The notes beneath the pieces were generated by a model, which saw only the letters and a list, made by a program, of their open reading frames with translations, was not told the DNA's origin and did not search any database. This document shows, in pieces, positions 1 through 64,000 of a stretch of DNA of 64,000 bases; positions within the stretch are counted from its first letter, which is position 1; each line of letters begins with the position of its first letter. The position numbers and the translations under genes were made by a program. Source of the DNA: Methylobacter tundripaludum SV96 (GTDB taxonomy: Bacteria > Pseudomonadota > Gammaproteobacteria > Methylococcales > Methylomonadaceae); contig NZ_JH109153.1 in NCBI RefSeq assembly GCF_000190755.2, positions 1,425,872-1,489,871 on the forward strand, given 5' to 3'.

Positions 1-607
1 GCGAAGAGCCTACATATTTGATGAAATAATTCAGAATGTCGACCAGCTTGGGGTCGGAAATAAAGCGACGTACACCCTGGTCCATGCTTCTGAATACATC
101 GAAACTCAGCAGGCTGCGTATCGGGCCATAGAAGCGCAACAAATCCCAAAAGCCGTCCAGCCCCTTGGCGAAGTAACCGGCTTCGGTTTCTACACATAGC
201 TTTTTAGAATACGCCATAAAGCGCGTGAATTCATCGGCTGCATTGGGCCCAAGCTTATCCAGTTCGCGGCGTTGGGCTTCGGCATCTTCAGTTAAATCAA
301 CAGTGGTGCCGTCCTCAAAAAAATTACGCCAATGCGGCTCGACTTTTTCTATCTGCACATAATCGGCCATGTCTTTGCCGACTCGGCTGAATAAGTCGGC
401 AAAGATATGCGGCATGGTCAATATCGATGGGCCGAGATCGAAGGTAAAGCCATCTTTGGTGAGAATATTCAGCTTGCCGCCCACCTTGTCGTTTTTTTCC
501 AGCAACTGGACGCTAAAGCCTTCGGAAGCCAGTGAAATAGCTGCCGATAAGCCGCCCAGTCCGGCGCCGATCACTAGGATGCGCGTGTTTTTATTGTTAG
601 CAGTCAT
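1..607 (-). CDS. crtN2: CrtN2-type carotenoid oxidase/desaturase (3' part outside window)
   Basis: This is the N-terminal ~202 residues of a phytoene-desaturase-family FAD enzyme; the rest lies beyond the left edge. A dinucleotide-binding motif GAGLGG sits at residues 14-19, followed by the acidic end of the second strand (LLEKN) and a VGGKLN motif typical of CrtI/CrtN proteins. The start ATG overlaps the stop of the preceding aldehyde dehydrogenase gene (TGATG), so the two are translationally coupled. The sequence resembles, from memory, Methylomonas CrtN2, which oxidises the ends of 4,4'-diapolycopene to the aldehyde. Position as third gene after crtN1 and ald supports this over a plain desaturase, but substrate cannot be read from the fragment. 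Confidence 0.85.
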   Translation of the reverse strand, partial: MTANNKNTRILVIGAGLGGLSAAISLASEGFSVQLLEKNDKVGGKLNILTKDGFTFDLGPSILTMPHIFADLFSRVGKDMADYVQIEKVEPHWRNFFEDGTTVDLTEDAEAQRRELDKLGPNAADEFTRFMAYSKKLCVETEAGYFAKGLDGFWDLLRFYGPIRSLLSFDVFRSMDQGVRRFISDPKLVDILNYFIKYVGSS

Positions 608-2199
608 CAATAACCCCGTTTCCAAGTAAGCATTAATTTCAGATTTTGCCAGCGTTGCGCTAAATCGAAAGTTGAGTATTCACGAAAAGCCTCGAGAGCT
701 TGTCGGTTACGCTTGAAGCGTTGTATGAATGAGCCGGTACTGTAAACAAAATCCATATACCCTTTGAAGTTTTGATAGCCTTGTTCATTGTAAGGAAACC
801 AGTTAGGTTCTTTTGGCAAGCGGCTGCGATTGCTTAGGCCGGAAACCGGGTAAGTAAAGTTACGCAAACCCTCGGCACCGTGATAGCGGCCAAAACCACT
901 CTGTTTGACACCGCCGAAGGGCAGTCCGGGATGACCTATATTTTTGATTACGTCATTGATAGCCCAATTGCCCACATTTAAGTGTGAGGCGACCCGTTTT
1001 GCCAACCCAATATCGCTGCTCCAAATGCTGGCATTAAGCCCGAACTCACTATCGTTAGCCAGCCGCAAGGCCTCTGACTCATCGGTAAAGGCCATCACTG
1101 GCAACAACGGGCCAAAGCTTTCTTCGCGCATGACTCGCATGCCATGATGCACGTTCCATAACACCACAGGCTTGAGAAAATGGCCTTGTTTTTCCAATGG
1201 CCCTGACGCTTGGGCGCCTTTGTTGATAGCGTCCTGATAATGTGCCTGTACAACGTCTATCTGCGCGGCAGAGGTCATCGCGCCCAGGTCGCCATGCGGA
1301 TCAGCGCCAACCTTGAGTTGAGCAGCGCCGGTTTGTAGCATAGCCAAAAATTGATCGAAAATATTTTTCTGTACATATAAACGTTCCACCGACACACACA
1401 CCTGACCACTATTGCAAAAGGCACCATAGAGTGCAGCCGAACAGGCTCTATCCAGCTGAGCATCGGCAAATATCAGCATGGGATCTTTGCCACCCAATTC
1501 CAGTATCACCGGAACGGGATGGCGAGCGGCGCGTTGCATCACCGCACGACCGGTATGCAGACCACCGGTAAAAAATACCAGATCGGGTGCCGCGTCGATC
1601 AGCTGTTCGCCGGTCTCTGCATCGCCGACAATGCACTGCACCAAGCCGCTGGGTAAATCCAGTTTGCCAAACAGATCAACAATCAGTTGGCCAACCGGCA
1701 AGCATAATTCAGATACTTTAAAAATCACCGCGTTGCCGGCAAACAACGCTGTCAATATCGGCCCAACGGAAAGTTGAAAGGGATAGTTCCAAGGCGAAAT
1801 CACTGCGACCACGCCAAAAGAGCGACGCTCTATGCCTGCGGTTGCGCCAGGAAAAGCAAAGGGTGAAGTGGGTACGCCCTGGTAACGCAAAATTTCCCCG
1901 GCGTGTTTTTGGTAGTAATTTAACAGATCCAGTAAAGGGTAGATTTCCCCCAGCAGCGCTTCGCTACGCACTTTGCCTGTGCAAAGTCCTATTAGCTCGC
2001 AAATGCTGTCCAGGTTATCCATTAATAGCTGACTGAACGGCAACAAGGTGCTAGCGCGGACTTTGATCGGCATCCTGCCCCAGCTGCCTCCCGCCAAGCG
2101 CCCGGCGACCATTTTCTCGGCTATGGCTTGCGCCTCGCTGACCTCAAAATCGCCCAGCACTCTGCCATCGACAGGTGAACTTGCCTGGATAATAGACAT
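607..2199 (-). CDS. ald: Carotenoid aldehyde dehydrogenase (4,4'-diapolycopene aldehyde to acid)
   Basis: A 530-residue aldehyde dehydrogenase superfamily enzyme expected to oxidise C30 carotenoid aldehydes to carboxylic acids with NAD(P). Visible motifs are PWNYPF (136-141), the cofactor-binding Lys161, the general-base Glu in LELGGKDP (E234) and the catalytic Cys in SGQVCVS (C268). The C-terminal ~70 residues after the core are rich in aromatic and basic residues, as in membrane-associated ALDHs. It starts one base after the crtN1 stop and its own stop overlaps the crtN2 start, so the three genes form one tight operon. The specific substrate is inferred from context; the enzyme class is certain. 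Confidence 0.9.
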   Translation of the reverse strand: MSIIQASSPVDGRVLGDFEVSEAQAIAEKMVAGRLAGGSWGRMPIKVRASTLLPFSQLLMDNLDSICELIGLCTGKVRSEALLGEIYPLLDLLNYYQKHAGEILRYQGVPTSPFAFPGATAGIERRSFGVVAVISPWNYPFQLSVGPILTALFAGNAVIFKVSELCLPVGQLIVDLFGKLDLPSGLVQCIVGDAETGEQLIDAAPDLVFFTGGLHTGRAVMQRAARHPVPVILELGGKDPMLIFADAQLDRACSAALYGAFCNSGQVCVSVERLYVQKNIFDQFLAMLQTGAAQLKVGADPHGDLGAMTSAAQIDVVQAHYQDAINKGAQASGPLEKQGHFLKPVVLWNVHHGMRVMREESFGPLLPVMAFTDESEALRLANDSEFGLNASIWSSDIGLAKRVASHLNVGNWAINDVIKNIGHPGLPFGGVKQSGFGRYHGAEGLRNFTYPVSGLSNRSRLPKEPNWFPYNEQGYQNFKGYMDFVYSTGSFIQRFKRNRQALEAFREYSTFDLAQRWQNLKLMLTWKRGY

Positions 2200-2200
2200 G

Positions 2201-3736
2201 TCAGGCTTTAGCCTTTTTCAGCCAGTTGCTGTGCTTGATATCGTTGAACACCACCTTGTGCTTTTTGCAAATCAGCCTTGAGGAAATGCGCGCTGATTCA
2301 TAGATGGTCGGCAAGCCGCTGCCCGGATGGGTGCCGCCGCCGACCAGATAGCAGTTCTCCAGTTCTTCAAAGCGATTATGTGGCCGCCAGTACAGCATTT
2401 GGCTGAATTTATGCGACAGACTAAAGGTGGCACCCTTATAGACATTTTCTTCAGTTTCCCAGGTTTGCGGCGTAATGATTTTTTCACATTCGATATGCTC
2501 GCGGATATCGCTCAGACCCAAGCGAGCACCTAGCGTATCCAGCACCTGTCCTCGAACATTTTGGCAATGTGCCTGCCAATCGATACCGCTGTCATTATTT
2601 GGCATAGGCACCAGTACATAGAGCGCCGATTTACCTGCAGGCGCCAAACTGGCATCGCTGACCGTGGCGTTTTGCACATAAAACGAAAAGTCTTCGGACA
2701 GTAGTTTTTTACTGAAAATATTGCCTATATTGGTTCGGTAATCCTTGGCGAAGACAATAGTGTGGTGCGGCAGGTCGTAAACCTGATTCAGTCCCAAATA
2801 CATCATGAAAGTCGAGCAAGAATATTCGCGTTTATCCAATTGACTACGCTCGTATTTTCGCAAGATACCCGGTGCGACCAAGTGAGTCATCGCATGGGCA
2901 AAATCAGCATTAACTATCACTTCATCGCCAAGCACTTCTTCGCCACTCTGCAGTTTGACGCCTTTGACGAAGCCCTGATCAATCACTAACGACTGGATTT
3001 CTACATTCAGATGTATTTCCCCGCCTGCTTCCTGAATCACGTTGGCCATTGCTGCCGAGATGCGGTTCAAGCCACCGCGTACATGAAAAATGCCGTAGTC
3101 ATGTTCCAGATAGGGCAACATCGTAAATAAGGCAGGACAATCCCAGGGTGACATACCCAGATATTTGGATTGAAAGCAAAATGCCAGGCGCATTTTTTCC
3201 TGATCAAAATATTGACCCAAATTTTTGAAAATACTTTTCGGAAACGCCAGCCACGGTAGGGCTCTAAGTAAATCCAGCGAAAAAAACGCTAATAGCGATG
3301 AGTAATCTCGGGTTATGCAGGGATAGAGACGATTAAAGCGGCTGCGCTCATTGTCCATAAATCGTTCGTATCCATCAGCGCCTTCGGCAAATACCCGCTC
3401 CAATTCTGCGCGCATGTGTTCCCGATCCGAGAAAACCGACAAGGTCTGGTCATCGTAAACCAGATCATACATCGGATTCAGCGGTATAAACTCAAGGTAA
3501 TCCTCACTGCGCCGCCCACACAGCTCAAACATCTCATCCAGTACGCCTTTCATTAGCAAAAACGTCGGGCCGGTGTCAAAACAAAAACCGTCCAAATGTA
3601 TCGCTCGATTGCGGCCGCCGACTTCCGGATTTTTATCGTAAATCGACACTTTAAAGCCACGATTGCTCAGTAACATTCCGGCACATAAGCCACCAGGCCC
3701 GGCACCGACAATAATGATATGTTTAGATTCGCTCAT
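2201..3736 (-). CDS. crtN1: Diapophytoene dehydrogenase CrtN1
   Basis: A 511-residue phytoene-desaturase-family flavoprotein. The N-terminus has the FAD motif GAGPGG (11-16) and VGGRNR; the C-terminus has the conserved GGGTHPGSGLP segment and a following helix (YESARIS) that close the FAD site. It is very similar, from memory, to Methylomonas CrtN1, which introduces the double bonds that convert 4,4'-diapophytoene to diapolycopene. It leads the crtN1-ald-crtN2 run with one-base spacing to ald. The ATG at 3736 has no strong Shine-Dalgarno; it lies 28 bases after the CbiX-like gene, so it may be cotranscribed with that gene. No squalene/phytoene synthase is visible in the window. Confidence 0.88.
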   Translation of the reverse strand: MSESKHIIIVGAGPGGLCAGMLLSNRGFKVSIYDKNPEVGGRNRAIHLDGFCFDTGPTFLLMKGVLDEMFELCGRRSEDYLEFIPLNPMYDLVYDDQTLSVFSDREHMRAELERVFAEGADGYERFMDNERSRFNRLYPCITRDYSSLLAFFSLDLLRALPWLAFPKSIFKNLGQYFDQEKMRLAFCFQSKYLGMSPWDCPALFTMLPYLEHDYGIFHVRGGLNRISAAMANVIQEAGGEIHLNVEIQSLVIDQGFVKGVKLQSGEEVLGDEVIVNADFAHAMTHLVAPGILRKYERSQLDKREYSCSTFMMYLGLNQVYDLPHHTIVFAKDYRTNIGNIFSKKLLSEDFSFYVQNATVSDASLAPAGKSALYVLVPMPNNDSGIDWQAHCQNVRGQVLDTLGARLGLSDIREHIECEKIITPQTWETEENVYKGATFSLSHKFSQMLYWRPHNRFEELENCYLVGGGTHPGSGLPTIYESARISSRLICKKHKVVFNDIKHSNWLKKAKA

Positions 3737-3764
3737 ATAAATTGATTTTAAAAATGTTTACCAT

Positions 3765-4133
3765 TCAATAGTAGGAGGAAAACACCAGATGTATCAATAA
3801 ATCGTCAATTTTCTCTGATGCGCCCAAGTAAGGTGCGATTTTGATCTTGATGCTTGGAGCATCAACGCTAACTTGCCTGATTTGCTCGGGAATATCGGTA
3901 ACCACATGCCTCCCTGCAGAAAGGAAATAGGGCAACACCACTATATCAAGGGCTCCATTCGCGATTTGTTGCCTTAAAGCATCTTTGATAGACGGTTTAG
4001 CAATTTCCAAGAAGGCATAATCAATACTGGCAAATAGAGTACAGTTCTTACGCAATCTAGCGACTAACTCCCGAATCTCGGCATTCGATGAATCCTGGCG
4101 ACTACCGTGGGCCACCACTAGTAAATGTGTCAT
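3765..4133 (-). CDS. CbiX/SirB-like chelatase (short form)
   Basis: A 122-residue single-domain protein of the CbiX/SirB class II chelatase family. The N-terminal VVAHGSR motif carries the metal-binding His9, and a second family motif is seen in PYFLSAGRHVVTDIP, with the second His. Such small forms insert Co or Fe into sirohydrochlorin or act in tetrapyrrole handling. The start ATG overlaps the stop of the upstream SOUL haem-protein gene, which fits a tetrapyrrole link. It ends 28 bases before crtN1. The metal and substrate cannot be told from sequence. Confidence 0.8.
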   Translation of the reverse strand: MTHLLVVAHGSRQDSSNAEIRELVARLRKNCTLFASIDYAFLEIAKPSIKDALRQQIANGALDIVVLPYFLSAGRHVVTDIPEQIRQVSVDAPSIKIKIAPYLGASEKIDDLLIHLVFSSYY

Positions 4134-4750
4134 TATTCAATGTCAATATGGATTTCGTTGCGCCTTAAGCTTGGAATGGTCCAGGGTGGATCGTAAGCTG
4201 CTGACCGTGGACTTGATAACGGCTTGATGTGTCGTTCATCAAGCCAAGCTGATAGAATTTGGCTATATTCGGTCATACGTTCTTGGTTTAGGCTGCCCGC
4301 ATATCTCAAGGTCGCCACTTTTTTGGCGGTAATTGATTCGATAATGACAAGCGGATCGGAGGGTTCCGGCAATGTCGTCAGATCAAAGCTAGGCGGCATT
4401 ACAAATGACATTAGCCACTTGTTAATGTTTGGCGCATGTTGGGTTGCTTCATTCTTGGTTTCGAGTTGTCCTATAGACTCTCGAAAAACAGGCGTCGTCA
4501 TGGACATCTCTTTGTTCTGAACGTTCCCGCCAAAAATATATCGAGCCAAGCGATTAAAGCCTATTTTACCTGCTTGGCTATAGCCAGCTTCAATCGCAGT
4601 TTCAGCAATCAGCATCGGCTGGTATAGACGGATTTGAATATCGCCATCCTCAGACAATACCCGATAGCTTGGTTCTTCGCTACTTCTAATGCCCATTACG
4701 GTAAGACCAGTCCATAGTAAACTGGTAAGGCGTGCTATTGGGTTGTTCAT
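4133..4750 (-). CDS. SOUL family haem-binding protein
   Basis: A 205-residue protein with a SOUL/HBP fold: an N-terminal hydrophobic stretch (possible membrane anchor or signal, residues 5-20), then a sequence beginning YRVLSEDGDIQIRLY and a typical MSMTTPVF segment. SOUL proteins bind haem or porphyrins, though their bacterial role is poorly known. The ATG at 4750 is preferred over the TTG one codon upstream because an AGGGAG Shine-Dalgarno lies 8 bases before it. It overlaps the CbiX-like gene by the TGATG pattern, so the two probably work together on a tetrapyrrole. Its upstream region is shared with the divergent SRPBCC gene. Confidence 0.8.
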   Translation of the reverse strand: MNNPIARLTSLLWTGLTVMGIRSSEEPSYRVLSEDGDIQIRLYQPMLIAETAIEAGYSQAGKIGFNRLARYIFGGNVQNKEMSMTTPVFRESIGQLETKNEATQHAPNINKWLMSFVMPPSFDLTTLPEPSDPLVIIESITAKKVATLRYAGSLNQERMTEYSQILSAWLDERHIKPLSSPRSAAYDPPWTIPSLRRNEIHIDIE

Positions 4751-4893
4751 CAACCGGACTCCCTGAAGTTTTGAATAGGTGACGTTTTAATGGGATGTTC
4801 AACATTTTTTAATTTTCAGTATGCCACAGAATTTTTATTTTGCGGTAAATTGGCATGAAATAGTGCTAACCCTTTTAGTGAGATAGAAGAATC

Positions 4894-5373
4894 ATGAAAA
4901 TTTATCGTCTTTACAGACGGCAAGAACTCAAGATGAGCATAGAACAAGCTTGGCAATTTTTTTCATCACCGCATAATTTGAATCAGATTACGCCAAGTTT
5001 TTTCCACGTCGATATCACATCGCCAGTGCCGGATGATCTTTATGCTGGTTTAATGATTAGCTATCGCATGAAAGCGGTATTTGGTATTTCAATGGCATGG
5101 CTATCGGAAATCAGTCACTGCGAAAAGCCTAAACGCTTCATTTATCAACAATGTGTTGGCCCATTTCATTTTTGGAATCATGAAGTCAGCTTTACCCAAC
5201 AGGACGAAAAAATTATGTTGGAGGACATTGTGTTTTACAGCATGCGCTGGAGTTGGCTGGGGGATCTATTACATGCAATGGTTATTCATGACAAATTAAA
5301 ACGAATTTTCGATGCTCGCCAGGATTATTTACAGGCTCACTGGGGTACTTTGGCAAAGTCAGAACGTCTCTGA
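4894..5373 (+). CDS. SRPBCC-fold ligand-binding protein
   Basis: A 159-residue protein with the START/SRPBCC pattern of the COG4276 type: an N-terminal SIEQAWQFFSSPHNL segment, a LNQITPSFFHVDI strand, central VGPFHFWNHE and a C-terminal long helix (IFDARQDYLQ). These proteins bind hydrophobic ligands in a helix-grip cavity; the ligand here is unknown. An alternative start is Met13 (MSIEQAW), which would remove twelve basic residues. It stands alone, divergent from the SOUL gene. Confidence 0.7.
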   Translation: MKIYRLYRRQELKMSIEQAWQFFSSPHNLNQITPSFFHVDITSPVPDDLYAGLMISYRMKAVFGISMAWLSEISHCEKPKRFIYQQCVGPFHFWNHEVSFTQQDEKIMLEDIVFYSMRWSWLGDLLHAMVIHDKLKRIFDARQDYLQAHWGTLAKSERL

Positions 5374-5489
5374 TTGTCGTAACAATAGGGGCTGCTTTAG
5401 GATAAAAGTGCATCTAGTTTAGGCGTTCTCTGCATTAGGCTAAATTTTTCGGCAGCCCGTACCCCATTGATCTTGAATTCAACTTGAGC

Positions 5490-5960
5490 TTACTGAAAAT
5501 CCTTTTCTTGCAGTAGGCTAACCGATTTACCCTGATATTCCCCCGTCAGTGTTTTCAGGAAAGCTACGATTTTATCAATTTCATCTTTGCTCAAATTCTT
5601 GTCACGTTGAACGCGAGCCATGATTTTAACGGCGTCTTCGAGTGTGGCGACCGAGCCATCATGAAAATAGGGATAGGTAAGTTCGACATTGCGCAATGTA
5701 GGTACCTTGAACTGATGGCGGTCTTTTTCCAGTTTGGTAACATTAAAGCGGCCATTATCAGCTTCGGTTAATGCGCCACCGCGCTGCTCGAAGTAATTTT
5801 GCGCACGGCCCATTTTTTCAAAGGACAGACCGCCTAAAGCAGGACCAAAGTGGCATGACGCGCAATGTTCCTTGAACAACTCATAGCCTTGTGTTTCATT
5901 GGCGGTCAGGATTTCCTCGCTGCCCCGCAAATAGCGATCAAAACGAGAGTTGGCGGTTAC
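5490..5960 (-). pseudogene. Cytochrome c peroxidase/MauG family, C-terminal remnant cut by an IS
   Basis: The reading frame starts inside the insertion-sequence junction and codes for the C-terminal haem domain of a di-haem cytochrome c peroxidase: NSRFDRYLRG, then a haem-binding CASCH and the family segment FHDGSVATLEDAV. The N-terminal haem domain (another CXXCH) and the secretion signal are missing. I translated the DNA beyond the right end of the IS in the same frame and saw no peroxidase sequence, so the 5' half appears deleted rather than merely separated. An internal Met could give a 146-residue product, but it would be cytoplasmic and have one haem, so loss of function is likely. Confidence 0.75.
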
Positions 5961-5963
5961 TAG

Positions 5964-7529
5964 GAGGCTGTCGGATTAATAGAGCGAGCCTCCCCACTTA
6001 ATCACGATTAAAATTTAAAAAAGTGGTTTATTGGGATTTTTAATGCCCATAGTTCTGTTTTATGGGCAGCTCAATGCTCTTTTTCCTCTCTCACCCTCTT
6101 AATACATGCATTCTTTTTAAATTCCAGCCTATACAGACTAAATTCCATTCACTTTGGACGGATTCCAGGCCTCGAAGCTGGAATTGCCTGAATCCCTGGA
6201 CGTGTTTAATGATGCCAAACACGGTTTCGACAGTAGATTTTCGCTTGCCGTAGAGTGCTTTGCCCGCTTTGGTTGTTAAGCGATGGGTCATGGCCTCAAC
6301 CGGCGGTAAGGTGCTTTCGCCTATTTCCGGCTGATGCTGAAACCGGGCGTCAAGGGCTTGGTTATGGCTTTGCCGCTTTTGGGCGATGTACGGTTTTATC
6401 TTTGCATCAGCACACGCCTTTACATTGGCTTGGCTGAAGTAGCCGGTGTCGGCCAACAGGTTGTCAACACTCCCCAAGCATTCCGGGAGCTGTTCCAGTT
6501 TGGCTAAGGCCGGTTCGATTTCTTGTTTGTCGTTGGTGTGTTGGGTGATGTGATGAGCAACGATCAGGTGGGTGGCAATATCAACACTGGCTTGGGCGTT
6601 ATAGGCTTGTTCAAAACCATTAGGGGTCGGCATGATGCGGGACTCTTCATCGGTCAGGCTGACTTGATCTTTACCTTGAGGCGCATCGGTAGGCGCTTGG
6701 GGGGCGTTTGTCCGCCCACTTTTCTTTGCCGGTTTCTACTCAGGTGTTGTTCACGCTTAGCCTGCTTTTCGTTCATACTCGGCCCTTTTCTTGCGCGTAA
6801 CGCGCCTTGGCACGGGGCCCTGGATTTCCTGTTTGGCTTTGGCAATCACTGCTAAACGGTCTTGGCGGCGTTTGAGTTCCTTGGGTACATCCATGTCTTC
6901 TGGAAGCGGGGAATTGTCGGCGGCTTCAGCCAGTTTCATCAAGGTTTCAACTTCCTGTTTGAACTGGGCTTCCAGTTGATTGGCGTAATCCCAGCTCAAG
7001 GCTTTATGCTTGCTGGCATTGGCTTTAATCTTGGTGCCGTCCAGGCTCACCGTACCCAGCTTAAGCAGCCCCAAGGTTTGTGCAAGTACCAATATCTCGA
7101 CAAATAGGCTTTCGATCTCTTTGCCAAAGCGCTTGCGAAAGCTGTTGATGGTGTCGTGATCTGGGTTTTCGTTGGCGCAGATGTATTTAAAGGCCATCGA
7201 GTCATGAGTGGCTTTCTCCAGTTTGCGACTGGAAAATACGCCGGTCGCGTAACCGTAGAACAGCAACGCCAACAGCATCGCCGGATGATAGGGGCGCTTT
7301 CCTTTGCCCGCATAGACGGCTGATAGCGTCCGTAAATCCAGTTGATCGACAATCTCGACAACAAAACGGGCCATATGATCTTCAGGCAAATAATCCTGAA
7401 CACACGGGGGCAGAATGTAGGGGGTATCGCGATCAATCAGGATGAATTGGGTAGCCATTTTTGTTTTTTGATTTGGTGTTTCGATAGGGTTATTTTAACA
7501 CTTTTTGCACTGCTAAATCCGACAGTCTC
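5964..7529 (-). mobile_element. IS1182-type insertion sequence
   Basis: A 1566-bp element with imperfect terminal inverted repeats (GAGGCTGTCGGATTAA at the left, GAGACTGTCGGATTTA read inward at the right). Both ends are flanked by CTAG (5960-5963 and 7530-7533), the palindromic target often used by IS1182-family elements. It carries one minus-strand transposase gene that is broken (see separate entry). The element truncates a cytochrome c peroxidase gene on its left. Family assignment rests on the transposase sequence and the termini. Confidence 0.85.
6091..7458 (-). pseudogene. IS1182-family transposase, broken
   Basis: The N-terminal part (7458-6757, 233 residues) has the helix-turn-helix and start of the DDE domain (VSLDGTKIKANASKHK), and the C-terminal part (6633-6091) has the remaining catalytic region (NLLADTGYFS, KSTVETVFGIIKH). 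Both are in the same frame, but the linker between them contains three in-frame stops (TAA, TGA, TAG within 6723-6757). In the +1 frame the linker reads a plausible NEKQAKREQ sequence, so two compensating single-base shifts, perhaps at the C-run near 6705, explain the break. The linker sits in the usual basic spacer of this family. Sequencing error is an alternative. Confidence 0.8.
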
Positions 7530-7761
7530 CTAGCGCGAATATAAGTAAAAAATCTGTATCGGTCTTTATTGTTATGACCTTTATGGCTTTATTGCGAATT
7601 TTCTAGATGTCAGATTAGCGCTAGCAATGAAAGCAAAGCTGCTTGTTTGATCCTGCGTCCCGAGTGATTCTTGTTTTCCTATTTCCCATATCCGCGTATG
7701 AAACAAGGGCCCGCTGTGTAAGAATGCTTTAAAATCAACTCAACCTAGATGAAGATGCGGA

Positions 7762-9063
7762 TTGTTTATGTACGGCGATTTCGATAAAGATTTATTAGCA
7801 CAATGGTGCGAATTGTATGACCGCTTTGTAAATAAGGATCGGCATCACTTAGCTACAACCATAAACAAATGTAGCCGGGAAAAGTTGCAACAGTATCTCT
7901 CGCCAGATCACCCGGACATTGCAGTATTTTTGGCCAAAACCAAAACCAAAATTACAGTCGATGATCGCTTGATTGCTTACGGATATTTGCATTTTCTGGA
8001 TGGACGATTTTGGAATCAGCCTAATTGGCATTTGCTTAATGGCTTTATCGAACAGTCCTTAAATGGTTCGCGCTATATTTTGACGCGTATAAAAGAGCAT
8101 CCGATTGCCAGAGCAATACCCGAAAAAAACCGCTTTAAGCTCGACAATACGCTTGGGGACAAAAGAGCATTGCGGCTACGACACCACTGGCAGGAAGTAG
8201 ATTTTTCCAGTCAACTCGAAATGCGCCGTAGCGACGTGTTCAACGTATTCATTGGCAATCAAGATTTCGTGAAAATTGGTTTGTCGCCTTTTGCCGGTAG
8301 CGACGACATGAGCTGGCAACATGATTCAACAGATGAGCGCGGCATTGATGCTCGTATTCCTTTCTGGTGTTGCGGTGCCAAAGATGAGGTTAGGCAGTTG
8401 GCTCGGCTCAAGGATGTGTTATTAGCGGCGCGTGAGCAACAAGTGCATGTTTTGTTGTTTCCTGAATTGGTCATGACCGAAACTCTGCAAGCGGAGATCA
8501 GTAATTGGTTGGCGGAATACAACGCATTCGATCCGATCATTCGTTTGGTCGTCGCCGGAACGCGGCACGTTATCGATGTCAATGAGCGCAATGTTTACAG
8601 TAACCGTTGTACAGCATTTAATCCATTTGGCGATATTGAATGGGAGCAGGAAAAGCGGCAGGAGTTCTTGTTGATGGCTGAGGAAACAGGCAAGCTTTTC
8701 GGTATTCAGGTTCCAGCTTTTGAGCCGACGAACCAGTCGGAGAGTTTAGTAATGCGCCACACGGACTTGGGCGTCGTAGCAACGCCGATTTGTCTGGATT
8801 TTCTTTGTGATACGCAATGGAAGGTCATGCCGGTGGATGTGTTTTTTGTGCCCGCTATGTCGCCGAATTTAAAGCGCTTCCATGATAACTGTCGGGTGGT
8901 GGGTAGTGGGCGCGGTGCTGCGGCGTTCGTATGCAATGCTCAGCCGAACGATAAGCACAAGGGTGTATTTGCGTATCGTCCGGCGAAAGATGCTTTGAAA
9001 TCCAAACAACAAAACTTATTTTTATTCACAGTAGAAGTTGAAATAGATATGAACTATGATTAA
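7762..9063 (+). CDS. Nitrilase-like protein of a ParA-linked operon
   Basis: A 433-residue protein whose C-terminal half reads as a carbon-nitrogen hydrolase (nitrilase) domain. The putative Glu-Lys-Cys triad is visible: E235 in LLFPELVM, K298 in EWEQEKRQEF and C344 in VATPICLDF; the motif VVAGTRHV lies between. The N-terminal ~190 residues match no family I know. Nitrilase-fold enzymes cleave or form amide bonds; the substrate is unknown. The start is TTG at 7762 or ATG two codons later (7768); no strong Shine-Dalgarno decides. It is followed after 44 bases by a winged-helix gene and then by a KGGVGR ATPase gene, all on the plus strand, suggesting one system. Confidence 0.7.
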   Translation: MFMYGDFDKDLLAQWCELYDRFVNKDRHHLATTINKCSREKLQQYLSPDHPDIAVFLAKTKTKITVDDRLIAYGYLHFLDGRFWNQPNWHLLNGFIEQSLNGSRYILTRIKEHPIARAIPEKNRFKLDNTLGDKRALRLRHHWQEVDFSSQLEMRRSDVFNVFIGNQDFVKIGLSPFAGSDDMSWQHDSTDERGIDARIPFWCCGAKDEVRQLARLKDVLLAAREQQVHVLLFPELVMTETLQAEISNWLAEYNAFDPIIRLVVAGTRHVIDVNERNVYSNRCTAFNPFGDIEWEQEKRQEFLLMAEETGKLFGIQVPAFEPTNQSESLVMRHTDLGVVATPICLDFLCDTQWKVMPVDVFFVPAMSPNLKRFHDNCRVVGSGRGAAAFVCNAQPNDKHKGVFAYRPAKDALKSKQQNLFLFTVEVEIDMNYD

Positions 9064-9107
9064 AGGGTATACTTTATTCACACTTTTACCTTTATTGTAA
9101 ATGAACT

Positions 9108-9731
9108 ATGGATAACTTGACCAAACACCTAGATGCCTACAAATTTGCTCTGCAAACTAAGGACGAAAACATCTTGCTGCACGAAAAAGCCTGTCTGACA
9201 GCCGCTGCTACATCGGCGTTGCTGGAGCAAGATTCTAAGGATATGCGTAGCATTAGGGCTTGTTGCGCCAATTTGTCCTCATTGGCTGACCGTCTCGACA
9301 CCACCGGTAAACCCGGTGACCGGTGGCGCACACTGGGGGATGTGTTGACCTTGGCGCTGGAAAGCGGCAAACCGCTGGAACAATTGCGTTTGGTATTGCC
9401 GTCCTCGGTCGGTGGGTTAATGATGAAGCACATCAAAGAGCGCCCCGGCATCACGCCGACGGAATTGGCTCAAAGTTTCGAAAACCCAAAGCAGTTAAGC
9501 CATATTTCCAACGAAATAAAAAAGCTCGAAAACGCCGGTTTGATTCATTGTCTCAAACGTGGAAAAAATAAAGAATTATTCTTGTCAGTACTGGGTAAAG
9601 AGGCTTTGGATAGAGTCGCACCGTTGAAAATCGTTCCTCAACAGGAATCGAAGCGAGATTACAAACATATAGATAATAGACGTGTGGTATCCGGCCTTCC
9701 GCAACTTAGCTTGTTCAAGATGACGGCATAA
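9108..9731 (+). CDS. Winged-helix protein of the nitrilase/ParA operon
   Basis: A 207-residue protein. Residues ~105-175 form a winged-helix DNA-binding domain of MarR-like type (GITPTELAQSF, ISNEIKKLENAGLI, then a basic wing KRGKNKELF and LGKEAL). The N-terminal ~100 residues are helical and have no recognised family. It is separated by two bases from the following ParA-like gene (stop 9731, ATG 9734), a spacing typical of obligate partners. It may be the operon's regulator or a nucleic-acid sensor; sequence alone cannot tell. Confidence 0.65.
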   Translation: MDNLTKHLDAYKFALQTKDENILLHEKACLTAAATSALLEQDSKDMRSIRACCANLSSLADRLDTTGKPGDRWRTLGDVLTLALESGKPLEQLRLVLPSSVGGLMMKHIKERPGITPTELAQSFENPKQLSHISNEIKKLENAGLIHCLKRGKNKELFLSVLGKEALDRVAPLKIVPQQESKRDYKHIDNRRVVSGLPQLSLFKMTA

Positions 9732-9733
9732 AA

Positions 9734-11464
9734 ATGACCGCCCAAACAGAAAAACTCCCTGCGCTGACCCGCTTCGTCGCCTTTTATTCCTACAAAGGCG
9801 GCGTTGGGCGCACCTTGGCAATGGCTAATTGCGCACGAGCATTGGCGGCGCGCGGCAAAAAAGTGGTGCTGCTGGATTTTGACCTGGAAGCTCCTGGCTT
9901 GCTGCATTTCGACGTATTTAAACCCAAAAATGGAGCGAAAAGGCCTGCGGGATTTGCCGAATATCTGGAAGCTTGTTTGCAAGACGGCCCGCCGGATGAG
10001 CTGGATGGCTATATCCACGAATGTAAAGGAAAGAGCACGGATGAAGGTAAAACTTGGCTGATGCCCGCCGGACGCCACAAAGAGCCGGGCTATTTGGCTT
10101 TTCTGAATAACATGACCTGGAACGACTTTTACACGCAAAATGACGGCTATAAAATCCTCGAAAATCTGCGCGGTCATATCATTGAACGCTATGAGCCGGA
10201 TTATGTGTTCATCGATTCGCGCACCGGTCTTTCGGAAATCGGCGGTATCGCCACGCACCAATTAGCTGACATCGTGGTGCTGGTGTTTAATTTGAACGGG
10301 CAAAACCTGGAAGGCGCAAAACTCGTGTTCGATTCAATCCGCAAAGCGCCGCTACACCCCGCCGTCATTCTGGTTGCTTCGCCTGTCCCGGTCATGCCGA
10401 TGGACGAAGGTACGCCGTTTTATAAGAAAATGAAGAGCATCAAAAAGAATTTTTCCGGCGCTTATAATGCGGGGAAACCGCTGGTTATCCCTTATCATCC
10501 GCTATTAGCCTTCGATGACCGTCTACTCGTTGATGATGGCGACTTATTTAGTTCCGATGTGCCCTACCGCCGTATAGTGGGAAAGATCCAGGAAGTCGCG
10601 GCAGTTGATGCGGATTATTATTTGCAGCAAATGACCGAGCTGATGCGGCGAGGCGACTGGCAACAAGTACAGGGCATTGCCTTGAAAGGTTTGGCAAAAA
10701 ATCCGACGGATATTTATTTGTTGCTGAATTTGACGCTGGCTTATTGTTTTACAGGTATGTCGGAAAAGGCGATCACAACTATTGATGAACTATTGCGGTA
10801 TCATGCCGATACTGTCGAAATCGCCAAACAACAAATAGTTGCTCTGGCTCTGTACAACAAAGGCTTTGCATTGGGGCAATTGCAACGAAGCGAAGAAGCT
10901 ATCGCAACCTATAATGAGCTGCTGAGTCGATTCGGCGAATTTCAGACATTGGCTTTCCAAGAAGCAGTCGCCAACGCATTGCTCAACAAAGGCGCTACAT
11001 TGGGACAATTGCAACGGAGTGAAGAATCCATTGCCGCCTATGACGAACTGCTACGGCGATTTGGTGCGTCGTCGGAATCCATTTTACAGGAGCTAGTAAG
11101 TAATGCATTGAACGGCAAGGGCTTCGCTTTGCTGCTAAATGCCAAAAAAGTTCTCGGTAACCCTGAAATACAGAAAAGCCTGTTGCAAACCGCGTTGGCT
11201 CAATTCGAACAGGCGTCTGTTCATGCGGTGCAGGAAAATCGCGCGATGGTTCTCGGCAACCAAGGCTATGCGCTGTTTTTATTGGGGCGCACGGCGGAAA
11301 GCGAGCAAGTGCTGAAAGAGGCGCTGGCGCTAGGCGGACAAAAACTCTACGAAGCCGAACTGGCCGACAGCCGCATCGACCCGTTACCCGAAGACGAAGC
11401 GTTCCGTACCTTGCTCGACCGGCTGTGGAGTGAGGTCTGCGCACAGGCTGCTACAAAAGGGTGA
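9734..11464 (+). CDS. KGGVGR-type ParA/MinD-like ATPase with C-terminal TPR repeats
   Basis: A 576-residue protein. The N-terminal ~270 residues are a SIMIBI P-loop ATPase with the deviant Walker A KGGVGRT (21-27), followed by VVLLDFDLEAPGL and the switch segment VFIDSRTGLSE. The C-terminal ~290 residues contain tetratricopeptide-like repeats; two near-copies of KGFALGQLQRSEEAIATYNELL are visible. The KGGVGR variant differs from chromosome-partitioning ParA (KGGVGKT) and is known from multi-gene signalling and conflict systems in bacteria. It closes the three-gene operon with the nitrilase-like and winged-helix genes. The function is inferred. Confidence 0.75.
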   Translation: MTAQTEKLPALTRFVAFYSYKGGVGRTLAMANCARALAARGKKVVLLDFDLEAPGLLHFDVFKPKNGAKRPAGFAEYLEACLQDGPPDELDGYIHECKGKSTDEGKTWLMPAGRHKEPGYLAFLNNMTWNDFYTQNDGYKILENLRGHIIERYEPDYVFIDSRTGLSEIGGIATHQLADIVVLVFNLNGQNLEGAKLVFDSIRKAPLHPAVILVASPVPVMPMDEGTPFYKKMKSIKKNFSGAYNAGKPLVIPYHPLLAFDDRLLVDDGDLFSSDVPYRRIVGKIQEVAAVDADYYLQQMTELMRRGDWQQVQGIALKGLAKNPTDIYLLLNLTLAYCFTGMSEKAITTIDELLRYHADTVEIAKQQIVALALYNKGFALGQLQRSEEAIATYNELLSRFGEFQTLAFQEAVANALLNKGATLGQLQRSEESIAAYDELLRRFGASSESILQELVSNALNGKGFALLLNAKKVLGNPEIQKSLLQTALAQFEQASVHAVQENRAMVLGNQGYALFLLGRTAESEQVLKEALALGGQKLYEAELADSRIDPLPEDEAFRTLLDRLWSEVCAQAATKG

Positions 11465-11514
11465 AACATAGCCCAAAAGCAGGGTACAGGGCTTGCTCCT
11501 GAGTCATTCCAGCA

Positions 11515-12024
11515 TCAAGCCTTGTACAATTCACGCAAAGCGTCAATCGGATAGCAAGCGGCTATCGCACTCATTGGCATACGATTAAGATCATGGACGA
11601 TTTGCGGAATCATGTAGCTATGAACCCCGCCCGCATCCTCAATATGGTATTTATAATGTTGAGCTAAGTCATTCATCGAGCCCAACACGCTTTTGCTGTT
11701 GGTATTGGCAAAGCCGATTTCTGCGTATTCTTGCAGGATTTTATCGGTGGTTGTTGTATCAAAACCTTCTTCCGCCAGTATGCATTGCAAAAAATCTCTG
11801 AATAACCTATCGAGCTGGCAGAATTGCTCTTTTGGGACATCCGGTATCAGGAAGTTGAACAGGGTTTTATCGTTGACAAATAAAACGCAGCGGCTTTGGC
11901 CGATGATTATCAGGTTGGCATGCCATGAGCCTAATAATGAGGGTGTGGGGTCTGGCTGGACTAAAGCATCGTTTTTAAGCCCTATTTCTTTTTGGAGTTT
12001 TTTGGTGCAGCGGATTAGTTGCAT
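11515..12024 (-). CDS. DUF6933-like protein
   Basis: A 169-residue soluble protein that starts MQLIRCTKKL and contains WHANLIIIGQSRCVLFVND. This pattern resembles, from memory, the uncharacterised DUF6933 family, small proteins that open with a CTKKL motif. No catalytic residues are evident. It is convergent with the KGGVGR operon (51 bases between stops) and probably not part of it. Function unknown. Confidence 0.5.
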   Translation of the reverse strand: MQLIRCTKKLQKEIGLKNDALVQPDPTPSLLGSWHANLIIIGQSRCVLFVNDKTLFNFLIPDVPKEQFCQLDRLFRDFLQCILAEEGFDTTTTDKILQEYAEIGFANTNSKSVLGSMNDLAQHYKYHIEDAGGVHSYMIPQIVHDLNRMPMSAIAACYPIDALRELYKA

Positions 12025-12160
12025 TGATATTTTGTAAAGTATGTGTTGAGTAAAAAGTGCATCACAGCAATATACACTATCGCAGAACGAGGCAGGTAAG
12101 CCCTCGGCAAGTTTCGGCTTTGGTTACGCGCAAGGACTCGGTTTAAAACGCCCCAGTCAG

Positions 12161-13720
12161 TTAGGTTTTACGATACTCCGCCAAATTAACCCCATACTTT
12201 TTCAACTTGGTATAGACAGCCCGCGAAGTAATGCCCATATCTTCGGCTGTCTTTTTTACATCACCCTGATGCTGTTTTAGAGCGCTTTCAAGAAACGCCT
12301 GCTCAGCCTTGCCAAGCGCCTGTTCTTTAATGTCTTTCCATTGCTCGAGGTTAAGTGCTTTGACTGGAAGCGGCAAATCCAACTCGGTCATTTCGTTGCC
12401 GGTGGCAAATAAAATGCTGCGTTCAAGGATGTTTTCCAATTCACGAACGTTGCCCGGCCATGGATAAGCGCGGATTTTCTGCATGACTTCACGGCTGACC
12501 GATTCAACCGCTTTGTTATATTTCTTGCTCAGGCGCTGCACAATCAATTGCACCAGATAGGGCATGTCTTCCGGGCGTTCGGCCAGTGGCGGGATGCTTA
12601 ACCGAACCACGTTGATGCGGTAATACAGGTCATTGCGAAACAGGCCTTGCTTAACCAGCTCTTCAAGGTTGTTGTTGGTTGCGGAGATTATTCTCAGGTC
12701 AACCGACAAGGTTTGTTTGCCGCCGACTCTTTCCAGTTCGCCTTCCTGTAGTACTCGAAGCAACCGGGTTTGCGCTGCGGGGGACAGTGTGTCGACTTCA
12801 TCCAGAAACAAGGTTCCGCCTTCGGCCCGCTCAAAATAACCTTGATGCACTTCGATGGCGCCGGTAAACGCACCTTTTTCATGCCCGAACAACGCACTCT
12901 CGATCAGGCTTTCGGGAATTGCGCCGCAGTTGATCGGGATAAAGGGTTTGTTGCAGCGGTCGCTCATCGCATGTATAGCGCGGGCGATCAATTCCTTGCC
13001 GACGCCGGTTTGCCCCTGAATCAGCACTGTTGCCAATGTCGGCGCTATCACTTCGATGGCTTGCAATATTTTCTGCATGGTCGGCGATTTGGCAATAATC
13101 GCCGGAGGCTGGTGTTTTTTTGCAGGCTGTTTGCTTTGTTTGCGCCAGATTTGTTGCATGCTCTGTTCAATGCGCGAGTGCAGCTCGTTAATATCCTGCA
13201 TTTCCTTAACGGGTGTGGTGTCGGTGTATTCCATGCCCGGACGGTCTTTTGCCGCGTTCGGGTTGGTGTAGACGCAAACTTCGCACTTGCCGTCGTGGCG
13301 GGCGATGCTTTGCTTGATTTCCACTTTGGCGTAACCGAAATTTCTGGCTGCAATACCGCCAAAGACGCTGGACGTCATTCTGCATAATTCGGGAAAATTG
13401 GTGACCCGGTCGCCAAAGGGGCAGCAGCTGTTGGTAACGGTAATGCAATCGGGGTTGCTGGAGACCAGTGAAAATTTACCGCCGATGTTGTTTTTAAGGC
13501 CGAGGATCAGTTCGGTATAGCTTTCTTTATCGAGCAGTTCGCTTTTGTGGGTTTCTTCCCGATAGGTTTCTTCAAAAAAGCATCCGGCAGTTTTGGCGAT
13601 GTGTTCAATCAATTGCTCGCAGTGCTTTTGTCCTTGTTGTTCGCTGGCATGCATCAGCTCAAGGATGAAGGTTTGCAGAAAAAAAACAGGTGTTAAACCG
13701 GAAAGGGAGTTATTGTTCAT
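12161..13720 (-). CDS. Sigma-54-dependent activator with a Cys-rich sensor domain
   Basis: A 519-residue enhancer-binding protein. Residues 1-~165 form a sensor domain with conserved-looking cysteines (CCPFG at 99-103, C113, C146 and C149 in CEVCVY) resembling the MetOD1 output/sensor domain. The AAA+ domain has Walker A GQTGVGKE (236-243), an intact GAFTGA sigma-54 contact loop (283-288), Walker B LFLDEV and the arginine-finger region. The C-terminal Fis-type helix-turn-helix ends TSRAVYTKLKKYG. It is divergent from a gene with a strong -24/-12 promoter 130 bases away, its probable target. The cysteines could bind a metal or iron-sulfur cluster, making it redox- or metal-responsive; that is inference. 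Confidence 0.85.
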   Translation of the reverse strand: MNNNSLSGLTPVFFLQTFILELMHASEQQGQKHCEQLIEHIAKTAGCFFEETYREETHKSELLDKESYTELILGLKNNIGGKFSLVSSNPDCITVTNSCCPFGDRVTNFPELCRMTSSVFGGIAARNFGYAKVEIKQSIARHDGKCEVCVYTNPNAAKDRPGMEYTDTTPVKEMQDINELHSRIEQSMQQIWRKQSKQPAKKHQPPAIIAKSPTMQKILQAIEVIAPTLATVLIQGQTGVGKELIARAIHAMSDRCNKPFIPINCGAIPESLIESALFGHEKGAFTGAIEVHQGYFERAEGGTLFLDEVDTLSPAAQTRLLRVLQEGELERVGGKQTLSVDLRIISATNNNLEELVKQGLFRNDLYYRINVVRLSIPPLAERPEDMPYLVQLIVQRLSKKYNKAVESVSREVMQKIRAYPWPGNVRELENILERSILFATGNEMTELDLPLPVKALNLEQWKDIKEQALGKAEQAFLESALKQHQGDVKKTAEDMGITSRAVYTKLKKYGVNLAEYRKT

Positions 13721-13825
13721 GATGTTTTGTGAAGTAAATTTTCTCTAATTGAAGCACAGCTTCATTTATCTGGCAACGTTAAAAATCAAGTCCTTGTAAT
13801 TTAATAGAAAGATTGTTGATAATTG

Positions 13826-13842
13826 CTGGCACAACACTTGCT
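13826..13842 (+). promoter_or_regulatory. Sigma-54 (-24/-12) promoter
   Basis: The sequence CTGGCACAACACTTGCT matches the sigma-54 consensus (YTGGCAC, four to five variable bases, TTGCW) at every defining position with the required GG-to-GC spacing. Transcription would start near 13853, giving a ~22-base leader that includes the AGGAG Shine-Dalgarno before the ATG at 13875. The neighbouring sigma-54 activator gene, transcribed the other way, is the natural regulator. Confidence 0.85.
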
Positions 13843-13874
13843 ATTATTGAAGTGTAACTAACAATGAGGAGTCA

Positions 13875-14534
13875 ATGATGAGTCAAGATAAACCCCCTTT
13901 AGATCCGCATCCATTAAGCGAATATGTAGCTTGGGCCGGAAACCGCAACCGCGAACCGCTGTTAGGCGTTTTAAAAGAAAAGCTGCCTAAAGATCCGGCA
14001 AATGTGTTGGAACTCGCCAGCGGCAGCGGCATGCATATCAACTATTTTGCGCCGCACTTCGAGCATTTGCATTTTCATCCTTCCGATAAGGATCAAGAAG
14101 TTTTTGATAACATCAAGAAACTGTCAATCGATCACAAGAACGATAATATTGCCGACCCCGTTCATCTGGATTTAACCAATCCGGAAACCTGGTTTAATGC
14201 AGGCAAGCCGCATTCATTTGCGGCCATTTTCTGTATCAATATTTTCCAGGTAGCGCCTATTTCAATTGCCGACGGCATGATGAAATGCGCTTCGCATTTA
14301 CTGGATAATGATGGTTTTTTGCTGATTTACGGTCCGTTCCAGGTGGAAGGGACATTCACCACCGATTCCAATAAAGAGTTTCATCAGACATTGAGTTCTG
14401 CCGGGGTTTCGGAATGGGGCTTAAAAGATGTCGCAGACCTGAAAAAGGCGGCGGCAAACCATGGTTTGGAATTAAAAGAGCAGATCAATATGCCTGCCAA
14501 TAATTTCTCGCTGATATTTGGTAGAAAGGATTAA
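13875..14534 (+). CDS. DUF938 SAM-dependent methyltransferase-like protein
   Basis: A 219-residue class I methyltransferase-fold protein of the DUF938 family. The SAM-binding glycine motif appears as VLELASGSGMH, and the family signature EYVAWAGNRNREPLL is at the N-terminus. The substrate is unknown. The gene has two adjacent ATGs (13875 and 13878) after an AGGAG ribosome site and lies directly downstream of a sigma-54 promoter. It appears to head an operon running to 17858, although a heptamer-repeat tract separates it from the next gene. Confidence 0.85.
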   Translation: MMSQDKPPLDPHPLSEYVAWAGNRNREPLLGVLKEKLPKDPANVLELASGSGMHINYFAPHFEHLHFHPSDKDQEVFDNIKKLSIDHKNDNIADPVHLDLTNPETWFNAGKPHSFAAIFCINIFQVAPISIADGMMKCASHLLDNDGFLLIYGPFQVEGTFTTDSNKEFHQTLSSAGVSEWGLKDVADLKKAAANHGLELKEQINMPANNFSLIFGRKD

Positions 14535-14540
14535 AAACAG

Positions 14541-14651
14541 ACGAAGGGCGAAGGGCGAAGGGCGAAAAAAGCTTGCGTTTACGTTGAGGTGAATTTCAAT
14601 TTTTTAGCCTTTAGCCTTTAGCCTTTAGCCTTTAGCCTTTAGCCTTTAGCC
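14541..14651. repeat. Two short heptamer tandem arrays
   Basis: Between the methyltransferase and SDR genes lie about four copies of GGCGAAG (14541-14568) and, after a gap, seven copies of TTTAGCC (14603-14651). The second array is roughly the reverse complement of GGCTAAA, so the two can partly pair as an imperfect stem. Similar GAAGGGC-type heptamers occur at 62406 and 63564-63621. They could act as slipped-strand variable sequence or an attenuating hairpin within the operon. Confidence 0.8.
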
Positions 14652-14684
14652 CTTCTCAACGATGTTCAATTTAGGGAGCGAATC

Positions 14685-15419
14685 ATGGAGCAAAAATGTT
14701 CAGCCGTTATCATCGGCGTTGGCCCGGAGCAAGGCCTGGGTGCTACGCTTGCCAAATATTTTGCAGCAAAGGGTTTGCACGTTTACATAGCCGGTCGAAG
14801 TGAAGACAAGCTTCAACAGGTCGCGGTAAAAATCCGGCAAAAGGGCGGTTCAGTCAGCATAGTGATTGCCGATGCAACTATTGAGCGCGATGTGTCGCAT
14901 TTATTCAAAATAGCGCAGCTGGATGGTTATAGTATTGATATTGCAGCCTATAATGTAGACAGCAATATCCCGTCACCTTTATTGGAAACGGACGCGGAAA
15001 CCTTTACTGCGCTTTGGAAGCAGAATTGCCTGGGGGCCTTTTTGTTCGGCAAGGAAGCGGTTAATGCAATGAAGAATAAGCAAAAGGGAACGCTGTTTTT
15101 TACCGGGGCGACCGCGTCATTAAGGGCAAAGCCGCCGTTCACTGCATTTGCAGCGGCTAAAGCCGGATTAAGGGCGTTGGCGCAAGGCATGGCCAGGGAG
15201 TTTTCGCCGCAAGGCATCCATGTGGTGCATACCGTTATTGACGGAGTAATCGACGGCGAACGGGCAAGAAGCCAGTTCCCGGACTATGTTAAGGCTAAAG
15301 GAAAGGATGGCTTGTTACAGCTGGATGCCATCGCCGAAACCTATTGGGCCGTCCACAAACAACATCCCAGCGCATGGACTCATGAGCTGGATTTGAGGCC
15401 GTTTAAAGAACCGTTTTAG
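14685..15419 (+). CDS. SDR-fold protein lacking the catalytic tyrosine
   Basis: A 244-residue Rossmann-fold short-chain dehydrogenase/reductase-like protein. A variant glycine motif GVGPEQGLG occupies residues 11-19. Ser145 and Lys159 are at the expected catalytic positions, but the YxxxK tyrosine is Phe155 (FAAAK). This substitution is, as I recall, common in one uncharacterised SDR subfamily, so it may be a binding protein or use altered chemistry. A GGGAGCG ribosome site precedes the ATG. The next gene starts 8 bases after its stop. Confidence 0.8.
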   Translation: MEQKCSAVIIGVGPEQGLGATLAKYFAAKGLHVYIAGRSEDKLQQVAVKIRQKGGSVSIVIADATIERDVSHLFKIAQLDGYSIDIAAYNVDSNIPSPLLETDAETFTALWKQNCLGAFLFGKEAVNAMKNKQKGTLFFTGATASLRAKPPFTAFAAAKAGLRALAQGMAREFSPQGIHVVHTVIDGVIDGERARSQFPDYVKAKGKDGLLQLDAIAETYWAVHKQHPSAWTHELDLRPFKEPF

Positions 15420-15427
15420 GAGGCAGC

Positions 15428-16036
15428 ATGTCGAAAACCAAAAACTGGATTTTGCAGGGCAGTTACTTTGAAACCTGTAACTGCGAAACCGCCTGTCCTT
15501 GCGTATGGCTGCAACCGCCGACGCATGGCGATTGTAAACTGTTGGTGGCGTGGCATATTGAACAGGGGCATTTGGATGATCAATCGCTGGACGGTTTGAA
15601 TGTTGCGATGGCCTGTTACGCACCGGGACACATGAAAGACGGTAATTGGCAAGCGGCTTTATATGTTGACGAGCGCGCCGATGACAATCAATTCGATGCG
15701 ATCGTGCAGCTCTTTAGCGGTCAACAAGGCGGCCACCCGGCCATTTTGATGAGCTTTGTCAGTGAAGTTTTGGGCGTGAAAAAAGTAAAAATCGACTATC
15801 AGGAGCAGGGCGACAGTCGGTGTGTGATTATTCCCGGCATAGCCCAAGCCGATATTGAAAGTATTCAGGGCATAACAGGCGGACAAGCAACCCTTAACAA
15901 TCCGCCGTTGTGTGTGGTAACAAGTCATCCCACGGTGGTTGCCAAATCAAAAAATTACCAGTACCAGGATTACGATAAAAACTGGCAGTTTTCTGAGCGC
16001 AACGGTTATTTCTCCGCATTTGTTTATCAGCCGTAA
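15428..16036 (+). CDS. DUF1326 protein
   Basis: A 202-residue protein of the uncharacterised DUF1326 family, recognised by the N-terminal GSYFETCNCETACPCVW segment with its closely spaced cysteines (a likely metal site) and a following CKLLVAWHI strand. The AGGAGG ribosome site overlaps the end of the SDR gene. Its stop overlaps the start of the DUF2182 membrane gene (TAATG). DUF1326 and DUF2182 are commonly paired, which suggests a joint membrane-associated function, perhaps metal handling; that function is inferred. Confidence 0.85.
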   Translation: MSKTKNWILQGSYFETCNCETACPCVWLQPPTHGDCKLLVAWHIEQGHLDDQSLDGLNVAMACYAPGHMKDGNWQAALYVDERADDNQFDAIVQLFSGQQGGHPAILMSFVSEVLGVKKVKIDYQEQGDSRCVIIPGIAQADIESIQGITGGQATLNNPPLCVVTSHPTVVAKSKNYQYQDYDKNWQFSERNGYFSAFVYQP

Positions 16037-16791
16037 TGGGCTGGTTTAAAACGCAGACGTCAATTTTGGCCATTGTGCTGGCATGGGTTTTTACTGCCTG
16101 GGGTTATCTGTTTTATCAACATAATCAAATGATATCCCAACCGATGTCGAGTATGTGGATGCCTCCTTCCGAACCATTGGCTTGGCGCTTTATCGACTTC
16201 GCTTTGGTTTATTTTATGTGGGCGGTGATGATGGCGGCAATGATGCTGCCTTCCGCCATCCCCATGATTTTGGCGTTTGTTCGTGTCTGTCGGCAACAAA
16301 ATAAAGCGACTTATAAATTGACTTACCTGTTTACTTCGGCCTATCTGGGAATATGGCTGTTATTCAGTGGCGCGTTAACGCTGCTGCAATGGCAAATGTA
16401 TGGCTTGGCCTGGTTGTCGCCGATGATGGATAATCAAAATTCAATATCGGCTGCCGGTATTTTGTTTTTGGCAGGTTTTTACCAGTTTATGCCGATAAAA
16501 AATGCCTGTTTGACTCATTGTAAAACCCCGATGGGCTTTTTATTAAACGAATGGCAGGATGGCGGCGCAGGCGCATTTAATATGGGTCTGAAACATGGTG
16601 CATACTGCGTAGGCTGTTGCTGGGCACAAATGCTGATCATGTTTGTCGTGGGCGTGATGAACCTGCTGGGAATGGCTTTGATAACCTTGTTGGTTATAGC
16701 GGAGAAGTCCATACCTCTTCAGTCACAGCTCATTTGCAAAGCGGTAGGCGCCGCTTTTGTTGCGTGGGGAGTTGCCCTGTTAATCGCTTAA
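16036..16791 (+). CDS. DUF2182 membrane protein
   Basis: A 251-residue integral membrane protein with about six to seven hydrophobic segments. Family landmarks include MWAVMMAAMMLPSAIP near residue 60 and a cysteine/histidine-rich segment GLKHGAYCVGCCWAQM near residue 190 that could bind a metal. It starts within the stop codon of the DUF1326 partner. It is followed after 50 bases by an L,D-transpeptidase gene. The biochemical role is not known. Confidence 0.85.
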   Translation: MGWFKTQTSILAIVLAWVFTAWGYLFYQHNQMISQPMSSMWMPPSEPLAWRFIDFALVYFMWAVMMAAMMLPSAIPMILAFVRVCRQQNKATYKLTYLFTSAYLGIWLLFSGALTLLQWQMYGLAWLSPMMDNQNSISAAGILFLAGFYQFMPIKNACLTHCKTPMGFLLNEWQDGGAGAFNMGLKHGAYCVGCCWAQMLIMFVVGVMNLLGMALITLLVIAEKSIPLQSQLICKAVGAAFVAWGVALLIA

Positions 16792-16841
16792 AGATTACCC
16801 ACCACTAAATTCCTGTTAATAAACCCGAGAAAATTACCGTA

Positions 16842-17858
16842 ATGAAAGTTCGCTCTCTATTTGCTTGTTCGATTTTATTGTCCGCTATCGGCGGTATTGC
16901 CAATGCCACGACCTATACCTTGCCGGAAAACAGCAATGATAGCGTAATCACTCAATTCCATGACGATGTGCCTTTAACGCGTGTGGAACAAAACGAGACT
17001 TTGCCGGATGTGGCGAGGCGATTTCTTCTGGGACAAACGGAAATAGTGCGCTTGAATCCCGACGTTGATCGTTGGCAAGTCAAAAAAGACGAGATTGTGC
17101 GTTTATCCAACAGACGTATTTTACCGGATACGCCCCACGAAGGGATTACCCTGAATATCGCCGAATACCGGATGTATTATTATCCGCCGACTCAAAAAGG
17201 GGTTGCGCCGCAGGTCATGTCTTACGCGCATGGCATAGGGAGGCAAGATTGGAAAACGCCTTTGGGTAAAACCAGCATTGTGCAGAAAGTCAAAGACCCT
17301 GCATGGCATCCGCCGGAATCAATCAGGCGCGAACATGCGGCGAATGGCGATCCGCTGCCGGCTGTGGTTCAACCGGGTCCCCATAATCCGCTGGGAGCCT
17401 ATATGCTGCATCTGGCCGTTCCCGGCGGCTATCTGATACACGGCACCGATATTGACAAGATCTACGGCATCGGTATGCAGATAACCCATGGTTGCGTGCG
17501 GATGTATCCTGAAGATATTGAGGCCTTGTATAACTCGGTCCCGGTAGGAACGCCGGTGTATATGGTCAAACAACCCATCAAAGTGGGATGGTTGGACAAT
17601 ACGCTTTACATCGAAGCGCATCCCGATTTGGAGGGTGAGGAAACAACGCTGGAGCAGAAATTGGATGTTGCGTTGAAGCTTATTCAAAAAGCCGATAGTC
17701 AAAATATGCCCGAGTTTGACCGGGGAGTATTAAAACAGGCTCTTACAGTTTTAGATGGGAATCCAGTGGCGCTTTATCAAAGATTGCCTCAAAAAGCGTT
17801 GCCGGTATCGGTACCGACAGGTCATGGTTCTAAGGGCGGGTATTATCATGGCGTTTAA
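16842..17858 (+). CDS. L,D-transpeptidase (YkuD/ErfK family)
   Basis: A 338-residue periplasmic protein. A Sec signal peptide covers residues 1-22 (cleavage after IANA). A LysM-like region follows (LTRVEQNETLPDVARRF), then the YkuD catalytic domain with the active-site motif HGCVRM near residue 215 and the upstream His in YLIHGTD. Such enzymes form 3-3 crosslinks in peptidoglycan or attach lipoproteins to it. The C-terminal ~90 residues are an extension with helices, ending in a glycine-rich tail. It is the last gene of the sigma-54-headed run. Confidence 0.9.
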   Translation: MKVRSLFACSILLSAIGGIANATTYTLPENSNDSVITQFHDDVPLTRVEQNETLPDVARRFLLGQTEIVRLNPDVDRWQVKKDEIVRLSNRRILPDTPHEGITLNIAEYRMYYYPPTQKGVAPQVMSYAHGIGRQDWKTPLGKTSIVQKVKDPAWHPPESIRREHAANGDPLPAVVQPGPHNPLGAYMLHLAVPGGYLIHGTDIDKIYGIGMQITHGCVRMYPEDIEALYNSVPVGTPVYMVKQPIKVGWLDNTLYIEAHPDLEGEETTLEQKLDVALKLIQKADSQNMPEFDRGVLKQALTVLDGNPVALYQRLPQKALPVSVPTGHGSKGGYYHGV

Positions 17859-17887
17859 AACAGCTGCACGTATAAATTAGAAAAGCG

Positions 17888-18077
17888 TTGTCCACGAAAA
17901 GCACGAAAGGCACGAAAGGCACGAAAAAACGCAGAGTCGTTATCTCCAGACTTACTGTGTAATGCCAAGTTATTCACATTGATTACGCTCAGGGCCGGCA
18001 CCTGACCGGATGCTGGTATCAATGCCAGTGTTCCCCTGCCTTATTTTTTTCGTGCCTTTCGTGTCTTTCGTGGACAG
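17888..18077. repeat. Palindromic intergenic element, CCACGAAAG family
   Basis: A ~190-bp stretch bounded by inverted arms: TTGTCCACGAAAAGCACGAAA at the left and its approximate complement (TTTCGTGTCTTTCGTGGACA) at the right. The arms contain short tandem CACGAAAGG units. The same arms flank 44909-45338, and related CCACGAAG arms occur at 43149, 43391, 49699 and 56752. It lies between convergent genes and could also act as a bidirectional terminator. Confidence 0.75.
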
Positions 18078-18086
18078 TGGGTAACT

Positions 18087-18398
18087 TCAGTTAATAATGT
18101 GCTCCTGAGCATCTTCATTGCCCAGATTATCCACCCAGCTGATGGTGATTTTATCGCCGGGATTGCCACCTTTCAGCGTAAAAGCAAAGTAGGGGTCTTT
18201 GGAAATATTGGCGCCTGTGTTGCCGGTAATAATCACGTTTTTGTTATGTTCTACCGTTAGTTCCTGAATAAAATGCGCCGGGATGAGTGCGTTGGTTTTG
18301 CTGTCGCGATTACGGCCGTGTTCCATCGGGTGGGCTATCAGCATCCTGATTTGCGTCTTGCCGTCGATGCGTTTGGTGCGTATTTTGATACTCGACAT
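18087..18398 (-). CDS. soxZ: Thiosulfate-oxidation carrier subunit SoxZ
   Basis: A 103-residue immunoglobulin-like protein matching SoxZ: IKIRTKRIDGKTQIRMLIAHPME at the N-terminus, IPAHFIQELTV in the middle and the SWVDNLGN segment near the end. SoxZ pairs with SoxY to form the periplasmic carrier to which sulfur intermediates are bound. It starts one base after the soxY stop. No soxA, soxB or soxX is present in the window, so this may be an isolated SoxYZ used in sulfur transfer rather than a full Sox pathway. Confidence 0.9.
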   Translation of the reverse strand: MSSIKIRTKRIDGKTQIRMLIAHPMEHGRNRDSKTNALIPAHFIQELTVEHNKNVIITGNTGANISKDPYFAFTLKGGNPGDKITISWVDNLGNEDAQEHIIN

Positions 18399-18399
18399 G

Positions 18400-18870
18400 T
18401 TAAATCTCGCAGCCGCCTGGGGTGACGATGACTTTCTCGCTGGCGGTGAAAAAACCTTCGTTAGTCTCTACGATTACGGCCACAGCGGATGATTCGGCTA
18501 TTTTCAAACGGGCCGAAACAACAGGCTCCAGATCCGGAGACAATTCAAATTTAGCCGCCAAGGGGATGGGGTTTTTTTCGACCAGAATGGCGATGCTTTC
18601 AACATGGTTCAGGCTACTGGTCACCGTAATCGGGACGGCCGCGCCATTTTCCGCCGTTTTGGGAATCTGGATGTCGATTTTATCGGATTCGATGATTTCC
18701 TGGTCTTTGAATAAGCGCTTTATGGTTTGCTGCAGTATGTCGGTTGATGTGGTCTCGGCTAGCCATTCTGCGTTTGCTTCGGGGGAGGTTAGCAGTCCGC
18801 CGGTCGCAATCATCGAATAACCGCCGATAGCAACAGACTTCTTGATAAATGCTCTACGATCGTCGGTCAT
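18400..18870 (-). CDS. soxY: Sulfur carrier SoxY with altered C-terminus
   Basis: A 156-residue SoxY. A twin-arginine-type signal (DDRRAFIKKSVAIGG) directs it to the periplasm. The swinging-arm cysteine is present near the end, but the terminus reads GGCEI rather than the usual GGCGG, with the stop immediately after. The Cys is therefore kept while the flexible glycines behind it are replaced. It lies directly upstream of soxZ. The altered arm may change which Sox enzymes can use it. Identity is firm from the SoxZ partnership and the signal. Confidence 0.88.
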   Translation of the reverse strand: MTDDRRAFIKKSVAIGGYSMIATGGLLTSPEANAEWLAETTSTDILQQTIKRLFKDQEIIESDKIDIQIPKTAENGAAVPITVTSSLNHVESIAILVEKNPIPLAAKFELSPDLEPVVSARLKIAESSAVAVIVETNEGFFTASEKVIVTPGGCEI

Positions 18871-18902
18871 GCTTATGTTTTCCCGGCTTGGTTTAAAGCG
18901 TT

Positions 18903-19092
18903 TAGGATATGGTCAGTAATAACTTCCCGATATGGATTGAGTGAAATTTTTCCGTTCGCCCTGAGCTTGTCGAAGGGTGAGCGGGAAAATTTCGGCCTAC
19001 CGCGTCAAGCCGATCATGCTTCGACAAGCTCAGCACGAACGGTTCGACGATCGAAAATAGTGGTTTCGGGAAGTTATTTTCAACCAAATCCT
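18903..19092. repeat. Composite palindromic element, AATAACTTCCCGA arms
   Basis: The outer arms are TAGGATATGGTCAGTAATAA (18903) and the inverted TTTCGGGAAGTTATTTTCAA (19064 on), sharing AATAACTTCCCGA. Inside is a second palindrome of the widespread CTTCGACAAGCTCAG type (18952-19042). A closely similar outer pair is found at 21650-21826 with a different interior. The right arm ends at the thiE stop codon. Confidence 0.75.
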
Positions 19093-19712
19093 TAGCGGCT
19101 GAACAAGGCCTGATAAGCCCGAGCCGATTGTTCCGGCTGATGGTCGAATACCCCGCCGATGACTGCCAACAAATCGGCTCCCGCCGCAAGTAACTGAGCG
19201 CCATTGTCCGGCAGAATGCCGCCTATCGCAACAATGGGGATAGTCAGCGCATGTTTGGCTTGCCGTAGCGTTTCGATCTGGGCAGGCGCCGCCAGCGGTT
19301 TCGACGAGGACGGGAAAAAACGCCCGAACGCCGCATAAGTCGCTCCCTGCGCTTGGGCGGCGATGGCCTGTTCGACAAAGTTATAGCAGGAAACCCCGAT
19401 AATGGCGTCGCTGCCCAACTGCTTTCTTGCCTGAGTGACAGCCCCGTCTTCACGGCCTAAGTGGACACCGTCAGCGCCGACCAGAGCCGCAAGTTCGATG
19501 TCGTCATTGATCAGCAACGGCACGCCATGCTGATGGCAGATTTTAACCAGTTCACGGGCAAGAAAGGGTGCGTCAGCCGGGTTTTTGTCCCGGTATTGCA
19601 CGATGACCGCACCGCCTTTAATGGCCGCTGCAACTTCGTTAATAATGGTGTCGCCGGATTTGTTCTCGGTCTGGGTAATCGCGTACAGCCCGCTTGCAGG
19701 GAATTTAATCAC
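19092..19712 (-). CDS. thiE: Thiamine phosphate synthase
   Basis: A 206-residue TIM-barrel enzyme that joins HMP-PP and thiazole phosphate to make thiamine phosphate. Motifs include VQYRDKNP, LLINDDIELA with GADGVHLG, IGVSCYN and YAAFGRFFPSSSK, all at the expected order. It begins with GTG at 19712 inside the thiD stop (GTGA overlap), showing coupling. The stop codon is contributed right at the arm of a palindromic element. No TPP riboswitch was seen upstream of thiD. Confidence 0.95.
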   Translation of the reverse strand: MIKFPASGLYAITQTENKSGDTIINEVAAAIKGGAVIVQYRDKNPADAPFLARELVKICHQHGVPLLINDDIELAALVGADGVHLGREDGAVTQARKQLGSDAIIGVSCYNFVEQAIAAQAQGATYAAFGRFFPSSSKPLAAPAQIETLRQAKHALTIPIVAIGGILPDNGAQLLAAGADLLAVIGGVFDHQPEQSARAYQALFSR

Positions 19713-20497
19713 TCTTCATCCATCCAGAAAAATCGATTGGGAATGTGCTGGCCTTTGCCCGGTTGGTAAGCGTCATTTAATGAATTCCAGGTGTATTCCT
19801 GGGCTTCGATGACCGCTTGCAAGGGCTCCAGGCCGTGCGCGATCAATGCCGCAATACTGGAAGCCAGCGTGCAGCCGGAGCCGTGATAGCTGAACGGCAA
19901 TCTGTCCCAGGTGTAGGTTTCCCAACTGCGCCGGTCATGGAACAGCTGATTGCTGACCGACGGTGTGTCTTCATGGCTACCGGTAATCAGTACATAGTTG
20001 CAGCCTTTCTCCAGCAATGCCAAACCGCAGTCGTTAAGGTCTTCCAATCCGGCCAGTTTTCGCGCTTCTTCGCTGTTCGGCGTTAACAGGGTAGTGCAGG
20101 GCAGCAGTAAGTCGATGACGGTTGCTATGAGCCGATCGTTTGACAATTCAGCGCCGCCGCCCGCCGCTAGTACCGGGTCCAATATCACTGGAATGTGCGG
20201 GTGCTGTTTTAATATCGCATGGATGGCGGCTGCGGTTTCATGATGGCCGATTAAACCGATTTTAAACGCCTTGACCGGCAGGTCGTCCAACAAGGTGTTG
20301 GCCTGACTGATAATATTTTCCGGGCTTTGCGGAATGAGTTTTTTTACATTCCAGGTGTCCTGTTCGGTTAAGGCGGTGATGACGCTGGCGGCATGGCAGC
20401 GATGGCTGACCAAGGCCTCAATATCGGCCTGAACCCCGGCGCCTCCGCTGGGGTCATGACCGGAAAATGAAAGCACAACGGGGCGATTTAAGCTCAT
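19709..20497 (-). CDS. thiD: Hydroxymethylpyrimidine (phosphate) kinase
   Basis: A 262-residue ribokinase-fold enzyme that phosphorylates HMP and HMP-P for thiamine synthesis. Family motifs: SGHDPSGGAGVQADI at the N-terminus, ALTEQDT, DPVLAAGGG and the anion-hole GSGCTLASSIAA near residue 215. It overlaps thiE by four bases. It lies only five bases downstream of the OmpA-like lipoprotein gene on the same strand, an unusual neighbour that may drive its transcription. Confidence 0.95.
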   Translation of the reverse strand: MSLNRPVVLSFSGHDPSGGAGVQADIEALVSHRCHAASVITALTEQDTWNVKKLIPQSPENIISQANTLLDDLPVKAFKIGLIGHHETAAAIHAILKQHPHIPVILDPVLAAGGGAELSNDRLIATVIDLLLPCTTLLTPNSEEARKLAGLEDLNDCGLALLEKGCNYVLITGSHEDTPSVSNQLFHDRRSWETYTWDRLPFSYHGSGCTLASSIAALIAHGLEPLQAVIEAQEYTWNSLNDAYQPGKGQHIPNRFFWMDEE

Positions 20498-20502
20498 GAT
20501 GG

Positions 20503-21369
20503 TTATTGAGGGTAATTATATTGTTGTTGCGGATAGGTTTGCTGCTGAGGGTAACCCTGTTGCTGCGGATAGCCCTGCTGTTGAGGATAACCTTGTTGCT
20601 GCGGAAAGCCCTGTTGTTGAGGATAACCTTGTTGCTGCGGGTAGCCCTGTTGTTGAGGATAGCCTTGCTGTTGTGGGTAACCTTGTTGTTGTTGTTGTTG
20701 TTGTTGTGCAGCTCCCGCATTTTTATTGGCGACAATAGCCAATTCCACCCGGCGATTCTGTCCGCGATTCGCCTCGTTCACATTAGGCACTTTCGGCATT
20801 TTCTCGCCCATGCCTTGCTGGGTGAGACGGGAAGGAGTTACGCCATGTTGAGCCAAATAACTCGAAACGCTGGCCGCGCGCCGTTCGGATAATACTTGGT
20901 TATAACTATCCGAGCCGACATCATCGGTATGTCCGGTGACATTGATTGTAGAGTCGGGATATTGATTCAATACCTTCGCTACCGAATCAAGAGCGCCTTG
21001 GGCTTGCGGCGTTAAAGTGGCCGAATCGAACGCAAAAGTAACGTTGCTCGGCATGGTCAGGTTAAGGGTGTTTTCCGCTGTTCTTTGCACTTCGATACCG
21101 GTACCTTGCAACGACTGCTGCATTTCTTCTTGTTGGTGATCCATATATGCGCCCACTGCCGCACCAACGACACCGCCAGCTAAAGCGCCCAGCCCGGCAT
21201 TTTTAAGATCGTTGCCGCCAAACAGCGTTCCCGCGCCTGCGCCGACCGCCGCACCCAGACCGCCGCCCATGGCCGCCTTACCGAGACTGGATTGCCCGGT
21301 ATAAGGGTCAGTGACACAAGCCGTCAACAGGATTGAGCTTATAGCTATCGTCAATAATTTCTTTTTCAT
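20503..21369 (-). CDS. OmpA-like lipoprotein with glycine zipper and Gln/Pro repeat tail
   Basis: A 288-residue outer-membrane lipoprotein of the YiaD kind. A lipobox (ILLTAC, Cys17) is followed by a glycine-zipper region (residues ~30-80), then an OmpA peptidoglycan-binding domain with NVTGHTDDVGS and ANRGQNRRVEL. The last ~65 residues are about ten copies of the hexapeptide GYPQQQ after a run of eight glutamines; the domain normally ends before this tail. An AAGGA ribosome site precedes the ATG. The tail is encoded by an 18-bp tandem repeat and so could vary in length. Confidence 0.9.
   Translation of the reverse strand: MKKKLLTIAISSILLTACVTDPYTGQSSLGKAAMGGGLGAAVGAGAGTLFGGNDLKNAGLGALAGGVVGAAVGAYMDHQQEEMQQSLQGTGIEVQRTAENTLNLTMPSNVTFAFDSATLTPQAQGALDSVAKVLNQYPDSTINVTGHTDDVGSDSYNQVLSERRAASVSSYLAQHGVTPSRLTQQGMGEKMPKVPNVNEANRGQNRRVELAIVANKNAGAAQQQQQQQQGYPQQQGYPQQQGYPQQQGYPQQQGFPQQQGYPQQQGYPQQQGYPQQQTYPQQQYNYPQ
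20512..20707 (-). repeat. 18-bp tandem repeat coding a (GYPQQQ)n tail
   Basis: About ten 18-bp units alternate synonymous codons and end at a poly-CAA run (20686-20707). They encode the C-terminal GYPQQQ repeats of the OmpA-like lipoprotein. Unit variation is mainly synonymous, suggesting selection for the peptide. Confidence 0.9.
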
Positions 21370-21540
21370 CGGAATATCCTTGGGTTGATTTGTGTGAGAC
21401 TTCTAGTGAAGCCGGTTCAAGCGCTCTTGGTTTTAGAGGCGATATTGGCATTATATAACGCGCTTAATAAATTAAAGCTGAACAATTTCGTCGATTTTGC
21501 CTACACATTGCGACATTTATCGTTTTCCCTCTTGGAACAT

Positions 21541-21845
21541 CATTGCCATTAAGTTAAACCGAAAATAGTTATAGATGAATGTCGTGGGCGCGAATTTATT
21601 CGCGCTACAGGTGGATTTAAAAGCGCGAATAAATTCGCGCCCACAATAATGCTAAGGACTTCATCAATAATAACTTCCGCTTATGGTTCCCACGTTCTGC
21701 GTGGTAACCCAGTCAGGGACGCTCCGGCGTCCCGAACCGCAGAGCGGTTCAAGCTGTATTCCCACGCAGAGCGTGGGAACGATGAGTTTATGTTTCGGGA
21801 AGTTATTGTCGGCCATATCCTAAATTATTTAACTTAATGGCATTG
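21541..21845. repeat. Nested palindromic block upstream of cydD
   Basis: The outer arms are CATTGCCATTAAGTTAAA (21541) and TTTAACTTAATGGCATTG (21828). Within them lie a GCGCGAAT(T/A)AATTCGCGC-type palindrome pair (21588-21643), then the AATAACTTCCCGA-arm element (21650-21826) that itself holds a GTTCCCACG..CGTGGGAAC palindrome (21684-21781). The block ends only a few bases before the first possible cydD start. The stretch 21370-21540, upstream of the OmpA-like gene, holds a TATAAT-like box (minus strand, 21450-21455) but no clear -35. Confidence 0.75.
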
Positions 21846-21850
21846 ACCCT

Positions 21851-23767
21851 TTGGAGCGTCGGAACGATGCAAAGCCGGTGTGTTATGCTTGTTCATTAAT
21901 ACAACAAGTGGCGAAAAAATCAGTGCGATTAACAGAAACAGACAATCAAGCCTATTTCGATAAAAATAAAGCCCGAGAGAAAACCTGTGCCGTCTGGTTA
22001 AAACAGCAAAGCAAGGCCGTTCGCAAGCCCATTCTCTTTGCCGCAATTGCAGGCATTACCAACGGCTTGGGGGTGATTGTACAATCGGCAGCTCTGGCTT
22101 ATATCCTGCAAGCCGTCATTATCGACAAGCTGCCGTGGGCGTCGATGATTGCGCCATTCATGGTGCTGGCAGCCGTTTTCATATTGCGTAGCGTGTGCGT
22201 TTATTGGCACCAGACAGCGGGATTTGAGGCCGGAGCGCAAGTCAGGGCGTCGGTAAGACAGCAGTTACTCGACAAGTTCTTAACGCTGGGGCCTGCCGCG
22301 ATCAAACAACGGCAAAGCGGTGAGTTGGCGGCCGTTACCTTGGAACAGGTCGATGCATTGGAAAATTATTTTTCGCGTTATCTGCCGCAACAAATGATAG
22401 TCGGTGTATTGCCGATCATCATGATTATCGCGGTCATGCCGATCAACTGGGTGGTCGGCTTGATCTTTTTAGTGACCGGGCCGCTGGTGCCGGTTTTTAT
22501 GGCCTTAGTCGGGATGGGCGCGGCCTCCGCCAATCGCAGCCAGTTTTTGGCGATGTCGAGAATGAGCGGCTATTTTCTGGATCGCTTGCAAGGACTGACC
22601 ACACTTAAATTGTTCGGCCAGGCTACCCAGGAGTTAGTCAACATCAACAAGATTGCCGACGGTTTTCGGGAAAAAACCATGGCGGTATTGCGCATTGCGT
22701 TCTTGTCGTCGGCAGTCCTGGAGTTTTTCAGCGCGATTGCGGTTGCCTTGGTGGCCGTGTATGTCGGTCTGGGCTTATTGGGATTGGCTCATTTCGGCCC
22801 GGCCGAGCATATCAGCTTAAGTGAAGCGCTGTTCGTGCTGTTGCTGGCCCCCGATTTTTTTATGCCGCTCAGGCAATTGGCGATCAATTATCATGACCGG
22901 GCTGCGGCATTGGGTGCGGCTGACGCTATCCTGACGATACTGGAGCAAGATGCCGATGTGGGAACGCTGGTTCCCAAGCTCCTGCTTGGGAACCCAGAGG
23001 GCGAAGCTCTCGGCAACCGCTCCTGCGTTGCTCTACCTCCTGCATCCATGCAAGTCGCAGCTTCGCGAGACGGGAAGCTGGAGCTTCCCTCACCTAGTTC
23101 CCAAGCTGGAGCTTGGGAACTAGCGAATCTCATCGAATTTAACAATATCAGTAAATGGTATGGTCAACGTCAGGTTTTAGCGGACATCAGCCTGAACATT
23201 GCCGCCGGTGAAAAAGTTGCTCTGGTCGGCGAGTCGGGCGCCGGGAAAACGACGCTTTTAAACCTGTTGTTAGGTTTTGAGGCTCCAACAGAAGGCCAAG
23301 TGTTGCTCAATGGACAAACGGTTAACCGCGAATGCGCCGCCAAAGCCATTGCCTGGGTGGGACAAAGCGCCTATATCTTCCACGGCACTATCAAAGACAA
23401 TATCGCGCTGGCCGACCCGGATGCATTAAAACAAAGCATTATTGATGCGGCTCAGGCGGCCGGCGTAACCGAATTCAGCGCGCAATTGCCGGGTGACTTG
23501 CTGACTCCGATTGGCGAGCGGGGCTATGGCCTGTCAGGCGGGCAGGTGCAAAGAATCGCGCTGGCCAGGGCGTTTTTAAAAAATGCCGATATTATCCTGC
23601 TGGATGAACCGACCGCCAATCTCGATGCCGCCAACAAAACGCTGCTGTTGGATGTCATCGATCGATTGTTTGCCGATAAAACCCTGATTATCGCCAGCCA
23701 TGACCCGGACGTGATTCAGCGAATGGACAGGCGGATAGAATTGCAGCAAGGACGGCTGGTGTCATGA
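21851..23767 (+). CDS. cydD: Cysteine/glutathione exporter ABC subunit CydD, with inserted repeat
   Basis: A 638-residue half-transporter: six membrane segments (to ~residue 330), then an ABC ATPase domain with Walker A GESGAGKTT (~460), signature LSGGQ (~560) and Walker B ILLDEP (~580). CydDC exports cysteine and glutathione to the periplasm and is needed to assemble cytochrome bd. Residues ~373-424, in the linker, are translated from a copy of a genomic palindromic repeat (22967-23124) kept in frame without stops. The start is uncertain: TTG 21851, GTG 21908 or GTG 21923, none with a clear ribosome site. It overlaps cydC by ATGA. Confidence 0.9.
   Translation: MERRNDAKPVCYACSLIQQVAKKSVRLTETDNQAYFDKNKAREKTCAVWLKQQSKAVRKPILFAAIAGITNGLGVIVQSAALAYILQAVIIDKLPWASMIAPFMVLAAVFILRSVCVYWHQTAGFEAGAQVRASVRQQLLDKFLTLGPAAIKQRQSGELAAVTLEQVDALENYFSRYLPQQMIVGVLPIIMIIAVMPINWVVGLIFLVTGPLVPVFMALVGMGAASANRSQFLAMSRMSGYFLDRLQGLTTLKLFGQATQELVNINKIADGFREKTMAVLRIAFLSSAVLEFFSAIAVALVAVYVGLGLLGLAHFGPAEHISLSEALFVLLLAPDFFMPLRQLAINYHDRAAALGAADAILTILEQDADVGTLVPKLLLGNPEGEALGNRSCVALPPASMQVAASRDGKLELPSPSSQAGAWELANLIEFNNISKWYGQRQVLADISLNIAAGEKVALVGESGAGKTTLLNLLLGFEAPTEGQVLLNGQTVNRECAAKAIAWVGQSAYIFHGTIKDNIALADPDALKQSIIDAAQAAGVTEFSAQLPGDLLTPIGERGYGLSGGQVQRIALARAFLKNADIILLDEPTANLDAANKTLLLDVIDRLFADKTLIIASHDPDVIQRMDRRIELQQGRLVS
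22967..23124. repeat. Palindromic repeat element inside cydD
   Basis: The arms GGTTCCCAAGCTCCTGCTTG (left) and GTTCCCAAGCTGGAGCTTGG (right) enclose a segment (CTCGGCAACCGCTCCTGCG, CTACCTCCTGCATCCATGCA) whose reverse complement occurs in intergenic DNA at 45034-45105 and 58280-58332. The arms match intergenic copies at 43181 and 53241-53347. In cydD the element adds ~52 residues without shifting the frame. Confidence 0.88.
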
Positions 23768-25488
23768 AAGATTTATGGTTTTTCCTGAAATTATTCAAAC
23801 CGCATAGCGCCTGGTTAGCCGGTGGAATTCTCCTGGCTTTACTGACTGCATTTGCCTCTATCGCGTTACTGACACTGTCCGGCTGGTTTATCAGCGCTTC
23901 GGCGATAGCCGGATTGGTCGCTATTGACGGCAATACGCTGGTCTTCAATTTTATGCTGCCCGCCGCGCAAATACGCGCTTTGGCGATCAGCCGCACGTTG
24001 GGTCGTTACGGCGAGCGGGTAGTGACCCATGAAGCGACTTTTCGGGTATTGGCGGGCATACGCAGCTGGTTTTTCCAGCAGCTTATTCCGTTGGTTCCGG
24101 GGCGTTTGTCGGCTATGCGCAGCGGCGATTTACTGTCACGCATGACGGCGGATATTGACGCGTTGGACGCGCTGTATTTGCGACTGCTGGCTCCTGCTGT
24201 TGTGGCGGCGATTGGCGTAATCGGAGTTACCGTCTTTTTGGCTTTTTATGCACCGGTCATCAGTTTGGCTACCGGTCTTATGTTGATGATCGCCGCGGTG
24301 TGGGTGCCGTGGATTTTTAACCGTCTGGGACGTGCCGGTGCGGAAGAAATCGTGGTATTGGCGGCAAATTTCAGGATTCGGCAACTCGATATGATTCAAG
24401 GTTTGGCGGATTTAATCGCCAACCGGGCCTACGGGCGGTTTAGCGATAAGCTCGGGCAGTTTTCCGATTTGATGATTAACATCCAGCGCCGGAACAACCG
24501 CTTGTCGGCGATTTCATCGGCATTCACCTTATTGTTGTCGCAGCTGACATTGTTAATGGCACTGACGCTTGCGGCGATTTCATTTAAAGACGGCTTGTTA
24601 TCGGGAGCGGATTCAGCCTTGGTCGTTTTTTGCGTGATTGCGGCTTTCGAGTTGGTGACACCCTTGCCGCAAGCCATGCAAATGCTGGCGAAAACCCAAA
24701 AAGCCGCCCGGCGTATCAGGCAGGTTACGGAAATGTCCCCGGCGATTACACCCAGCACGGGCTTTTGTCCCCCTCTCCCTTCGGGAGAGGGTTGGGGTGA
24801 GGGCTTTCAAAGGCCATTGCCGGGCCGTTATGATTTACAGTTAAACGAGGTGAGCTTTCGCTATTCGGATCAACAGGGCAGGGTGCTGAACAATATCAGC
24901 CTGGCTATTCCGCAAGGCGCTAAAGTCGCCATCGTCGGCCCCAGCGGTTCGGGCAAGACCACCTTGTTGCAGCTGATAATGCGTTATTACGATCCTGAAC
25001 AAGGCAGTGTGTTATTGGCCGGACAAAACATCAGGCAATTCGATGCCGACGAATTAATGAGCTGTTTCGGCGTATTGTCCCAGCGCAGCCAGTTGTTTGC
25101 CGCCACTATCAAAGAAAACCTGTTGCTTGCCAAACCGGACGCCACCGCAACAGAACTCAATGCTGCCGTTAAAGCCGCCGGACTGGAAAACTTTATCGGT
25201 TATTTGCCGGAAGGCCTTGAAACCTGGGTAGGCGAAAGCGGCGTCAAAGTGTCGGGAGGGGAAGCGCGGCGTATCGCCTTGGCGCGGCTTTATCTTAAAA
25301 ATGCGCCGGTATTGATTCTGGATGAGCCGACCGAAGGCTTGGACGGCGATACGGAGCGGGATGTCTTCACCGCGCTGGCGGATTTTGCCAGGGATAAAAC
25401 CGTGGTCATGGTAACTCACCGTGAGGCCGGGTTGGGCTGGGTCGATGTCGTCTATGGCATGGAGCATGGGGTTTTGTGTGAACTGTAG
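23764..25488 (+). CDS. cydC: Cysteine/glutathione exporter ABC subunit CydC, with inserted repeat
   Basis: A 574-residue half-transporter partner of CydD: N-terminal membrane domain with SGWFISASAIAG, then an ABC domain with Walker A GPSGSGKTT (~391), signature VSGGE (~496) and Walker B LILDEPTEGLD (~517). Residues ~336-347 (PPLPSGEGWGEG) come from a copy of the intergenic CCCTCTCCC..GGGAGAGGG repeat (24769-24803), again in the linker before the ATPase domain. The start ATG overlaps the cydD stop. The bd oxidase itself is encoded at 38003-41280. Confidence 0.92.
   Translation: MKDLWFFLKLFKPHSAWLAGGILLALLTAFASIALLTLSGWFISASAIAGLVAIDGNTLVFNFMLPAAQIRALAISRTLGRYGERVVTHEATFRVLAGIRSWFFQQLIPLVPGRLSAMRSGDLLSRMTADIDALDALYLRLLAPAVVAAIGVIGVTVFLAFYAPVISLATGLMLMIAAVWVPWIFNRLGRAGAEEIVVLAANFRIRQLDMIQGLADLIANRAYGRFSDKLGQFSDLMINIQRRNNRLSAISSAFTLLLSQLTLLMALTLAAISFKDGLLSGADSALVVFCVIAAFELVTPLPQAMQMLAKTQKAARRIRQVTEMSPAITPSTGFCPPLPSGEGWGEGFQRPLPGRYDLQLNEVSFRYSDQQGRVLNNISLAIPQGAKVAIVGPSGSGKTTLLQLIMRYYDPEQGSVLLAGQNIRQFDADELMSCFGVLSQRSQLFAATIKENLLLAKPDATATELNAAVKAAGLENFIGYLPEGLETWVGESGVKVSGGEARRIALARLYLKNAPVLILDEPTEGLDGDTERDVFTALADFARDKTVVMVTHREAGLGWVDVVYGMEHGVLCEL
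24769..24803. repeat. CCCTCTCC/GGAGAGGG palindrome inside cydC
   Basis: A short hairpin repeat with a GGTTGGGGTGAGGG tail, translated in frame. Related intergenic copies lie at 37808-37904 (two, facing) and 49731-49763. Confidence 0.85.
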
Positions 25489-25630
25489 CCTCATTTAATT
25501 AGGCTTACATTCACTCGATAATTATCGGATGTGAGCAACTAAACACAGCTAAGCCGGGAACAAAAGATATCGTGAACTCAACCACGAAGTGCAATCCCAT
25601 CTATTCGTCAACGCCGTTAAAGGAGGACAA

Positions 25631-28354
25631 GTGCTTGATCTATTTTTTCTAAACTCACTAACCGATATGACTCTTGCATACAACAGGAGTTATAACATTC
25701 CGATGGTGATTGTTTCAGTGCTCATCGCAATTTTTGCGTCCTTCTGTTCGCTTGAGATGGTCGATCGACTGGCGCGTGGCGATCAACGTTATCTCTGGTT
25801 ATCAATCGGTGCATTGATTCTTGGCGGGGGCGTATGGGCCATGCATTTCATCGGCATGTTGGCTTTCCAGCTTGATTGCGAGGTCACTTATGATCCATGG
25901 ATTACCGGCTTATCCGTATTGCCCGGCATTTTTGCAGCAGCCGTGGCGTTAAATATTGTTACCAGCAAAAAGGTCACTTTAAACAAATTACTGTTGAGCG
26001 GCATCGTTATGGCCTCAGGTATCGGTCTGATGCACTACTCCGGCATGGCGGCAATCCGTTTGGACGGGATCTTGCGCTATAACCTGAACCTGTTCATTTT
26101 GTCTCTTGCCGCCGCTGTTTGTTTATCGGTTGCCGCGTTGTCGATCAAGACTTTTCTGTCCGGATTGCCGGGGGTTACAAGTACATTTGTTTCTTCGTTG
26201 ATCGGAGGCATCGTGCTGGGAGGGGCAATATCCAGCATGCATTATATCGCTATGGAAGCGGCGTACTTTGTTCATGCTCATGCTCATGCTCATGCTAATG
26301 GCGATGCTCGCGTCATTGCGGCAACAAGCCCTAACATTCTTGCAATCGCTGTTATTTGTATCGCCGTCTTGCTGATCTTCAGTGGTTTAATGTTTACTTA
26401 CCTGGGTATGAAAATCGCTCATGTTCGTACCCGTATCAATGCCATTCTTGCCTCAACCAGCCAAGGTTTTGTGATGATGGATCGAGACGGCATTATCACG
26501 GAATGTAACCAAGCCATGCTGGTCTTGATGGGCACGGACAAACAGTCACTGGTAGGCAGGTTTTACAGGGGTTTAATCAGTACGGATAACAGCTCCGTGA
26601 TGCAGGCCAATTATCGAATGGAAGCACGGCTGAACCGTCCCGATGGGAGCCTATTGCCTTGTTTGATTGACAGCAATTCAATCACCGACGATAGCGGAGA
26701 AAGAATCTATTCTTTCGCTTTGTTCAGTGACATTAGCCAGCGTATAGCAGACGAGACCGAGCTACGGGAGAGTGAGACACAATTTCGTGCATTACTTGAA
26801 TCGACGCCGGACCCCATGGTGATCTTAAATAGCTACGGTTTGATCGGCATCGTTAATCATCAAGCTGAAGACTTACTTGGATACAGTAAAAACGAGCTAT
26901 TGGGCGAACCCATCGATATTTTATTGACCGATGAATCGCATCATATATTTGCTAAGTTGCGTGAAAATTATATAGGTAATGCCCAGGCCGGGCCGGTGGG
27001 CAAGCAACAAGAGCTAAGGGTTAAAACTAAAGAGGGCCGGGAAATTCCTGTCGAGGTTAGCTTTAGCCCTATCAATACCTCCAAGGGATTACTGATTGCC
27101 GCTGCATTGCGAGATATTAGCCAGCGTAAAATGGCGGAATCCGCACTTGCAAGATCCGAAATAAAGTTTCGCACACTCTATGTATCCACAAGCGAAGCAG
27201 TCATGCTTTGGGACGAACGCGGTTTTTTTGATTGCAATGACGCAACCTTAGCCATATTCGGCTGCGCAACCAAAGAGGAATTTTATACAAAGCAACCCAG
27301 TGACTTTTCCCCTCCTCAGCAGCCATGCGGCGGAAATTCATCGGATTGCTCTAAAGAGGCAATAGCCAAGGCCTTGGAACAGGGAAGCCATAGCTTCGAA
27401 TGGCTGCATCGGCGTATCGATAACGGTAAAGATTTTCCGGCCGAGGTGGTATTAAGTTCTATGGAGTTGGATGGAAAACTTGTGCTTCTGGGCACAGTAC
27501 GGGATATTACTGACCGCAAGCAATACGAAGAAAAACTCCTTCAATTGGCCGAAGCTAAAAGCCAGTTATTGCAATCGGAGAAGATGGCTACGATTGGTCA
27601 ATTGGCTGCCGGCGTTGCCCACGAATTGAACAACCCGATTGCTTTCGTTTATTCCAATCTGGGAACTTTTGAAAGCTATGTTAAGGATATTTTAGAGATA
27701 ACCGCCGCTTGCCAAACCAGCCTCCATCATGACGATCTCGCTAATGTTATCGCGCTGCAAGCAGAAAAGAACTTTGAATATTTGAAGTCCGATATTTTCG
27801 AGCTGATAACAGAGTCAAAAGACGGCATTACACGGATGAGAAAAATCGTAGAGGACTTGAAGAATTTTTCTCGAGTTGGGGAACCGGATTGGCAATCAGC
27901 CGACCTGCAAAAAGGACTGGAATCAACACTGAATATTGTTTGGAACGAACTTAAATATAAATGCGTAGTGATCAAGCACTATAGCGATGATTTGCCCCAA
28001 ATCCGTTGCATTGCTTCGCAACTCAACCAGGTTTTTATGAATTTGCTGGTTAATGCAGGGCACGCCATTGAAAAGAAAGGGGAAATTACCATTACTACGC
28101 GCGTATGCCCAAGCGACAACACGGCGGTCCAGGTTTTGATTACTGACACCGGTGCCGGTATCCCGCCGGAAAATCTCAAGCGGATTTTCGATCCTTTCTT
28201 TACAACAAAACCGGTGGGACAAGGTACCGGTCTTGGTCTTTCGATTACTTGGGGCATTATTGCTAAACATCACGGCACCATTGAAGTGAACAGTACCGTT
28301 GGCATAGGCTCAACTTTCACAATTACATTGCCAGTCGATCAGTACGATGCCTAG
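25631..28354 (+). CDS. MHYT-PAS sensor histidine kinase
   Basis: A membrane sensor kinase of ~907 residues. The N-terminal MHYT domain (~1-240) shows [15 protein letters not shown] and SMHYIAM motifs, thought to bind copper and sense a diatomic gas. Three PAS domains follow (~260-640), then a HisKA dimerisation helix with the phospho-acceptor His in GVAHELNNP (~663) and a HATPase domain with DTGAGIPPE and GTGLGLS. There is no receiver domain. I start at GTG 25631 because an AAAGGAGG ribosome site lies four bases upstream; a GTG 14 codons earlier has none. No partner regulator is adjacent. Confidence 0.9.
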
Positions 28355-28570
28355 ATTCGACATTCCGCAGCTTCATTACAAACTGGTGTTACGCACGGAG
28401 GATGGTATTTCTCCCGTTTGCTGCGCCGAGCACCGGAGCTTTTATCGAGAACAGCCCGATAGGGGCGCGGCAGGGATGCCGCGCGTTAGCAGAGGGGTAG
28501 GAGCAAGTGCCTAGAGGACTGGGGTGAGGGCGATCAAAAAGCGCAAATTGTGATTTTTCAAAGTTTAAAT
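28355..28570. other. Gene-free spacer with repeat remnants
   Basis: The 216 bases between the kinase and the cyclase (convergent genes) hold a GGCGCGGCAGGGATGCCGCGC palindrome near 28455-28477 and a GGGGTGAGGG tail, resembling parts of other intergenic repeats here. No coding sequence is visible. Confidence 0.5.
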
Positions 28571-30805
28571 CTAGTCATGTTTCGCGTCGTATAAATGGTA
28601 GCGACTTTTCCCGGTCTGCTTGACGACATACATGGCCTGATCGGCTTGGCGCAATAGCGTATCGCCGTCCTCGTTGGCAGAAGTATGAAAAGATACGCCA
28701 ATGCTGGCCGACACCGCAACTTCATGACTGCCGATGACTATCGGCAGAGCGATAATTTCCAGAATGCGGTCGAGAATTTGGCAGCACTCCCGCTCACCGG
28801 CAAGATCATTAAACAACACAACGAATTCATCTCCGCCCAGTCGTGCCAAGGTATCGCCCGCGCGCAACGCTTCTTGCAGGCGATGGGACACTTCCACCAG
28901 TAATTGGTCGCCGGCCTCGTGTCCGCACCGGTCGTTGACCTGCTTGAAGCCGTCAAGGTCCAAGTAGCAGACGAACAGCATCCTGCCGCTACGTTGCGCT
29001 CGCGCGATGGCCTGATCCATGCGGTCGGCCAGCAAACGCCGGTTAGGAATGCCGGTCAACGCATCGTAATAGGCGACTTGGCTCAGCTCGGCTTCATGTG
29101 CTTTGAGGTAGCTGATGTCGGAAAATACACCGACATAGCGTCGCACCCGACCATCATCGTCGCAGATGGCTGCAATCGAGAGTAACTCCGCAAAAACCTC
29201 GCCGGATTTTCGCCGGTTCCAAATCTCGCCGCGCCAGGCCCTTTTCTGCTTCAGAGCTTGCCACATCTTTGCATAATAGGTCTTGTCCTGTTGTCGCCCC
29301 GAACTCAGCATCTTGGGGTCTTTGCCGATCACTTCTTCGCGGGTGTAGCCTGTAATTTTGGTGAATGCCGGGTTAACGCTCAAGAAAACATTGTTCGCAT
29401 CGGTGATCACGATGCCTTCCTGGCTGTTGTCGAACACGCCGGCAATGATGCGCAAGTCTTCCTCCGCTCGCTTGCGTTCGGTGATGTCGCGAAAATACCA
29501 GACGCGTCCATAGTACCGGCCGTCCGCTCCGGTGGCAGGAGCTGAATACCGATCGAATATTCTTCCGTCTTTTAGCGGTATTTCTTCATGACTTTTGTCG
29601 TCTCGGTGCTCGTATAGATATTGGACTCGGGCGAGAAATGCTTCCGGTTCGGCGACTTGTTCAACAACTGTTTGAAGTATCGGCGCATCCAGCCGCTCAC
29701 TGATCAGCTGTGGGGACAGCTGCCATAGGTCAATGAATTGTTGATTGTAAGAGATGATGTGTGCGTTTTCATCGACCACCAGGATGGCATCGGGCGAAAC
29801 CTCCTGCTGGGTTTGCAGGATCGTATTCTTGAGTTTTATTTCCTGCTGAGCCCGCTTATGCTCGGTGATGTCGCGCCAGACGCCAACCAGCAGACGCTTG
29901 CCGGAGAGATCCAGCATGCGGGAATTGATCTCGACATCCAGAATGTCTCCGTTCTTGCAGCAGTGCCTGTTCTCAAAAGACATCCCGCCCGATTCATCCA
30001 CCTGCCGCACTGCCGCAACCAGCGCCTCTTCATTCAAGTCAGCCTGAGTGTCAACTAGCTGTAGTCGGAGATATTCTTCATGCGTATAGCCCAAAGTGCG
30101 GCATGCGGCAGGATTGGCCTCGACAAAGCGCAATGTCTTCGGGTCTATCAGTTCGATAGCGCTGGGCGCCTGTTCGAAAATGGCGCGGAACAACTCTTCG
30201 CGCTCCACCAGTTGCCGTTCCAGGCTCTTGCGATTGGTGATGTCCTCGGTGATGCCCATCAATTTTTCAACGCCGCCATTCTTGTTCTTGATCGGAACAA
30301 AACACGACTGATAAATCTTCCCGAGCGGTCCATCGGCCTTAAACTCGAAGTGGCTGCTTTCCCCGGCATAAGCCTGGGTAAGTAATGCAGCTACGCGCTC
30401 CCGGTCGGCAGCGCTGACTGAATCCAGGTATAAATATCCTTGTATCTGGCATTCCTCTTTGAGCCCCAACATGCACAGTCCCGCCGTGTTCATGGAAACT
30501 ATTCTGCCGTCCATGTCTATCTCGTGGATACACATGGGTGAGTTTTCGACCAGCAAGCGGTTGTGGTTTTCGCTTTCACGCAAGGCACGGGTAATTTTCT
30601 CGTTATCCCGCAATGCCGCTTCCAGTTCATCGGTGCGGCGGCGAACCAGATCTTCAAGCGTAATTGTTGACTGAAACAGATTGAAGTCGGACGTATCGAT
30701 GTTCGCGCTGCTTTCGGCGCGATTTATCAATGCTTGAACGACCTTGTTCAGGCGCGCGATTTCGGCATGCAATACCTGCTCGTTCATGCCCGCTTGATTA
30801 GTCAT
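28571..30805 (-). CDS. PAS-PAS-PAS-PAS-GGDEF diguanylate cyclase
   Basis: A 744-residue soluble protein. An N-terminal coiled region (1-~70) precedes four PAS domains (~75-195, 200-325, 330-455, 456-580) and a GGDEF domain. The active-site motif GGDEF is intact (~657) and an inhibitory RxxD site (RAGD) sits five residues before it, so it should make c-di-GMP with product feedback. No EAL domain is present. Its start overlaps the end of the FIST gene by eight bases, so the sensor and the cyclase are coupled. One PAS domain may bind haem or flavin, but that cannot be read here. Confidence 0.92.
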   Translation of the reverse strand: MTNQAGMNEQVLHAEIARLNKVVQALINRAESSANIDTSDFNLFQSTITLEDLVRRRTDELEAALRDNEKITRALRESENHNRLLVENSPMCIHEIDMDGRIVSMNTAGLCMLGLKEECQIQGYLYLDSVSAADRERVAALLTQAYAGESSHFEFKADGPLGKIYQSCFVPIKNKNGGVEKLMGITEDITNRKSLERQLVEREELFRAIFEQAPSAIELIDPKTLRFVEANPAACRTLGYTHEEYLRLQLVDTQADLNEEALVAAVRQVDESGGMSFENRHCCKNGDILDVEINSRMLDLSGKRLLVGVWRDITEHKRAQQEIKLKNTILQTQQEVSPDAILVVDENAHIISYNQQFIDLWQLSPQLISERLDAPILQTVVEQVAEPEAFLARVQYLYEHRDDKSHEEIPLKDGRIFDRYSAPATGADGRYYGRVWYFRDITERKRAEEDLRIIAGVFDNSQEGIVITDANNVFLSVNPAFTKITGYTREEVIGKDPKMLSSGRQQDKTYYAKMWQALKQKRAWRGEIWNRRKSGEVFAELLSIAAICDDDGRVRRYVGVFSDISYLKAHEAELSQVAYYDALTGIPNRRLLADRMDQAIARAQRSGRMLFVCYLDLDGFKQVNDRCGHEAGDQLLVEVSHRLQEALRAGDTLARLGGDEFVVLFNDLAGERECCQILDRILEIIALPIVIGSHEVAVSASIGVSFHTSANEDGDTLLRQADQAMYVVKQTGKSRYHLYDAKHD

Positions 30806-31967
30806 CGCGCATCTCTGTCTCTATCCCGGAAGCGCTGCCAAAGGCACAGCCGGTGAAAGTCTGATTGTTGTGTATGCCGCGGAATTGTTCGCCGTAGCTA
30901 CTGAAACCTATAGTGTTGTTGCGCTGGAAAATCTCCATGACGTGATCCTTCAAACCGTTTTTGGAAACTTCCAGGTTGCGCAAAATGCAGTCGCAACCCA
31001 AGACCAGTTGAGTTGAGCCTATTTCTGTCCGAATTGCATCGAAAGTCTGCTCCAGGTTATCCACTAAATTCACGCCATGCGCCACTCTGAGTACCAGGCC
31101 CGTTTCAATGGCGCAATAGAAAGTCAGGCTGCCGTCTGCATTTGCCTTCTGGATAGAGCGTACATAATCCGTACCGCCAATTTTTACCACGACGGAGGGA
31201 AAGGCAAAGTCTTTTGAATTGAATTCGTTAATGGCAACACCAACCAGCCGGGCATACTCTGTGGCTGCAGGTAGCCCATTGATCTCCTTGACAATGCGCT
31301 TGGCGGGATCGGCTTCCGTGACTACGAAACGTTCGTCAGTCGAAACAAAATGATGGGTCTTGAATATTTTGAAGGGCAGGGCAGTGTTAACCAGAACCAG
31401 TGCCGCGCTGTCGGTATGGAAGTTACCATTACTATAAACATAAGTTTTGGCAAACTTTTGGTCGTCCCCCGCCGATCCGCCAAACAGCGCGATCTTGCCT
31501 AATGTATATTGCAATGCATGCGCCACTCGTTCTTCGCGCCCGGACATGCCGTCAATCAGCAGCAGCGCGAAGCTATGATCCGGGCTTGGGTTTGAGGCTT
31601 TACTCTCAAGCCGCTGTAACAGGGTTTGGGCGAAGTCATGCCCTTTGGTAATATCGAACTCACTTAATTGATCCAGCAGCCCGCTGACAGCGACGCAACT
31701 TGCTTCAGGAAAACTAACGCCGGACAGGCTATGCTGGCAATAACCGGCCGGCCCGATTTCTCCAGCGGTGGTGCAGCCGATGACTTGAACCCCGGCAAAC
31801 AAACGGCGCATTTCTGCAGCCAGCACGTCAAGGTCGTATTCGCTGGAGCAGAAGAAAACCACCAACGCCATGTCCTGCTGTGCCACCGCTGCATGAAACT
31901 CCTGCACCGCCAGTTTTGCATCGGTAGCGCGCGACTGAAACGTGAGTATTTTGTTGTGATCGCTCAT
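30798..31967 (-). CDS. FIST domain sensor, NosP-like
   Basis: A 389-residue protein with FIST_N and FIST_C domains: VVFFCSSEYDLD and VIGCTTAGEIGP at the N-terminus, LLIDGMSGREERV and FGGSAGDDQKF in the middle, NGLPAATEYARLVG further on. It resembles, from memory, NosP haem proteins that sense nitric oxide and are encoded beside histidine kinases or cyclases. Here the cyclase is the overlapping downstream gene. I use the ATG at 31967; a TTG seven codons upstream is also open. Haem binding is inference. Confidence 0.82.
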   Translation of the reverse strand: MSDHNKILTFQSRATDAKLAVQEFHAAVAQQDMALVVFFCSSEYDLDVLAAEMRRLFAGVQVIGCTTAGEIGPAGYCQHSLSGVSFPEASCVAVSGLLDQLSEFDITKGHDFAQTLLQRLESKASNPSPDHSFALLLIDGMSGREERVAHALQYTLGKIALFGGSAGDDQKFAKTYVYSNGNFHTDSAALVLVNTALPFKIFKTHHFVSTDERFVVTEADPAKRIVKEINGLPAATEYARLVGVAINEFNSKDFAFPSVVVKIGGTDYVRSIQKANADGSLTFYCAIETGLVLRVAHGVNLVDNLEQTFDAIRTEIGSTQLVLGCDCILRNLEVSKNGLKDHVMEIFQRNNTIGFSSYGEQFRGIHNNQTFTGCAFGSASGIETEMRDD

Positions 31968-32165
31968 ATTTCCATCGCAAATTTCCAAATTGTTTGAACT
32001 GTAGTCGATTTACTACACGACACTGAAAGAATGATTACATTATATGTGGTAACTACTCAGCCTAAAATAATAGTTTGCTGGTTTTTGAAGTAAGCAAAGG
32101 GAGTTTCTGTGTGCGAGTAAGTTTTTATTTTGGAGAAACACACAATGCAAGCCGAAGTGTATGGC

Positions 32166-32284
32166 GTAGGCTGGAATAAGGCCATCCAAGCGCGTAGCGC
32201 GAGGTGGCGTTTCCGGCGAATTTAGGAGGTGTTTGCTGGAAACGCCAGTTCTCGCTGTCGTTCGAACCGGCTTATTCCGGCCTA
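32166..32284. repeat. Palindromic element with GTAGGC..GCCTAC arms
   Basis: A ~119-bp element bounded by GTAGGCTGGAATAAGGCCAT and GCTTATTCCGGCCTAC. A second copy at 58197-58412 shares the whole sequence but is split by another repeat. The stretch 31968-32165 before it holds no gene that I can see. Confidence 0.8.
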
Positions 32285-32311
32285 CCGGGCTTCGAGCGCG
32301 ATTACCGTTGA

Positions 32312-32528
<217 letters not shown>

Positions 32529-32625
32529 CGTTAGATATTTTTTGTTTTGCTAAAGGAATAATGCTATCTTGCTGCCACCTCGTATTAATACGTAGGCTAA
32601 GCAGCTCGCCGGTTGCAACGCCAAT

Positions 32626-32660
32626 ATAGGATGTGCCGACGCCAGGAGGCGCATCATTCG
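32626..32660 (+). repeat. REP sequence, left copy flanking the RAYT gene
   Basis: A 35-base sequence beginning ATAGGATGTGCCGACGCCAG. It is repeated in inverted orientation, with one mismatch, at 33223-33257 on the other side of the transposase gene. Confidence 0.9.
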
Positions 32661-32689
32661 CATAAAGCGTAAATAAAGGAATCAGTCCA

Positions 32690-33220
32690 TTGACCAACTA
32701 CCGCCGCATTTACACGCCGGGCGCGACATGGTTTTTTACCGTGAATATTGCCAAACGACGAAATAATCGGTTATTGGTTGAAAACATAGATGTACTGCGG
32801 ACGGCCTTTTATGATGTTAAAAAGAAACACCCTTTTCGCATTGAAGCGGCGGTTATCATGCCCGACCATCTTCATTGTCTATGGACTTTACCGCCGGGTG
32901 ATGTTAATTATTCAATGCGTTGGGGACAGATCAAAGGGCGCTTTTCCAGTCACATCGATACCGGCGAAAGCATTTCTAAAAGCAGGAAAAAACGGCGCGA
33001 GCGCGGACTCTGGCAACGCCGTTTTTGGACGCATTTAATAACGGATCAAGATGATTTCAATCGTCATGTCGATTACGTTCATTGGAACCCGGTCAAGCAC
33101 GGTTGGGTCTGCCAAGTTGCAGATTGGCCGCATTCGAGTTTTTTCAAGTTTGTAAAAATGGGTGTTTATCCCATGACCTGGGGGCATTCGGGTGAGTTTG
33201 ATTTTGATGCGGGTGAGTAA
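32690..33220 (+). CDS. REP-associated tyrosine transposase (RAYT)
   Basis: A 176-residue Y1/HUH-type transposase domain protein of the TnpA_REP group. The HUH motif reads MPDHLHCLW (near residue 58) and the family segment HVDYVHWNPVKHG with a likely catalytic Tyr is near 125. RAYTs nick and move REP sequences; here a near-perfect pair of inverted REPs flanks the gene, the classic arrangement. The start is TTG at 32690, with AAGGA about ten bases upstream. The protein looks intact. Confidence 0.9.
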   Translation: MTNYRRIYTPGATWFFTVNIAKRRNNRLLVENIDVLRTAFYDVKKKHPFRIEAAVIMPDHLHCLWTLPPGDVNYSMRWGQIKGRFSSHIDTGESISKSRKKRRERGLWQRRFWTHLITDQDDFNRHVDYVHWNPVKHGWVCQVADWPHSSFFKFVKMGVYPMTWGHSGEFDFDAGE

Positions 33221-33222
33221 CC

Positions 33223-33257
33223 CGAATGATGCGCCTTCTGGCGTCGGCACATCCTAT
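33223..33257 (-). repeat. REP sequence, right copy flanking the RAYT gene
   Basis: Inverted copy of 32626-32660 with a single mismatch, beginning three bases after the RAYT stop codon. Confidence 0.9.
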
Positions 33258-33349
33258 GTGGCGCATCTTATTGCGTTGACCCCAGTAATTTTTTATTACC
33301 CAGATAGTTATAATTCGCGATATAAATTTATCGCAAAAGTGTAGGAAAT

Positions 33350-34360
33350 ATGATTGATATAAGTTCAGCAGAAATTGCGAAGATTATTGTTCACCGCGTA
33401 GGAAATAGAATCAGGGAGGAGGGATACTCGCTTTCAAATCAAGAGGTAAAAAGAACTAAAGACATTGATGATACTTTCCTTCGTCACTATCTTGCGCCAC
33501 TTGTAAGAAGTAATGATATTTACGGTTTTTATCATGAATCTGATATAGGGTTGAATGCGGTTTATCATTTCACAAACCAAGTTTTTGCAGAGCCTTCAAG
33601 TTTTAGCGAACAATCTCAAAATATTGCGAAACACTTATATAGTGCATCCACTCACCCAAAAATATCTAGTGGGGAACTAATCATCATTTTTTTTACAGGT
33701 CTTATTGTTGATGGCGTAACGTGTGATGCTCTGGGAATCTATCGGATTGAAATGAAAGATAGTTATCTTGATGTAGACGATGATTCAGGTGCATTCCAGC
33801 TTATAGAGCGGACGGGCATTTCACTTGAAAAAATGCAGAAAGGAGCTCTTGTTCTGTCAACTGATAATCGAGTGTTTGCTATAGATTCATTAAGCCAAAA
33901 AACAAAATATTGGATGGAATCGTTCTTAAAAATCACTCCACAAAGTACGCCTAAAGCTTGTGCAAAAATCGGGGGGGCTTTATTGAAAGCAATATCATCA
34001 AAAATATCTGATCCTAATGCTGCTCTTGAACTTGGAAACCGAATATCTAAAAGCATAGAAGAATCTGAAACAATTTCGCTAGGGGTTATTAAAGAAATTT
34101 CAGCCGATTATGTAGATGAAGATGCATTCGGTGAAATACTGAGCAATCTCCAAGGAAAAAGCGGATTTGATCTTGCCGATAATTTGCAGCTAGATAGCCC
34201 GACTTTTGCAAAATACACCAAAAACGTAACTAAACAGACCCGAATTGCAGAAGGAATAACTTTGGTTACGTCAGCTAACTCCAGCATATCAAAAATAGAT
34301 ATTCAAAACACAGAGAATGGACTTGTTGCCACAATAGCTATCGAAATTATGGGGAATTAG
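33350..34360 (+). CDS. Nucleoid-associated protein-like (NdpA/YejK family)
   Basis: A 336-residue protein that I read as a member of the nucleoid-associated NdpA/YejK family: KIIVHRVGNRIREEG at the N-terminus, DIYGFYHESDIGLNAVY, AKHLYSASTHPKISSGELI and a central KMQKGALVLST segment, all in family order and at family length. It is the first gene of an AT-rich operon: the next ATG follows after two bases. The family binds DNA; in this setting it may recognise or mark DNA for the downstream nuclease-like proteins. That role is inference. Base composition differs visibly from flanking genes, suggesting transfer. Confidence 0.7.
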   Translation: MIDISSAEIAKIIVHRVGNRIREEGYSLSNQEVKRTKDIDDTFLRHYLAPLVRSNDIYGFYHESDIGLNAVYHFTNQVFAEPSSFSEQSQNIAKHLYSASTHPKISSGELIIIFFTGLIVDGVTCDALGIYRIEMKDSYLDVDDDSGAFQLIERTGISLEKMQKGALVLSTDNRVFAIDSLSQKTKYWMESFLKITPQSTPKACAKIGGALLKAISSKISDPNAALELGNRISKSIEESETISLGVIKEISADYVDEDAFGEILSNLQGKSGFDLADNLQLDSPTFAKYTKNVTKQTRIAEGITLVTSANSSISKIDIQNTENGLVATIAIEIMGN

Positions 34361-34362
34361 TT

Positions 34363-35346
34363 ATGGGTGGAAAATCAAATGAGTCAGGAAAAATTGGTGA
34401 ACAATTAGCTTCTTCTCTTTTAGAAATGATTGGATGGAAACCATCAATTCACAACCTAACTATCAAATGCAACACGCCGACGCACTTAACTGAAAGTGGA
34501 AATCAGAGAACAACACATGAAGAAGATCAGTTTTTCATATACCACAATCCGTTTCATGATGACCATACCGAAATTGTCCATATTTCGGTAAAAAACAATA
34601 TTGATCAGTATCCGCAAAACGCGGCACTAAAAACTAGTTTTAAAGCCCATTTGAAGGAGTTGCATGAAATCATTGAGTGTGCAAAGCATGACCCAAAACT
34701 AATAGAAATAACTAATTCGTTTGGTGCAAAACGACACAAACACCATTCTGGTTTATTGGTATGGTTACAAAATGATAAGGATAATATTGAGCAGAACATC
34801 AAATCAGACTTATCTAATAGCCAGCTTGAACAATCTAATGATGTACCTGTTTACCTAATAGATAATGCTCGCGCATCTTTCCTGCTAAAAGTTGTTGATG
34901 ATTTAAAGCGTCGTTCAAATAAAGATAATGTTGACGATTTAACGACTCGTTCAGTTAAAGGTAATGTCGAATTTTTTTACCCTCAAATTGGAACATCAAT
35001 GGGAGTTAATGAAAGCCGAACAGGGAAAATGATTCCATTAGAATTAATTGCTGCGGACATTATTTTTGGCTTTATTCGAAACACAGAAGGCAGTGTGCAA
35101 GAGTTAGTCATCTATGCCAATCAAACTTTTAGTGTTGATTCTTATAAAAGGCTAATAGCCTATGCTTTACAATTTGTATCGGGATCTGTTTCAGTTATAA
35201 AAATAGGAATGCCTGATTATAATCCCACACACCATGGAAACGATGCAAAACAAGCTCGCCTTGTTTTCAATCGTCGAGAAGAATCTATAACACCATTCTC
35301 TTTTGAACGCTCTATATTGAATTTTCTTGATGAGGAAACAAAATGA
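34363..35346 (+). CDS. Nuclease-like protein, resembles GapS4a
   Basis: A 327-residue protein. The N-terminus (SGKIGEQLASSLLEMIGW) has the helix often found at the start of restriction-type PD-(D/E)XK nucleases, and residues ~65-80 read PFHDDHTEIVHISVKNN, which could supply the D..(E)xK-type core. The sequence resembles, from memory, GapS4a of the two-gene GAPS4 anti-phage system; this needs a search. It begins two bases after the nucleoid-associated-like gene and overlaps the next gene by ATGA. Low GC and A/T-ending codons set the operon apart from its surroundings. Confidence 0.5.
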   Translation: MGGKSNESGKIGEQLASSLLEMIGWKPSIHNLTIKCNTPTHLTESGNQRTTHEEDQFFIYHNPFHDDHTEIVHISVKNNIDQYPQNAALKTSFKAHLKELHEIIECAKHDPKLIEITNSFGAKRHKHHSGLLVWLQNDKDNIEQNIKSDLSNSQLEQSNDVPVYLIDNARASFLLKVVDDLKRRSNKDNVDDLTTRSVKGNVEFFYPQIGTSMGVNESRTGKMIPLELIAADIIFGFIRNTEGSVQELVIYANQTFSVDSYKRLIAYALQFVSGSVSVIKIGMPDYNPTHHGNDAKQARLVFNRREESITPFSFERSILNFLDEETK

Positions 35347-36482
35347 GTTCGGAATTTAATATATATTCAAGTATTGCTTATGGCAATGAACTTCGTAGAT
35401 TACTTAATAGCAATCACATCTCATACGGTGAAGTAGATAGTGTACTTAAAGAAAAGGGGGTATTTGTAGGTGATAATGACAAAGAAGTTACCGTCCCTTT
35501 GTTATCTGCAACATTGCTTACACCGGATGAATTTTTAAAATTAATCGAGAATAACTTCAATCGTGAATCGCGACCAAAGGTGAAACCTCTTTTGAGTTTA
35601 GAACTTGCTGAGAAAGGTTTGGACTGGATTAGCCCCCTTAAGAAATTATTATTAACAGAAGATTTTCAAATGCTTTCCAGCAAAGGAAATGAAAAGTTCG
35701 TTACGGAACCAACAATTGTTGTAGAAGGTAAAAAAATAACTATATCTTATTCGATTATGCGTGAAGATTTTAGTCGGGATTTTTTACAAAGAGAGCTAAT
35801 TTTTAACGGGGAAATAACGATTGAGCAACAAGGCAATTCACTGAAATTAGACCGTTCTTCAACCCATTCGTCAAAAGGGATTGAAGCTGTTAATAAGAAA
35901 ATAAATTCTCGTATTGCAAAAATACTAAGTGATTCAAAGCTAGTATCTGATACAAAACCACAACAAATTACATTTGGTTCTTTTACTAACGAAGAAAGAG
36001 TTAGGTTCTTTAAGCGGCTTACCGCTGGTTTCCCTAAATATCTTTTGCTTGGAACAGTTAATGATATTGAGATAAGTCTTGATAAAAATGCACCGCCATT
36101 GCCTGATGATCCGCAAATATCATGGATGAAGCAAGCAGTGAGGCGTTTGAAAATTGATGGAGAACGTCTAAATGACATTTTTCTGATTAGTGATGAACAA
36201 TATTACAAGTATTACTATATTCTACGAATTGATATAACGTTTCCATTCAAAGAAGGAGCAAATTCTGGCGAATGTCACATTAGTTTTTCATTTAGCCATT
36301 CAGAACGTAGCAAAAAAAATATTGCTTCATCCGAGTTGATTTTTGATTGTGTAAAAACAACTTACAAAAATACCGCAAACTCGGATGCTAAAAAAATAGT
36401 TACAACGGCTATTAATAAAGCAGTTCGTTCATTAATTGAAGAAAAGTACGAACTATTACTTTCAGAACGAAATGCTAAATAA
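35343..36482 (+). CDS. Unknown protein, resembles GapS4b
   Basis: A 379-residue soluble protein with no catalytic motif that I recognise. The N-terminus (IAYGNELRRLLNS, VLKEKGVFVGD, LLSATLLTPDEF) resembles, from memory, GapS4b, partner of GapS4a in a phage-defence pair. The remainder alternates beta-rich segments (KKITISYSIM) and charged helices. Translation is coupled to the preceding gene by ATGA overlap, so the two products probably form a complex. It ends the AT-rich operon. Identification is tentative. Confidence 0.45.
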   Translation: MSSEFNIYSSIAYGNELRRLLNSNHISYGEVDSVLKEKGVFVGDNDKEVTVPLLSATLLTPDEFLKLIENNFNRESRPKVKPLLSLELAEKGLDWISPLKKLLLTEDFQMLSSKGNEKFVTEPTIVVEGKKITISYSIMREDFSRDFLQRELIFNGEITIEQQGNSLKLDRSSTHSSKGIEAVNKKINSRIAKILSDSKLVSDTKPQQITFGSFTNEERVRFFKRLTAGFPKYLLLGTVNDIEISLDKNAPPLPDDPQISWMKQAVRRLKIDGERLNDIFLISDEQYYKYYYILRIDITFPFKEGANSGECHISFSFSHSERSKKNIASSELIFDCVKTTYKNTANSDAKKIVTTAINKAVRSLIEEKYELLLSERNAK

Positions 36483-36600
36483 TATTGCTTAACGAGGCTG
36501 CAGAGTACTAGCGTTCATGGGAAAAGCAGAATAAAGAGGTCACAAAACACATGGTCAGGCCTTCCCAATCACGCACCCGGTCTGATCTTAGCCCAGTTCC

Positions 36601-36731
36601 GTAGGTCGGGCATGCTGTTTATGCCCGACGCTCTCAAGCTTCAATAAAATGACGAATTTCGGGCTTAACCGCCGCCGTTCCCTCTTCTGGCGTTAAAATG
36701 TCGGGCAACGAAAAGCTGTCGCCCGACCTAC
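36601..36731. repeat. Palindromic element with GTAGGTCGGGC arms
   Basis: A 131-bp element from GTAGGTCGGGCATGC to GCCCGACCTAC, with inner GTCGGGCA/TGCCCGAC repeats. It ends a few bases before the GNAT remnant begins, so it probably marks where that gene was broken. The 118 bases before it, after the defence-like operon, hold nothing I recognise. Confidence 0.8.
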
Positions 36732-36738
36732 ATTAACT

Positions 36739-36987
36739 GATCCTGTTCCTGTCGCCATTCTTGGTCGTCTTGCCGTTGACAAGTCCTGGCAGGGGCGAGG
36801 GGTTGAGGTTGCCTTGCTTCAAGATGCCGTCGGTCGCACGGCGCAAGCTGGCGGCATTCTTGGCATACGCGGTCTTCTTGTTCATGCGCTTTCGATTGAA
36901 GCAAAGGCTTTTTATGAGCATCATGGGTTTGTCGCATCGCCGACACAACCCATGACCTTCATCCTGTCGCTAAAGGGACTTGTGTAA
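36739..36987 (+). pseudogene. GNAT acetyltransferase C-terminal remnant (toxin type)
   Basis: An open frame without a start codon, preceded by an in-frame TAA at 36733. It encodes DPVPVAILGRLAVDKSWQG, RGVEVALLQDAV, then LLVHALSIEAKAFYEHHGF and ends SLKGLV. This is the C-terminal half of a TacT-like GNAT toxin, including the acetyl-CoA binding loop and the AKAFYEHHGF motif with its Tyr. The N-terminal half and any ribbon-helix-helix antitoxin are absent; a palindromic element abuts the break. Confidence 0.82.
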
Positions 36988-37031
36988 TTATTGATGGTCT
37001 TTAGAGAGTCCTGTTCAGCAGTTATCCCTGT

Positions 37032-37340
37032 CTAAACCAAATGCACTTCCAATTTTTTACCCACAGCAGCGGCGTATTTGCGCAAGGTGTCGATAGACGG
37101 CGAATGTTTGCCTGAGACCAAGGCGCTTTCCAGGCGGGCCACCGCCGAGGCTTTTGTGCCCATGCGATCAGCGACTTGCGCTTGGGTTAATCCGGCTTCG
37201 CGTCTGGCGCTGAGTATTTCGTCGAGTATGGCGTATTTTGTGATGTTGGCGTCATAATCGGCTTTTACCGCCGGATTACTTAATAATTGTTCGCGAAATG
37301 CGGCATCGTGTGGAACGGGTTGGTAAGTATCGTTAGCCAT
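37032..37340 (-). CDS. XRE-family antitoxin, HigA-like
   Basis: A 102-residue protein with a Cro/C1 helix-turn-helix at ~40-95 (REAGLTQAQVADRMGTKASAVARLESAL, split over the recognition helix). It overlaps the preceding toxin gene by eight bases, the toxin-first order typical of HigBA modules. It should bind and neutralise the toxin and repress the operon. Confidence 0.85.
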   Translation of the reverse strand: MANDTYQPVPHDAAFREQLLSNPAVKADYDANITKYAILDEILSARREAGLTQAQVADRMGTKASAVARLESALVSGKHSPSIDTLRKYAAAVGKKLEVHLV

Positions 37341-37659
37341 GGTTAACCTCTTTTAGTCGTTTTCTGGCAAGCTGTAAATCAGCCGCTGGTGTGGTATTGG
37401 TTTTCTTGACTAGGCTATGCAAAATAACAATCGCCTGTCCAATTTGTGTGCAATAAAACACGCGCCCGATGCCTTCTTTGCCTTTGGGGCGCAGTTCGAA
37501 TAAACCGCCGCCCATTGCACGGGAATGAGGCATGTGCAAATTTGCCCCGTGATTTTGCATTAAATCGGTCAAGTGAATGTAATCCGCTAAGATTCCCGCC
37601 GGTAGTGCCATCACTTGCTGCTTAACCCGCTCATTGTAGTAGGTGATGGTATAGTTCAT
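37333..37659 (-). CDS. RelE/Gp49-family toxin, HigB-like
   Basis: A 108-residue RelE-fold toxin of the Gp49/HigB group, recognised by GGGLFELRPKGKEGIGRVFYC and VILHSLVKKTNTTP. Such toxins cleave mRNA on the ribosome. It is upstream of and overlaps its HigA-like antitoxin. The ATG at 37659 is preceded by only weak ribosome-site sequence. The module looks intact. Confidence 0.85.
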   Translation of the reverse strand: MNYTITYYNERVKQQVMALPAGILADYIHLTDLMQNHGANLHMPHSRAMGGGLFELRPKGKEGIGRVFYCTQIGQAIVILHSLVKKTNTTPAADLQLARKRLKEVNHG

Positions 37660-37752
37660 GGGGGGATTGTAACAAATTTGTTACTTATGGCAACTGCCGC
37701 TTCTTGTAGAATAAATTGGGGTGGCAAATTTTGCACCGCATTTTTGTTTTTT

Positions 37753-37952
37753 GCTCTCGTTCCTACGTAGCATGTCACTGCCATTAAATTAAGGATGGAC
37801 AGTACCTTTTCCCTCAGGGAGAAGGTTAGGATGAGGGGATCAAATAAAGCTTTTTGCCTTATTTTTTATTCTCCTCACCCCAACCCTCTCCAGCAGGAGA
37901 GGGGGTTTTTTCTTAATTTAATGGCAGTGACGTAGCATGTGGGAACGAGAGC
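37753..37952. repeat. 200-bp nested palindromic block
   Basis: Outer arms GCTCTCGTTCC and GGAACGAGAGC, then CACTGCCATTAAATTAAG (37776-37793) facing CTTAATTTAATGGCAGTG, then an inner pair of CCTCTCC/GGAGAGG-type repeats (37808-37904). The CATTAA arms match those at 21541-21845. The block fills most of the 343-base gap between HigB and the cydX-like gene; no coding sequence is seen there. Confidence 0.8.
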
Positions 37953-38002
37953 GGTAGCATCCATGCTTGTGTTGAGTATATATGCAATGTAAGAGCGGGG
38001 AT

Positions 38003-38572
38003 TTATAAGCCGCTCTTTGCCGTTGCAACTCTGATCAATTCATCCACTTCATTCGTTGTAGCAGCAGATTTTTCAGTGAGTGCGGAGTATTCAGCAACCC
38101 CAACAGCCGCTTCAACAACCAGGCCGGGCGCTTTAACTTGCTGTGAAATTCCGTTTTTAATCTGCCCCGCAAGCCGCTCGGCTTTCCTCAACGGCGAACC
38201 CGGCAGGGCGATCAAGAAGTCTTGCTCTCCCATTCTCGCCGCAATATCGACGCCAGCCCTGATGTCGTTCTTAAAACAACCGGCCACGCCGCGTAATATC
38301 GCGTCCATTTCGTAGTCGGGCAGGTCGTTATGCTGGGTTTTAAAATCTTTCAAGCTGATAAAAAGAATGGAAAACGGGAAGCCGTTGCGTTTGGAGTTTT
38401 CGACTTTTTCCTGTAAGCGGCCCAGCATCGTGTCTCTGGTCATTAACTGGGTTAGCGGGTCTAAGGGGATATGTTCCCTATCCCATGTTTCCTGAGCCTC
38501 CAGCCGCAGCACGTTGATAATGCCTAGTGAGCAGGCCAGTAATAATCCAAGTATCCAGGTGAAATACCACAT
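38003..38572 (-). CDS. CydX fused to a degenerate GGDEF domain
   Basis: A 189-residue protein with two parts. Residues 1-~32 (MWYFTWILGLLLACS, then GIINVLRLEAQE) are a recognisable CydX/YbgT small subunit of cytochrome bd oxidase: one transmembrane helix with the family's MWYF start. Residues ~38-185 are a GGDEF-type domain (DPLTQLMTRDTML, SILFISLKDFK) in which the active-site motif is MGEQDF instead of GGDEF and no RxxD site is present, so cyclase activity is unlikely. It follows cydB after nine bases, with a TAGGAG ribosome site, exactly where cydX normally lies. Confidence 0.85.
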   Translation of the reverse strand: MWYFTWILGLLLACSLGIINVLRLEAQETWDREHIPLDPLTQLMTRDTMLGRLQEKVENSKRNGFPFSILFISLKDFKTQHNDLPDYEMDAILRGVAGCFKNDIRAGVDIAARMGEQDFLIALPGSPLRKAERLAGQIKNGISQQVKAPGLVVEAAVGVAEYSALTEKSAATTNEVDELIRVATAKSGL

Positions 38573-38581
38573 AGCAATCTC

Positions 38582-39721
38582 CTAATAAGCCGAATGATCG
38601 TTCTGATGAATGTGTTCCAGCGTGATTTTTCCGCGCATCACGCGGAACGCCCAAGTTGTGTAAGCGACAACGATGGGTAAAAAAATCACCGTCACCCAGA
38701 ACATGATTTTTAAGGTGGTAAGGCTGGAACTGGCGTCCCATACGGTCAAGGAACTGCTCAGCGCCGAGCTCGACGGTATCAGGAACGGAAACATCGATAC
38801 GCCCGCCGTTAAAATAACGGAAGTTAATACTAATGAACTGGTTATAAATGCCAGACCAGTGCGGTCAATTTTCGATAGCACGATGGTTGCAACTCCTGCA
38901 ATAAAAGCCAGCGCGGGAATAACCCATAACACAGGACAATGCGCATAGTTATCCAGCCATAAGCCCGGTTCTTTGGAAACCATTTTTGCCAATGGGTTGG
39001 ACGGTGCGTTAGGGAGGATTTCTGTGGTGATACGGTAACCGTCAATATGGGCAACCCAGAAGCCCGCCACAGCAAAAATGACCAGCGTTATGATTGCAGA
39101 AACAGTGACCACTTTTTTACAACGCCGATTAATGTCACCCTCGGTTTTGAGCTGTAAATAAACCGCACCGTGCATGATCAGCATCGATAAGCTGAGCAGT
39201 CCCGCCGCCAATGCAAAAGGGTTTAATAATGCCCAGAACGAGCCGGTATAAAAAATACGCATATCGTTATCGAAGTGGAACGGTACGCCTTGCAACAAGT
39301 TGCCGAACGCCACGCCGAAAATCAATGCCGGTACGAACCCTCCGACAAACAACGCAATATCCCAGTTGTTGCGCCATGTTTGGCTGGGCAGTTTACTGCG
39401 GTAATCAAAGCCTATCGGCCTTAAGAATAACGCAAACAAGGTCAGCAATAAGGCGAAATAAAATCCCGAAAATGCCACGGAATAGGCGATAGGCCAGGCA
39501 GCAAACAACGCGCCGCCCGCGGTTATAAACCAAACTTGGTTGCCTTCCCAGGTTGCGCCGATGGAATTGATAATCACGCGGCGTTCGCTATCGTTTTTCC
39601 CTAAAAAGGGTAATAAGACCGCCACGCCCAGGTCAAAGCCGTCGGTAATGGCAAAGCCGATCAATAAAGCGCCTAATAAAGCCCACCAGATCAGGCGCAG
39701 GGTTTCATAATCGAAAATCAT
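38582..39721 (-). CDS. cydB: Cytochrome bd oxidase subunit II
   Basis: A 379-residue membrane protein with about eight transmembrane helices: LIGFAITDGFDLGVAVLLP at the N-terminus, NSIGATWEGNQVWFI (near residue 55) and WDASSSLTTLKIMFWV near the end. This is the standard proteobacterial CydB. The start overlaps cydA by ATGA. Together with cydA and the CydX-like fusion it makes the quinol oxidase that reduces oxygen at low concentration. Confidence 0.97.
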   Translation of the reverse strand: MIFDYETLRLIWWALLGALLIGFAITDGFDLGVAVLLPFLGKNDSERRVIINSIGATWEGNQVWFITAGGALFAAWPIAYSVAFSGFYFALLLTLFALFLRPIGFDYRSKLPSQTWRNNWDIALFVGGFVPALIFGVAFGNLLQGVPFHFDNDMRIFYTGSFWALLNPFALAAGLLSLSMLIMHGAVYLQLKTEGDINRRCKKVVTVSAIITLVIFAVAGFWVAHIDGYRITTEILPNAPSNPLAKMVSKEPGLWLDNYAHCPVLWVIPALAFIAGVATIVLSKIDRTGLAFITSSLVLTSVILTAGVSMFPFLIPSSSALSSSLTVWDASSSLTTLKIMFWVTVIFLPIVVAYTTWAFRVMRGKITLEHIHQNDHSAY

Positions 39722-41280
39722 AGTGATGCTCCTGTGGCGATTTCAAAATGGTAACGGCCTTTATGCAGGCTGCTGGGGCCTAACTTGATAAATTTGAGCA
39801 TCAAGAACATTTCGATGATCAAAAATACCGTATATAAACCGATATAGCCTGCCAGACTTAGATATATATCCAGTTCGGTTAGGGAGGATGTGCTTAAGAA
39901 TGTCGGTAAAATCTCCGCAATCGTCCATGGCTGACGGCCGAATTCGGCTACAAACCATCCCATTTCAGAGGCAATCCAGGGTAAAGGCATAATATAAAGA
40001 CTCGAACGCAACAACCAGTTCTGCCTGCATTTACGAATCGAGCTGGCGATAACCGCAAAAATAAATATCGCCAGCATAATAAAGCCGCAAGCCACCATGA
40101 TTCGGAAGGTCCAGAATAAAGGCACGACTCTGGGTATCGAATATTGCACCGCCTGTTCTACTTGCTGGTCGGTCGCGTCGACCACGTTCTCCGTATAGCG
40201 TTTGAGCAATAGACCGTAACCCAAATCCTGTTTGTAATGGTTAAACTCGGCACGGACAATAGGATCTTTGCTGCCGGTTCTTAACGTCTGTAACAGTGAA
40301 TAGGCCTTCATGCCGTCACGAATGCGCTGGCGATTTTTTTCCAGGATCTCCGATAGTCCGGTAATCGGCTCATCGACAGAACGCGTGCCGATCAAGCCCA
40401 ATACCCAGGGAATTTTTATTGCATAATGCGTTTCCATGGTTTCCTGATCGGGAATGCCGATGACGGTAAATGCTGCGGGCGGTTCGACGGTGTGCCATTC
40501 GGCCTCGATAGCGGCCAGTTTGGCTTTTTGTACTTCGCCGTCGGTATAGCCGCTTTCATCGCCCAACACGATGACCGACAGGATCGCGGCCAGGCCAAAA
40601 CCTGCGGCGATGGTATAAGAGCGTTGCGCAAAGGCTGCATCGCGACCTTTCAGCATGTAATAAGCGCTGATGCCCAGCACGAAAACAGAGGCGGTGGTGT
40701 AACCTGCGGCAACGGTATGGACGAATTTAACCTGGGCGGCCGGGTTGAATAACAGGTCACCGAAGCTGGAGATTTCCATACGCATGGTTTCGTAATTGAA
40801 CTCGGCGCCGACCGGGTTTTGCATCCAGCCGTTGGCGACCAGAATCCATAACGCGGATAAGTTGGTTCCTAACGCAACCAGCCAGGTCACCAGCAAATGT
40901 TGTCCTTTGCCCAGCTTGTCCCAGCCGAAGAAAAACAGGCCGACAAAGGTGGATTCCAGGAAAAACGCCATCAAGCCCTCAATAGCAAGCGGCGCGCCGA
41001 AAATATCGCCGACATAATGCGAGAAATACGACCAGTTCATGCCGAATTGAAATTCCATGGTCAAACCGGTGGTGACGCCCAGCGCGAAATTGATGCCGAA
41101 TAATTTTCCCCAGAACTGGGTCATATCCTTGTAAATTTCTTTGCCGGTCATAACATAGGTCGATTCCATAATCGCTAGTAAAAACGACAAGCCCAATGTC
41201 AACGGAACAAACAGAAAATGGTATAGAGAAGTTGCTGCAAACTGCCAGCGCGATAAATCAACCACGGCCTCTGAAATCAT
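39718..41280 (-). CDS. cydA: Cytochrome bd oxidase subunit I
   Basis: A 520-residue catalytic subunit. Visible are the N-terminal haem-ligand His in LYHFLFVPLTLG, the quinol-loop sequence KLAAIEAEWHT with FTVIGIPDQE (long-loop, E. coli type), and the GRQPWTIAEILPT motif. It oxidises quinol and holds haems b558, b595 and d. It heads cydA-cydB-cydX(GGDEF). The upstream 372-base region is shared with the divergent SQR gene. Confidence 0.97.
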   Translation of the reverse strand: MISEAVVDLSRWQFAATSLYHFLFVPLTLGLSFLLAIMESTYVMTGKEIYKDMTQFWGKLFGINFALGVTTGLTMEFQFGMNWSYFSHYVGDIFGAPLAIEGLMAFFLESTFVGLFFFGWDKLGKGQHLLVTWLVALGTNLSALWILVANGWMQNPVGAEFNYETMRMEISSFGDLLFNPAAQVKFVHTVAAGYTTASVFVLGISAYYMLKGRDAAFAQRSYTIAAGFGLAAILSVIVLGDESGYTDGEVQKAKLAAIEAEWHTVEPPAAFTVIGIPDQETMETHYAIKIPWVLGLIGTRSVDEPITGLSEILEKNRQRIRDGMKAYSLLQTLRTGSKDPIVRAEFNHYKQDLGYGLLLKRYTENVVDATDQQVEQAVQYSIPRVVPLFWTFRIMVACGFIMLAIFIFAVIASSIRKCRQNWLLRSSLYIMPLPWIASEMGWFVAEFGRQPWTIAEILPTFLSTSSLTELDIYLSLAGYIGLYTVFLIIEMFLMLKFIKLGPSSLHKGRYHFEIATGASL

Positions 41281-41652
41281 AAATTTCCCCTATGGGTTGC
41301 AGTTCTGTAGAGCAGAACTTGAGATGAACGGCATTGAACACAAAGTAAACCAATACAGCCTGCGATTAAAACAAATTACATTGAGAGAAACAATACAAAC
41401 TTTAAGTTTGATTTACTCTAACAATTAGGCTTGGATGCCAAGAGAAAATTGTGTTACTGTTTATTAATGATCACTAATATACGAATTGACTGTTAAGTCT
41501 TTCGGTACTTTTGTCCGATCGGTTATAGGTGACGATTTTTCTTTTTCGCTACTCAGTAGATATACCCATTCATTTGAATGAGATTTTCAATTAACATCGG
41601 CTAGTTAAAAGACACAAGGCACGTAATAATAATTATTAATCAGGAGAACATC
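41281..41652. other. Divergent regulatory region between cydA and sqr
   Basis: A gene-free, AT-rich 372-base stretch. It contains several short dyads (AAACTTTAAGTTT near 41398, CTTGGATGCCAAG near 41429, ATTCATTTGAATGA near 41571) but no match to a known operator that I can defend. An AGGAG ribosome site precedes the SQR ATG (41642-41646). Promoters for both operons must lie here. Confidence 0.5.
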
Positions 41653-42933
41653 ATGGCTCGTATTGTAATTTTAGGTGCAGGCATTGGCGGCGTACCAATG
41701 GCTTACGAAATGAAGGAAACAGTCGGAAAAAATCATGATGTGATCGTGATTTCCGATAGCCCGACTTTTCATTTTGTTCCGTCAAATCCCTGGGTTCCAC
41801 CCAAATGGCGAACGCCTGAAGAGTTGAAGATTGAATTAGCCCCGGTTTTTAAAAAGAAAGGCATCGAATTCATTCAAAAAGCCGCCGCAAAAGTCGACCC
41901 GGTTAATAATCAAGTGCTGCTGGATGACGGCTCAGCCGTTGCTTACGACTTCCTGGTTATCGCTACAGGACCGCGTCTTGCCTTCGATGAAGTTCCCGGT
42001 TTAGGGCCTGATGGTTATACCTCATCGGTTTGTCATGTTGATCATGCTGAAGTTGCTATAAAAGATTGGGATAAATTCATGGAAGATCCCGGCCCGATTG
42101 TTATCGGTGCGGTTCAGGGAGCGTCCTGTTATGGCCCTGCGTATGAATATTTAATGATTCTTGAAGCGGAGTTACGCAAAAAGAAAATTCGCGACAAAGT
42201 GCCGATGACTTTTGTTACCGCGGAACCCTATATCGGTCATTTGGGCTTGGGCGGCGTCGGCGATACCAAAGGTATGCTGGAAAGCGCCTTACGTGACAAG
42301 ACCGTCAAATGGATAACCAATGCCAAGGTCGACAAAATCGAACCCGGCATGATGTTTGTCACTGAAGTCGATGATGAGGGCAAGGACAAGAAAAAACATG
42401 AATTGCCCTTTAAGCATTCAATGATGTTACCTGCTTTTACCGGTGTTGACGCGGTGCGCAATGTCGGCGTCGAAGGCCTGGTTAATCCGCGCGGCTTTGT
42501 TTTGGTGGATGAGCATCAGCGTAATAAAACTTTCAAGAACGTGTATTCCGTCGGCGTTTGCATTGCCATTCCGCCTATAGAACCGACGCCGGTACCGGTT
42601 GGCGCGCCTAAAACCGGCTATATGATCGAATCTATGGTGACCGCCACCGCGCATAATATTGCCGATGAGTTGGCCGGCAAAGAGCCGACCCACAGAGCGA
42701 CGTTGAATGCGTTATGTCTGGCTGATTTTGGCGATTCGGGGGTGGCTTTTTTGGCCAAACCGCAAATTCCGCCGCGTAATGTAACCTGGTCGGCCGAAGG
42801 TAAATGGGTGCATCTGGCTAAAATCGGTTTCGAGAAATATTTCATGCGTAAAATACGAAAAGGCATCAGCGAACCTTTCTATGAACGGTTAATGCTCAAA
42901 TTAATAGGTATAGTTCGGTTAAAAGGAAACTAA
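41653..42933 (+). CDS. sqr: Sulfide:quinone oxidoreductase
   Basis: A 426-residue flavoprotein of the FCSD/SQR family. The FAD motif GAGIGG lies at 9-14. Cysteines at 127 (SVCHVD), 159 (GASCYG) and 355 (NALCLAD) fall at the three positions used by bacterial SQRs for polysulfide chemistry. The C-terminal amphipathic region ([17 protein letters not shown]) fits membrane association. It oxidises sulfide and reduces quinone. An AGGAG ribosome site precedes ATG. A DUF2892 gene follows after one base, and oxidase genes (cydAB) are divergent, so sulfide electrons may pass to cytochrome bd, which resists sulfide. Confidence 0.9.
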
Positions 42934-42934
42934 T

Positions 42935-43135
42935 ATGACTATTGATCGCGTAGTTTTTGCCGTTGCAGGCAGTTTTATTTTGATTAGCCTGTTATTGGCG
43001 CATTATCATTCTGAATTGTGGCTATGGTTTACCGCTTTTGTCGGCGCAAATTTGCTGCAATCGGCATTTACGGGGTTTTGTCCGATGGCAATCATACTTA
43101 AAAAATTGGGCTTTAAGCCGGGTAGCGCATTTTGA
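42935..43135 (+). CDS. DUF2892 membrane protein
   Basis: A 66-residue protein with two transmembrane helices and the family's ending [21 protein letters not shown]2892 domains are found in YgaP-type rhodanese proteins and beside sulfur-oxidation genes. It begins one base after the sqr stop and is probably cotranscribed. Exact function is unknown. Confidence 0.88.
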
Positions 43136-43148
43136 TTGTGTAGAGTTA

Positions 43149-43456
43149 TGTTTTTTACCACGAAGACACGAAGAGTGCGGTATTCCCAAGCTCAAGCTTG
43201 GGAATACCGCCAGGTAGCTTTAGCTTCCCGAAACCACAAGCCGGGCGGGGCATGTTGCCCCGTCCGAAACGTTTGATGTTGGTTAAGTGTGTGCATAGCT
43301 CAGAAACGTTAGGGGCGGGGTTACAAACCCCGTCCCGCTTGCAGTACAGTTTTATATAAGTTTTCGACGAAAACGCTGTTATATTTTTCACCACGAAGGC
43401 ACGAAGACCACGAAGAAAAACATAACCCTTCGTGGACTTCGTGCCTTCGTGGTGAA
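43149..43456. repeat. Nested palindromic elements before the TolC gene
   Basis: Outer arms ACCACGAAGACACGAAG (43149) and TTCGTGCCTTCGTGGTG (43438) of the CCACGAAG family enclose a TATTCCCAAGCTCAAGCTTG..-type palindrome (43181-43207), a GGGCGGGGCATGTTGCCCC stem (43244-43262), and GGGGCGGGG/CCCCGTCCCG stem (43313-43346). The right-hand side holds a further hairpin (43391-43456) just upstream of the TolC start, which could influence its expression. Confidence 0.75.
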
Positions 43457-43493
43457 TCAAAAATGCCAATTTCTTAACAGGTACGTGAAGATT

Positions 43494-44891
43494 ATGCTTA
43501 AAACAATAAAAAACAAATTGGCATTAACTCTATTACCGATGCTCATGTTATCGACCTTGTCAGCCTTAGCGGATCAAGGTCTCAAAAATCCTGCTGATAA
43601 AGCCGCACCGGAGAAATCAACCAGCCAATCCTTTACACTGGATCAGGCCATTGATTACTCGTTATCCAATAATCCCGACCTGCAAATCGCCTCGGAACGC
43701 ATCAGCCAAGCCGAGGCCCAATTAGGCGTAGCGCTGTCCGCATTTTATCCGCAAGTAACCGCCAAGGTTGGTTACGATCATTCGAACAATCCCGCGCAAG
43801 TCTTTTCGATGATTGTGTCGCAAAGGGATTTTAATTCCAATTCGATCAATAACATTAACACTCCCGGTTATCGGCAAAACTTTCGTCCCGAAATCATAGG
43901 CAAACTGTCCCTGTTTCGTGGCGGCCAGGATTATCAAAACAGTAAAGCGGCGGAGCTGGGTATCGACGCGGCGGAGTTTGAACGCTCAACCGTGCGCAAT
44001 GCCTTGATTGAAGCCGTAACCGCTTCATATTATGCCTATTTGGCCGCGCAGGAAGCGCAAAAAGTCGCTCAGGATTCTATTGCCGCGATTACCAGCGAGC
44101 TAAAGCAATCAAAACTGAGGTATGAGGCGGGAACCGTGCTTAAATCCGACGTTTTATCGCTGGAAGTGAAACTGGCTGAAGCGCAGGAAGCCGAAATCAG
44201 GGCCGCCAACGGCATCGAGCTAGCCAAAACCGGCATCGCTACCTTGCTCGGCCTATCGACGGATCACGCATTTACTGTTGCGTCCGCCTCTTCGAAATTA
44301 CCTGAACCCAAGATGACGGCATCGTTTAACAACTTGCTCGAACTTGCGATGACGCAACGCCCGGAAGTTAAAGCGGCCGCCACTCAGGTAGAAATAGCGC
44401 AAGCCAAGTTAAAAAGCGAGCAGGGCGCTTATTTGCCCAAAGCCGATGCTTATGTGAGTTACGGCCAAAACAGCCAGTCTCCCGGTTTTTCCAGCAGCAA
44501 AGATAATGTCACCGCCGGAGTCAGCGTCGAAATGGATTTGTTTTCCGGGTTAGAAACCAAAAACCGCGTCAGTGCTGCGGAGCGAAAAGCTGCCGAAGCC
44601 CGTGAAACGGAACGAAAAACCAAGCTGGTTATCGAACAGGAAGTGAAAGTTGCTTCCCTGAAGTTGGAAGAAGCCCAGGCTCGTATGCGCGTCACCGAAG
44701 CCTCGGTGGCCGCTGCCGACGAAGCATTGAGGCTGGTTAATGAACAACGACGCGCGGAAACAGTGACGGTCACTCGTTATATCGAAGCGGAAGTAGCCAG
44801 GAATAAAGCCCACTCCAACACGATTGCAGCGCATTATGATGCCTTGAGTGCCGAAGCGGCATTGAAAAAAGCGGTCGGCGATTGGAAGTAA
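43494..44891 (+). CDS. TolC-family outer-membrane efflux protein
   Basis: An outer-membrane factor of 465 residues from the ATG at 43494, where a signal peptide begins (LALTLLPMLMLSTLSALA). Earlier in-frame codons (from 43449) are encoded by a palindromic repeat and are unlikely to be translated. Two OEP-type domains with long helices and heptads (ALIEAVTASYYAYLAAQ, KLRYEAGTVLKSDVLSLE) are visible. It forms the exit duct for the RND pump encoded after a 471-base repeat-filled gap. The link to sulfide is by position only. Confidence 0.92.
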   Translation: MLKTIKNKLALTLLPMLMLSTLSALADQGLKNPADKAAPEKSTSQSFTLDQAIDYSLSNNPDLQIASERISQAEAQLGVALSAFYPQVTAKVGYDHSNNPAQVFSMIVSQRDFNSNSINNINTPGYRQNFRPEIIGKLSLFRGGQDYQNSKAAELGIDAAEFERSTVRNALIEAVTASYYAYLAAQEAQKVAQDSIAAITSELKQSKLRYEAGTVLKSDVLSLEVKLAEAQEAEIRAANGIELAKTGIATLLGLSTDHAFTVASASSKLPEPKMTASFNNLLELAMTQRPEVKAAATQVEIAQAKLKSEQGAYLPKADAYVSYGQNSQSPGFSSSKDNVTAGVSVEMDLFSGLETKNRVSAAERKAAEARETERKTKLVIEQEVKVASLKLEEAQARMRVTEASVAAADEALRLVNEQRRAETVTVTRYIEAEVARNKAHSNTIAAHYDALSAEAALKKAVGDWK

Positions 44892-44908
44892 AACCTAAAC
44901 AGCGATTT

Positions 44909-45338
44909 GTCCACGAAAGACACGAAAAGCACGAAAAAATAATAAATGAATAATTTCTACGCTCCAGCGCTCATCACTGTACACAAGTATTTAAAAAACA
45001 CGTCATCCCGGCAGGGATTGCCGGGATCCACGACTGCATGGATGCAGGAGGTAGAGCACCAACAGTAGGCGCTTTAGGCGACGCAGGAGCAGTTGCCGAG
45101 AAGCCATGGATGGCGATACTGGAACAGACACAAGTGTCACTAGGGATTGCTCTGTAAAATCAAGCGTTCACATCCCTGTGCTCTGGATTCGCTACGCGCT
45201 CTAACGGGTCCGGCAATCCCTGCCGGAATGACGGTGTACCACAGACAGTTGTGTATAAAGATGAGTGCGCTACGTGGGAACGATAAGAATGTTTATTTAG
45301 TATTTTTTCGTGCTTTTCGTGTCTTTCGTGGACAAATA
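44909..45338. repeat. Nested repeat block between tolC and the pump genes
   Basis: Outer arms GTCCACGAAAGACACGAAAA and TTTTCGTGTCTTTCGTGGAC, perfectly inverted, enclose a CGTCATCCCGGCAGGGATTG / CAATCCCTGCCGGAATGACG pair (45001-45235) and within it the CTGCATGGATGCAGGAGG repeat (45034-45105) that also occurs in cydD and at 58280. No gene is visible in the gap. Confidence 0.82.
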
Positions 45339-45362
45339 TTTTTTTAAGACAAAGGAAATCTT

Positions 45363-46448
45363 ATGTCTCAAACCGAACCCAAAAATATCAACAAAATCGT
45401 CACTATTGCCGTCGCCGTTTTAGCCCTGATTTTGCTGCTGCTTTATATGCAAGGCAGCTTTGTTAGCAAAGTGTCGCCAGGAAATAGCCCATTGCCCGGT
45501 GATGCAAACGCGCAGAAAAACGATACGGCTATTGTCGAAAAAAAGCAGATTGACGATATTCTTGCCTGGCCCGGCACGGTAAAGTCGAGAACCGTAGCCA
45601 ATATCGCCCCCAAAATGACGGCCCGGATTATCGAGATCAAGGTCCATGCCGGCGACAAAGTCAAAAAAGGCGATCTAATCGCCCGCCTGGATGAACGGGA
45701 TGTTAAGGCCCAGGAAAATGCAGCTCTAGCCGCACTCGTCGGAGCCAATGCCCAAGCCAATCGCGCCAAAGCAGACGAACAGCGCACCCGCAGCCTGTAC
45801 AGCAAAGAAGCGGCGACCCGAGAAAATTTTGACGCCGTAGTCGCCAGTGCCAAAGAGGCGCAAGCCGGTGCAAATCAGGCGGCAAGCGCTGTAACGGAAA
45901 TCCGCTCCCATCTGGCCGATACGCTGTTGCTCGCTCCATTTGACGGCGTTGTTGTGAAACGCCATCAAGAACCTGGCGACATGGGCCTGCCCGGCGTACC
46001 CGTGGTGACCTTGCAAACGCCGCAAGGCTTAAGGCTTGAGGCCGACGTGCCAAGCACTTGCGCCGGGCGTTACAGCATCGGCATGAACGTCAATGTGCGC
46101 ATTGATACGCTGGGCCTAACCACCAGCGCGCAAATTGACGAGATCAGTCCCGAAGTCGACTCGCAAACCCGCACCCAGCTGATTAAAATCGCACTGCCTG
46201 CTATCGAAGGCCTACAACCGGGATATTTCGGCTGGCTGGAACAAGCCTGCGGCCAACATGAAGCCTTATTGATTCCTGTCAGTGCAGTGGAACATATCGG
46301 CCAGCTGGAAGTCGTTAAGGTCTGGTCCGAAGGCCGTGAGCTCATGCGCCATATCAGAACCGGTAAAACTTTCGGCGAGCAAATCGAAGTCATTTCCGGC
46401 TTGCATGCCGGTGAAACCGTCATAACCCATCCTCAGCAGGCGCAATAA
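45363..46448 (+). CDS. RND pump periplasmic adaptor (membrane fusion protein)
   Basis: A 361-residue adaptor: an N-terminal membrane anchor (VAVLALILLLLYM), a lipoyl-like half (RIIEIKVHAGDKVKKGDLIARLDERD), a helical hairpin (~90-140), the second lipoyl half (APFDGVVVKRHQEPGDMG) and beta-barrel domains. It joins the TolC duct to the inner-membrane pump. An AAGGAAA ribosome site precedes the ATG. Its stop overlaps the pump's start (TAATG). Confidence 0.93.
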   Translation: MSQTEPKNINKIVTIAVAVLALILLLLYMQGSFVSKVSPGNSPLPGDANAQKNDTAIVEKKQIDDILAWPGTVKSRTVANIAPKMTARIIEIKVHAGDKVKKGDLIARLDERDVKAQENAALAALVGANAQANRAKADEQRTRSLYSKEAATRENFDAVVASAKEAQAGANQAASAVTEIRSHLADTLLLAPFDGVVVKRHQEPGDMGLPGVPVVTLQTPQGLRLEADVPSTCAGRYSIGMNVNVRIDTLGLTTSAQIDEISPEVDSQTRTQLIKIALPAIEGLQPGYFGWLEQACGQHEALLIPVSAVEHIGQLEVVKVWSEGRELMRHIRTGKTFGEQIEVISGLHAGETVITHPQQAQ

Positions 46449-49400
46449 TGGACGACCTGCAAAACCAAAATCCCAAGCGTGGATTGACGACCAAGATTGT
46501 CGAAATTTTCACCACGTCGCAGCTGTCCATACTGTTCCTGATCATCTCGCTGCTGGCGGGAGCGGCGGCGTTGATCCTGACGCCGCGGGAAGAAGACCCG
46601 CAGATTGTCGTGCCGGTTATGGATGTGCTGGTCGAATTTCCGGGTGCTTCCAGCGAAGAAGTCGAAAAATTGGTGTCCACGCCGTTGGAGGTTCTGCTTA
46701 AACAAGTTGAAGGCGTGGAATATGTTTATTCCGTGTCTAAACCCGGCGCGGCTTTGGTTACCGTGCGTTATTTTGTCGGACAGTCTTTTGAAGACAGCTT
46801 GGTCAAGACCTGGGATAGGCTGATGTCCAACCAGAACCTGATTCCTCCAGGCGTCACCCACTGGAAAGTGTCGCCGGTCGAAATCGATAACGTGCCGATC
46901 GTTCTGCTGACGCTTTCCGCGCAGAATGATAATTACGACTCGATGGCCTTGCGTCGTATCGCCGATGAGCTGATCATTTCCTTGAGAAGCGTCGGCGATG
47001 TAGGCAAAAGTTGGGTTGTCGGCGGCGAACAGCGGCGGGTATCGATTTATGCCAATCCTGCCGCACTGGTGGCGCATGGCGTTACGTTGCTTGAGATTAC
47101 CCAAGCGCTGGCTAATGCTAACGTTAACCTGCAAGTCGGCAACATCGAACGCGGCAACCGTGAAATTCTGTTGGAAGCGGGGCCTCATTTTGAGTCATCG
47201 GACGAAGTCGGCGCGACCGTCATTAAGAGCGTTGCAGGCCGCCCGGTTTACCTGCGCGATGTGGCGCGCATTGAAGACGGCCCGGCCGATGTCGATCACT
47301 ACACCCGCATCGGTTTTGGCCCTGCGGTTGACGGGATGCCGACGATAGGCCACGCCACCGGCAACAAGCCGCAAGTCGGGCAAGAGCGTCAGATGGTCAC
47401 CATTGCCGTTGCCAAGCGTAAGGGCAGCAATGCGGTCAACGTCGCCGAAGCCGTGATCGCCACGGCGGAAAAACTGCACGGCACGTTGATCCCGGAAGAT
47501 ATTTTGCTGAGCATTAGCCGCGATTACGGCGAAACGGCCAACCACAAGGTCAACGAACTGGTTAAGCATTTGAGTTTCGCTATCGTAATTATTGTGGTAT
47601 TGCTGGCCTTCTCGTTGGGACTGAAAGAGTCGTTCATCGTTTCGATCGCCGTGCCGATGACCTTGGCGCTGACCTTGTTGCTGGATTATATCTCCGGTTA
47701 CACGATCAACCGCGTCACCTTGTTTGCGTTGATCCTGTCGCTTGGCCTGCTGGTCGACGACCCGATCGTCGATGTCGAAAACATCCACCGCCACTATAAG
47801 TTACGCAAAGAATCGCCGCTACAAGCGCTGTTGACGGCGGTCGATGAAGTCAGGCCGCCGACCATTCTGGCGACTTTTACCGTGATCGTGTCATTCCTGC
47901 CAATGTTTTTCATCACCGGCATGATGGGGCCGTATATGGCGCCGATGGCGTTTAACGTGCCGATAGCGATGATTGTTTCGTTGATCGTCGCTTTTACCGT
48001 GACGCCGTGGGCGAGTTTCAAACTGCTGCAAAGCGAATATCACAAGCATAGCGATGAAGCGCCGTTGGAGCTCAAGCAAACCTTCATCTACCGGACTTAT
48101 CGCGCAGCACTCGGCCCACTGCTGGAGACCTCAAAACGCGCAAAGTTGTTCTTGCTGATTGTGCTGATAGCCTTTATCGGCTCAACGCTGCTGGCCATCA
48201 CCCGCGCCGTTCCGCTCAAGTTATTGCCGTTCGACAATAAAAACGAGCTGCAAATCATGATCGATATGCCGCGCGGCTCGACGCTTGAGCAAACCGACGA
48301 AGTCGCGCGCGCCCTCGGCAGCTATCTTGCCACCGTCAACGAAGTCACCGATTATCAAACCTACACCGGCCTTGCCGCGCCGATGGACTTTAACGGCATG
48401 GTTCGCCATTATTACTTACGCAGCGGCGGTTATGTCGGCGAAGTCAGGATCAATTTATTAGCTAAAGACCGGCGGGAGCAGCAATCGCACGAAATCGCCT
48501 TACGCATTCGCCCTGAAATAGAACGGCTCGGTAAACAATACGGCGCAAACCTTAAAATCACGGAAATCCCACCGGGGCCGCCGGTGCTTTCCGATCTGGT
48601 CGCCGAAGTCTACGGTCCGCCTGAAGCCAGTATTGACAGCTTGGTCGCCGTATCCAAGCGCGTCAGGGCCGATATGGAAAAAACCGAAGGCGTAGTCGAT
48701 GTCGATGATTATTCCGAAGCGCAACATGACAAAGTCCATTTTCACTTGAACCGGGAGAAAGCGGCATTGTCCGGCGTCAGCGTTGCGCAAGTTGCCGAAA
48801 CGCTGCGCATCGCTGCCGCAGGCCAGGCTGTCGGTATCGTTCATGTAGACAGCGAGCGCCAGCCGCTTGAAATCACCTTGCAACTACCTCGCGCGCTCCG
48901 CTCGTCTGTTGCCGATTTATTGGCATTGCGGGTTAAAACCGGGCAGGGCGATCTGATCCCGTTAAGCGAAATAGGCAGCGCCAATATCGAAAGCGAAGAC
49001 CAGCCTATTTTCCACAAGAACCTGCAACGGGTGAATTACGTGATTGCCGGAATGGCCGGACGCAGCCCGGTGGAAGCGGTTTTCGATTTGAATGACGTGC
49101 TGGATGAACGCCCGTTGCCGGAAGGTTATACCGCCGAACTGGCAGGTGAGGGTGAATGGAAAATCACCGTCGATGTGTTTCGTGATCTTGGCTTGGCCTT
49201 TGCGGCCGCGCTGGTGATGATCTATATCTTGCTGGTCGGGCAAACCGGATCGTTGAGTGTGCCGCTGGTGATGATGATAGCGATCCCGCTGACCGTGATC
49301 GGCATCATGCCGGGCTTCTGGGTACTTAATCTATTTGCCGCGCCTATCGCAGGTTATCCCAACCCGATTTATTTCACCGCCACCGCGATGATCGGCATGA

Positions 49401-49693
49401 TTGCGTTGGCCGGTATCGTGGTGCGCAACTCGATTATCCTGATCGATTTTATCGAGCGCATTCGCGCCCGCGGCGATGTGACGCTGGCAGAAGCCCTGAT
49501 TGAAGCCGGTGCGATACGCTTGCGGCCGATATTTCTGACTGCCGGTGCGGCCATGTTCGGTGCGTTTGTGATTATTTTCGATCCGATCTTTTCAGGGCTG
49601 GCATGGAGCTTTATCTTTGGAATTTTTGCCTCGACCTTGTTTTCGCTGCTGGTGATTCCGGTGGTTTATTTTTTGATTAATAAAGAAGCGTGA
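46448..49693 (+). CDS. RND family efflux pump
   Basis: A 1081-residue transporter with twelve membrane helices in two six-helix groups and two large periplasmic loops. The signature LPLDDPIVDVENI-like segment reads LGLLVDDPIVDVENIHRH near residue 440, carrying the acidic pair of proton relay; GNAGIVVRNSIILIDFIE lies near 1000. It is the longer AcrB-like hydrophobe/amphiphile-type class rather than the metal pumps. The motif LVDD in place of LVGD is unusual but seen in this subfamily. It follows sqr and precedes a YeeE/YedE pair. The substrate is not known. Confidence 0.93.
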   Translation: MDDLQNQNPKRGLTTKIVEIFTTSQLSILFLIISLLAGAAALILTPREEDPQIVVPVMDVLVEFPGASSEEVEKLVSTPLEVLLKQVEGVEYVYSVSKPGAALVTVRYFVGQSFEDSLVKTWDRLMSNQNLIPPGVTHWKVSPVEIDNVPIVLLTLSAQNDNYDSMALRRIADELIISLRSVGDVGKSWVVGGEQRRVSIYANPAALVAHGVTLLEITQALANANVNLQVGNIERGNREILLEAGPHFESSDEVGATVIKSVAGRPVYLRDVARIEDGPADVDHYTRIGFGPAVDGMPTIGHATGNKPQVGQERQMVTIAVAKRKGSNAVNVAEAVIATAEKLHGTLIPEDILLSISRDYGETANHKVNELVKHLSFAIVIIVVLLAFSLGLKESFIVSIAVPMTLALTLLLDYISGYTINRVTLFALILSLGLLVDDPIVDVENIHRHYKLRKESPLQALLTAVDEVRPPTILATFTVIVSFLPMFFITGMMGPYMAPMAFNVPIAMIVSLIVAFTVTPWASFKLLQSEYHKHSDEAPLELKQTFIYRTYRAALGPLLETSKRAKLFLLIVLIAFIGSTLLAITRAVPLKLLPFDNKNELQIMIDMPRGSTLEQTDEVARALGSYLATVNEVTDYQTYTGLAAPMDFNGMVRHYYLRSGGYVGEVRINLLAKDRREQQSHEIALRIRPEIERLGKQYGANLKITEIPPGPPVLSDLVAEVYGPPEASIDSLVAVSKRVRADMEKTEGVVDVDDYSEAQHDKVHFHLNREKAALSGVSVAQVAETLRIAAAGQAVGIVHVDSERQPLEITLQLPRALRSSVADLLALRVKTGQGDLIPLSEIGSANIESEDQPIFHKNLQRVNYVIAGMAGRSPVEAVFDLNDVLDERPLPEGYTAELAGEGEWKITVDVFRDLGLAFAAALVMIYILLVGQTGSLSVPLVMMIAIPLTVIGIMPGFWVLNLFAAPIAGYPNPIYFTATAMIGMIALAGIVVRNSIILIDFIERIRARGDVTLAEALIEAGAIRLRPIFLTAGAAMFGAFVIIFDPIFSGLAWSFIFGIFASTLFSLLVIPVVYFLINKEA

Positions 49694-49730
49694 TTTTTCA
49701 CCACGAAGGCACGAAGAGTTGAAAATTTAA

Positions 49731-49763
49731 TTCCCTCTCCTGTTGGAGAGGGTTAGGGAGAGG
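49731..49763. repeat. CCCTCTCC/GGAGAGGG palindrome
   Basis: Short hairpin CCCTCTCCTGTTGGAGAGGG with a GGGAGAGG tail after the RND gene, preceded by an isolated CCACGAAGGCACGAAG arm (49699). It is close to the hairpin inside cydC. Confidence 0.75.
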
Positions 49764-49793
49764 AGATTCAAAAAACCGGCAATAATCGGAATA

Positions 49794-50210
49794 TTACTTC
49801 CCGCGCCGCTCAATCATGACGTACAAAGCCATTCCAGCAAGCATCGACGCAACAAATATCCATGCTTTGGGTTGTCCTGCGGCCGCACTTACTACAGCCG
49901 GTCCGGGGCAAAAACCTGAAAGTCCCCAGCCGATCCCAAAAACCAGGCTGCCAATTAGCAAACCTTTATCCAACTCGGTTGCAGAGGACAACTGCATAGG
50001 TGCTCCAAGCAAACTACGCTGACGTTTTTTAGCGAGAGTAAAGGCTCCGGCACCAACCAAAATGGCACCGCCCATGACGAACGCGAGAGACGGGTCCCAC
50101 GCACCGGCCAAATCCAGAAAGCTAATGACCTTCGATGGATCGGTCATGCCGGAGATGATCAGGCCCAGGCCAAACAACAGTCCAACGACAAAAGCATTAA
50201 TATTCAGCAT
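49794..50210 (-). CDS. YeeE/YedE-type sulfur transporter, C-half subunit
   Basis: A 138-residue membrane protein (DUF6691-like) with four helices and the family motif LSGFCPGPAVVSA containing the likely thiosulfate-binding Cys. It starts two bases after the partner gene (50213). The two small proteins together correspond to a full-length YeeE (TsuA) that moves thiosulfate or related sulfur species. The setting near sqr and soxYZ fits sulfur transport. Confidence 0.88.
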   Translation of the reverse strand: MLNINAFVVGLLFGLGLIISGMTDPSKVISFLDLAGAWDPSLAFVMGGAILVGAGAFTLAKKRQRSLLGAPMQLSSATELDKGLLIGSLVFGIGWGLSGFCPGPAVVSAAAGQPKAWIFVASMLAGMALYVMIERRGK

Positions 50211-50212
50211 AG

Positions 50213-50650
50213 TTAGAGCCCTATCAAGTGGCGAGTCAGATAAACGGTGATAATACCCGCCATCATGAAAGTCAGCGTAGCGGCAATGGATCGTATCGAT
50301 CCTCGAGAAATGCCGCAGACGCCATGGCCGCTGGTGCAGCCTGACGCATAGCTGGTGCCCAAGCCTACCAGCAGACCGGCAATGATCAATTGCGCGGTTC
50401 CCGCTTCGATTATCACAGGGGGGAGATCGGAGGCAATTTGATAAACGAAAGGCGCAACTGCCATGCCGAGCAGGAACAGTACGCGCCAGGTTTTGTCTCC
50501 TTTGTCGGCTTGAAGAAGGCCGGCTAAAATTCCGCTGATACCTGCAATTCGGCCATTCAATAACACAAACAGGGCAGCGGCTATGCCGATCAATAAGCCG
50601 CCTAAGAGACCGGCAATATAGGCGCAGTGGGTAAAGTCAGATAGATTCAT
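50213..50650 (-). CDS. YeeE/YedE-type sulfur transporter, N-half subunit
   Basis: A 145-residue membrane protein with four helices and the motif [18 protein letters not shown], which carries two conserved cysteines. It pairs with the downstream 138-residue half. Split YeeE pairs of this kind (PmpAB-like) accompany sulfide-oxidation genes in many bacteria. The ATG at 50650 has no strong ribosome site. Confidence 0.88.
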
Positions 50651-50733
50651 ATTTCTCTAAAATATTGAGTACTTTAAAAAATGAGTGTTTTTAGTTTTTC
50701 AAAGTCTTTTGCTAAACCTGCTTTATGCGAGGT

Positions 50734-51092
50734 TTATAGCTTTGAAGATAATTTCTTGTCGAGCGTTAGCAACTCAATGGCATGGGTTTTTGCTGTTGAA
50801 GCAATAATCGCTCGGGCAGTTTTGTTTGATGCTGACGTCTAAATTGAATAGTCAGATCTTCAATGATAGGGGAAACGCTCAAATGAGTCATTCTATCCAA
50901 TAGACTTTCAATCGCTTGTTCTTCGTTTTCGGTTATGCCCGGAAAACTGAGCAGTTCCATGCGAGTGATGCCGCTAAACGCGCATTGGCTAATGTTAATT
51001 TTCTTAGCTTGCATAAGTGCTATGACCTCTGCGCTTTTTTGGTACATACCAATAATGATATTGGTATCGAGTAAATAGCTAATCCCATTCAT
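50734..51092 (-). pseudogene. vapC: VapC-type PIN toxin, frameshifted near the end
   Basis: The N-terminal frame reads a PIN domain (YLLDTNIIIGMYQK with the first Asp, ITRMELLSFPGI with Glu). Near 50815 the frame departs from the family pattern and stops after a 108-residue product. One frame over, the DNA continues AIIASTAKTHAIELLTLDKKL and stops at 50734, which is the normal VapC ending. Deleting a single base in the codons for PDA explains the break. The third acidic residue of the active site is thereby lost, so the toxin is probably inactive unless this is a sequencing error. Confidence 0.78.
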
Positions 51093-51321
51093 CGCGTAAT
51101 GCCTTTTGGATGGCTAACGGGTCGCCTGTAAACGTGGGCAAACTGGGGAGTGTAGCGATGATGTCGGACATAAGTTCATTCTTTCCTGCATGAGTGATTT
51201 GCAGGGTACCAAGATAATCGGCGAGGGCTTGCTTGACCAATTGTGCTGGGTCTAAATGTTCTCGCTGAGTCAACTGATCGAGCAAGTGAGCTGTTTCATC
51301 GTCGAGTTCTAATGTCATCAT
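51079..51321 (-). CDS. vapB: VapB-like antitoxin
   Basis: An 80-residue protein with an N-terminal ribbon-helix-helix-like segment (MTLELDDETAHLLDQLTQ) and an acidic, disordered C-terminus that would cover the toxin. It overlaps the frameshifted PIN toxin gene by 14 bases in the antitoxin-first order. Two adjacent ATGs are possible starts. It may persist as a solitary repressor now that its toxin is broken. Confidence 0.75.
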   Translation of the reverse strand: MMTLELDDETAHLLDQLTQREHLDPAQLVKQALADYLGTLQITHAGKNELMSDIIATLPSLPTFTGDPLAIQKALRDEWD

Positions 51322-51416
51322 GGCTTAAACTCCATTGGTAAAATGATTTTCAGCAACTGTTGGAAATAGTATTTTTTTCTAAAATACGGATGCTACATTA
51401 TAAATGATTTATCTCA

Positions 51417-51842
51417 TCAAAAAGGCTTAACAACCGCCAGGATTACGATACCGACCAAAAACAGAACCGGCACCTCATTCATCCAGCGATAAAACACATG
51501 GCTACGCCGGTTACGGTCATGTTTAAAATCAAGCAGCCACTGATAGCAAAAATAGTGGTAAACCAGCGTCAGCGCCAGCAGCGCCAGTTTTGCGTGCAGC
51601 CAACCGGCATTAGCATAAACAGCCCAGTCGTAAGCAACCAACATCCAGATACCGAACAGCAAGGTTGCAATCATGCCCGGCGTCATAATGCCGAAGAACA
51701 GTTTGCGCTCCATCACCTTAAAGCGCTCATTGCTGATCTCGTCAGAGCTCATCGCGTGATAAACATACAGGCGCGGCAGGTAAAACAGACCGGCGAACCA
51801 GGTGACCATAAAAATCAGGTGTAACGCTTTTAACCAGAGCAT
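51417..51842 (-). CDS. hemJ: Protoporphyrinogen oxidase HemJ-like
   Basis: A 141-residue membrane protein with four helices. The family pattern WLKALHLIFMVTWFAGLFYLPR (conserved His, near residue 8) and WLHAKLALL (near 80) are present. HemJ oxidises protoporphyrinogen IX to protoporphyrin in haem synthesis. It lies three bases downstream of a thioredoxin-like lipoprotein gene, so the two are probably cotranscribed. Confidence 0.88.
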   Translation of the reverse strand: MLWLKALHLIFMVTWFAGLFYLPRLYVYHAMSSDEISNERFKVMERKLFFGIMTPGMIATLLFGIWMLVAYDWAVYANAGWLHAKLALLALTLVYHYFCYQWLLDFKHDRNRRSHVFYRWMNEVPVLFLVGIVILAVVKPF

Positions 51843-51845
51843 GGG

Positions 51846-52334
51846 CTAGCCTTTAAGTAGTGATTCGATATTTGTTTTCATTTTTGCCAGGTCGAAAAGA
51901 CCGATTTCTTTTTTAACAACCGAACCGTCCGGGGCAATCAAAAAGGTGCTGGGTGTAAACATGACGCCGCCGAAAGCCCGGGCGTGTTCCGAATTCAAAT
52001 CCAGCGCCACATTGTAGGGCAGCTGCTTGGCTTTAGTCATATCGACGACGTGATTCGGCGGGTCGTAATACATCGCAACGGCGATCATCTCAAGACCCGA
52101 TGCGTGGTATTGGGTATACAGATCGATTAGATCGGGAATTTCCTTGATACACGAAGGGCAATCTGTCGCCCAGAAAGTGACGATAACCGGTTTGCCGCGC
52201 AAATCTTTTAGGGCGATTTTTTGGCCGGTGATGGTGGTGAAGGTCACATCCGGAGCCGAAGTGATGGTCTCGCTACAGCCTATTGAAATGAGCAGTAACA
52301 GTAATAAACTGAACTGCCGGTAATTTGTTTGCAT
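51846..52334 (-). CDS. TlpA-like thioredoxin-fold lipoprotein
   Basis: A 162-residue protein. I start at ATG 52334, where a lipoprotein signal begins (LLLLLLISIGC, Cys20); an upstream in-frame extension to 52520 lacks a coherent signal. The redox motif is DCPSC (WATDCPSC) in a TlpA-like fold, with the cis-Pro segment FTPSTFL. It should act in periplasmic disulfide or haem-cytochrome chemistry. HemJ follows after three bases. Confidence 0.88.
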   Translation of the reverse strand: MQTNYRQFSLLLLLLISIGCSETITSAPDVTFTTITGQKIALKDLRGKPVIVTFWATDCPSCIKEIPDLIDLYTQYHASGLEMIAVAMYYDPPNHVVDMTKAKQLPYNVALDLNSEHARAFGGVMFTPSTFLIAPDGSVVKKEIGLFDLAKMKTNIESLLKG

Positions 52335-52539
52335 GGGTTTTTTATGGTTTGAATGTATTGGAATGACAACAAAATAACATACCCAATTTAAAAAACCATA
52401 ACAACGTTGGTTTATGCTTTTTAAGCACATAATTTGGCGCATCTCTTCCAACAAGGTTGGTAGGGTATTGCTTGATATAGATTTATTAACGGATATAATC
52501 GGTTGCAAATTTTTTATCACATAACCTCAAGGTATCTAG

Positions 52540-53229
52540 ATGTCAGAGCAGTTCTTATTTCGAAATATAATCGAAAATTTATTCAATGTTCGGGATAACA
52601 TAGTTCAGGGAAACACTATCAATAACGATCTGACGATAAACATACACAGACACCAAGGATGGAAATTAAAATTGAACTCTCCAGTAATTCTTGTATTTTC
52701 TGCATTGATCCTTATTGTTCACTTATCATATCAGACGCGCTACTCTTACCAAATAATGGAGTTTTTCTCCGTTCCACGTGAATTTTTATTTACAAATATT
52801 AATCATTATTTAAGAACAATATCTTTTGTGCTTGGACATCGAAGCTGGAATGAGGTCGCTAGTAATCTAACGTTAATACTTCTAATTGGGCCTATTACGG
52901 AAGAAAGATATGGCTCACTCCAGCTAATAGTAATGATCCTACTCACAGCTTTTATTTCTGGACTTGTTCAGTCATTTTTATTTGATGGCGGAGTTATTGG
53001 GGCAAGTTGTGTTGTGTACATGCTTATGCTTGCTGCATCATTCGTCAATACACGAAAAGGTGAGGTACCAATTACTTTCGTTATCGTTATGATCGTTTAC
53101 GTTGCCGGTGGATTATCAGCATTATCTCAAAATGGACAAGAAAGCTTGGTTCCTCAAATAGTTGGAGGATTGTGTGGAGCTGTTTTTGTAGTTTTTGGCT
53201 TGGCGCGGAAAGTCGAATCAACGAGATAA
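52540..53229 (+). CDS. Rhomboid-like membrane protein without catalytic His
   Basis: A 229-residue membrane protein with about six helices, resembling a subgroup of bacterial rhomboid proteases: GHRSWNEVASNLTLIL, IGPITEERYGS and GVIGASCVVYMLML in order. The nucleophile Ser156 is kept (GASC instead of GASG), but the histidine expected in the AHIIGG motif is Gln206 (PQIVGG). Without the Ser-His dyad it is probably not a protease. The first ~40 residues (NVRDNIVQGNTI) form a polar extension. It is AT-rich next to its neighbours. Confidence 0.65.
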   Translation: MSEQFLFRNIIENLFNVRDNIVQGNTINNDLTINIHRHQGWKLKLNSPVILVFSALILIVHLSYQTRYSYQIMEFFSVPREFLFTNINHYLRTISFVLGHRSWNEVASNLTLILLIGPITEERYGSLQLIVMILLTAFISGLVQSFLFDGGVIGASCVVYMLMLAASFVNTRKGEVPITFVIVMIVYVAGGLSALSQNGQESLVPQIVGGLCGAVFVVFGLARKVESTR

Positions 53230-53240
53230 CTCATATTCGC

Positions 53241-53347
53241 TAGTTCCCAAGCTCAAGCTTGGAAATTCGTTTTGGAAGCTCTAGCTTCCCGTTTCGCGAA
53301 GCTAGAGCTTCGCCTTCTGGGTTCCCAAGCTGGAGCTTGGGAACCAG
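53241..53347. repeat. TTCCCAAGCTTGG-type palindromic element
   Basis: Paired TTCCCAAGCT/AGCTTGGGAA hairpins with a GAAGCTCTAGCTTC..GAAGCTAGAGCTTC pair between. The arms and interior match parts of the repeat inside cydD. Confidence 0.85.
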
Positions 53348-53397
53348 CGACCAGCGTAAATCAGCGTAATATGCCGTTCCCATACCGAGCGTGAACG

Positions 53398-53778
53398 ATG
53401 CAAAGTAACAAATTTACAAAAGTGAAAACATCGATGAAAAACATAGCCACCACAGAAAACGAAAAATCAGCAATAACCCTTACCACGGTTATTTACGCAC
53501 TCTACGCCGCGTCTTATTTTGTCGGTATCACAGCCATCATTGCAATCGTGATGAACTATGTCAAAAAGGATGACGTGGTCGGAACATTTCTGGAGAGTCA
53601 CTTTCGTTGGCAAATCAGGACTTTTTGGTTCGGAGTGCTTTGGGGTGTGCTGGGGACAATCACGATGGTGTTCATTATCGGGTGGTTTGTGCTTGTCGCT
53701 GATGGCATCTGGATCATTTACCGCATAGTCAAAGGCTGGTTGCGGCTTAATGACGGTAAGCCCATGTACACGGTCTAA
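53398..53778 (+). CDS. Small DUF4870-like membrane protein
   Basis: A 126-residue protein with three hydrophobic helices (YALYAASYFVGITAIIAIVM, FWFGVLWGVLGTI, WFVLVADGIWIIYRIVKG). The HFRWQIRTFW segment between helices is typical of small DUF4870-like proteins. ATG 53398 is the first start; ATG 53434 (before KNIATTEN) is equally plausible. Function unknown. A hairpin, AACACCAG..CTGGTGTT, at 53793-53821 may terminate it. Confidence 0.65.
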   Translation: MQSNKFTKVKTSMKNIATTENEKSAITLTTVIYALYAASYFVGITAIIAIVMNYVKKDDVVGTFLESHFRWQIRTFWFGVLWGVLGTITMVFIIGWFVLVADGIWIIYRIVKGWLRLNDGKPMYTV

Positions 53779-53792
53779 CGATAAAACTAAAA

Positions 53793-53821
53793 AACACCAG
53801 CCGCGTGAACGACTGGTGTTC
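53793..53821. terminator. Possible bidirectional terminator hairpin
   Basis: Eight-base stem AACACCAG/CTGGTGTT with a 13-base loop between convergent genes. There is no strong U-tract, so the call is modest. Confidence 0.45.
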
Positions 53822-53863
53822 CATGTGATTTAGATGTAACGGGAGTAACCGGAACTTTAGTTG

Positions 53864-54178
53864 TTACTGCTTTTCCTTGTTTTTCGCACCTTGTGGGGCT
53901 TTTTTATCGGTGGTCTGTGCTTTTACTTTCGTCTCTGAAACATCATAATCTTGTTTAAAGGTATCCTCACAAACCTTTAAAGCCGCATGGTCTTGAGCGG
54001 CTTGCACACAGCTCAGGTTTTTTTGAGCAATTTGCACCTTTTCCAGAACATTGGCTATTTGGCGATCCTTATCTGCCTGAAATGTCGCCGAATCAGGATC
54101 ATCTGCAACCGCCATTGCAGGGGCCAGCAAAACCACGCTATAAGTTACTGTTAATAAGATTGATTTTGTAAAATTCAC
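53864..54178 (-). CDS. Small secreted protein of unknown function
   Basis: A 104-residue protein with a signal peptide (SILLTVTYSVVLLAPAMAVA) and two cysteines in the mature part (C~57, C~70) that could form a disulfide within a helical hairpin. The tail is lysine-rich. GTG 54178 is preceded by a strong GAGGAGG ribosome site, which decides this start. I recognise no family. Confidence 0.7.
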   Translation of the reverse strand: MNFTKSILLTVTYSVVLLAPAMAVADDPDSATFQADKDRQIANVLEKVQIAQKNLSCVQAAQDHAALKVCEDTFKQDYDVSETKVKAQTTDKKAPQGAKNKEKQ

Positions 54179-54478
54179 ATTTCCTCCTCAAAGGTCTTAT
54201 AAGCGAGTGACAATTTTCAATCCCACTCTCTACCTAAAAAGCTACGCTGCAAAAGTCTGCATGTCAAATGATTAATTCTTTCAGACAAGGACGAATTGGA
54301 GCTTGGAAGTCCGCCAAGCCTGATCGATAATGTTTTTTGTAGAAAAGCCGTGGCGCAGCTTAAAATGCCAATAGATTTAACTCCATTGCCGTTCGTGGTA
54401 ACTCTTCGGCTGCGCTCAGGACTAAAGGCCTTGTCGAACCCATGAATCTTAAACAACCAACACGCGAAGAATATTAAG
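54179..54478. other. Gene-free region with repeat remnants
   Basis: Three hundred bases between divergent genes. Near 54390-54445 lie pieces of the CTTCGGCTGCGCTCAGG/TTGTCGAACC repeat type. No gene is visible; the promoter of the GH3 gene should be here. Confidence 0.5.
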
Positions 54479-56722
54479 TTGCAAACCTTACATATCATTT
54501 TAATTATCCTCTTTTCGGTCATGACGGGGCATTCTGTGAATGCACAAGAAACAAACAAAGCAATAGAAAGTAAAGTCAAAAACCTGCTGTCCCAAATGAC
54601 GCTTGAAGAAAAAGTAGGGCAGATGACGCAGGTTGATTTTACGGTGATCGGCGTTCCTAAAGAACAAAACGCTGAGGATCAAATCGATCCGGCCAAGCTG
54701 GAAGATGCGGTGTTAAAACATCATGTGGGTTCCATTCTTAACACGCCCTTTACGCCCGACAACAAGGCGCAATCAATTGATATATGGCGAAAAATGATGC
54801 GCACCGTGCAGGATGCGGCGGCAAGAACGCGCCTGAAAATTCCGGTTATTTACGGAATTGATGCGATTCATGGCGCGACTTACACGCAAAACTCGGTATT
54901 GTTTCCGCAAGCCATTAACATGGCGGCGACGTTCAATTCGGATCTGGCTTTCAAGGAAGGCGAAATCACCGCCAGGGAAGTGCGCGCCTCCGGCCAGCAA
55001 TGGAATTTTTCCACGGTGATGGATATTGGTCGCCAACCGCTTTGGCCGCGCTTGTGGGAAACCTTCGGCGAAGATGTGCATTTGGCGACGGTGATGGGTA
55101 CGGCTTATATTAAAGGCCATCAAGGCGATGATTTTTCCGCTGCCGATAAATTGCCGACTTGCCTGAAACATTATGTCGGTTACAGCTATCCCCTTAACGG
55201 CAAAGACCGGACGCCTGCCTGGATAGGCGAAAGAATGCTGCGCGAATATTTTCTGCCGACCTTTGAAGCGGGCGTGAAAGCGGGAGCGCCGACGGTGATG
55301 GTCAATTCGGCGGAAGTTGACGGCATCCCCGGACACGCCAATCATCATTACCTGACCACGATTTTACGCGGCGAACTGGGCTTTAAAGGCTTTACCGTGT
55401 CCGACTGGGCGGACATCGAGCGTCTTTATACTCGTGACAAGATGGCGGCGTCACCCAAAGAAGCGGTAAAAATTGCGGTGATGGCCGGTATCGACATGAG
55501 CATGGTGCCGTTCGATTTTTCTTTTTATGATTTGCTGGTTGATTTGGTCAAATCCGGCGAAGTGCCGATGTCCCGTATTGATGAAGCCGTGTCCAGGATA
55601 CTGACGGTCAAGTATCAAGCCGGATTATTCGAGCCTAAACCGCTGTTGCCGATTGAAGGTAACTTTGCCACGGCTGAGGCTATAGAAACCAATCGTCAGG
55701 CGGCGCGCGAATCGATTGTGCTTGCCAAAAACGAGCACAACATCCTGCCGCTGAAAAAAGACGCCAATATTCTGGTGACAGGCCCAACCGCCAATTTGCT
55801 CAGTGCGATGAATGGCGGCTGGACGGTTTCCTGGCAGGGCGCAACTGAAGAGTTATATCCTCAGGAGAAACTGACGGTCTTGGAAGCCATACAGGAAAAA
55901 GCTACCGGCAAAGTGACTTACGTTGGTGGCGATGCCTTTGATGCGCCAATCGATGTTCAAAAGGTGATTGATGAGGCTAAAGATCACGACGTTATTCTGC
56001 TTAGTCTGGGCGAGCATCCTTATACCGAAACGCCGGGCAATATTGAGACGTTAAATCTCGATCAGGCGCAAGTCGATCTTGCCAATGCCGCGATTGCAAC
56101 CGGAAAGCCGGTGGTTTTGCTGACCCTGGGCGGTCGTCCGCGTATTATTACGTCGATTGCAGAACGGGCTTCCGGCGTTATTCTGGGCTTTTTGCCGGGC
56201 ATGGAGGGCGGCGAGGCCATTGCCGATATTTTGTACGGCGACTACAACCCCAACGGCAAGCTGCCCATTTCCTATCCTAGAAACACCAACGGTATTACTC
56301 CGTATGACTATAAGCCCATTGAGTCGTTTGAGTCGAATATTTATAACCCGCTTTATCCATTCGGGCATGGCTTAAGCTATACCACTTTTGAAACCAGCGA
56401 TTTGAAGGTGGAAAAAGAAAAAATCAACATCGGCGAAAATATCAATGTCACCGTTAATGTCAAAAACACCGGTTCGTTAAAAGGCAAGGAAACCGTGTTG
56501 GTTTACATCAATGATGTGGCGGCTTCGGTGACCCGGCCTAACAAACAACTTAAAGCGTTTAAAAAAGTCGAATTGAATCCGGGGCAATCCGAGAGTTTAA
56601 GTTTTACCTTAACGCCGCGTGATTTGTCGTTTATTGGCGTTGATTTGAAGCGGATTGTGGAACCGGGAGATTTTAAGGTGATGGTCGGCAATGAAATGGT
56701 TGGCTTTACGGTGACGAAATAA
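54479..56722 (+). CDS. bglX: Periplasmic glycoside hydrolase family 3 (beta-glucosidase type)
   Basis: A 747-residue exported enzyme. The TTG start gives a signal peptide ending at VNAQ. The N-terminal (beta/alpha)8 domain holds the [10 protein letters not shown] motif with the nucleophile Asp; the second domain and a C-terminal fibronectin-like domain ([13 protein letters not shown] onward) complete the BglX layout. It removes terminal beta-linked sugars. A FucP-type sugar transporter follows 115 bases on. In a methanotroph this suggests salvage of sugars or polysaccharide turnover. Confidence 0.92.
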
Positions 56723-56748
56723 CAACATAAATAGGCGATTGAAAGCCT

Positions 56749-56800
56749 TTTTCACCACGAAGACACGAAGATTTATTTCTTCGTGCCTTCGTGGTGATAA
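56749..56800. repeat. CCACGAAG-family hairpin
   Basis: Inverted arms TTCACCACGAAGACACGAAG and CTTCGTGCCTTCGTGGTGA. An upstream in-frame start for the transporter would be encoded by this repeat. Confidence 0.85.
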
Positions 56801-56837
56801 TCTTTTTAGTTTTTTAAACGAACATGCCGGTAAATTT

Positions 56838-58112
56838 ATGATCAATACAACCGACTCGACAAATAGTTCCGACAAAAATCCTTATTTAGGCTCGTTAACG
56901 GTATTAACTTCGCTGTTTTTTATCTGGGGTTTTATCACCTGCTTGAATGATATTTTGATCCCTCATTTGAAAGCAGTGTTCACCCTGAATTATACGGAAG
57001 CAATGTTGGTTCAATTTTGCTTCTTTACCGCCTATTTTGTCGTATCCGTTCCCAGCGGCTATTTAGTCGAAAAAATCGATTACAAGGGCGGCATCATTGC
57101 CGGGTTATCCATAGCGGGCATCGGCTGTTTGCTGTTTTACCCGGCCGCAAGTTCGCACTCCTATCCGTTATTTCTGGCGGCGTTTTTTGTATTGGCCTCC
57201 GGCATTACCTTGTTACAGGTTGCCGCAAATCCGTACGTCACCATATTAGGCAAACCGGAAACCGCTTCCAGCCGATTGACCATGACTCAGGCGTTTAATT
57301 CGCTGGGTACGACTATCGCCCCTTATTTCGGCGCGTTATTTATCCTTGCCACTGCCGTTAAAACGGCAGATGAAATCCAACTGCTGAATACCGATGAATT
57401 ATCGACTTACCAGGCGGCGCAAGCGGCCGCTGTGCAAATCCCTTACTTGTTGCTTGCTGCGGTTTTATTTTTGATTGCGATCGTTTTTGTGCTGATCAAA
57501 TTACCCAAAATTGAAGCTACCGAAGAGCAGGTTTCAGGCGGTGCAGATGATGTTCATGATAGCGCCTGGGGTTACAAGCATTTGGTCTTGGGCGCAATCG
57601 GCATTTTTGTTTATGTCGGCGGAGAAGTGTCCATCGGCAGTTTTTTGATCAATTTTCTGGGCGAGCCTGCCATTGCCGGATTGGCGGAACAAGAGGCCGG
57701 AAAGTATGTGTCGTTTTATTGGGGCGGCGCCATGGTCGGGCGATTTATCGGGGCGGCAGTCATGCAAAAAATCCAGCCCGGCAAAGCGCTTACCTTTAAC
57801 GCGGTAACGGCGGCGCTGTTGGTTTTAATGACCATGTTCGGCAGCGGTCAGGTTGCGATGTGGACGCTTCTTGCGGTCGGGCTGTTTAACTCGATCATGT
57901 TTCCCACCATCTTTTCATTGGCGGTTAGCGGCTTGGGAAAGCACACCGGGCAGGGATCGGGGATTTTGTGCGCCGCCATCGTCGGCGGCGCTATCCTTCC
58001 TGTCGTGCAAGGATTATTTGCCGACCGGATCGGCATTCAACAGGCGTTTTTTATCCCGGTACTTTGTTATTGCTACATCGCTTATTACGGATGGCGGGGG
58101 CACAGGGTTTAG
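56838..58112 (+). CDS. Sugar MFS transporter, FucP/GluP type
   Basis: A 424-residue permease with twelve membrane helices. The family pattern [22 protein letters not shown] is at the N-terminus and [12 protein letters not shown] lies near residue 135. I start at ATG 56838: codons from 56739 to there are produced by a repeat hairpin and do not resemble the family. Members import fucose, glucose or related sugars with protons. It follows the GH3 gene and could take up its product. Confidence 0.92.
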
Positions 58113-58149
58113 GCAATTGTTGGTCTCCAATATCCAGATTGATGACGTC

Positions 58150-58420
58150 GGGAAACTCTAGTTTCGTGAAACAGTAAGCTGGAGCTTCCCTTACCTAGGC
58201 GTAGGCCGGAATAAGGCCATCCAGGCGCGTAGCGCGAGGTGGCGTTGCCTACATGGATGTAGGTAAGGAGCGTGAGCACGACTGCATGGATGCAGGAGGT
58301 AGAGCAACGCAGGAGCAGTTGCCGAGGAGCGGAAGCTTTTCCGGCGGATTCGGGAGGTGTTTGCCGGAAACGCCAGTTCTCGCTGCCGCTCAAACAGGCT
58401 TATTCCGGCCTACAGGGATT
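58150..58420. repeat. Palindromic element split by a second repeat
   Basis: The outer element (58197-58412) equals that at 32166-32284, bounded by GTAGGCCGGAATAAGGCCAT and GCTTATTCCGGCCTAC. Between its GGCGTT and TTCCGGCG blocks sits an extra ~95 bases that include CTGCATGGATGCAGGAGG and CAACGCAGGAGCAGTTGCCG, the repeat also found in cydD and at 45034. A GAAACTCTAGTTTCGTGAAA hairpin lies to the left (58152). The gap before pyk contains no gene. Confidence 0.85.
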
Positions 58421-58470
58421 TTGTGGCGCGCACGGCACACCCTACAGAAACTCTGGCGTGCCCAAAAACA

Positions 58471-59925
58471 TCAAAGCGTCAGCATGGTGATGGTCGGTGA
58501 GCTCAACTGGCTGTCCAGGTGAAAACCGCGAACGACAATTACGTTATCGCCTTCGTTTGCCAGCTTTGTTGCAAGGGCATGATGACGCGCCAGTTTATTG
58601 GGATGGGTGTGGCCTGCATCCTCCGCGTGTATCGGTATAACCCCCCAGTATAGATTCATCCGCTGGCACACCCATTTGTTGGCGCTGATGGCTATCAGCG
58701 GTGCAGCAGGCCTTGCTGAGCTCAATGTCACCACCGACATGCCGCCGCTGGTAATGCTGACAATGGCTTTTGCATGCAGGTCAAAGCAGAGCTGGGCGGT
58801 CGCGTCGGCTACCGCATCGCCGAAGGGTAGCGGTTTTTGTTCGTTATCCCGGTGCGCCAATTTACCGAAAACATCCTGTTCCCTCATGAACGCTTCGGTT
58901 TGATAGATGACTTTGGACATCATTTCAACCGCTTCAATCGGAAAGTGTCCCGCCGCCGTTTCTCCGGACAGCATCACCGCATCGGTAGAGCAATAAACCG
59001 CATTGGAAACATCGGTCACTTCGGCGCGAGTGGGTCTGGAGTTTTCTATCATGGATTCCAGCATTTGGGTGGCGACGATGACCGGTTTGTTCAATGCCCT
59101 CGCGCTTTTAATGAGCTGGTGCTGGGCAATCGGCACGTCTTCCGGGTTCAATTCTACGCCTAGATCGCCTCTGGCAATCATGATGGCATCGGAGGCGTTA
59201 ATGATTTCCTGGCCGTTAATCAAGGCTTCCGGTTTTTCAATTTTGGCGATGATGTGCGTGTCGTAGCCGCTGGAGATAATCAACTGACGCAGGTCGGTAA
59301 TGTCTTCGGCCTTTCTGACGAACGACAGCGCCAGGTAATCAACGCCCAAATCCAAGGCAAACAATGCGTCCGCTCGGTCCTTGTCGGTTAATGACGGACA
59401 AGACACATTAACGCCGGGCAGATTGATACCCTTGTTGTTTTTTAACTCGCCGCCGTAAATGACTTCGCAGCTAATGCCCTGGGCTGTTTTTTCAATAACC
59501 TTGAGTTCGAATTTACCATCGTCCAGCAGTATGCGATCTCCCGCCATTACATCATCAGCCAATCCGGGGTACTGGCAGGGAATAAGATTTTTCTCGCCAA
59601 CAATATCCCGGGTCGTTACTACAACGCGGTCGCCGGTTTTAATAACAATACAGCCGTTTTTGAATTTCCCGGTTCTGATCTTGGGGCCGCAAAGATCGGC
59701 AAAAATGGTAATGTGCTGATGCAAGGCTTCAGCCGATTCCCTGATTATCGTATACAGCTTGCGGTGGCTTTCATGTTCGCCATGAGACATGTTCAACCTG
59801 AAAACATTGACGCCGGCCTTGATAAGATTGTAAATAACTTCCGGCGTATCCGAAGCCGGGCCTAGCGTGGCAATGATTTTTGTCTTACGACTGGATAGAT
59901 GGGGGATGTTGACGTGGATGGGCAT
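58471..59925 (-). CDS. pyk: Pyruvate kinase
   Basis: A 484-residue enzyme converting PEP and ADP to pyruvate and ATP. Motifs: FRLNMSHGEHESH at ~45, GPKIRTG, AKIEKPEAL with the catalytic Lys, MIARGDLGVE, and the regulatory-domain ending. Length and order are normal. It sits with two other central-metabolism genes (PFK at 60657 and a thioredoxin-like gene between) on the same strand, though the spacing does not force one operon. Confidence 0.96.
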   Translation of the reverse strand: MPIHVNIPHLSSRKTKIIATLGPASDTPEVIYNLIKAGVNVFRLNMSHGEHESHRKLYTIIRESAEALHQHITIFADLCGPKIRTGKFKNGCIVIKTGDRVVVTTRDIVGEKNLIPCQYPGLADDVMAGDRILLDDGKFELKVIEKTAQGISCEVIYGGELKNNKGINLPGVNVSCPSLTDKDRADALFALDLGVDYLALSFVRKAEDITDLRQLIISSGYDTHIIAKIEKPEALINGQEIINASDAIMIARGDLGVELNPEDVPIAQHQLIKSARALNKPVIVATQMLESMIENSRPTRAEVTDVSNAVYCSTDAVMLSGETAAGHFPIEAVEMMSKVIYQTEAFMREQDVFGKLAHRDNEQKPLPFGDAVADATAQLCFDLHAKAIVSITSGGMSVVTLSSARPAAPLIAISANKWVCQRMNLYWGVIPIHAEDAGHTHPNKLARHHALATKLANEGDNVIVVRGFHLDSQLSSPTITMLTL

Positions 59926-59985
59926 TTTTTATCTGTCCTTGTTGAGTGTTTTTATTAGACTGCTACACGGTTTAAGCCGCGTATT

Positions 59986-60645
59986 TTATTCCTGCAATAA
60001 CCCCAGTATCCGCATTTCCAACTCGGGATAATCGCCAAATGCGCAATCCCTGAGTATGCCTTGTTTATCCACCAGAATATGCGAGGGTGTGCCTTTTAAG
60101 TCGAAACGTTCAAACGTTTCAGCATGGTAATCAAGAGACTGGAAATAATTCCGCACTTGCTGCCTGATTTTTTGTTGGTCCGCTTCGGGCCGCTGTTCGA
60201 AATTTGGGACGCGGTCCTTGATAAAGTTTGTGATGACGTTATTGCTCACTTCGCCTTGACGTTTGTTCAAACGGTCCATCGCTACCGGGAACGGAATGCG
60301 ATAGGGCAGAAGGCCTGCGCTTAGCTTGTCTTGTTGGCTTAATATTCGCAGCGTTTCTCCGACCACCTCGCCGTTTTCAATCAGGCGGATTAGATTTTCC
60401 ATATTGTTTTTATCAAAATCCTCAAACGCGGTGGCGACGCCCAATATCGTTAAACCGTGTTCCGAGTACTTCCGGTGCAAGTCTACCGCCTGTGGCAATG
60501 CGTATAAAAAACAGCCGGGACAATTGACCTGAAATACCTCGACCAGTACGACTTGGCCTAATAGTCGGTCAAAATTCGTTTCAGTTCCCTGAACCCAGGT
60601 GGAAACGGATAATAGCGGGGTTTTTTGGCCTATTTGCGCTTTCAT
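59986..60645 (-). CDS. Thioredoxin-like protein with CPGC motif
   Basis: A 219-residue protein of the TlpA/peroxiredoxin-like class with no signal peptide. The redox pair is CPGC (EVFQVNCPGC, near residue 37), followed by GVATAFEDFDKN and the cis-Pro segment LKGTPSHILVDK. The middle (~100-170) holds an extra helical insert. It probably reduces disulfides or organic peroxides in the cytoplasm. It follows pfkA by eleven bases, so it is likely cotranscribed with it. Confidence 0.82.
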   Translation of the reverse strand: MKAQIGQKTPLLSVSTWVQGTETNFDRLLGQVVLVEVFQVNCPGCFLYALPQAVDLHRKYSEHGLTILGVATAFEDFDKNNMENLIRLIENGEVVGETLRILSQQDKLSAGLLPYRIPFPVAMDRLNKRQGEVSNNVITNFIKDRVPNFEQRPEADQQKIRQQVRNYFQSLDYHAETFERFDLKGTPSHILVDKQGILRDCAFGDYPELEMRILGLLQE

Positions 60646-60656
60646 CGTCGGCTCGC

Positions 60657-61646
60657 TTAAATGGCCAGGGCGCGGATTAATTCAAGCTGCGACTCGGTAG
60701 ACTCGTTTTTTCCTGTCATGCATGCCGATAAGGGCACCATTTCAATTTCGCCTTTATTAAAAGCCGTAACATGGCAGCGCAATCCCTGGTTAAGACTCTG
60801 TACCGCGGCATAACCCATTTTGGAGGCAATCAGGCGATCCAGTGCGGTAGGGCTTCCGCCGCGTTGGATATGTCCCAAAATGCAGGCGTGGACGCTAAGG
60901 TTGTACTGCGTCATTAGCGTGTCTTTTATTTCGTAGGATAAACCGGCTTTTTCGCCTTCGGCTACGATGATAATGGATGATGTTTTACCCCGTTCCGTGC
61001 CTTTGTTAATGCCGCTGACAATCTTCTCGTAATCGACCGCCTGATTTGACAGGACAACATGCTCGGCCCCGGTACATATGCCGACTTGCAAGGCAATGAA
61101 GGATGACTTGCGACCCATTACCTCGACCAGGAAGGTTCGGGCATGCGCCGAGGCGGTATCCCTGATGTTGTCTACGGCATTGACGGCGGTTTGTACTGCG
61201 GTGTTGAAACCGATCGTGTATTCGGTGCCGGATATGTCGTTATCAATGGTGCCGGGAATGCCGATCACCGGAATGTCATGCTCCTGATGCAAGGTCATCG
61301 CACCGGCAAACGAACCGTTGCCGCCGATCACAATCAGCGCGTCAATATGTTTTCTGGCTAAAATGTGCGCGGCTTCCTGCCTGATTTCAGGGGTGTGAAA
61401 CTCCAGGCAGCGTGAGGTGTCGAGAATGGTGCCGCCGCGCTGGATGATATTGCCGACCGAGGACAGGTTGAGCTTTTGGATATTGCCCTCCAGCAAACCG
61501 GAATAACCTTTATAGATGCCGTAAACGTCAATGCCCATGCCGATAGCGGTCCTGACTACCGAACGTACCGCCGAATTCATGCCCGGACTGTCGCCGCCGC
61601 TGCACAACACCGCCAAAGATTTTATTGTTTTTATATTAGCTTCCAT
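60657..61646 (-). CDS. pfkA: 6-phosphofructokinase (ATP-type) with GGNGS variant
   Basis: A 329-residue phosphofructokinase. The N-terminal CSGGDSPGMNS and the catalytic TIDND (133-137, in GIPGTIDNDI) are intact, as is MGRKSSFIAL. The segment normally GGDGS reads GGNGS, so the Asp103-type Mg-ATP contact is Asn110; the following Gly keeps the ATP-type signature rather than the pyrophosphate-type GGDD. It fits glycolysis with pyk, whereas many methanotrophs rely on a pyrophosphate-type enzyme. The substitution might alter donor use. Confidence 0.9.
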   Translation of the reverse strand: MEANIKTIKSLAVLCSGGDSPGMNSAVRSVVRTAIGMGIDVYGIYKGYSGLLEGNIQKLNLSSVGNIIQRGGTILDTSRCLEFHTPEIRQEAAHILARKHIDALIVIGGNGSFAGAMTLHQEHDIPVIGIPGTIDNDISGTEYTIGFNTAVQTAVNAVDNIRDTASAHARTFLVEVMGRKSSFIALQVGICTGAEHVVLSNQAVDYEKIVSGINKGTERGKTSSIIIVAEGEKAGLSYEIKDTLMTQYNLSVHACILGHIQRGGSPTALDRLIASKMGYAAVQSLNQGLRCHVTAFNKGEIEMVPLSACMTGKNESTESQLELIRALAI

Positions 61647-61762
61647 AGGTCCCGGTTACTGTTGGATGGTTTATGTTGCGCCTATTGTAGTTTATTTTGA
61701 ACAATCTACGGATGTGACGCTGTCTTAATGATTTCGGCATCAGGACGATGCTTTCCGGCCAT

Positions 61763-62329
61763 CTATTTCCATTTAAAAAGAAATTTTGTACCGTCATTGT
61801 CGTTATCTTTGTCGTGTTTTATTCCTGGTTGCTCCGAGCGTTGATGGTCTGTGAAGGTTTTTTCCTTAATATTATGTTGGTAAGGTAGATGAGGCGGGTA
61901 AGGCGGGAGTGGGATACGAGACGGATAATAGGGGTAAAATGGCTGCTGGTATGGGATCTGCATATTTTGCCGCTCCAGTGCGTCCGCCTGCCGCTTTGCC
62001 TTATAAGCTTGCTGCTGTTGATATTCAGCACTTTTTTTCAACGCTTCAACAGAGGCTTTTCTGTCCTGTTCGGCTTGAAGTTCTTTTTCGGCCTTGATTC
62101 TGGCTTCTTCACGCCTTGCGAAATCCTCTTTCCAGGCCTTTAGTTTGGCTTCTTCTTCGGCGACTTTACGCGGATCAATTTTCTGAATCTCTATCGTTTC
62201 CTGTTTTACGGCAGATTCGCATGGCGTAGATTGATAAACCATTTTGCCCGATTTCAGCTGACATTTAAAAACTTCAGTGTGGGCTAATGAAGAGAGTAGG
62301 CTCAATAAAATAAAAAATACTTTTTTCAT
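61763..62329 (-). CDS. Secreted DUF4124 protein
   Basis: A 188-residue exported protein. From ATG 62329 a signal peptide (VFFILLSLLSSLAHT) leads into a DUF4124 domain: EVFKCQLKSGKMVYQSTPCES with its two cysteines, as in this family. A long charged helix (~55-125) and a Pro/Tyr-rich tail (YPYYPSRIPLPPYPP) follow. In-frame codons upstream to 62404 do not encode a signal and are ignored. Function unknown. Confidence 0.8.
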   Translation of the reverse strand: MKKVFFILLSLLSSLAHTEVFKCQLKSGKMVYQSTPCESAVKQETIEIQKIDPRKVAEEEAKLKAWKEDFARREEARIKAEKELQAEQDRKASVEALKKSAEYQQQQAYKAKRQADALERQNMQIPYQQPFYPYYPSRIPLPPYPPHLPYQHNIKEKTFTDHQRSEQPGIKHDKDNDNDGTKFLFKWK

Positions 62330-62436
62330 AATTGAATACCCGGATCGATAGGCGTTATTGGGATGATACAAATAATCAGGATGGTCGTCATTTAAATTTG
62401 TCATTATGGCGAAGGGCGAAGGGGGACGCCTCTTGT

Positions 62437-63522
62437 TTATTCTGCTGAATCGTTAGCCGCTTGTTGCGCCAAGGCCCATGTTACATGTTCCTTGACCATC
62501 TCGGACTCATGGGCGAGCATAGGTTTTAAGGCGTCAATAATAAGTGGTGATGAAGGCGCATTGCCCAAAGCCACGGCGATATTCCTGAGCCAGCGTTCAT
62601 GACCGATTCGTCGTATCGCCGAGCCTTCGGTTTTTGCCAGAAACTCCACTTCGCTCCAGGCGAATACCTCAAGCAATTGTTGGGTATTGAGTCGATGCCG
62701 GGGGTTGAAATCCTGTTCGCCGGTTGGTTTGGCAAAACGATTCCACGGGCAGATGATCTGACAGTCGTCGCAGCCATAGATACGGTTGCCGATCAACGGT
62801 CTTAAGTCTTCCGGTATTGAGCCGTGCAGTTCTATGGTCAGATAGGACACGCAACGTCTGGCATCGACCTGATAGGGTGCAATAATCGCCTGGGTCGGGC
62901 AAATATCCAGACAGGCGCGGCATTCGCCGCAATGCGCTGTAGCTGGGCTGTCGACAGGTAGCGGCAGGTTGGTGAACAGCTCGCCCAGAAAAAACCATGA
63001 TCCGGCTTTGCGGTTAATGACATTGGAATGCTTGCCTATCCAGCCCAGTCCTGCTTTTTCGGCCAAGGCTTTTTCCAGAACCGGGGCGCTGTCGACAAAA
63101 GCCCGCATGGGGCCTGGGAGCTGGGAGCCGATTTCCGCTTGAATCTTGTCGGCCAGTTTTTGCAGGCGGTTGCGCATCAGTTTGTGATAATCGCGGCCCA
63201 GCGCATAGCGGGAAATATAGGCCGAAGCGGGATCGGCCAGCGCTTGATTCATGGTAATGGCGGATTCGGTTTGGTAATCCATGCGCACCGAGATAATGCG
63301 TAGAGTCCCCGGATGCAATAACTCGGGTCTGCTGCGTTTAAGGCCGTGGCGCTGCATATAGTCCATTTCGCCGTGGAAGTTATTGTCCAGCCAGTTTTTC
63401 AGATGCGCTTCCGCTTCCGGTAAATCGGTGTCGGTGATGCCCACTTGTTGAAAGCCCAGTTCCAGCCCCCATTGTTTAATTTGCAGGGCAAGATCGGCCA
63501 TTTTTTGACTGCTTGTGTCCAT
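62437..63522 (-). CDS. queG: Epoxyqueuosine reductase
   Basis: A 361-residue cobalamin-dependent iron-sulfur enzyme that makes the last step of queuosine tRNA modification. Two [4Fe-4S] clusters are read in CGECRACLDICPTQAI and CDDCQIICPWNRFA. ATG 63522 (MDTSSQK) is chosen; an upstream extension to 63576 is hydrophobic and poorly conserved in style, and ATG 63501 is another option. It is divergent from nnrE, a common pairing. Confidence 0.93.
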   Translation of the reverse strand: MDTSSQKMADLALQIKQWGLELGFQQVGITDTDLPEAEAHLKNWLDNNFHGEMDYMQRHGLKRSRPELLHPGTLRIISVRMDYQTESAITMNQALADPASAYISRYALGRDYHKLMRNRLQKLADKIQAEIGSQLPGPMRAFVDSAPVLEKALAEKAGLGWIGKHSNVINRKAGSWFFLGELFTNLPLPVDSPATAHCGECRACLDICPTQAIIAPYQVDARRCVSYLTIELHGSIPEDLRPLIGNRIYGCDDCQIICPWNRFAKPTGEQDFNPRHRLNTQQLLEVFAWSEVEFLAKTEGSAIRRIGHERWLRNIAVALGNAPSSPLIIDALKPMLAHESEMVKEHVTWALAQQAANDSAE

Positions 63523-63563
63523 AGCTGATGACAAGGATATAATGTGATTGTGAAGGATAAAAA

Positions 63564-63621
63564 AGACGAAAGGCAAAGGGCGAAAGGCGAAAAATATCTT
63601 TCGCCCTTTGCCTTTCGTCTT
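63564..63621. repeat. Perfect 24-bp inverted repeat between queG and nnrE
   Basis: Arms of 24 bases (starting AAGACGAAAGGCAAAGGGCG) are perfectly complementary around a 10-base loop. The arms are built of GAAAGGC/GAAGGGC heptamers like those at 14541. Confidence 0.9.
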
Positions 63622-63699
63622 GCGCCTATCATTCCATTTTATCAGTGTTGATCCGTTAAATCCGCGTCATCTGCGTTAAAAGCTGAGTCGTTAAATACC

Positions 63700-64000
63700 A
63701 TGCAAAATTTACCAATAAAACTCTATCGTGCGGCACAGGTCAGGGAACTGGATCGAATCGCCATACAGGAACGCGGCATTCCCGGTTTTGAATTAATGAG
63801 CAGGGCGGGGGATGAGGTTTTCCAGTGCATCAAAAAACAATGGCCGGATGCCCGGTCTATCGGCGTTTTTTGCGGTTCCGGCAATAATGCGGGCGACGGC
63901 TATATCATTGCCGGACTGGCATTGGCAGCGGGCTTGAACGTTTACGTTCATGCGGTTTCAGACCCTGAGAAACTCAACGGCGACGCGTTGACCGCCTACC
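63700..64000 (+). CDS. nnrE: NAD(P)H-hydrate epimerase (cut by window end)
   Basis: The first 100 residues of a YjeF_N-domain protein from ATG 63700. The motif GSGNNAGDGYIIAGLAL follows a Rossmann strand and identifies NnrE, which repairs damaged NAD(P)H hydrate by epimerisation; many homologues continue into an NnrD dehydratase domain, which would lie outside. It is divergent from queG, with a perfect hairpin in the 177-base intergenic region. Confidence 0.9.
   Translation, partial: MQNLPIKLYRAAQVRELDRIAIQERGIPGFELMSRAGDEVFQCIKKQWPDARSIGVFCGSGNNAGDGYIIAGLALAAGLNVYVHAVSDPEKLNGDALTAY

Follow-up and report, generated by a model that had tools for sequence, protein, structure and literature searches.

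In CydC, the linker that joins the membrane domain to the ATPase domain very probably holds the decayed remnant of a palindromic element, here called E, and the CydC and CydD linkers appear to be tolerant sites that retain repeats while other insertions into genes are purged. We examined the window (the whole stretch of 64,000 nucleotides) from a Methylobacter-type genome with close relatives L037–L045, and collected CydC orthologues from genome contigs and from the family genomes. The features concerned are as follows.

21851–23767, forward strand: cydD, the partner subunit, an open reading frame whose product scores 564 bits with TIGR02857 CydD (cut-off 435).
22966–23126, forward strand: 159-bp repeat (GCTGGTTCCC...GGGAACTAGC) in the homologous linker of cydD, from genome copies and linker alignment.
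23764–25488, forward strand: cydC, an ABC exporter subunit (574 aa), the open reading frame that hosts the insert.
24747–24748, forward strand: TA dinucleotide at the putative insertion point, from the alignment of empty and filled sites and the TA flanks of full E copies.
24749–24811, forward strand: repeat-derived insert in the TMD-NBD linker, what remains of element E, which has lost 12 bp in frame on its left side and is cut short at the right.
24769–24803, forward strand: the core as reported in an earlier note, hairpin CCCTCTCCC-TTC-GGGAGAGGG plus TTGGGGTGAGGG, codons for PPLPSGEGWGEG.
24886–25332, forward strand: intact CydC ATPase domain (Pfam ABC_tran, residues 375–523), directly after the linker.

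The cydC product scored 459 bits with TIGR02868 CydC (cut-off 329) and had a match to E. coli CydC structures at E 1e-114. The residues of three ATPase motifs (Walker A, signature and Walker B) were unchanged across 35 aligned CydC, so that the gene has both marks of the equivalog, the TIGR02868 score and intact ATPase motifs. Against the relative L037, dN was 0.043 and dS 0.351 (dN/dS ~0.12); CydC is thus under purifying selection and, with its catalytic motifs intact, functional as judged from sequence. Two further explanations were rejected: cydC as a pseudogene by the dN/dS of 0.12, and the insert as an assembly error by its presence in the independent assemblies L037 and L045. Elsewhere in the window we observed an OmpA-like open reading frame with a (QQGYPQ)n tail (20503–21369, reverse strand), a HAHAHAHA codon run (26271–26298) within a sensor-kinase-like open reading frame (25589–28354), and a REPIN-like dimer formed by the inverted pair GGGAGAAGGTTAGGATGAGGG and TGGAGAGGGTTGGGGTGAGGA (37817–37892), with similar pairs elsewhere in the genome.

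The DNA of 24769–24803 (CCCCCTCTCCCTTCGGGAGAGGGTTGGGGTGAGGG) is translated as cydC residues 336–347 and sits after the membrane part and before the ABC_tran domain; the two hairpin arms occupy 24771–24779 and 24783–24791, the loop TTC 24780–24782, and the tail extends to 24803. The 9-mer was found twice in the window, against 0.17 expected by chance. Genome-wide, we found 7 palindromic copies of the core (reversed control, 0) and 29 tail-like matches with at most 3 mismatches (control, 0), counts based on pattern and similarity searches and on 40 stretches; a chance origin is therefore excluded. RNA folding of 24740–24830 predicted −42.8 kcal/mol (z −2.2). Rfam found no family at gathering score over the window, and a literature text search with the core motif yielded nothing relevant, just papers on telomeres and other unrelated subjects. 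The earlier note had described a hairpin repeat translated in frame just before the CydC ATPase domain, and its exact position, translation and genome copies were all confirmed; its extent was not, as the repeat-derived part is longer and the hairpin forms no more than the core of a larger element.

That longer element, E, was revealed by the flanks of the genomic copies around the hairpin core. It measures 107 bp, has the ends TATACT...AGTATA (also written TATACTCGG...CAGTATA), and is present as complete copies in related genomes, two of which (G083:C61:14470-14576 and G015:C70:37077-37183) have TATACTCGGCACGG and CCGTTTGCAGTATA at their boundaries. Six matches span all 107 bp at 83–100%, those beyond the two bounded copies at 83–87%. 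E is predicted to fold end to end as a single hairpin (−46.2 kcal/mol), and its terminal repeats are complementary at 10 of 14 positions, counted by eye; being short, with terminal inverted repeats and without a transposase gene, it is MITE-like in these respects. Frame +1 is open throughout and reads ILGTGTDCGFCPPLPSGEGWGEGFLKSAIHDRLQY. The core alone (positions about 35–70) is far more widespread than full E, and some match to E was present in 82 of the 201 family genomes. A second repeat (GACGACTGCAAGGATGCAGGAGGTAGAGCAACGCA...) was observed nested in the E copies at L162, L167 and L172, with the frame kept, and the same module is found in the cydD insert. The window sequence 24760–24811 (G000:C2:1450631-1450682) corresponds to E positions 26–77 at 94%, and its left flank, 24749–24759, has an element-derived look in the codon alignment with KS41, L037 and insert-less species.

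Comparing CydC linkers among relatives confined the segment to the window's genome, its near relative G162 (the same as L037) and G136 (the same as L045, Methylobacter sp. KS41), the only three of 61 family genomes (match E<=1e-150) with a longer cydC (1722 and 1737 bp versus at most 1677 bp elsewhere). The insert was absent from all other CydC linkers (38 distinct aligned rows, one of which ends before the linker). In the codon alignment the window, L037 and KS41 inserts share one point, after ATT|A, at which several uninterrupted relatives read ATTACC. TA stands at both ends of full E copies and also in the uninterrupted cydC sites, although these terminal bases could belong to E; an outer TA taken as target duplication would give a net gain of 105 bp, or 35 codons. 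The KS41 insert corresponds to E positions 1–69 at 90%, starts at the TA within ATTA, translates as LGTATDCGFCQPFPPGEGWGEG, and has lost the hairpin symmetry. On a CydC tree built without the linker columns, the window groups with G162 (L075, insert) and G042 (L077, no insert), with KS41 distant, and at least three changes in insert state are demanded; the patchy distribution therefore calls for losses, for recombination or for another insertion event. KS41 is also the one genome with the situation that the earlier note had named as evidence against its reading, a conserved segment where the repeat is otherwise lacking, since its single intact tail copy is the one in cydC; this was seen nowhere else. 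Because the KS41 insert is itself a diverged copy of E, it points to an older or transferred insertion rather than an ancestral linker.

The cydD linker contains a separate repeat. The 159-bp repeat had 124 matches in the window's genome, several of them full-length at 91–96%, and the linker of CydC can be aligned with that of CydD, which bears out two further claims of the earlier note: that the inserts occupy equivalent sites, and that they belong to different families, one a remnant of E and the other a high-copy repeat. Across about 39 species surveyed, CydD linkers carried three unrelated repeat families: family a, the 159-bp repeat, in the window, L037 and L039; family b, a GTAGGATGTGC... 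hairpin that starts in cydD with GTAGGATG, of which about 12 species carry all or part and which has 14 matches in the genome of the window and 24 in G174; and family c (GTTCCCACGC...), which occurs in L041 as well as at many other loci. The L044 linker holds part of family a nested within family b, a module that is also nested within E copies. No repeat was detectable in the remaining CydD linkers of these species, KS41 among them. Directly upstream of cydD (21587–21800) we also observed inverted GCGCGAATTTATTCGCGC-type and GTTCCCACG...CGTGGGAAC-type repeats.

We then considered how often repeats lie within genes. Only one of 51 family a/b copies, sampled at 40 places in the window's genome, lay in the interior of a long open reading frame. 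Most of a bacterial genome consists of genes, and insertions inside genes are therefore strongly under-represented; the repeats found there would thus be survivors, among which the CydDC linkers recur. The earlier note had left a choice between linker tolerance and the filtering of chance insertions, and the three CydD families together with the rarity of interior copies make these two sides of one explanation. Of the eight exporter-type ABC proteins found in the window's genome, seven had readable linkers, and obvious repeat linkers were present in CydC and CydD and absent from the other five, so that an exporter-wide tolerance is not demonstrated. One exporter (L228, G000:C1:730344 region) has an odd extra stretch, GSELAFTRRVPGRTDRHEKIL, within its ATPase domain, which is possibly repeat-derived.

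The 35-residue E peptide, searched over 201 genomes, gave 12 copies in open frames of at least 200 aa. Interior copies of E in frame +1 occupy seven genes, namely cydC (three genomes) and the following, named by Pfam or solved-structure matches where available and otherwise by eye.

G071 and G180: SagB-like nitroreductase.
G049: nSTAND1 ATPase.
G110: SbcC.
G015: formate-dehydrogenase/nitrate-reductase-like protein.
G015: 1671-aa protein.
G180: 704-aa protein.

Two further frame +1 cases near an N-terminus (flavin reductase-like, G083; peptidase-like, G049) may precede the true start and were left uncounted. The other two open frames were represented by one gene in frame −2 (a PutA-like N-terminus, in four genomes) and, in frame −0, by a single core-only copy (polyketide synthase), a preference for frame +1 that is suggestive (p about 0.01–0.03, by hand). 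Alignments to solved homologues were gapped at or near the insert in two E hosts, CydC and the formate-dehydrogenase-like protein. E thus shows the property that marks RPE-type elements (see below), a shared peptide in frame inside conserved protein-coding genes. Further repeats were observed in other genes. A topoisomerase III is interrupted by a related core repeat, and the SMC hinge of the window's genome (L026, G000:C1:884783) has in-frame repeats (PSPEGEGW...LLPEGEG). An in-frame core copy lies within the acyltransferase region of a polyketide synthase-like gene (L174, G000:C2:782426-782468), where the strand opposite to that of the repeat is read, as PHPSPLPQGEG. A HypF-like open reading frame (L112, G042, positions 3–1865) contains two separate in-frame repeats; its alignment to a solved homologue is broken off by the first and has a gap where the second lies.

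The inserts have diverged less than their surroundings. Between the window and L037, 1 of 161 bases differed in the cydD insert (P about 2e-8), and between the window and L039, 3 of 161 (P 5e-6), both with flanks differing by 11–12%; in the cydC insert, 2 of 57 bases differed between species (P 0.025). Viewed across three species, the 159-bp cydD insert is ~99% identical and the cydD flanks differ by 11–16%. Insert divergence below that of the flanking coding DNA is not what plain neutral drift following a single old insertion would give, and it counts, like the patchy distribution in CydC, against the reading favored below. Homogenisation by other genomic copies was ruled out as the reason, because those are only about 91–96% like the cydD insert. 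Candidate causes are interspecies transfer, repeated insertion at one site and nucleotide constraint.

This conservation also bears on what kind of explanation the inserts need. It would fit inserts that are functional and kept by selection, with linker length or the Pro/Gly-rich peptide tuning domain coupling or an mRNA hairpin timing translation, and the local RNA does fold better than most shuffles (z −2.2). However, most species keep cydC and cydD without either insert, CydD inserts of different species are unrelated and differ in length, and the KS41 copy lacks hairpin symmetry, so we regard such a function as quite improbable. An unlikely proposal is that linker repeats are kept or re-supplied by nucleotide-level selection, reinsertion or interspecies recombination, and would form a shared pool of linker peptides tuning a respiratory transporter. 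Recombination of cydC or its linker between Methylobacter lineages, carrying one original insertion, has a chance somewhat short of even, and would refine the reading of a decayed E insertion at a tolerant site, not replace it. The patchy distribution, the insertion point and frame that KS41 shares with the window, and the low divergence of the inserts speak for it, whereas the KS41 insert is longer and clearly diverged, and both sides of the insert show ordinary divergence between the window and L037.

The linkers might instead be nothing special, with both partners hit by coincidence among hundreds of repeats. The repeats are indeed numerous, one family alone accounting for the 124 matches, and in-frame repeats also occur in the topoisomerase III, SMC and polyketide synthase of this genome; yet CydD linkers of different species carry three unrelated families, and interior cydD-type copies are rare, so that two in the homologous linkers of one operon would seem unlikely by chance alone. 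We consider coincidence unlikely overall. An ancestral origin of the CydC segment, as a long linker that other species lost and whose likeness to the repeat is convergence or the source of the repeat, is very hard to credit: the segment is present in G162 and in KS41, which has few other copies, but it matches a whole mobile-type element that is also found between genes and in unrelated genes, and it is absent from deep branches of the CydC tree.

We therefore favor insertion into a tolerant linker. E would be a small non-autonomous mobile element of 107 bp with a TA target, which entered the linker between the CydC membrane and ATPase domains in frame. With 105 bp added and one uninterrupted frame, the insertion would have encoded a flexible Pro/Gly-rich peptide, presumably structurally neutral, and left the gene unbroken; later deletions may then have trimmed the CydC insert to about 15 extra residues. 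The unrelated 159-bp repeat would have followed the same course in CydD, at the homologous linker. Insertion of repeats is probably widespread, with purifying selection clearing nearly all of those within genes, and several unrelated families would occur in the CydDC linkers because these are among the few places where repeats survive.

E is a new family of a known phenomenon, with a recurrent site in two paralogous subunits that is unusually clear. Rickettsia palindromic elements (RPE; Ogata 2000), as reviewed in PMC10969869, are about 100–150 bp, lie in frame in many unrelated genes, and each encode a conserved peptide that is predicted to be tolerated by the protein structure. E resembles them in being palindromic, in frame within unrelated genes and in sharing a peptide, but differs in its hosts, free-living gammaproteobacterial methanotrophs, and in its ends. 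R. conorii RPEs, RPE-4 and RPE-6, carry a CGTC tag according to the portion of PMC3733652 used here; E, without this tag and ending TATACT...AGTATA, was not filed as an RPE, a separation based on the described ends. A further difference from RPEs is that several unrelated families use one transporter linker, in both paralogous subunits. The same portion of PMC3733652 reports intragenic GTAG/CGTC REPs in several bacteria, proposes neutrality via flexible linkers or loops, and gives a precedent for recurrent sites, since two Xanthomonas species have different REPs at nearly the same place in recB; it describes no case in which two subunits of a complex are hit at homologous linkers. E is longer than these REPs and lacks GTAG and CGTC tags at its ends, although its core alone is REP-like. 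Enterobacterial RU/ERIC (PMC2759123) are small mobile hairpin sequences with open reading frames, also intragenic, and differ in sequence and hosts, the insert hosts here being conserved enzymes and a transporter.

These findings amount to a natural insertion-tolerance experiment, in which unrelated repeats mark one joint in both halves of an ABC exporter across many species. They add free-living methanotrophs to the hosts of in-frame palindromic elements, of which Rickettsia is the best known, and offer a concrete route by which frame-preserving mobile DNA may add flexible linkers to conserved machines.

Follow-up and report, generated by a model that had tools for sequence, protein, structure and literature searches.

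The window, a stretch of 64,000 nucleotides from Methylobacter tundripaludum SV96, contains three tightly packed AT-rich genes (Table 1), as described in the initial annotation; from the ORF coordinates, there is a gap of two bases between the ndpA-like gene and gapS4a, and an overlap of four bases between gapS4a and gapS4b. The G+C content of the operon is 0.352, compared with 0.488 across roughly 13.6 kb of flanking DNA, and it is likewise lower than that of the flanks in all 14 three-gene loci described below. The leader contains the sequence TATAAT (33309–33314) and, between this and the ATG, an 18-nt inverted repeat (gcgata-taaatt-tatcgc, 33317–33334) that appears operator-like from its sequence; no sigma-70-like hexamer pair was listed in this leader. 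This repeat is complete in both the window and L025, a relative in another genus, nearly complete in L009 but not in L010, and inspection by eye of the 14 upstream regions revealed no operator-like sequence common to them.

Table 1. Features of the GapS4 locus in the window.
Feature	Positions	Strand	Description
Variable chromosomal hotspot holding the operon	25489–38000	.	Common backbone ends close to 25488 and 38001
RAYT (REP-associated tyrosine transposase)	32690–33220	+	NF047646, 202.2 bits; companion, outside the system
Leader	33296–33349	+	Common to L025 (relative in another genus); TATAAT and 18-nt inverted repeat
ndpA-like lead gene	33350–34360	+	336 aa; Pfam NA37, predicted YejK fold
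gapS4a	34363–35346	+	327 aa; NF047933; putative PD-(D/E)XK-type nuclease signature
gapS4b	35343–36482	+	379 aa; NF047934; partner of GapS4a

In four out of five loci from the same genus, the operon is missing between the backbone ends that delimit the hotspot, which are separated by about 0.7, 2.0, 10.6, and 14.1 kb; the fifth locus, L108, shows one end only. In blastn comparisons, the DNA common to the window and L025 was limited to positions 33296–36482, that is, the leader and the three genes; the RAYT, which had been recognized beside the operon from the sequence alone and is validated by its family match, is within a segment (from 32519) common to two Methylobacter MAGs and absent from L025. 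The toxin-antitoxin module also reported nearby corresponds to a HigB/HigA-like pair, with matches to the Pfam families Gp49 and HTH_3. Among 23 flanking proteins scanned, there were five clear defence genes in three loci (GajA-like, HsdR, Cas3, Cas5, and Cas8c) and three tyrosine integrases, and most were no defence gene; some GapS4 copies are beside integrases, on plasmids or on viral contigs. We did not find GapS4a in phage records using tblastn, nor in viral contigs by a single-sequence scan. NdpA relatives were present in 23 phage records, with up to 68% of the query covered among the matches listed. Relatives of NdpA from Alicyclobacillus and Listeria innocua plasmids were set aside, having ordinary metabolic neighbours; the plasmid collection contained two more in Listeria monocytogenes, one of them without annotation.

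Profile searches supported the proposal that the second and third genes are GapS4a- and GapS4b-like: their products scored 313.6 bits against NF047933 (cut-off 270) and 366.9 bits against NF047934 (cut-off 300), respectively, over the NCBI curated cut-offs of two families that NCBIfam labels as antiphage. In the second product, for which nuclease-like features had been noted, residues E13, D55, and S75-x-K77 are invariant in 33 out of 33 GapS4a sequences; judged from these residues, GapS4a carries an intact signature of a putative PD-(D/E)XK-type active site (acidic residues plus (D/E/S)xK). Foldseek found no match at E ≤ 0.001 for the GapS4a model, and the top row retrieved by VIA was an RNA polymerase subunit (Z 9.5), above rows that include EcoT38I (Z 8.6), McrBC (7.9), and SduA (7.6), with scores near those that VIA describes as common when a model has no match. 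In the Foldseek list, rows for Argonaute and acetyl-CoA carboxylase had a query TM of 0.17–0.24 and were set aside. Neither GapS4a nor GapS4b matched any PDB sequence at E ≤ 1.

The lead protein was proposed to be NdpA/YejK-like, and both sequence and model agree with this. It matches Pfam NA37 with 67.7 bits (gathering threshold 24.6), as do five of eight other operon copies from cellular genomes; the remaining three (L011, L014 from Rouxiella aceris, and L015), all enterobacterial, had no NA37 match at E ≤ 0.001, so that the link between ndpA and GapS4 is easy to miss in annotation. From its model, the lead protein is predicted to have the YejK fold: the match to Escherichia coli YejK (9be2) had E 6.8e-7, probability 1.00, TM 0.44, and rmsd 11.0 in Foldseek, and Z 16.1 in VIA, with 254 aligned positions and rmsd 8.5, the next row having Z 6.6; the models of this protein and of GapS4a are both of middling confidence. 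A phmmer search of the PDB with the NdpA-like protein retrieved only two unrelated weak matches (E 0.046 and 0.93). YejK 9be2 was missed by this search and was found by fold search alone. When 298 other Pseudomonadota genomes were searched with a profile from nine operon NdpA-like proteins, nothing matched at E ≤ 0.001. A kinship to KwaB, from the Kiwa system, was considered and dropped: its crystal structure 9mtn gave Z 4.7 in VIA, level with unrelated MHC-like rows, and an hhalign comparison with a profile of only two KwaB-type sequences gave a probability of 0.2 percent.

We compared 30 GapS4 loci from cellular genomes or plasmids; all have the order gapS4a-gapS4b, and in 14 of them, from six bacterial families, a YejK-like gene is directly upstream of gapS4a, always first and at a spacing of −8 to +4 bp. 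An ndpA-like gene thus heads the GapS4 pair in 13 genomes beyond the window, which bears out its proposed conservation as lead gene; these counts are a lower bound, because the genome-contig scan was limited to two peptide patterns and members will have been missed. At the other 16 loci, the ndpA-like gene was found neither by tblastn nor with an HMM built from the 14 copies, and the nearest upstream ORF of at least 60 aa is at a distance of 34–606 bp; blastp gave no match among these ORFs from different loci. The existence of these 16 loci is a point beyond the initial annotation. Loci L026 (from G507), a repeat of L010, and G1099, with the same coordinates and score as the Pantoea plasmid L004, are redundant copies. 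Sub-cut-off matches to NF047933 covering part of GapS4a were excluded from the GAPS4 count; five of these loci (L027, L028, L047, L048, and L077), compared with their flanks, lacked any match to GapS4a, GapS4b, or NdpA at E ≤ 1e-3, and L036–L041 and L063 were also among those excluded.

In trees of GapS4a and GapS4b from cellular and plasmid loci, the presence or absence of the ndpA-like gene maps to one change, with support 100/100. L046 and L076, with a broken gapS4a, count within the 16 loci but do not appear in the GapS4a tree; the GapS4b tree was built without L009 and L024, in which gapS4b is short, and without L018, where the gapS4b ORF call is short. Among cellular and plasmid loci, the three-gene form is thus one co-inherited branch of GAPS4, and the third-gene variant suspected from the window is a single clade. 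GapS4a and GapS4b are 25–28% and 22–26% identical, respectively, to the two-gene copies of two plasmids, Silvania, and Veronia. In a tree without L102, whose score equals that of L101, the divergent three-gene viral contig L093 fell outside the three-gene clade. This contig breaks the picture of a single change, and counts against the explanation that we prefer below.

Within the three-gene branch, protein distances of NdpA correlate with those of GapS4a (r 0.93) and GapS4b (r 0.96), and none of 5000 permutations was as high (12 loci). The lead gene is intact in all 14 loci, down to around 30% identity, with a dN/dS of about 0.14–0.28 among close relatives. Conversely, among the window, L010, and L025 the NdpA proteins are 97–99% identical whereas GapS4a and GapS4b are only 83–91% identical, and the dS of GapS4a/GapS4b versus the window is 4- to 20-fold above that of NdpA (L010, L025); NdpA thus accommodates divergent alleles of GapS4ab, an observation that lends no support to a tight interface.

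We favour, at close to even chances, that the window operon is a three-component GAPS4 in which a YejK-like accessory subunit directs the GapS4ab nuclease to an infection-linked DNA state; its anti-phage role is inferred from the names of the families. GapS4a would be the effector that cuts DNA and would depend on GapS4b as an obligate partner, either scaffold or trigger, while the YejK-like protein would be a DNA-associated subunit that recognizes or marks a DNA state arising during infection, with replicating or topologically strained phage DNA as candidates, and that would recruit or license GapS4ab there. The most likely role of the YejK-like protein is to guide or license the nuclease on DNA; the two-gene branch, which does without it, would need another sensing route. 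It is possible, if somewhat doubtful, that YejK-type proteins are DNA-state sensors or loaders of nuclease immunity, reading topology, replication, or missing host chromatin on phage DNA and directing GapS4ab. In an excerpt of PMC10561277, YejK is cited as a protein that binds double-stranded DNA and partners ParE of topoisomerase IV; however, according to the accessible portion of PMC8565334, a promoter fragment was not shifted in gels by NdpA2 of PAPI-1, so DNA binding by the NdpA-like protein of the window is not to be assumed.

The lower G+C content of the operon in all 14 three-gene loci would also fit a YejK-like protein that regulates the operon, controlling or un-silencing AT-rich, horizontally moving DNA with no part in DNA cutting. 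AT-rich operons are typical targets of H-NS-like silencers, and the leader has an inverted repeat between TATAAT and the ATG; additionally, NdpA2 of PAPI-1 has a regulatory role with MvaT and TprA, working with TprA on an MvaT-silenced promoter (PMC8565334, in excerpt). We consider this reading unlikely because the 14 upstream regions have no operator in common by eye, the repeat is not complete in L010, and a whole branch exists without the YejK-like gene. This branch argues as well against a self-protection factor or antitoxin that would hold GapS4ab away from the nucleoid of the host before infection, which we regard as improbable even though in all 14 three-gene loci the YejK-like gene comes first and is inherited together with a nuclease-type protein; the sample had no three-gene-branch GapS4ab without the ndpA-like gene, and hence no natural deletion bearing on toxicity.

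Some copies neighbour integrases, and others are carried by plasmids or viral contigs; these locations would agree with an operon that is not anti-phage and serves competition between mobile elements such as plasmids, islands, and prophages. Nevertheless, both partners are called antiphage by NCBIfam and some neighbours are Gabija-, CRISPR-, or type I restriction-like, which make this quite improbable. Lastly, adjacency by itself cannot show function, and the lead gene could be a passenger hitch-hiking with GapS4ab; its integrity and first position within 8 bp in every three-gene locus, together with its dN/dS and its distances correlated with those of GapS4a/GapS4b, make this very improbable.

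If the sensor or loader role were true, GAPS4 would be a family with one branch having a dedicated nucleoid-type subunit and another without it, and YejK-like proteins would gain a role in defence alongside an identified partner. The operon offers a concrete candidate for a nuclease partner of the YejK-type domain, newly validated in defence according to the accessible portion of PMC13092281, which gives no mechanism for it. The split into branches with and without the YejK-like subunit provides a natural comparison for studying infection sensing in GAPS4. The YejK-like protein may be a missing part of the working of GAPS4, and cloning gapS4ab alone from the three-gene branch could lead to activity being lost or misread.

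GAPS4 is an anti-phage system composed of two genes, for GapS4a and GapS4b, and belongs to the Gamma-Mobile-Trio islands of Vibrio. The window operon resembles it in that both proteins are over the NCBIfam cut-offs and their genes are in the same order, adjacent or overlapping, but differs in its leading third gene, for a protein of predicted YejK fold, and in that its proteins are on a separate branch; because this third gene heads the operon, we file the proteins as GapS4a and GapS4b and the system as a variant of GAPS4, not as canonical. A literature search, which did not reach the original GAPS4 paper or supplements, found no account of GAPS4 as a phage defence system, and none of the matches listed for Gamma-Mobile-Trio named it. 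For YejK or NdpA with defence terms, YejK appeared among the matches listed in PMC13092281 only, an excerpt of which describes the YejK nucleoid-associated domain as newly validated in an E. coli anti-phage unit (DefensePredictor). The DefensePredictor system and ours share a YejK-type domain, there in an experimentally protective unit. A blastn search of 5,426 E. coli genomes with the window operon and with the Pluralibacter copy revealed no close DNA relative of either. Compared to YejK/NdpA (9be2), the lead protein has the NA37 match and, from its model, the same fold, but only about 10–11% identity, and it would be an accessory in a defence-type operon. Likewise, NdpA2 of the ICE PAPI-1 is, in the accessible portion of PMC8565334, a YejK-family protein on a mobile island, although its partner is the regulator TprA and not a nuclease pair.

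The initial annotation described three tightly packed ORFs here, the first two separated by 2 bases and the last two overlapping by 4, and our analysis of the host genome (4.85 Mb, 3 contigs) bears this out, with products of 336, 327 and 379 aa. The assignment of the last two to the GAPS4 pair also stood in profile searches: gene 2 belongs to the GapS4a family (NCBIfam NF047933; 313.6 bits, cut-off 270) and gene 3 to the GapS4b family (NF047934; 366.9 bits, cut-off 300). Gene 1 matches Pfam NA37 with 67.7 bits (gathering threshold 24.6). Genes 1 and 2 are the sole members of their families in this genome, and none of the three proteins had a match at E ≤ 1 in PADLOC v2 (2023). Of the operon copies found in named genomes, those in two Methylobacter MAGs are the closest.

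Coordinates of the features discussed, in the window and in the compared loci
Feature	Sequence	Coordinates	Strand
Variable segment between shared backbone ends	Window	25489-38000	
Segment shared with L010	Window	32519-36474	
REP-like copies, inverted	Window	~32619-32660 and 33223-33263	
RAYT (REP-associated tyrosine transposase)	Window	32690-33220	+
Segment shared with L025	Window	33296-36482	
Lead gene (NdpA/YejK-like, NA37)	Window	33350-34360	+
gapS4a	Window	34363-35346	+
Zone of excess divergence	Window	34363-36200	
GapS4a C-terminal half (residues 169-327)	Window	34867-35343	
gapS4b	Window	35343-36482	+
MITE- or REP-like repeat	Window	37753-37952	
Apparently broken gapS4b	L024	9632-9913	
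Operon within CRISPR-Cas locus	L069	5158-13245	
Operon with upstream helicase ORF	L072	2850-7976	
Operon with upstream ORF	L075	2952-7046	
Divergent three-gene form	L093	6001-8165	

When 84,980 species genomes were scanned with a GapS4a alignment, non-exhaustively since two peptide patterns were used, 10 loci were retrieved. In samples that shared certain genomes, NF047933 exceeded its cut-off in one of 398 Pseudomonadota genomes (that of the window), 4/151 from the family of the window, 4/296 from that of Veronia pacifica, 5/298 from that of Atopomonas hussainii and 8/394 from the order of Yersinia aleksiciae; in 298 other Pseudomonadota genomes, a profile built from nine lead proteins had no hit at E ≤ 0.001. 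The comparison set contained 30 gapS4a-gapS4b loci after removal of repeats, including two plasmids and two loci with a broken gapS4a (L046 and L076). In 14 of these loci an NdpA/YejK-like gene lies immediately upstream of gapS4a, on the same strand and with a spacing of -8 to +4 bp: the window, the two Methylobacter MAGs, Y. aleksiciae, Luteibacter anthropi, A. hussainii, Rouxiella aceris, Photorhabdus akhurstii, a Pluralibacter MAG and loci L024, L025, L069, L072 and L075, the named carriers spanning six families. An HMM of these 14 NdpA proteins had no hit (E ≤ 1) within the stretches of 12-21 kb around the other 16, where the nearest upstream ORF of at least 60 aa is 34-606 bp away and no pair of such ORFs matched between loci. 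In the trees of both GapS4a (28 rows) and GapS4b (27 rows), a single branch with 100/100 support divides the two kinds. Distances among NdpA, GapS4a and GapS4b were correlated (r 0.93-0.98; none of 5000 permutations equally high) across 12 loci, excluding L009 and L024, whose gapS4b is incomplete. The latter has an apparently broken gapS4b, a 93-aa ORF, next to an intact ndpA and gapS4a. One genome sampled from the Atopomonas family (G1253) carries both kinds of GAPS4, in L071 and L072.

A divergent three-gene form, with the genes in order and gapS4b extending past the contig end, occurs in the viral contig IMGVR_UViG_3300050582_000065 (L093), with NdpA (110.3 bits) and GapS4a (302.8 bits) both above their respective cut-offs. 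A long branch connects its GapS4a to the two-gene side of the tree, and its NdpA lies apart from the clade formed by the 14; when L093 is included, each tree requires two changes, and one-change trees made up 7% (GapS4a) and 18% (NdpA) of the bootstrap trees. This position, of which we are unsure, implies that the lead gene was gained twice, that it was early and then lost, or that L093 is misplaced. GapS4ab with no detected NdpA occurred in five other viral contigs (L099-L103), although L099 begins at gapS4a and its upstream region is outside the contig; a further five (L094-L098) encoded NA37 proteins and no detected GapS4.

The AlphaFold model of the lead protein (pLDDT 71.7, pTM 0.62) had a sole PDB match at E ≤ 0.001, Escherichia coli YejK (9be2, E 6.8e-7), and VIA aligned both over 254 residues with rmsd 8.5 and Z 16.1 (next row, Z 6.6). 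Pfam NA37 detected five of the eight further operon copies scanned from cellular genomes, and gave no match at E ≤ 0.001 to the lead proteins of Yersinia, Rouxiella and Photorhabdus, which are 43-50% identical to that of the window. This blind spot of NA37 may explain why the association of NdpA with GapS4 is easy to miss. In GapS4a, residues E13, D55, S75 and K77 are invariant in all 33 sequences, from both branches, and, taken together with the order of strands in the model (pLDDT 73.6, pTM 0.77), they form the E...D...SxK signature of PD-(D/E)XK nucleases. Foldseek found no match to this model at E ≤ 0.001; the top VIA row was a viral RNA polymerase subunit (8q3b, Z 9.5), with EcoT38I, McrBC, SduA, Nt.BspD6I, Can2 and Cap4 among the lower rows (Z 6.5-8.6). 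Some alignments cover residues ~1-230 and others 169-327, two zones that would be compatible with a possible second, degenerate nuclease-like lobe. Rpb5-like RNA polymerase subunits and restriction-endonuclease chains both align to the C-terminal half of the model, with Z up to 9.5.

In the comparison of the 64 kb window with the 18 kb of L025, from another genus of the family, the only common DNA found comprises the three genes and a 54 bp leader. The segment shared with locus L010, interrupted by a small gap and accompanied by short repeats, also includes the RAYT. This gene is bracketed by inverted REP-like copies; the segment starting at 32519 is common to the two Methylobacter MAGs, whose remaining flanks are unlike the window. 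The operon has a lower G+C content than its flanks in all 14 three-gene loci. In the window it lies in a 12.5 kb hotspot, and four of the five same-genus loci fetched have the same backbone ends, ~0.7-14.1 kb apart, without the operon; between these ends, the similarity of L104 to the window is confined to 146 bp near 36.6 kb. The MITE- or REP-like sequence at 37753-37952 has many near-copies in genomes of the genus. Synonymous divergence from the window was low for NdpA (dS 0.03 for L010, 0.09 for L025) and higher for GapS4a (0.65 and 0.37) and GapS4b (0.37 and 0.48), with the excess against both loci spanning gapS4a and continuing into the 5′ part of gapS4b. This contrast suggests recombinational exchange rather than selection alone, and hence a mosaic in which the nuclease-partner core would be swapped next to a constant lead gene.

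Among 23 hand-picked flanking proteins, a scan giving context and not a statistic, five, spread over three loci, have a clear defence identity: R. aceris (L014) has a GajA-like ATPase, L015 has HsdR, and the cas3, cas5 and cas8c genes of a type I-C locus flank the L069 operon on either side. Others were three tyrosine integrases (L011, L016 and L072), a UvrD/DEAD helicase (L072) and proteins with no defence link, for instance the L013 molybdopterin oxidoreductase and the L010 secretin; several had no match. In L069 the operon sits between the cas3 ORF (538 aa) and cas5/cas8c. Upstream ORFs are very large in L072 (1708 aa, including UvrD and DEAD helicase domains) and L075 (1364 aa, the last 4 bp of which overlap the start of ndpA), and this deep sub-branch is perhaps a four-gene form.

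Most likely, GapS4a would be a DNA cutter, a step suggested by the conserved signature, and GapS4b its obligate partner, with the YejK-like protein most likely acting as a DNA-associated subunit that steers or licenses GapS4ab. Published work reports a YejK-type domain as part of an E. coli unit that confers protection (PMC13092281) and ties YejK to ParE of topoisomerase IV (PMC10561277). The strongest rival is that the YejK-like protein is a regulator: against a subunit, NdpA2 produced no DNA shift and was regulatory, together with MvaT and TprA (PMC8565334). Among the literature matches listed there was no report of a fixed three-gene GAPS4 branch with a YejK-fold leader; such a report may already be in print. 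The GapS4a and GapS4b families are already known, as is the presence of a YejK-type domain in defence.

Follow-up and report, generated by a model that had tools for sequence, protein, structure and literature searches.

The window, a stretch of 64,000 nucleotides from Methylobacter tundripaludum SV96, carries on its minus strand a cytochrome bd oxidase operon whose third gene encodes the small subunit CydX and a degenerate GGDEF domain in a single protein of 189 aa. CydX is usually regarded as a minimal one-helix subunit. We consider it close to an even chance (a probability of about 0.48) that the added domain would act as a non-catalytic contact module, which tunes or stabilizes the dimeric oxidase or its assembly, or serves to dock a partner protein. 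The features to which we refer below, in coordinates of the window, are as follows.

39718-41280, minus strand: cydA, cytochrome bd-I oxidase subunit I of the long Q-loop type (PF01654, E 1.6e-168).
38582-39721, minus strand: cydB, cytochrome bd oxidase subunit II (PF02322, E 1.1e-103; TIGR00203, 505 bits).
38579-38583, minus strand: Shine-Dalgarno sequence AGGAG of cydX-ggdef, sharing nucleotides with the stop codon of cydB (from the sequence; similar in homologues).
38003-38572, minus strand: cydX-ggdef, 189 aa, CydX and a degenerate GGDEF domain in frame (open reading frame, profile matches and 45 aligned homologues).
38489-38572, minus strand: CydX part, residues 1-28, single transmembrane helix, MWYFTWILGLLLACSLGIINVLRLEAQE (PF08173, TIGR02106 and model helix 2-33).
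38465-38488, minus strand: stalk or linker, residues 29-36 (between both Pfam matches; the model helix reaches residue 33).
38003-38464, minus strand: degenerate GGDEF domain, residues 37-189 and stop codon (PF00990, E 2.5e-16; Foldseek).
38216-38236, minus strand: degenerate active-site motif R-M-G-E-Q-D-F, residues 113-119, replacing R-x-GGDEF (alignment to DosC, SiaD and PleD).

The adjoining cydB and cydA confirm the location in a cytochrome bd operon that the earlier note had proposed, with cydX-ggdef as the third gene of a minus-strand cydABX. Its start codon lies 9 nt past the cydB stop, and 4 nt are shared between cydA and cydB. CydB was found upstream of the fused gene in 44 loci. The CydA protein matched E. 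coli CydA (6rko_A) with 812 bits in an alignment that spans the Q-loop. Scanning the operon for promoters and terminators gave nothing above chance.

Residues 1-27 matched PF08173 with 54.8 bits (E 9.5e-15, cut-off 26.2), which covers a complete CydX part, and residues 1-28 matched the NCBIfam CydX family TIGR02106 with 50.7 bits (cut-off 31.6). With both scores above the cut-offs, the claim that this gene opens like CydX holds. phmmer aligned residues 1-29 with the E. coli CydX of structure 6rko. The protein has the MWYFxWILG...E signature and a single transmembrane helix, and its gene is placed after cydB in an operon with a long-Q-loop CydA; only in size does it depart from CydX, which has a few tens of residues (32-56 aa for plain CydX in the sampled genomes). 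The 45-protein alignment has 30 invariant columns, of which 18 lie in the CydX part. Since no other gene of the same genome matches CydX, the product of the fused gene is likely, as judged from sequence, to serve as an oxidase subunit.

The rest of the protein resembles GGDEF domains in both profile and predicted structure. Residues 37-183 matched PF00990 with 60.3 bits (E 2.5e-16, cut-off 23.8), and all 45 aligned homologues matched both PF08173 and PF00990. An AlphaFold model of the single chain, computed from the 45-sequence alignment with moderate confidence (mean pLDDT 77, pTM 0.62), consists of a helix at residues 2-33 followed by an alpha/beta domain. Foldseek returned GGDEF domains as the nearest solved structures (E down to 1e-12). 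Relative to target length, the TM-score was 0.77-0.81 for GcbC, WspR, and a T. maritima DGC and 0.78 for FimX (3hva); a GCN4-zipper-WspR fusion was also among the nearest matches. The profile match and the model bear out the proposal of a GGDEF-fold domain that follows CydX in one frame. A chance or frameshift fusion was ruled out, as the frame runs through without an internal stop in the 45 homologues. The basal members L094 and L095 retain more GGDEF character; L095 matched PF00990 across the whole profile, up to a GKN-type end, with an E value of 2.2e-22. This end is gone in the main clade, and the GRN-type C-terminal motif is absent from the window protein. Because the basal members keep both the GGDEF character and the GKN-type end, the data fit a true GGDEF domain that would have lost its activity first and its C-terminal motif later.

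Functional residues were mapped by alignment to DosC, SiaD, and PleD, with the functional positions of these enzymes as a guide. The window motif reads R-M-G-E-Q-D-F, that is, GEQDF for GGDEF, in agreement with the MGEQDF reported previously. An intact GG[DE]EF A-site motif was present in none of the 45 homologues, and the Asp that binds metal ahead of the first loop (DxD-x-F-K) was replaced in every one (by Ser in 34 and by Asn in 11). Since both losses extend to all 45, the domain, to judge from these alignments, cannot be an active diguanylate cyclase. It is thus scarcely credible that the protein reports the state of the oxidase or of oxygen by making c-di-GMP, although it has a GGDEF fold and retains the DxLT start of the domain.

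The I-site is altered in a different manner. The RxxD motif, which is expected five residues before GGDEF, was found in 0/45 homologues, in line with its reported absence from the window protein. Its Arg position is variable, and an invariant Arg is located one residue further off to give RxxxD, with the same one-residue shift in every member. R105 and D109 were invariant in all 45 homologues and position 113 was Arg in 44, whereas the guanine-side positions were retained in part (N82 in 29/45, D90 in 39/45). These residues would be compatible with a sensor, in which the remodelled site (for example RxxxD together with R113) binds c-di-GMP, GTP, or another nucleotide and the domain thereby adjusts the activity or assembly of the oxidase. 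GGDEF proteins are numerous in the genome (42 matches), and a degenerate GGDEF protein, CdgI, binds c-di-GMP, but through an I-site that is intact (PMC5635695). We regard a sensor as doubtful because, besides the shifted Arg, the metal Asp and the GGDEF loop are gone, the loop is the least conserved element, and the window protein has no GRN-type motif at its end. The binding of GTP or c-di-GMP suggested in the earlier note is therefore unsupported, since all 45 homologues have lost RxxD, the GGDEF loop, and the metal ligand.

The distribution of conserved residues points away from the old active site. The mean pairwise identity of the GGDEF loop was 0.41, the lowest of any element of the domain, whereas the highest values were obtained for residues 104-113 (0.78), the DxLT start (0.75), beta1 (0.68), and alpha1 (0.67). 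Since the loop falls so far below alpha1 and residues 104-113, the pattern is unlike that of a cyclase, with constraint shifted away from the active site. The conservation of alpha1 and of the Arg and Asp residues may be partly due to the needs of the fold or to common ancestry.

Selection was estimated as summed dN over summed dS for the unsaturated pairs among 21 close homologues, which gave dN/dS values of 0.008 for the CydX part, ~0.11 for residues 37-149, and 0.25 for residues 150-189. Because of the value in its core, the GGDEF domain is under purifying selection, which is looser at the C-terminal end. The domain thus combines a dead A-site with maintenance by selection, as in a non-catalytic GGDEF module. 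A decayed GGDEF domain that needs only to fold, and that is a harmless ornament on a dispensable CydX tail, would be expected to have such a fast-evolving C-terminal quarter and to lose its GKN-type end as the main clade did. The tail of CydX is indeed permissive in E. coli, where the protein tolerates C-terminal changes (PMC6005532, PMC4325964) and is functional with a C-terminal tag (PMC6005532); because of the latter, the oxidase is not necessarily disturbed by an additional domain. One metagenome-assembled genome, L096, has a cydX-ggdef with an internal deletion and a frameshift, which is either an assembly error or decay. We nevertheless consider a purely structural ornament unlikely: the core dN/dS of 0.11 argues against it, even if selection against misfolding alone could give part of this value, and the fusion persists down to a CydA identity of 71% and also in a Gigantopelta endosymbiont, with no loss in the other genomes checked.

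A search for the CydX-GGDEF architecture across genomes, which had been proposed as a check, recovered it in 45 aligned proteins from Methylococcales. Among 61 related genomes, 20 fused copies were obtained, including that of the window, and a contig scan gave named fused loci that are nearly all from Methylococcales and belong to Methylobacter, a Methylovulum, 'Methylomonas' MAGs, and the Gigantopelta endosymbiont. One locus, L085, is titled uncultured Epsilonproteobacteria bacterium and is likely a methanotroph contig that was binned wrongly. Across the order, a genome with such a cydAB encodes CydX in one of two forms, fused or ordinary. The fusion goes with a long CydA at least 71% identical to that of the window and plain CydX with a CydA at most 70% identical, the exceptions above 71% being L096, because of its deletion, and L071, in which the contig ends inside the gene, while short CydA fragments (~115 aa) in the list stand outside this rule. 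In the CydA tree, the 40 fused rows were placed on one side of a branch with an SH-aLRT of 92, and because of this common placement the tree fits a single origin of the fusion. Fifteen CydA positions were specific to the clade, some of them apparently in cytoplasmic loops, and common ancestry explains them equally well as docking.

Among 369 genomes of the class and 398 of the phylum, which included few Methylococcales and for which a limited number of candidates was scored per genome, no full match was obtained outside the window's own genome. A widespread architecture was ruled out for these samples. Long open frames also surround CydX in Methylomonas and further genera; CydX ends there at 36-56 aa, and these frames were discarded as chance.

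Several other elements were observed around the operon and elsewhere in the genome. Just downstream of the cyd operon is a 200-bp element (37753-37952) with 41-nt inverted-repeat ends that are 85% complementary. It looks like a MITE-type repeat because its end sequence recurs in the genome, at 17 sites with at most 1 mismatch, both of its own ends counted. Two adjoining minus-strand genes at 37032-37659, encoding a Gp49-like (PF05973) and an HTH (PF01381) protein, have the make-up of a HigBA/RelE-type toxin-antitoxin pair. At 33350-36482, downstream of an IS200-like (Y1) transposase gene, three successive plus-strand genes form what is possibly an uncharacterised defence or mobile island; one encodes an NA37 nucleoid-associated-like protein (PF04245), and the products of the other two are large and lack a Pfam match. 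In 16 of the 45 loci (for example from L052:8666 onward), the fused gene is followed by one for a 144-aa membrane protein that looks PsiE-like; this gene was dismissed as a part of the system since its conservation is too limited. The genome also contains a second, distant bd-type oxidase (L169, G000:C3:233938-234852; CydA ~40% identical), near which no CydX was recognised.

The location of the domain depends on the topology of CydX. In the cryo-EM structure of E. coli bd-I, the C-terminal part of CydX is exposed toward the cytoplasm (PMC6853902), whereas in an older topology model this end of the protein was periplasmic (PMC4325964). The earlier note had put the helix in the oxidase and the domain in the cytoplasm, an arrangement that agrees with the cryo-EM structure and conflicts with the older model. 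Since a GGDEF fold in the periplasm would be strange, the fusion would favour a cytoplasmic C-terminus, and a cytosolic fold at this end of CydX bears on the disagreement of cryo-EM with the older models. In the bd-I dimer, CydX builds the two-fold interface, with a leucine zipper and a contact between Met and Trp (PMC13189123), and AppX makes the contact in the bd-II dimer (PMC8585947).

For the contact module that we prefer, we propose the following arrangement. The gene product would be the CydX subunit of the long-Q-loop cytochrome bd oxidase, its helix would pack against CydA as in E. coli, and its cytoplasmic C-terminal end would bear a GGDEF-fold domain unable to synthesize c-di-GMP. 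As the two-fold dimer interface is where the CydX helices are located, two such domains would meet beneath the bd oxidase dimer, provided that this oxidase dimerises like the E. coli enzymes, and this pairing suggests a module for contacts. It would stabilise or tune the dimer or its assembly, or dock a partner such as another GGDEF/EAL protein. The contacts would probably be made by the conserved alpha1 and the region from R105 to R113 and not by the old active site; we infer them, as well as the dimer itself. In E. coli, certain degenerate GGDEF domains form homodimers or associate with other domains of this type (PMC5635695). The reading draws on the present results for the fusion, the predicted fold, the motif loss, the selection, the tree, and the exclusive link with one CydA clade, and on published work for the topology and the dimer interface. 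We hold with low confidence a further proposal that the paired domains bind a nucleotide or a protein of the c-di-GMP pathway and switch the oxidase between states, which would be allosteric control through the small subunit. If true, oxygen respiration in methanotrophs would be coupled to the status of c-di-GMP or GTP; the bd oxidases of these bacteria are considered to sustain life when oxygen is scarce.

None of the open-licence full texts searched describes a single protein that combines CydX with GGDEF or c-di-GMP. A 2014 survey of CydX does not mention any fusion, and a survey of Methylobacter genomes from 2025, which lists cydAB(X), is silent on both GGDEF and a fusion (PMC12810054). 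CydX and GGDEF are each well known, and their combination is new as far as we found; this is apparently the first respiratory oxidase, within the same limits, with a domain of the c-di-GMP family inside a subunit. In Methylobacter and its methane-eating relatives, a respiratory enzyme thus appears to incorporate a signalling-type module, and the fusion may offer a natural handle on the cytoplasmic regulation of bd oxidase dimerisation or activity.

Compared with known systems, the protein resembles CydX/YbgT (6rko_X) and AppX/CbdX in its N-terminal 27-29 residues, its single helix, its place after cydB, and its long-Q-loop CydA partner, but differs from these in an added domain of 150 residues. 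It shares the GGDEF fold, by profile and predicted structure, with DosC, SiaD, WspR, PleD, and GcbC, but has neither the GGDEF motif, the metal Asp, and RxxD nor a sensor domain, and it is carried on a respiratory subunit. A dead A-site with the GGDEF fold kept is also found in E. coli CdgI, CsrD, and the GGDEF domains of PdeR/PdeK and in P. aeruginosa FimX. Those domains are parts of proteins for c-di-GMP signalling, and the I-site is intact in some of them, whereas the present one belongs to an oxidase subunit and its I-site is altered. In the chains of an ammonium transporter (PDB 8qj3, 8qpf), the C-terminal part from residue 468 matches the same GGDEF profile; these chains are membrane transport proteins and not respiratory enzymes, and their GGDEF domain is presumably active.
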